The translations under genes were made by a program, and so were the position numbers. 10,014 nucleotides of DNA from Candidatus Parcubacteria bacterium (GTDB taxonomy: Bacteria > Patescibacteriota > Minisyncoccia > Phycocordibacterales > Zambryskibacteraceae), in contig JAIFWR010000018.1 of NCBI GenBank assembly GCA_019661805.1, positions 1 through 10,014 of the forward strand. The letters run 5' to 3'. The notes beneath the pieces are model-generated. The model was not told where the DNA came from. It ran no database searches and saw only the letters and a list, made by a program, of their open reading frames with translations. Below are positions 1-10,014 of the stretch, piece by piece. Numbering within the stretch: the stretch's first letter is position 1; every line of letters starts with the position of its first letter.

Positions 1-2
1 CC

Positions 3-122
3 TGGCCCTTCACCAAGCAGGCGGACAATGCCCAGGCGACCTCGACGCTTCTGGAATTGTTCGGCGGCCTGTATACGAACGCATCCTCCACCCTCGCCTC
101 AACCACGGTGACCTCGCTCCTT
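3..122 (+). repeat. Repeat unit A1 of the fibre protein
   Basis: A 40-residue unit beginning WPFTK and containing ATSTLLE and NASSTLASTT. It aligns without gaps to 261-380 with roughly half the residues identical. It is a protein-level repeat; the DNA has diverged substantially. Confidence 0.65.
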
Positions 123-1394
123 TCAAACAACGCTACGGCCACAGATCTCTACGTGGGCAATCTCGCCTCCACCACCCAGCTTCGCGCCAATGTGGCAAAT
201 ATCGGGAACTTGACCGTAACCGCCTGCACGGGGTGCGGATCGGGCTCCATGACCTTCGCCTACCCCTTCGTGAAGCTTGCGACCGGCGAGAACGCGACCT
301 CCACCACGCTTGAGTTTAACAACGGCTTCGTCTCGACTGCCTCCTCGACGCTTGCGACCACCACCATTTCCAATATGACAATCGGCACCACGACGTCTTC
401 AAACGCCCTCTTTACCCTCCAGGGCATCATGGGCTACGATATGCTGCGCTTCGCCTCCTCGACCGGAACAACAGTGCTCTCCGTAACGCCCTTCGGCGGC
501 TTGGTGCAAAGGCTTTCCTCCACTACGGCTCTCGATATCCAAAACAACGCGGGCAACTCCGTCTTCAGCGTCGACACGACCCAGTCCTCGACCGGCGCGG
601 GCATAGACATCACCGCCGGGGCGAGCCAGTCGGGCAATCTCCTCAACATCTTCAAGAGCGACGGCGTCACGCCGTACGTGGCCGTCGACTCGACCGGAGG
701 CTTCCTCGTTACCGCCTCGACGACGCTCCAGTCCCTCTACGCGACTTCGCTCAATATCGGCTCGACCTCCGCCAACAACCTGGGCATCGTAAACATCAAT
801 ACCGCCCAGACGCTCAAGAAGAACGTCCTCTGGATCGCGGGCTCCGCCGCCGACGCCACGACGACGATGGTGATCACGAACAACGGCCTTGTCGGCTTCG
901 GCGCCACGACCAGCCCGACGGCACAGTTCTCGATCCATACCGCATCTTCCTCTCCGACCAACGGCTCGAGGCAATTCATCTTCTCGATCGGCTCCTCTTC
1001 GCCCAAGCTCTCGACCGGCGCCCAGAACGCCCCAGTCACATTATTCGCCATCGATACTTCGGGCAGAATCTATGCATCGAGCACCAGACCAACTCTTACA
1101 ACTTGTGGTACTAGCCCAACAATTCAAGGTACCGATAGCGATGGATTGATTACCCTCGGAACTTCCGCTCATACCGTCTGCGTCATGACTTTCAGCAGGA
1201 CGTGGGGCAATGCGCCTTTCTGTGTGGTAAGTGCCTCCGCCAAGAATGCCAAAACAGCCCGAGGAATTACCGCCGTAGCCAGCACCACCGCAACAACTTT
1301 GGCCATTGGCGCTTCAGCTACTACGTCAGCAACAGTGATGTATAACATAGCCGACATGCTGCTGTATTACCATTGTGTCGGCAATATAGAGTAA
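3..1394 (+). CDS. Large tail-fibre-like Ser/Thr-rich repeat surface protein, 5' end missing
   Basis: The frame is open from base 3, so the true start lies upstream. The TTG at 57 is not a credible start because it splits a repeat unit that begins at base 3. The visible 463 residues are Ser/Thr/Ala/Asn-rich with recurring 'ASSTLAxTT' segments. A unit starting WPFTK (base 3) recurs as YPFVK (base 261), 86 residues later. A 'GLVGFGATTSPTAQF' segment (about 886-930) resembles the 'GNVGIGTTSPxAxL' motif common in bacterial and phage tail-fibre-like trimeric proteins. The last ~110 residues (from about 1075) form a separate domain with several Cys residues and the pattern TLTTCGTSPTIQG...VCVMTF, which I recall as a C-terminal module of Parcubacteria surface proteins. 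This is likely an extracellular fibrous adhesin; its ligand is unknown. Base composition falls in the C-terminal part. No membrane anchor is visible in this fragment. Confidence 0.8.
   Translation, partial: WPFTKQADNAQATSTLLELFGGLYTNASSTLASTTVTSLLSNNATATDLYVGNLASTTQLRANVANIGNLTVTACTGCGSGSMTFAYPFVKLATGENATSTTLEFNNGFVSTASSTLATTTISNMTIGTTTSSNALFTLQGIMGYDMLRFASSTGTTVLSVTPFGGLVQRLSSTTALDIQNNAGNSVFSVDTTQSSTGAGIDITAGASQSGNLLNIFKSDGVTPYVAVDSTGGFLVTASTTLQSLYATSLNIGSTSANNLGIVNINTAQTLKKNVLWIAGSAADATTTMVITNNGLVGFGATTSPTAQFSIHTASSSPTNGSRQFIFSIGSSSPKLSTGAQNAPVTLFAIDTSGRIYASSTRPTLTTCGTSPTIQGTDSDGLITLGTSAHTVCVMTFSRTWGNAPFCVVSASAKNAKTARGITAVASTTATTLAIGASATTSATVMYNIADMLLYYHCVGNIE
261..380 (+). repeat. Repeat unit A2 of the fibre protein
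   Basis: The second copy of the 40-residue unit, beginning YPFVK and containing ATSTTLE and TASSTLATTT. It lies 258 bases (86 residues) after the first. The conserved positions are the PF, K, ATST, LE and ASSTLA.TT residues, as expected for stacked beta coils in a fibrous protein. Confidence 0.65.
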
Positions 1395-1403
1395 TGCTAT
1401 GAT
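1395..1403 (+). promoter_or_regulatory. Extended -10 promoter element (TGCTATGAT) for the gene at 1411
   Basis: TGC followed by TATGAT is an extended -10 element with five of six bases matching TATAAT. It ends 7 bases before ATG 1411. A TTGTGT at 1373-1378 could be a weak -35 with a long 19-base spacer. Initiation about 7 bases past the -10 would fall at or next to the ATG, giving a leaderless message. This favours 1411 over 1399 as the start. Confidence 0.4.
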
Positions 1404-1410
1404 TAACGCA

Positions 1411-2253
1411 ATGAAAAAATTCTTCTCGGTGGCGGGCATTGCGGCTTTTGCACTCTTTCCGAACCTCCTCCTTGCCCAGGAAGAGGCAACGCCGGAGCCC
1501 CTTACTGCGCCCGTTTCCGTCCCAGAATCCGTCCCTCCCATAGAAGAAGCACCCGCTCCGCTCGAAACATCTGCCCCGGTTCAAGAAAGCACCTCGACCC
1601 AGCAGACAATCCCCTCGGACGCTCTTGAGGCAACAGAGAACCCGCAGGAGCAGGATACTCTCGAAGAGGCAATCGAGGTCATCGATGACTCTACGGCAGA
1701 GATGGAAGCGGAGACTGCTTCCACAACCGAGGAGGTGATCGAAGTCATCGAGGAGGCGACGACGACGCCCGTAGCGGAACTGCCGGCCGAGATCCTCGAG
1801 CCGGAGAAGGAGTACTCCTTCGAGATAAGCGGTGCTGCCATCGCGGCCGATGCAAGCCCGGAGTGGAGCGAGCCTCTCCTAGAGGCCGCGCCGGAAGGCG
1901 AGGAGATTACCGAGGTCCCCGCGCTCGATACGGATACCCCCCACATCCTTACTGTCGCGGGCGAATGCGATACGCCGTACTACGTCATCCTCATTTACCA
2001 GAACCAGGAGGACTACAATGCGAACCCTTCCTCTTATATCTTCAACCGCGCTTTCCCGTGTGAGAACGGGCGCTACTCCTACGACGTGAAGGAGCTCCCC
2101 TTCAGCCTGGAGTCGGGCATCTTCTACCTGATGGTGGCTGGCCAGGGGGACAAGGGTCCCTGGAAGCCGATCACCGCGCTTACCCCGATCGGGGTGACGG
2201 TGAAGACCATTATTCCTTCAGCCACATCTACCCACAATGAATCCGCCCAATAA
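1411..2253 (+). CDS. Secreted acidic Pro/Glu-rich protein with a C-terminal beta-rich domain
   Basis: I chose ATG 1411 over the in-frame ATG 1399, which would add four residues. It gives a standard MKK signal peptide, and an extended -10 motif overlaps the upstream ATG. The product has 280 residues. Residues 1-22 are a signal peptide ending LLLAQ. Residues 23-135 are low-complexity, rich in Glu, Pro, Thr and Ser (EEVIEVIEEATTTP), and probably an extended spacer. Residues about 175-268 form a compact beta-rich domain containing GECDTPYYVILIYQNQEDY and AFPCENGRYSY. Its two cysteines, C186 and C217, could form a disulfide. I recall similar C-terminal domains in uncharacterised Parcubacteria proteins, but know no function. 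There is no C-terminal anchor. The end overlaps the next gene by 17 bases, suggesting coupled translation. Confidence 0.85.
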   Translation: MKKFFSVAGIAAFALFPNLLLAQEEATPEPLTAPVSVPESVPPIEEAPAPLETSAPVQESTSTQQTIPSDALEATENPQEQDTLEEAIEVIDDSTAEMEAETASTTEEVIEVIEEATTTPVAELPAEILEPEKEYSFEISGAAIAADASPEWSEPLLEAAPEGEEITEVPALDTDTPHILTVAGECDTPYYVILIYQNQEDYNANPSSYIFNRAFPCENGRYSYDVKELPFSLESGIFYLMVAGQGDKGPWKPITALTPIGVTVKTIIPSATSTHNESAQ

Positions 2254-2632
2254 AAGTAAGATTCTCATCCTCGTCGCCCTGCTCATTGTCCTCGGCAGCT
2301 TCCTCGCGTACCGCGAATCACGCGATATCCCAGCTGACTCTTCCAAGTGGCAGGCGGTCTTCCTTGAGGACGGGCAGGTCTACTTCGGCAAGCTTTCCTC
2401 ATATAACAGCCGATTCGCGCTCCTCGACCAGGTCTACTACCTCAAGATTTCCGGCGGGCTCCAGCAAGGAAGCGCGGGCGATCCGGCAGGCCAGCTCAAT
2501 TTGATCAAGCTCGGCGGCGAGGCGCACGGCCCGGAGGGCCGGATGTACGTGGCGAAAGACAAAATCCTTTTCATCGAGAACCTCAAGGGTGATTCGCGGG
2601 TCGTGCAAGCGATCACGAATAACGCCAGGTAA
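2237..2632 (+). CDS. Small single-pass membrane protein, conserved Patescibacteria type, unknown function
   Basis: A 131-residue product. Residues 7-25 are a hydrophobic helix (ILILVALLIVLGSF), followed by a short linker and an outward-facing domain. That domain carries WQAVFLEDGQVYFGKL (38-53), a VYYLK segment (66-70), a Gln/Gly-rich loop, LIKLGGEAHGPEGRM (89-103) and ILFIENLKGDS (110-120). The VYFGKL, HGPE and ENLK signatures match a small protein family I recall from many Parcubacteria genomes, with no assigned role. The start overlaps the end of the preceding gene by 17 bases, and the stop TAA directly abuts the next ATG. I see no Shine-Dalgarno sequence, so translation is probably coupled. 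Confidence 0.8.
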   Translation: MNPPNKSKILILVALLIVLGSFLAYRESRDIPADSSKWQAVFLEDGQVYFGKLSSYNSRFALLDQVYYLKISGGLQQGSAGDPAGQLNLIKLGGEAHGPEGRMYVAKDKILFIENLKGDSRVVQAITNNAR

Positions 2633-4294
2633 ATGATCCGCTTCTTCGCCTACAAAAAGACTCGAGCCGGAGTGCTGTCCCTGGCTTTAGGCGCGGCTAT
2701 GGCTTCGAGCCTTATCTTCCCCGGGAGGGCGGAAGCCGTTATAACCCCGCCGACGTTTATCCAGGAAGCTGAAACTACCTGGGCTCTCACTACTCCCAAG
2801 ACTACCGCGAACTTTGACGTTCAATCAGGAGACGTGCTCGTGGCCTTTTCAGTCAGCGAAACAGCAGAAAACTACGTCGTGAACGACCCTCCAACAGGGA
2901 CCTTGGCTATAACCTGGTCTTTAAAGCAATCCTATACCGTTACGGCTTTTACTGAAGTAAAAATTTGGACAGGCACGGTGGCCGCCACTCAATCGGGCGT
3001 CAATGTTACATTCACCTGTACAGGGTGCGATGGCTCTTTCGGACGTTTTGGTGGAAATGTATTAACCTTCCGCGGCAGCGACGGCATAGGCATTACCAAC
3101 AAGGCCCAATACGTCAGCGCGAGCCAGCCCTCAGTGACTCTCACGGGAGTCTCGGATCATAGCGCAATCGTCATGGTCAATGGCGATTGGGTCGCCATCG
3201 AGAACACGGCACCAATCTACGACACGGCCCAGGCAGGTTCTTTTACTGAGACGTCGTACTCCTTCACTAGCGGCGTCTACGCCGTCGAAGGAGGCTATTA
3301 TGCGGATGCGGGAACGGCTGGCAATAAAACCATAGGTATCACCGCTCCAAGCGCGATGAAGTGGTCCATTGTGGGAGTTGAGGTGAAGGGGATTACTGCT
3401 GCGTCAACCCATGTAAAAATCCGCGGCGGGGTAAGGCTCCGCAACAGAGGCAGCTCAAATTCAACAGCCACCTTTACCACATCGGGCAACCAAAGCTGGC
3501 CCGTGCCTGCCGGCGTAACAAGCATTACGGTAAAATCCTGGGGTGCGGGTGGAGGAGGAGGAGCGAAGGCCGGCGGCGGCGGCGGATTCGCCCGAGCTAC
3601 GGTGGTAGTAACCCCGCTTGAAAGCTTGACCGTATACGTTGGAGGCAAGGGACTTTCGGGTTCTGGCGGCACGGGCGGTAGCGGCGGCGGTTATAGCGCT
3701 GTCAGCCGCGGCACTATTCCCAGCGGTACTACGCTCGTGCAAGCCGGCGGCGGCGGAGGTGGTGGTGGTTCGAGCGTTAGCGAAGGCGGCGCCGGCGGCG
3801 CCGGTGGAGGCACGAGTGGTGTAACCGGAACAAATAGCTTGGGCGGAGCGACGGGCGGCGGCGGCGGTACTGGAAGCGGTGGTACGGCTGGAACGGCAAG
3901 AGGCACAGCTGGTACTGCAAACCAAGGCGGCGCCGGAGGAGACGGAACTGCTGGGTCGGGTACCGGGAGTGCGGGCGGCGCTAATGGCGGCGGCGCGAGT
4001 GGAGCTGCAGGAGGCACTGCCGGCGGCGGCGGAGCTGGCGGTGGCCGATTCGGCGGCGGTGGTGGTGGAGCGGGTTCCGGCGGCGGCGGCGGAGGTGGCG
4101 GAGGCAGCGACTTGGTAACTGGAAGCGGTACCGTGGAAACCGCCGGCTCCGGCACTACGCCCGGCAATAATACCGATACCGACTATACGGGCAGCGTAGG
4201 CGCGGGCGGAGCCGTAACCACCAACGGCAATGACGGCTACGTTGTCATTAGTTATACGAGTGTCAGTACGCAGCCTCCAGTAAAATTTAGATAA
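2633..4294 (+). CDS. Secreted beta-sandwich protein with a long glycine-rich domain
   Basis: The ATG directly follows the upstream stop. The product has 553 residues. A signal peptide (1-35) ends in GRAEA. Residues about 38-252 look like a beta-sandwich of the type seen in bacterial and phage surface proteins ([29 protein letters not shown]), with a CTGC motif at 129-132. Residues about 278-545 match the glycine-rich domain family related to the glycine-rich region of ALK/LTK receptors. That domain starts [15 protein letters not shown], then [13 protein letters not shown], then [16 protein letters not shown] and [10 protein letters not shown]. It has a tract of about 150 mostly Gly/Ala/Ser/Thr residues and closes with DGYVVISYT. 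Such domains can form stacked polyglycine II helices (family knowledge). Probable role: surface adhesin or fibre; ligand unknown. The N-terminal half uses more AT-rich codons than the neighbouring genes. Confidence 0.8.
3540..4110 (+). repeat. Glycine-codon-rich low-complexity tract
   Basis: Dense in-frame GGN codons, with runs of up to nine or so consecutive glycines broken by Ala, Ser, Thr and a few aromatic or charged residues. Codons are mixed (GGC, GGT, GGA, GGG), so this is a protein-level repeat and not a pure DNA microsatellite. Its complement produces long proline-rich and Ala/Ser-rich open frames on the - strand, which are shadows. Confidence 0.85.
4281..4286 (+). promoter_or_regulatory. 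Weak -10-like hexamer (TAAAAT) before the gene at 4297
   Basis: TAAAAT matches TATAAT at five of six positions and ends 10 bases before ATG 4297. It has no TGN extension and no recognisable -35. It lies in the last codons of the upstream gene, and the 2-base gap between the genes is equally consistent with read-through transcription. Confidence 0.15.
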
Positions 4295-4296
4295 CC

Positions 4297-4841
4297 ATGA
4301 GTTCACAAAAAGCATATGCCATAGTGGGCGCAGGCATTATACTTTTCGCTGGCTACTTCCTCTTCTTTAAAGATCATCCCGGAAGCGAAAAAGCATTCGT
4401 CTTCGACAATTTCCACGGCAGTGCGGCCGTGAGCCCGCATTTCTCCTTCCGCTACCCCGGGAACTGGCACCACGACGGCCAGTACTTCAGTCCCCAATCT
4501 ACAGTGCCACGGCGTCTGCCTACTTCGACCTCGTGAAGGCAGATATCTTCGACCAGACGGCGCTCAAGTACCAGATCGACGCCTCCGCGCGGCGCGCCCC
4601 CGACGCGAGCGTAGAGATAGGCGGCCGCCCGTTCAAGAAATACGACCTTACCGATTACGGTTCCTACGGCGGCGAGAGTGCCGGCAGGGTGATCGTCTAC
4701 GTCGGGCCGGAGATAATGGTAGGAGGGGTGGCCTACCTCATCGTCTTCCACTGGGAGGAGAGGCCGCTTACAGAATCCCTTTCCGGCAATGACCCCGCCC
4801 TTTTTGAGAGCATGGTCCAGAGCCTCACCTTCCTTCCATGA
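4297..4841 (+). pseudogene. Small membrane-anchored extracellular protein, split by an apparent one-base deletion
   Basis: Two open frames join into one sensible protein. The first part (from ATG 4297) has a membrane helix at residues 6-24 and a domain ending FSFRYPGNWHHDGQYFSP. It then loses sense and stops at 4536. The second frame reads IYSATASAYFDLVKADIFDQ from 4497 and continues to 4841 with GRPFKKYDLTDYGSYGG, GRVIVYVGPEI and YLIVFHWEERPL. Adding one C to the CCCC run at 4492-4495 restores a continuous protein of about 181 residues through SPPIYSATA. I recall intact Parcubacteria proteins of this architecture (RYP.NW...G.YFSP...YFDL..AD.FDQT.LKYQID), function unknown. Cause: sequencing error or a true loss-of-function mutation; the sequence alone cannot say. 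The second part has a GTG at 4533 but no ribosome-binding site there. The end overlaps the next gene as ATGA, so the original was probably co-translated with it. Confidence 0.75.
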
Positions 4842-5809
4842 CCAAGAAAGTGCTCCTTATTTCCCACGGCGCCCTTATCCTCGTCATTATCGTTCTTCTT
4901 CTCCGCATCGGCATTGTCCCGGCCGCTCCGGCCCGGGCCTCCCGCGACTACAGTAACGAATACAAGTTCACGAACCCCATCCTCGATTACGAGAATCCGA
5001 AGATGTCCTCCGTTTCGCTGTTTTCCGAGAGCGTCGAGAGCAAGGTACATGACCTGAAGAAGAGATACGGTCTCGACTTCGCTTCCGTCTACTTCCGCGA
5101 CCTCGACGACGGCCAATGGATCGGCGTGAACGAAAAGGAAGCCCTCGCCTCGGCGAGCCTCGTGAAGCTGCCCATCCTCATTTCCCTCCTTAAGGATGCG
5201 GAAACTCGCCCCGGCTTCCTCGAACAGAGGGTGGCCGTTACGGCAGCCGACGCGGGAGCTGACTTGAGACAGAACATCAAGCCGGACCGTCCAGTCATGC
5301 CGGGCGAAACCTACACGCTCGGCGAGCTCGCCGAAAGGATGATCGTCGAGTCCGACAATGTGGCGGCGGCCGCGATCATTCGGGCTACCGACGAGAACCG
5401 GGAGCAGATCTACAGGGCGGTCGGCGTCAAGTTCCACGATGAGGAAGACGAGGTCATGGTCAACGTCAAGAACTACGCGGGCTTCTTCCGCGTCCTCTTC
5501 AACGCGACGTATCTTTCCCGCGAGAATTCCGAGAAAGCGCTCGGTATCCTCTCAAAGGTGAAGTTTACCCAAGGCATCGTGGCCGGAGTTCCGGCGGGAA
5601 CGCCGGTCGCTCATAAGTTCGGCGAGCGGAGCGTCACGATCAACGGCCTCGAGGGCCAAACCCAGCTCCACGATTGCGGCATCGTCTATTACCCCGAGAA
5701 TCCGTACCTTCTCTGTATCATGACCCGCGGCAACAATTTCGATAATCAGGAGAAATTTATCGCGGAGGTATCGCGCTATTTCTACGCCGAGGTGAGAAAG
5801 TCGCTCTGA
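4838..5809 (+). CDS. Membrane-anchored serine hydrolase of the class A beta-lactamase fold
   Basis: 323 residues. A hydrophobic helix at residues 5-22 with no clear cleavage site puts the catalytic domain outside the membrane. Motifs of the penicillin-recognising serine enzymes are present: S107-L-V-K110 (SxxK nucleophile and base), S172-D173-N174 (SDN loop), and K260-F261-G262 in place of the usual K[TS]G. HDCGIVYYPEN (278-288) fits the C-terminal strand region. The ExxLN omega-loop signature with the deacylating Glu of true class A beta-lactamases is not visible; the region holds an acidic DEEDE stretch (201-205). Expected activity: acyl-enzyme chemistry on a peptidoglycan-like or ester/amide substrate, more likely a D,D-peptidase-like or other serine hydrolase than a drug-resistance enzyme. 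The ATG overlaps the preceding stop (ATGA). It ends with TGA, and a 52-base gap follows. Confidence 0.88.
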   Translation: MTKKVLLISHGALILVIIVLLLRIGIVPAAPARASRDYSNEYKFTNPILDYENPKMSSVSLFSESVESKVHDLKKRYGLDFASVYFRDLDDGQWIGVNEKEALASASLVKLPILISLLKDAETRPGFLEQRVAVTAADAGADLRQNIKPDRPVMPGETYTLGELAERMIVESDNVAAAAIIRATDENREQIYRAVGVKFHDEEDEVMVNVKNYAGFFRVLFNATYLSRENSEKALGILSKVKFTQGIVAGVPAGTPVAHKFGERSVTINGLEGQTQLHDCGIVYYPENPYLLCIMTRGNNFDNQEKFIAEVSRYFYAEVRKSL

Positions 5810-5861
5810 TCCAGGGCCGTCCACAGGAAGGGCCATTTCAAGCATGATATAATCTCGGCAT
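5810..5861 (+). other. Only real intergenic gap (52 bases)
   Basis: Contains the extended -10 at 5845-5853. A 7-base inverted repeat GGAAGGG (5826-5832) / CCCTTCC (5875-5881) spans the promoter and the start codon with a 42-base loop. I see no T-run or stable stem that would qualify as an intrinsic terminator for the upstream gene, so transcription from upstream may continue through. Confidence 0.5.
5845..5853 (+). promoter_or_regulatory. Extended -10 promoter (TGATATAAT) for the gene at 5862
   Basis: A perfect TGN plus TATAAT in the only real intergenic gap (5810-5861). It ends 8 bases before ATG 5862, with no Shine-Dalgarno sequence between. A -35 is not recognisable at 16-19 bases upstream, which an extended -10 can tolerate. 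Initiation at the usual distance would fall at or within about two bases of the ATG, so the message is probably leaderless. It would drive the 5862-10014 gene cluster. Confidence 0.6.
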
Positions 5862-6236
5862 ATGGAGCATGCTTCCCTTCCGAAAAAGTTCAAACTCGTG
5901 ATCGCAGCCGTGATCTGCCTGGCCCTCGGCGCATTCATCCTCACCGGCTTCCTCTGGATGAGGCTCCAGGACGTCGAGACGAAGGTGGCCGGGACTGATT
6001 CCGAGACGTCCCAGATCGTTGGGGCCGTAGGGGAGCATCTTCTCCTCCCAGAGGGCGAGGAGCCAGAGCTTTTGACCGTTTCCGATTTGAGCCAGGTAGC
6101 GGGCCAGCCTTTCTTCGCGAACGCCCTCGTCGGCGACAAGGTCCTCGTCTACAAGCAGGCTTCCAAGGCCGTGCTATGGCGCCCGTCGGAGAAGAAGGTC
6201 ATCGAGGTCTACCCCATCAACCTCTCGGCCCAGTAA
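5862..6236 (+). CDS. Small single-pass membrane protein, conserved Patescibacteria type, unknown function
   Basis: 124 residues. A membrane helix spans residues 11-33 (KLVIAAVICLALGAFILTGF) and is followed by a possible short helical stretch (RLQDVETKV). The extracellular part contains the segments VGEHLLLPEGEEPELLTVSD, GQPFFANALVGDKVLVY and WRPSEKKVIEVYPIN. The PEGE.P...TV.D and GQPFF.NA..GDKVL.Y signatures match a short protein family that I remember as widespread in Parcubacteria and without assigned function. The start is set by the promoter ending 8 bases upstream. The stop lies 4 bases before the dockerin gene, so it probably leads that operon. Confidence 0.8.
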   Translation: MEHASLPKKFKLVIAAVICLALGAFILTGFLWMRLQDVETKVAGTDSETSQIVGAVGEHLLLPEGEEPELLTVSDLSQVAGQPFFANALVGDKVLVYKQASKAVLWRPSEKKVIEVYPINLSAQ

Positions 6237-6240
6237 TTCC

Positions 6241-7539
6241 ATGCGCTTCTTCCGAAGCCTCCTCATCATCGTTGCCGCGATCCTCATCGCGGGGACGGCT
6301 TTCGCCGAGGAATCTTCCTCGACTTCCTACCGGATGTTCGATAGCACGTTTTCTCCCGGCGGATACTCCACCTCGACCGGCTTCACCTTGAGCGGCGCCA
6401 TATCGCAATTCGCTCAAGGTACCTCCACGTCGAATCTTTTCGCCGCATTCGGCGGCTTCCTCTACTTTCCTTTTGTCACGACGCCGGCCTTGAGCGCGAC
6501 GCCGGGAAACGCGCAGGTGGGGCTTACCTGGACTTCCGCTGACGCCTCGACCGGCTGGGCCGTGGGGGGCTACTCGGTCGGCCAATCGACTGCCCCAGGC
6601 GGCTCGTATGCCTACTCGGACGTCGGCAATGTCCTCGCGAGCACGCGCACCGGCCTTACCAACGGTACGACTTACTACTTCATCGTAAGGGTGCTTGACG
6701 CGCTCGGATCCACCATCGCCACCTCGACCGAAGTCTCGAGCACTCCCGTAGCGCCTGCGGGCGGCGGTGGCGGAGGCGGAGGGGGAGGAGGCGGCGGTGG
6801 CGGGGGGACTTATAGCGCGACGGGAGTCATCTTTTCCGGCAGGGCCTATCCCTTGAGCCGGATCAGCATCTTGAAGGATGCCCAGCTCGCGGTTACCACT
6901 ATTGCCGGGCCGGACAGCAAGTTCAAGGCGACGCTCGGCAATCTCTCCCCGGGGAATTACTCCTTCTCGGTCTATGGCGAGGATCTCAATAAAATCCGCT
7001 CCAACTCCTTCACCTTTCCCGTCTATATAACTTCCGGCGTGATCACCGAGGTTGGAGGGATATTCATCGCCCCGACTATCTCCGTAGACAAATCCCAGGT
7101 CAAGAAAGGCGACGACATCGCTATTTTCGGCCAAACCACGAACGCGGGCGAGGTAACGATCCAGGTGAATTCGGATGAACCCCGCTTCGCCAGGGTAATT
7201 TCCGACCCGAACGGCGTCTATCTTTACAACTTCGACACGTCGCCGCTCGAATACGGCGACCATAGCACCAAGTCCAAGGCCGCCGTGGCCAATGAGATCA
7301 GCTCTTACAGCGCCGCCGCGGCCTTCGCGGTCGGGGATACGAACATCTTCGCGGTGCCGAAGGCGAAGACTTCCGTAAAGGGAGACTCAAATGGCGACGG
7401 CAGGGTCAACCTCGTCGACTTCTCCATCGTGGCGTACTGGTACAACAGGTCGGGGCCGCCGAAGAACGTAGACATAAACGGCGACGGCAAAGTGAGCCTC
7501 GTCGACTTCTCCATCATGGCGTACAACTGGACAGGATAA
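6241..7539 (+). CDS. Secreted FN3 / poly-glycine linker / type I dockerin protein
   Basis: 432 residues. Residues 1-22 are a signal peptide ending AFA. Residues 23-78 are a Ser/Thr-rich segment (SSTSYRMFDSTFSPGG) of a kind I associate with Parcubacteria surface proteins. Residues about 79-170 fit a fibronectin type III domain (PGNAQVGLTW; LTNGTTYYFIVRVLD). Residues 174-189 are sixteen consecutive glycines. Residues 190-370 look like two beta-sandwich domains, the first resembling a carboxypeptidase-regulatory-like fold (GRAYPLSRISILKDAQ), the second Ig-like (ISVDKSQVKKGDDI). Residues 381-432 are a type I dockerin with two calcium loops: D382/N384/D386/N390/D393 and D411/N413/D415/S419/D422, each followed by FSI.AY. 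No C-terminal anchor or sortase motif is present, so retention at the surface would depend on the dockerin. Dockerins bind cohesin domains, and cohesin-like proteins are encoded immediately downstream. The next gene starts 2 bases after the stop. No catalytic domain is recognisable. Confidence 0.85.
   Translation: MRFFRSLLIIVAAILIAGTAFAEESSSTSYRMFDSTFSPGGYSTSTGFTLSGAISQFAQGTSTSNLFAAFGGFLYFPFVTTPALSATPGNAQVGLTWTSADASTGWAVGGYSVGQSTAPGGSYAYSDVGNVLASTRTGLTNGTTYYFIVRVLDALGSTIATSTEVSSTPVAPAGGGGGGGGGGGGGGGGTYSATGVIFSGRAYPLSRISILKDAQLAVTTIAGPDSKFKATLGNLSPGNYSFSVYGEDLNKIRSNSFTFPVYITSGVITEVGGIFIAPTISVDKSQVKKGDDIAIFGQTTNAGEVTIQVNSDEPRFARVISDPNGVYLYNFDTSPLEYGDHSTKSKAAVANEISSYSAAAAFAVGDTNIFAVPKAKTSVKGDSNGDGRVNLVDFSIVAYWYNRSGPPKNVDINGDGKVSLVDFSIMAYNWTG
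6760..6807 (+). repeat. Sixteen-codon poly-glycine linker
   Basis: Sixteen consecutive GGN codons (G174-G189) between the FN3 domain and the following beta domains. All four glycine codons are used, so it is not a simple DNA microsatellite. It would act as a flexible spacer, or possibly form a polyglycine helix. Confidence 0.85.
7382..7524 (+). repeat. Duplicated dockerin calcium-binding segment
   Basis: Two copies of an F-hand-type calcium loop plus helix, 87 bases (29 residues) apart. The stretches 7411-7437 and 7498-7524 match at 26 of 27 bases and encode LVDFSIVAY and LVDFSIMAY. Both loops share identical residues (L, V) at positions 10 and 11, which govern cohesin specificity in known type I dockerins. 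Confidence 0.85.
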
Positions 7540-7541
7540 AC

Positions 7542-8318
7542 ATGAAGCACGTTTGCACATTTCTCATATTGCTCATGGCCGGGCTGCCGGCCGTCGCCTC
7601 GGCCTCTTCCGCCGCACTCATGGTCAAAGCAGGCAGGGAAAGCGTGAACGCCCTCGAAGCGACCTTGACCCTTCCTCCCGGCATGGGAGTGGACCAGCTC
7701 TATGACGGCAATTCTGCCCTCCTCATCTGGGTCAAGCGGCCCGCCTACGACGAGGCTTCCCGCACCATTTCCTTTTCGGGCATTGCGCCGGGAGGCTTTA
7801 GCGGAGAGAAGATGATCCTCTCTTTTTCGGGCAGCTTTGAGGCGGAAGATCTCTCCAGCATCTCCTTCTCGGGGGTTGCGGCATTCAAGAATGACGGCTC
7901 GGGAGGAAGCGCGCCTGTTACCTTCTCCGTCGTCCCGTTCGAAGTGGCCCGAGACGAGCTTCCTCCCGTGCCGTTCGTCCTTACCATTTCCTCTTCTCCC
8001 GCTATCTTCGAAGGAAGGCGCTTTGTCTCATTTGCCGCCCAAGACAAGGGCACGGGCATCGAGCGTTACGAATACGCAACCACTTGGCTCCTTCCTCCGG
8101 GTGAAAGGGATTGGAAGCCGGGGGATTCGCCCATCCCCCTCTCGCGCTCCATGCTCTTCCAAAACATTTCCGTCCGCGCCCTAGACCGGGCAGGGAACGC
8201 GGCAGAAGCGTCCACAGCCGGTCCGTATCGGTATCCGAGCATTGGTATTATAATAACAGCATGCGCTCTTCTCCTCTTAAGACGCTCTTTGCGCTCACGC
8301 TCCTCGCCTTCCTACTGA
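7542..8318 (+). CDS. Type I membrane protein with a divergent cohesin-like domain
   Basis: 258 residues. The signal peptide (1-21) ends VASAS. Residues about 22-132 resemble a cohesin-like beta-sandwich: SVNALEATLTLPPG, LIWVKRPAYD, TISFSGIAPGGF, LSFSGSF, FKNDGSGG. The WV.xP..D / SFSGI.PGG / NDGxG series is shared with the next two genes, though this copy is the most divergent. Residues about 138-228 form an Ig-like domain (FVSFAAQDKGTGIERYEYAT; VRALDRAGNAAEAS). Residues 233-246 are a membrane helix (SIGIIITACALLLL), with a basic tail RRSLRSRS as the stop-transfer signal. It is therefore surface-exposed and membrane-anchored. A possible AGGA at 7533-7536 sits 5 bases before the ATG. The last 58 bases overlap the next gene in another frame and contain its promoter-like element. 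Proposed role: surface receptor for the dockerin protein encoded just upstream (inference). Confidence 0.75.
   Translation: MKHVCTFLILLMAGLPAVASASSAALMVKAGRESVNALEATLTLPPGMGVDQLYDGNSALLIWVKRPAYDEASRTISFSGIAPGGFSGEKMILSFSGSFEAEDLSSISFSGVAAFKNDGSGGSAPVTFSVVPFEVARDELPPVPFVLTISSSPAIFEGRRFVSFAAQDKGTGIERYEYATTWLLPPGERDWKPGDSPIPLSRSMLFQNISVRALDRAGNAAEASTAGPYRYPSIGIIITACALLLLRRSLRSRSSPSY
8243..8254 (+). promoter_or_regulatory. Internal -10 element (TATTATAAT) for the gene at 8261
   Basis: Two overlapping options: TATAAT at 8249-8254, ending 6 bases before ATG 8261, or TGG plus TATTAT at 8243-8251, ending 9 bases before it. It lies inside the coding region of the previous gene, in its membrane helix codons. 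No Shine-Dalgarno sequence precedes ATG 8261, consistent with a leaderless message. The AT-rich patch stands out in GC-rich surroundings, but Ile codons of the membrane helix could produce it by chance. Confidence 0.45.
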
Positions 8319-9247
8319 TCCCTTGGAGCGTCTTTGCCGACACCATTTTCGTCTCTCCCCTGACCGGAACCTACGGCGTAGGCGACACTTTCACGGTCCG
8401 GATCATGGTTTCGAGCCCGCAGCAGTCGATCAACGCCATTTCCGGCGTGCTCTCGTACCCCATCGACAAGCTCCAAGTCACCTCCATCTCGAAGATCGGC
8501 TCCGTGCTTTCCCTATGGGTCCAGGAACCCTCCTTCTCCAACTCCAAAGGCACGGTGTCCTTTGAGGGCATAGTGCCGAATCCGGGCTTCAACGAGTCGA
8601 ACGGCAGGGTGCTCGCCGTGAACTTTAGGGTCGTGGGCACGGGCCCCACCGACATACGGCTGACATCGGGTTCGCTTCTGGCAAATGACGGCTACGGCAC
8701 CAATGTCTTAAAGACGCTCGGCACGGCGTCCTACCTTCTCGAGCAGAAGGAGCAGATGCCCGTCACCCCGCCCGCGCTTTTGGAAACAAGCGGCGACAGC
8801 GGAGGCAAGGACGAGCCGGGACCGGCCGTCATCGACCTCAACAAATACAAGCAGCCAAAGGAAGGAGGTGCCACCTTCAAGCTTGAGCTGCCGACATGGA
8901 AGGAGGCGATGGACTGGGCGGTCAAGTTCTTCTCCATCGTGATACCGCTCCTTGCCCTCCTCTTCCTCCTCATCCACACCACCAAGCGCGGGGTAGGGAA
9001 TATCCAGGCTTTGCGGAAGAACCTGCGCAAAGACCTGCACGGCATTGACCGGCTGGTCGAAAAATCCTTCGATATCCTCAAAGAAGACGTGAGCGAGAGC
9101 ATCCGTATCCTTGAAAGGGCGAGGATGAAGCGCCGCCTAACTGCCGAGGAGGACGCCACCATACACAGTTTGAGGCAAAGCCTAACCAATGCCGAAAAAC
9201 TCATCCATCAGGAAGTCTCCCATGCAGAGAAAGATCTTGATGATTAA
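8261..9247 (+). CDS. Membrane-anchored cohesin-like protein with a charged helical cytoplasmic tail
   Basis: The frame is open upstream to at least 8111, but residues before ATG 8261 are Arg/His/Pro-rich shadow of the previous gene. ATG 8261 begins a clean signal peptide (residues 1-26, ending SVFA) and has a -10 element just before it, giving 328 residues. Residues 27-160 are a cohesin-like domain: GTYGVGDTFTVRIMV, INAISGVLSYPIDKLQV, LWVQEPSFS, TVSFEGIVPNPGF, LAVNFRVVGTG, LLANDGYGTNV. A Pro/Gly/Glu linker (161-200) follows, then a membrane helix (223-240, FFSIVIPLLALLFLLIHT). A charged, probably helical cytoplasmic region of about 85 residues ends the protein (RKNLRKDLHGIDRLVEKSF; AEKLIHQEVSHAEKDLDD). 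The fold outside suggests binding to a dockerin; the inside segment could dimerise or contact a cytoplasmic partner (inference). It overlaps the previous gene by 58 bases and the next by 26. Confidence 0.82.
   Translation: MRSSPLKTLFALTLLAFLLIPWSVFADTIFVSPLTGTYGVGDTFTVRIMVSSPQQSINAISGVLSYPIDKLQVTSISKIGSVLSLWVQEPSFSNSKGTVSFEGIVPNPGFNESNGRVLAVNFRVVGTGPTDIRLTSGSLLANDGYGTNVLKTLGTASYLLEQKEQMPVTPPALLETSGDSGGKDEPGPAVIDLNKYKQPKEGGATFKLELPTWKEAMDWAVKFFSIVIPLLALLFLLIHTTKRGVGNIQALRKNLRKDLHGIDRLVEKSFDILKEDVSESIRILERARMKRRLTAEEDATIHSLRQSLTNAEKLIHQEVSHAEKDLDD
9210..9215 (+). promoter_or_regulatory. Ribosome binding site AGGAAG deciding start 9222
   Basis: AGGAAG lies 6 bases before ATG 9222, inside the end of the previous gene. 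The in-frame ATG at 9240 has only a weaker AGAGAAAG upstream, so 9222 is preferred. This is the clearest Shine-Dalgarno match in the window; most other genes rely on overlap or leaderless starts. Confidence 0.5.
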
Positions 9248-10014
9248 GACTCACCTCCTAATAGCGACTCTCGTGCTCGCCGCGGGAGTATTCCCCGCGG
9301 AGGCACAGACGGTTTTCATCGACGCTTCCAAGCTCGCTTCCCGGGTCGAGATCTATTTCTCCCCGCGCACGGGAAGCTTCGTCGAGGGTTCCACCTTCGA
9401 TATTCCCATCCTCATCAACACCCGGGGAGCGAAGATCAACGGGCTCGAAATCAAGATTACGTTCGACAAAGACAAGCTCGAAGTGGTCAAGCCCTCGAGC
9501 GGCCAGTCCATTATCGGCGTCTGGGTAGAGCCGCCGAGCTACGACAACACCCGCGGCGTAGCGAGCTATATGGGTGTGATCCCGAACGGCATTACCACCA
9601 GTTCCGGCTCGATAGGGACCATCACCTTTAGGGCAAAAAAGCTCGGCAAGGCCGTGGTGACCGTGGGCGGCAATTCCAAAGTGCTCTTAAACGACGGCCA
9701 GGGTACGGAAGCGGCGGTGGATCTGGGCAGGTCGGAATATTCGATCTTGCCGAAGGCCCCTGAAGGAGTGAAGATATTCTCGGAAACCCACCCTTTCCAG
9801 GGCGACTGGTACAACAACAATAGCCCGGTCGTCTTCTGGGACAAGGATCCCGGCGTAGCGGGGTTCAGCTACGCGCTCGACGACAAGCCCTCGACCGTGC
9901 CGGAGAATACGGTCATGACCGCGGAGACGACGAAGTCGTTTGAAAGCTTGGACGACGGGCTCTGGTACTTCCACATCAAGGCCAACAAGAACGGAGTCTG
10001 GGGGACGACCGGGC
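9222..10014 (+). CDS. Secreted cohesin-like protein, 3' end beyond the window
   Basis: The frame is open from ATG 9222 to the window end (264 residues visible) with no stop. The start is chosen for the AGGAAG 6 bases upstream; M7 at 9240 is the alternative. The signal peptide (1-28) ends FPAEA. Residues about 40-175 are the clearest cohesin-like domain of the three: VEIYFSPRTGSFVEGSTFDI, GAKINGLEIKITFDKDKLEV, VWVEPPSYDN, SYMGVIPNGI, GTITFRAKKLGKAVVTV, LLNDGQGT. Residues about 180-264 start a second domain (VVFWDKDPGVAGFSYALDDK; DDGLWYFHIKA), an Ig-like repeat type I have seen in Parcubacteria surface proteins. The anchor, if any, lies past the window. It overlaps the previous gene by 26 bases. 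Probable role: surface scaffold or receptor in the same assembly as the dockerin protein (inference). Confidence 0.82.
   Translation, partial: MQRKILMIKTHLLIATLVLAAGVFPAEAQTVFIDASKLASRVEIYFSPRTGSFVEGSTFDIPILINTRGAKINGLEIKITFDKDKLEVVKPSSGQSIIGVWVEPPSYDNTRGVASYMGVIPNGITTSSGSIGTITFRAKKLGKAVVTVGGNSKVLLNDGQGTEAAVDLGRSEYSILPKAPEGVKIFSETHPFQGDWYNNNSPVVFWDKDPGVAGFSYALDDKPSTVPENTVMTAETTKSFESLDDGLWYFHIKANKNGVWGTTG

Follow-up and report, generated by a model that had tools for sequence, protein, structure and literature searches.

A conserved dockerin-cohesin gene cassette of Patescibacteria that probably holds proteins at the cell surface

Introduction

Cohesin and dockerin modules outside cellulosomes are reported for Archaeoglobus fulgidus and other archaea, in statements that cite Peer et al. 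2009 (PMC9012536, PMC8542988, PMC10066038). ANME archaea encode proteins that have a dockerin or a cohesin, in some cases both, and these were suggested to attach proteins to the outer layer of the cell and to serve partner contact; the section describing them reports that transport binding proteins are often tagged and that multi-cohesin, scaffoldin-like proteins are present, and names no fixed gene cluster (PMC9012536). Within the Patescibacteria, a cultured epibiont has an essential dockerin protein, SEML1_0315, which was guessed to target host glycans, in a paper whose main text does not contain the word cohesin (PMC10633639). Cand. Shapirobacterales likewise have both modules and express the genes, which the relevant passage, giving no gene order, reads as a cellulosome for carbon metabolism (PMC9123182).

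Cohesins and dockerins are already known in candidate phyla, and we found no paper on the conserved cassette described here. The epibiont with SEML1_0315 is presumably Southlakia epibionticum, one of the Saccharibacteria, a lineage other than that of the DNA analyzed in this study. That DNA (the window) is a complete contig of 10,014 nucleotides. Its modules resemble the archaeal ones (2xdh) in cohesin fold and in the absence of a cellulosome, but Patescibacteria show a conserved order, a dockerin gene followed by one to four cohesin genes, which is found in many of their lineages. With the clostridial cellulosome (1ohz, 2vn5/2vn6) the window shares the cohesin fold and a type I dockerin built of two similar repeats. 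Unlike in that system, neither a scaffoldin nor a tagged glycoside hydrolase was found in the window's genome, and the window cohesins are single and predicted to be membrane-anchored. From the domains, the folds of two cohesin 1 models, gene order, conservation and co-occurrence, we propose that this is probably a non-cellulosomal cassette whose cohesins, anchored in the membrane, hold surface proteins by their dockerin tags.

Results

Organization of the locus

All genes discussed lie on the forward (+) strand. The dockerin gene (6241-7539, 432 aa) is followed by cohesin 1 (7542-8318, 258 aa), cohesin 2 (8261-9247; 328 aa counted from the conserved ATG at 8261) and cohesin 3, which starts at 9189 or 9240, runs to 10014 and is therefore incomplete, its frame being open at the contig end. 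The dockerin and cohesin 1 genes are 2 nt apart, cohesins 1 and 2 overlap by 58 nt, and cohesins 2 and 3 by 8 nt if the start at 9240 is used. These coordinates confirm an earlier sequence-only reading of a dockerin gene and three cohesin-like genes separated by gaps or overlaps of a few to 58 bases.

Directly upstream of the dockerin gene, an ORF at 5862..6236 encodes a small protein with an N-terminal hydrophobic, putatively membrane-spanning segment; its family supplies the next upstream same-strand ORF in 32 of 80 loci. An extended -10-like element, TGATATAAT (5845..5853), stands 8 nt 5′ of the ATG at 5862 and, judged from its letters, is a possible start of the transcription unit. In 15 of 79 related loci, a TGnTAnnnT motif occurs in the 60 nt that precede the first gene; the promoter scan did not pick up the TGATATAAT element. 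A PHROGs search with eight window proteins gave no match.

The dockerin protein

The dockerin protein (6241..7539) comprises a predicted signal peptide, a head, an FN3-like domain, a poly-glycine linker, two Ig-like domains and a dockerin. Of 7996 candidates that were scored, 2126 are relatives of it at E≤0.001; one relative set consisted of the best 80 of 234 relatives. The FN3, Ig-like and poly-glycine modules that had been read from the sequence fared unequally. The poly-glycine linker stands, at residues 174-189 (6760..6807), and a Gly tract is present in 79 of 81 family members. The FN3-like domain (residues 82-168; 6484..6744) matches PF00041 weakly, at E 0.013, and by phmmer the region also matches part of a solved beta-1,3-glucanase (9vsf, E 1.3e-5). 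The two Ig-like domains (residues about 196-366; 6826..7338), a conserved stem in the family alignment, are recognized through relatives: PF17936 (Big_6) is found in 17 of 24 family members, with the window's own protein not among them at E≤0.001. This alignment took in 24 of 28 dockerin proteins. The Pfam scan of the window's protein found no hydrolase domain.

The proposed C-terminal two-loop type I dockerin is confirmed. It covers residues 378-432 (7372..7536) and ends in WTG; PF00404 matches residues 380-426 at E 1.1e-8 and 35.6 bits, above the cut-off of 22.9, and profile searching found solved dockerins with a best E of 3.3e-7. The positions that we take to be the calcium ligands are D382, N384, D386, N390 and D393 in loop 1 (residues 382-393; 7384..7419) and D411, N413, D415, S419 and D422 in loop 2 (residues 411-422; 7471..7506), giving D/N/D/N/D and D/N/D/S/D, respectively. 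The first Asp of loop 1 is kept in 80 of 81 members. That of loop 2 is kept in 43 and lost in 38 of the 81, and binding may therefore rest on one repeat. Positions 10-11 of loop 1 are LV or LI in 79 of 81 members, and in the window's dockerin they are LV in both loops; since dockerin positions expected to contact the cohesin hardly vary, little coevolution signal is expected.

The cohesin proteins

Each of the three neighbours claimed to be cohesin-like is recognized as such, by different routes. In cohesin 3 (9240..10014, cut by the contig end), the cohesin domain (9309..9755) matches PF00963 at E 1.3e-8 and 35.6 bits, above the cut-off of 24.1. Cohesin 3 alone retrieved no solved structure at E≤1 in a sequence search, and the profile of the cohesin alignment found solved cohesins weakly (best E 2.1e-4). 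This alignment and that of the dockerins have 33 rows each, hand-picked from available sequences. A homologue of cohesin 3 in another genome (G015) has 442 aa and a C-terminal membrane helix.

In cohesin 2 (8261..9247), a predicted signal peptide precedes a cohesin domain (8339..8749), a membrane helix (residues 220-238) and a predicted cytoplasmic tail of 90 residues (8975..9244). The domain is placed by the cohesin alignment and by a PF00963 match (E 3.2e-4) whose 21.4 bits lie below the cut-off of 24.1. Cohesin 1 (7542..8318) comprises a predicted signal peptide, a cohesin, an Ig/FN3-like domain and a short C-terminal membrane helix. It has no Pfam match, and PF00963 is found at E≤0.01 in 1 of 21 members of its family; phmmer with cohesin 2 as query retrieves it at E 4.4e-9. 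Its family alignment holds 68 proteins of 220-340 aa in addition to the window's.

Structure prediction, which had been suggested as a check on the cohesin folds, covers cohesin 1. The models of a relative's and of the window's cohesin 1 both match the cohesin fold, and by Z 2xdh ranks first among the structures matched (16.4 and 9.9, respectively), but the domain of the latter (residues 17-132; 7590..7937) has no counterpart of the first strand of known cohesins, a strand missing from cohesin 1 of the window's family.

The tail of cohesin 2 is relevant to a different explanation, ligand-receptor signalling, in which the dockerin protein would act as ligand or touch arm, with cohesin 2 as a sensor instead of an anchor. 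The length beyond the membrane helix (the median is 83 aa for 71 proteins of the cohesin 2 type and 9 aa for 70 of the cohesin 1 type) and the similar C-terminal regions, which recur in relatives and match across genera, are in keeping with it. Nevertheless, Pfam matched no family in the tail, cohesin 1 is almost without one, and the tail of cohesin 2 may only aid anchoring or clustering; we consider signalling unlikely.

Conservation and co-occurrence

The survey of gene order in relatives showed that the order is kept: a same-strand cohesin ORF lies at most two ORFs downstream of the dockerin gene in all 75 related loci whose sequence extends far enough downstream. One alignment used 133 of 137 prepared rows, four loci having already been skipped at preparation. 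This adjacency is what docking in cis would predict, and it argues against docking in trans, in which the cassette would bridge cells, its dockerin binding the cohesins of a neighbouring cell or partners that belong to other proteins. Trans docking would suit a dockerin protein that has no anchor of its own, as well as those relatives in which cohesin and dockerin occur within one polypeptide, yet we rate it as quite improbable. Other arrangements in relatives include two cohesins in one ORF (loci L190 and L199) and dockerin arrays with no adjoining cohesin (genomes G016 and G533).

Both modules are present in 123 of 383 genomes sampled from the class; 7 have the dockerin only, 26 the cohesin only and 227 neither. 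With the Pfam dockerin model, the same genomes gave a looser association (95, 20, 54 and 214, respectively). Cohesin genomes with no detected dockerin number 26 of 149 in the class and 20 of 40 in the phylum sample, a few genomes belonging to both samples. The per-genome tables of positives are complete; since related genomes are not independent, Fisher p-values overstate the significance. Mutual avoidance of cassette and sortases, expected if the former took the place of the latter, is not seen: 37 of the 383 genomes have both, 86 the cassette only and 97 a sortase only, while 163 lack both (odds ratio 0.72, p 0.17). The idea of replacement thus has no support, and the window's own genome encodes a sortase.

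Cargos of the dockerin in relatives

Dockerin-tagged proteins of relatives are adhesin-like giants, pilin-like proteins and a few enzyme-like ones. A Pfam scan of 23 other dockerin ORFs listed no glycoside hydrolase family. In 9 of them the dockerin was the sole family matched; in the remainder, Ig, FN3, SpaA, VWA, laminin-G or beta-helix domains predominated. Six consecutive dockerin ORFs occur in G016, a genome from the window's genus. Four of these were scanned: one has PF07995, of the glucose/sorbosone-dehydrogenase type (E 4.5e-80), and another is weakly GDSL-like, below its cut-off. Locus L199 encodes the beta-sheet domain known from rhamnogalacturonan lyases (PF18370, E 1.3e-10).

Such proteins are what a small cellulosome-like complex, with its tagged enzymes elsewhere in the genome, would have in its favour. 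However, besides the lack of glycoside hydrolases among these cargos, the window's genome (a 363-kb assembly, 79% complete, in which a second dockerin may have been overlooked) yielded no dockerin besides the 432-aa protein, and we regard an enzyme scaffold as very improbable. A cellulosome proper is rejected for the window: every ORF has one cohesin, cohesin 3 being incomplete, so that no scaffoldin is seen, and the sole dockerin found in the 79% complete genome is attached to no hydrolase domain, plant-cell-wall or other. The compact unit of a dockerin and three cohesins with no hydrolase, as first read, is therefore supported here; its description as lacking a catalytic enzyme holds in the window but not for cassettes of this kind, in view of the dehydrogenase-type and weakly GDSL-like proteins tagged in G016.

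Discussion

Both modules are encoded together without a cellulosome, which would place the locus among non-cellulosomal cohesin-dockerin systems. In the surface-display reading that we favour, the dockerin protein, which lacks an anchor of its own, would be exported and would plug its C-terminal dockerin non-covalently, probably with calcium, into at least one membrane-anchored cohesin from the next genes, and would thereby be held at the outer cell face. The Ig-Ig stem and the Gly-rich linker would project the variable N-terminal head away from the cell. The head may serve adhesion, which is our best guess, or host contact; a host cell, matrix and another surface protein are candidates for what it touches. 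A model of a linked (read-through) dockerin-cohesin 1 protein (L137) gave pLDDT 94.5 and pTM 0.73 but came with neither inter-domain error nor coordinates, its last dockerin helix continued into the signal-peptide helix, and it says nothing firm on docking.

More tentatively, and with somewhat less than even confidence, we suggest that the dockerin serves as a general tag for surface sorting, in most cases at the C-terminus, with membrane cohesins as its receptors: a non-covalent counterpart of LPXTG/sortase that takes many cargos. These can include giant FN3 and Ig fibres, SpaA-like and VWA proteins, beta-helices and a dehydrogenase. Where a protein begins with a cohesin and ends with a dockerin, its copies could join head to tail and so form fibres.

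Cohesins and dockerins in genomes of Patescibacteria should not be taken as a sign of cellulose degradation. For the means by which these tiny, mostly uncultured bacteria hold surface proteins and make contact with other cells, the cassette, whose modules form a well-studied binding pair and co-occur in 123 of the 383 class genomes, offers a concrete, testable candidate.

The cassette and its dockerin module

The genome assembly comprises 363 kb in 59 contigs and is 79% complete, and the window, 10,014 bases long, is the whole of one of these contigs (C52). Its plus strand carries, in succession, the dockerin protein gene (6241-7539) and the genes for cohesin 1 (7542-8318), cohesin 2 (8261-9247) and cohesin 3 (9240-10014), each with a single cohesin domain. 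The dockerin protein (432 aa) starts with a signal peptide and a head; a weak FN3 domain and a run of 16 glycines come next, followed by a pair of Ig-like domains and, at the C-terminus, the dockerin. The spacing between successive genes is +2, -58 and -8 bases, as the sequence-only reading had it (gaps or overlaps of a few to 58 bases), and thus their translation is probably coupled.

The same reading's assignment of a two-loop type I dockerin is upheld by the Pfam profile search (PF00404, 35.6 bits; cut-off, 22.9) and by the presence of the usual ligand positions in both loops. The two repeats, DSNGDGRVNLVDFSI and DINGDGKVSLVDFSI, are closely similar, giving the module an internal symmetry. 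In cellulosomes, such symmetry accompanies two binding modes. For the dockerin of C. cellulolyticum, two binding modes are named in the structure title of 2vn5/2vn6. Among 81 family members, the window protein included, the first Asp is retained in loop 1 of 80 and in loop 2 of only 43, LV or LI occupies positions 10-11 in 79 and 63, respectively, and the C-terminal end is WTG in 77.

Conservation of gene order

Genome contigs were scanned for the dockerin protein family and the best 80 of 234 relatives were taken, with names that include Zambryski-, Taylor-, Kaiser-, Nomura-, Magasanik-, Uhr-, Komeili-, Buchanan-, Staskawicz-, Niyogi-, Wolfe- and Portnoybacteria. Five of the 80 loci end within 700 nt, and downstream order was counted in the other 75. 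The survey of relatives by which the gene order was to be checked showed it to be conserved: a same-strand cohesin-family ORF lies within two ORFs downstream of the dockerin gene at all 75 loci, as the next ORF at 68 (median gap, 3 nt) and as the second at 7. At least two cohesin-family ORFs are found among the next five at 73/75 loci. Directly upstream, on the same strand, 32 of the 80 loci carry a relative of the window's small membrane protein (5862-6236).

Co-occurrence of the two modules

Of 383 genomes sampled from the class, 130 are matched by the dockerin profile and 149 by the cohesin profile; the two modules occur together in 123, dockerin only in 7, cohesin only in 26 and neither in 227. 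With Pfam's dockerin model instead, the corresponding numbers are 95, 20, 54 and 214. In a phylum sample of 126 genomes, 21 have dockerin, 40 cohesin and 20 both. Of the 33 dockerin places in this sample, 19, spread over 18 of the 21 dockerin genomes, have a same-strand cohesin domain at most 1 kb downstream. Since the genomes share ancestry and a few are in both samples, p-values from these tables are descriptive only.

A partial, weak PF00963 match on another contig of the window's genome (C30, 982-1116; E 0.0037, 15.5 bits, below cut-off; 410-aa frame) was not recovered by our cohesin profile at E<=1e-5.

Cargo and fusions

Among the 81 cassette dockerin proteins, 62 have a SYRL/FN3-type head and 14 a Cys-rich one; the other 5 fall into neither type, two of them being cut by contig ends. 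Outside cassette proteins, the dockerin tag is found on other proteins, mostly at the C-terminus. We applied our dockerin and cohesin profiles to 20 stretches that hold other or additional dockerins. In 12, a cohesin ORF comes after a dockerin ORF (one cohesin match being weak, E 4e-4), a cohesin-dockerin fusion occurs in one, a cohesin sits amid four dockerin ORFs in another, and three have dockerins without a cohesin; the remaining three, picked originally by Pfam's model, yielded no dockerin to our profile.

Genome G016, of the window's genus, has a row of six dockerin ORFs. Of four scanned, one is of the glucose/sorbosone-dehydrogenase type (E 4.5e-80) with an internal dockerin, one is weakly GDSL-like, one is a beta-helix and one shows no domain but the dockerin. 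Domains on other dockerin ORFs include SpaA, VWA, laminin-G, YDG, Big and FN3, and the longest of these proteins exceeds 4,400 residues. In 9 of the 23 such ORFs scanned with Pfam, dockerin was the only family matched. In another genome (G533), the matches listed include no downstream cohesin for eight of the ten dockerin places.

Four ORFs from four genomes join an N-terminal cohesin to a C-terminal dockerin (stretches L185, 6017-9079; L188, 2562-3296; L198, 2245-3870; L199, 4749-6263), an arrangement with which head-to-tail chains would in principle be possible. Two ORFs, in L190 and L199, have two cohesins each.

Neighbouring genes

At 5845-5853, 8 nt upstream of the small membrane protein's ATG, lies TGATATAAT; a like element directly precedes the gene in four other stretches (L066, L067, L068 and L070), a pattern that may reflect leaderless transcripts. 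The ORF at 4838-5809 encodes a secreted protein resembling class A beta-lactamases (PF13354, E 1.2e-37), at 71.9 bits far under NCBI's cut-off of 200 bits for that class. Its family has 19 ORFs across the best 80 of 234 related loci, and is among the three upstream same-strand ORFs at six. The ORFs at 4297-4536 and 4533-4841, overlapping in different frames, look like one gene split by a frameshift or sequencing error; their counterpart by position in G015, of the same genus, is a single 173-aa ORF upstream of the dockerin gene (L006, 953-1474).

An exported protein of 553 aa with a long glycine-rich part (2633-4294) has no match in Pfam (E<=1), NCBIfam (E<=0.1) or PHROGs (E<=0.001). The protein at 3-1394 (463 aa, truncated by the contig start) is Ser/Thr/Ala-rich, repetitive and fibre-like, and matches nothing in Pfam (E<=1) or PHROGs (E<=0.001). 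A sortase is encoded on contig C8 of the window's own genome (1878-2282; PF04203, E 2.8e-19), and thus cassette and sortase coexist there.

Relation to known systems and proposed mechanism

Cohesins and dockerins outside cellulosomes are already known, Patescibacteria included. Published papers place them in archaea (PMC9012536), Omnitrophota (PMC10066038) and Cloacimonadota (PMC8542988), and describe, within Patescibacteria, an essential dockerin protein in a cultured epibiont (PMC10633639) and, in Shapirobacterales, the expression of genes for both modules (PMC9123182). NCBI names some of the relatives 'cohesin domain-containing' or 'dockerin type I repeat-containing'. Literature searches that reached few subscription journals turned up no title or abstract opening announcing a conserved order of dockerin and cohesin genes in these bacteria.

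With the parts, their order, the co-occurrence of the modules and the fold of cohesin 1 in two models established, the best supported mechanism is one in which the exported dockerin protein would be held at the cell's outer face by membrane cohesins. Hydropathy predicts the export and anchoring of the cassette proteins; dockerin would dock to cohesin, calcium would presumably have a role, and the assembly may serve an adhesive use.
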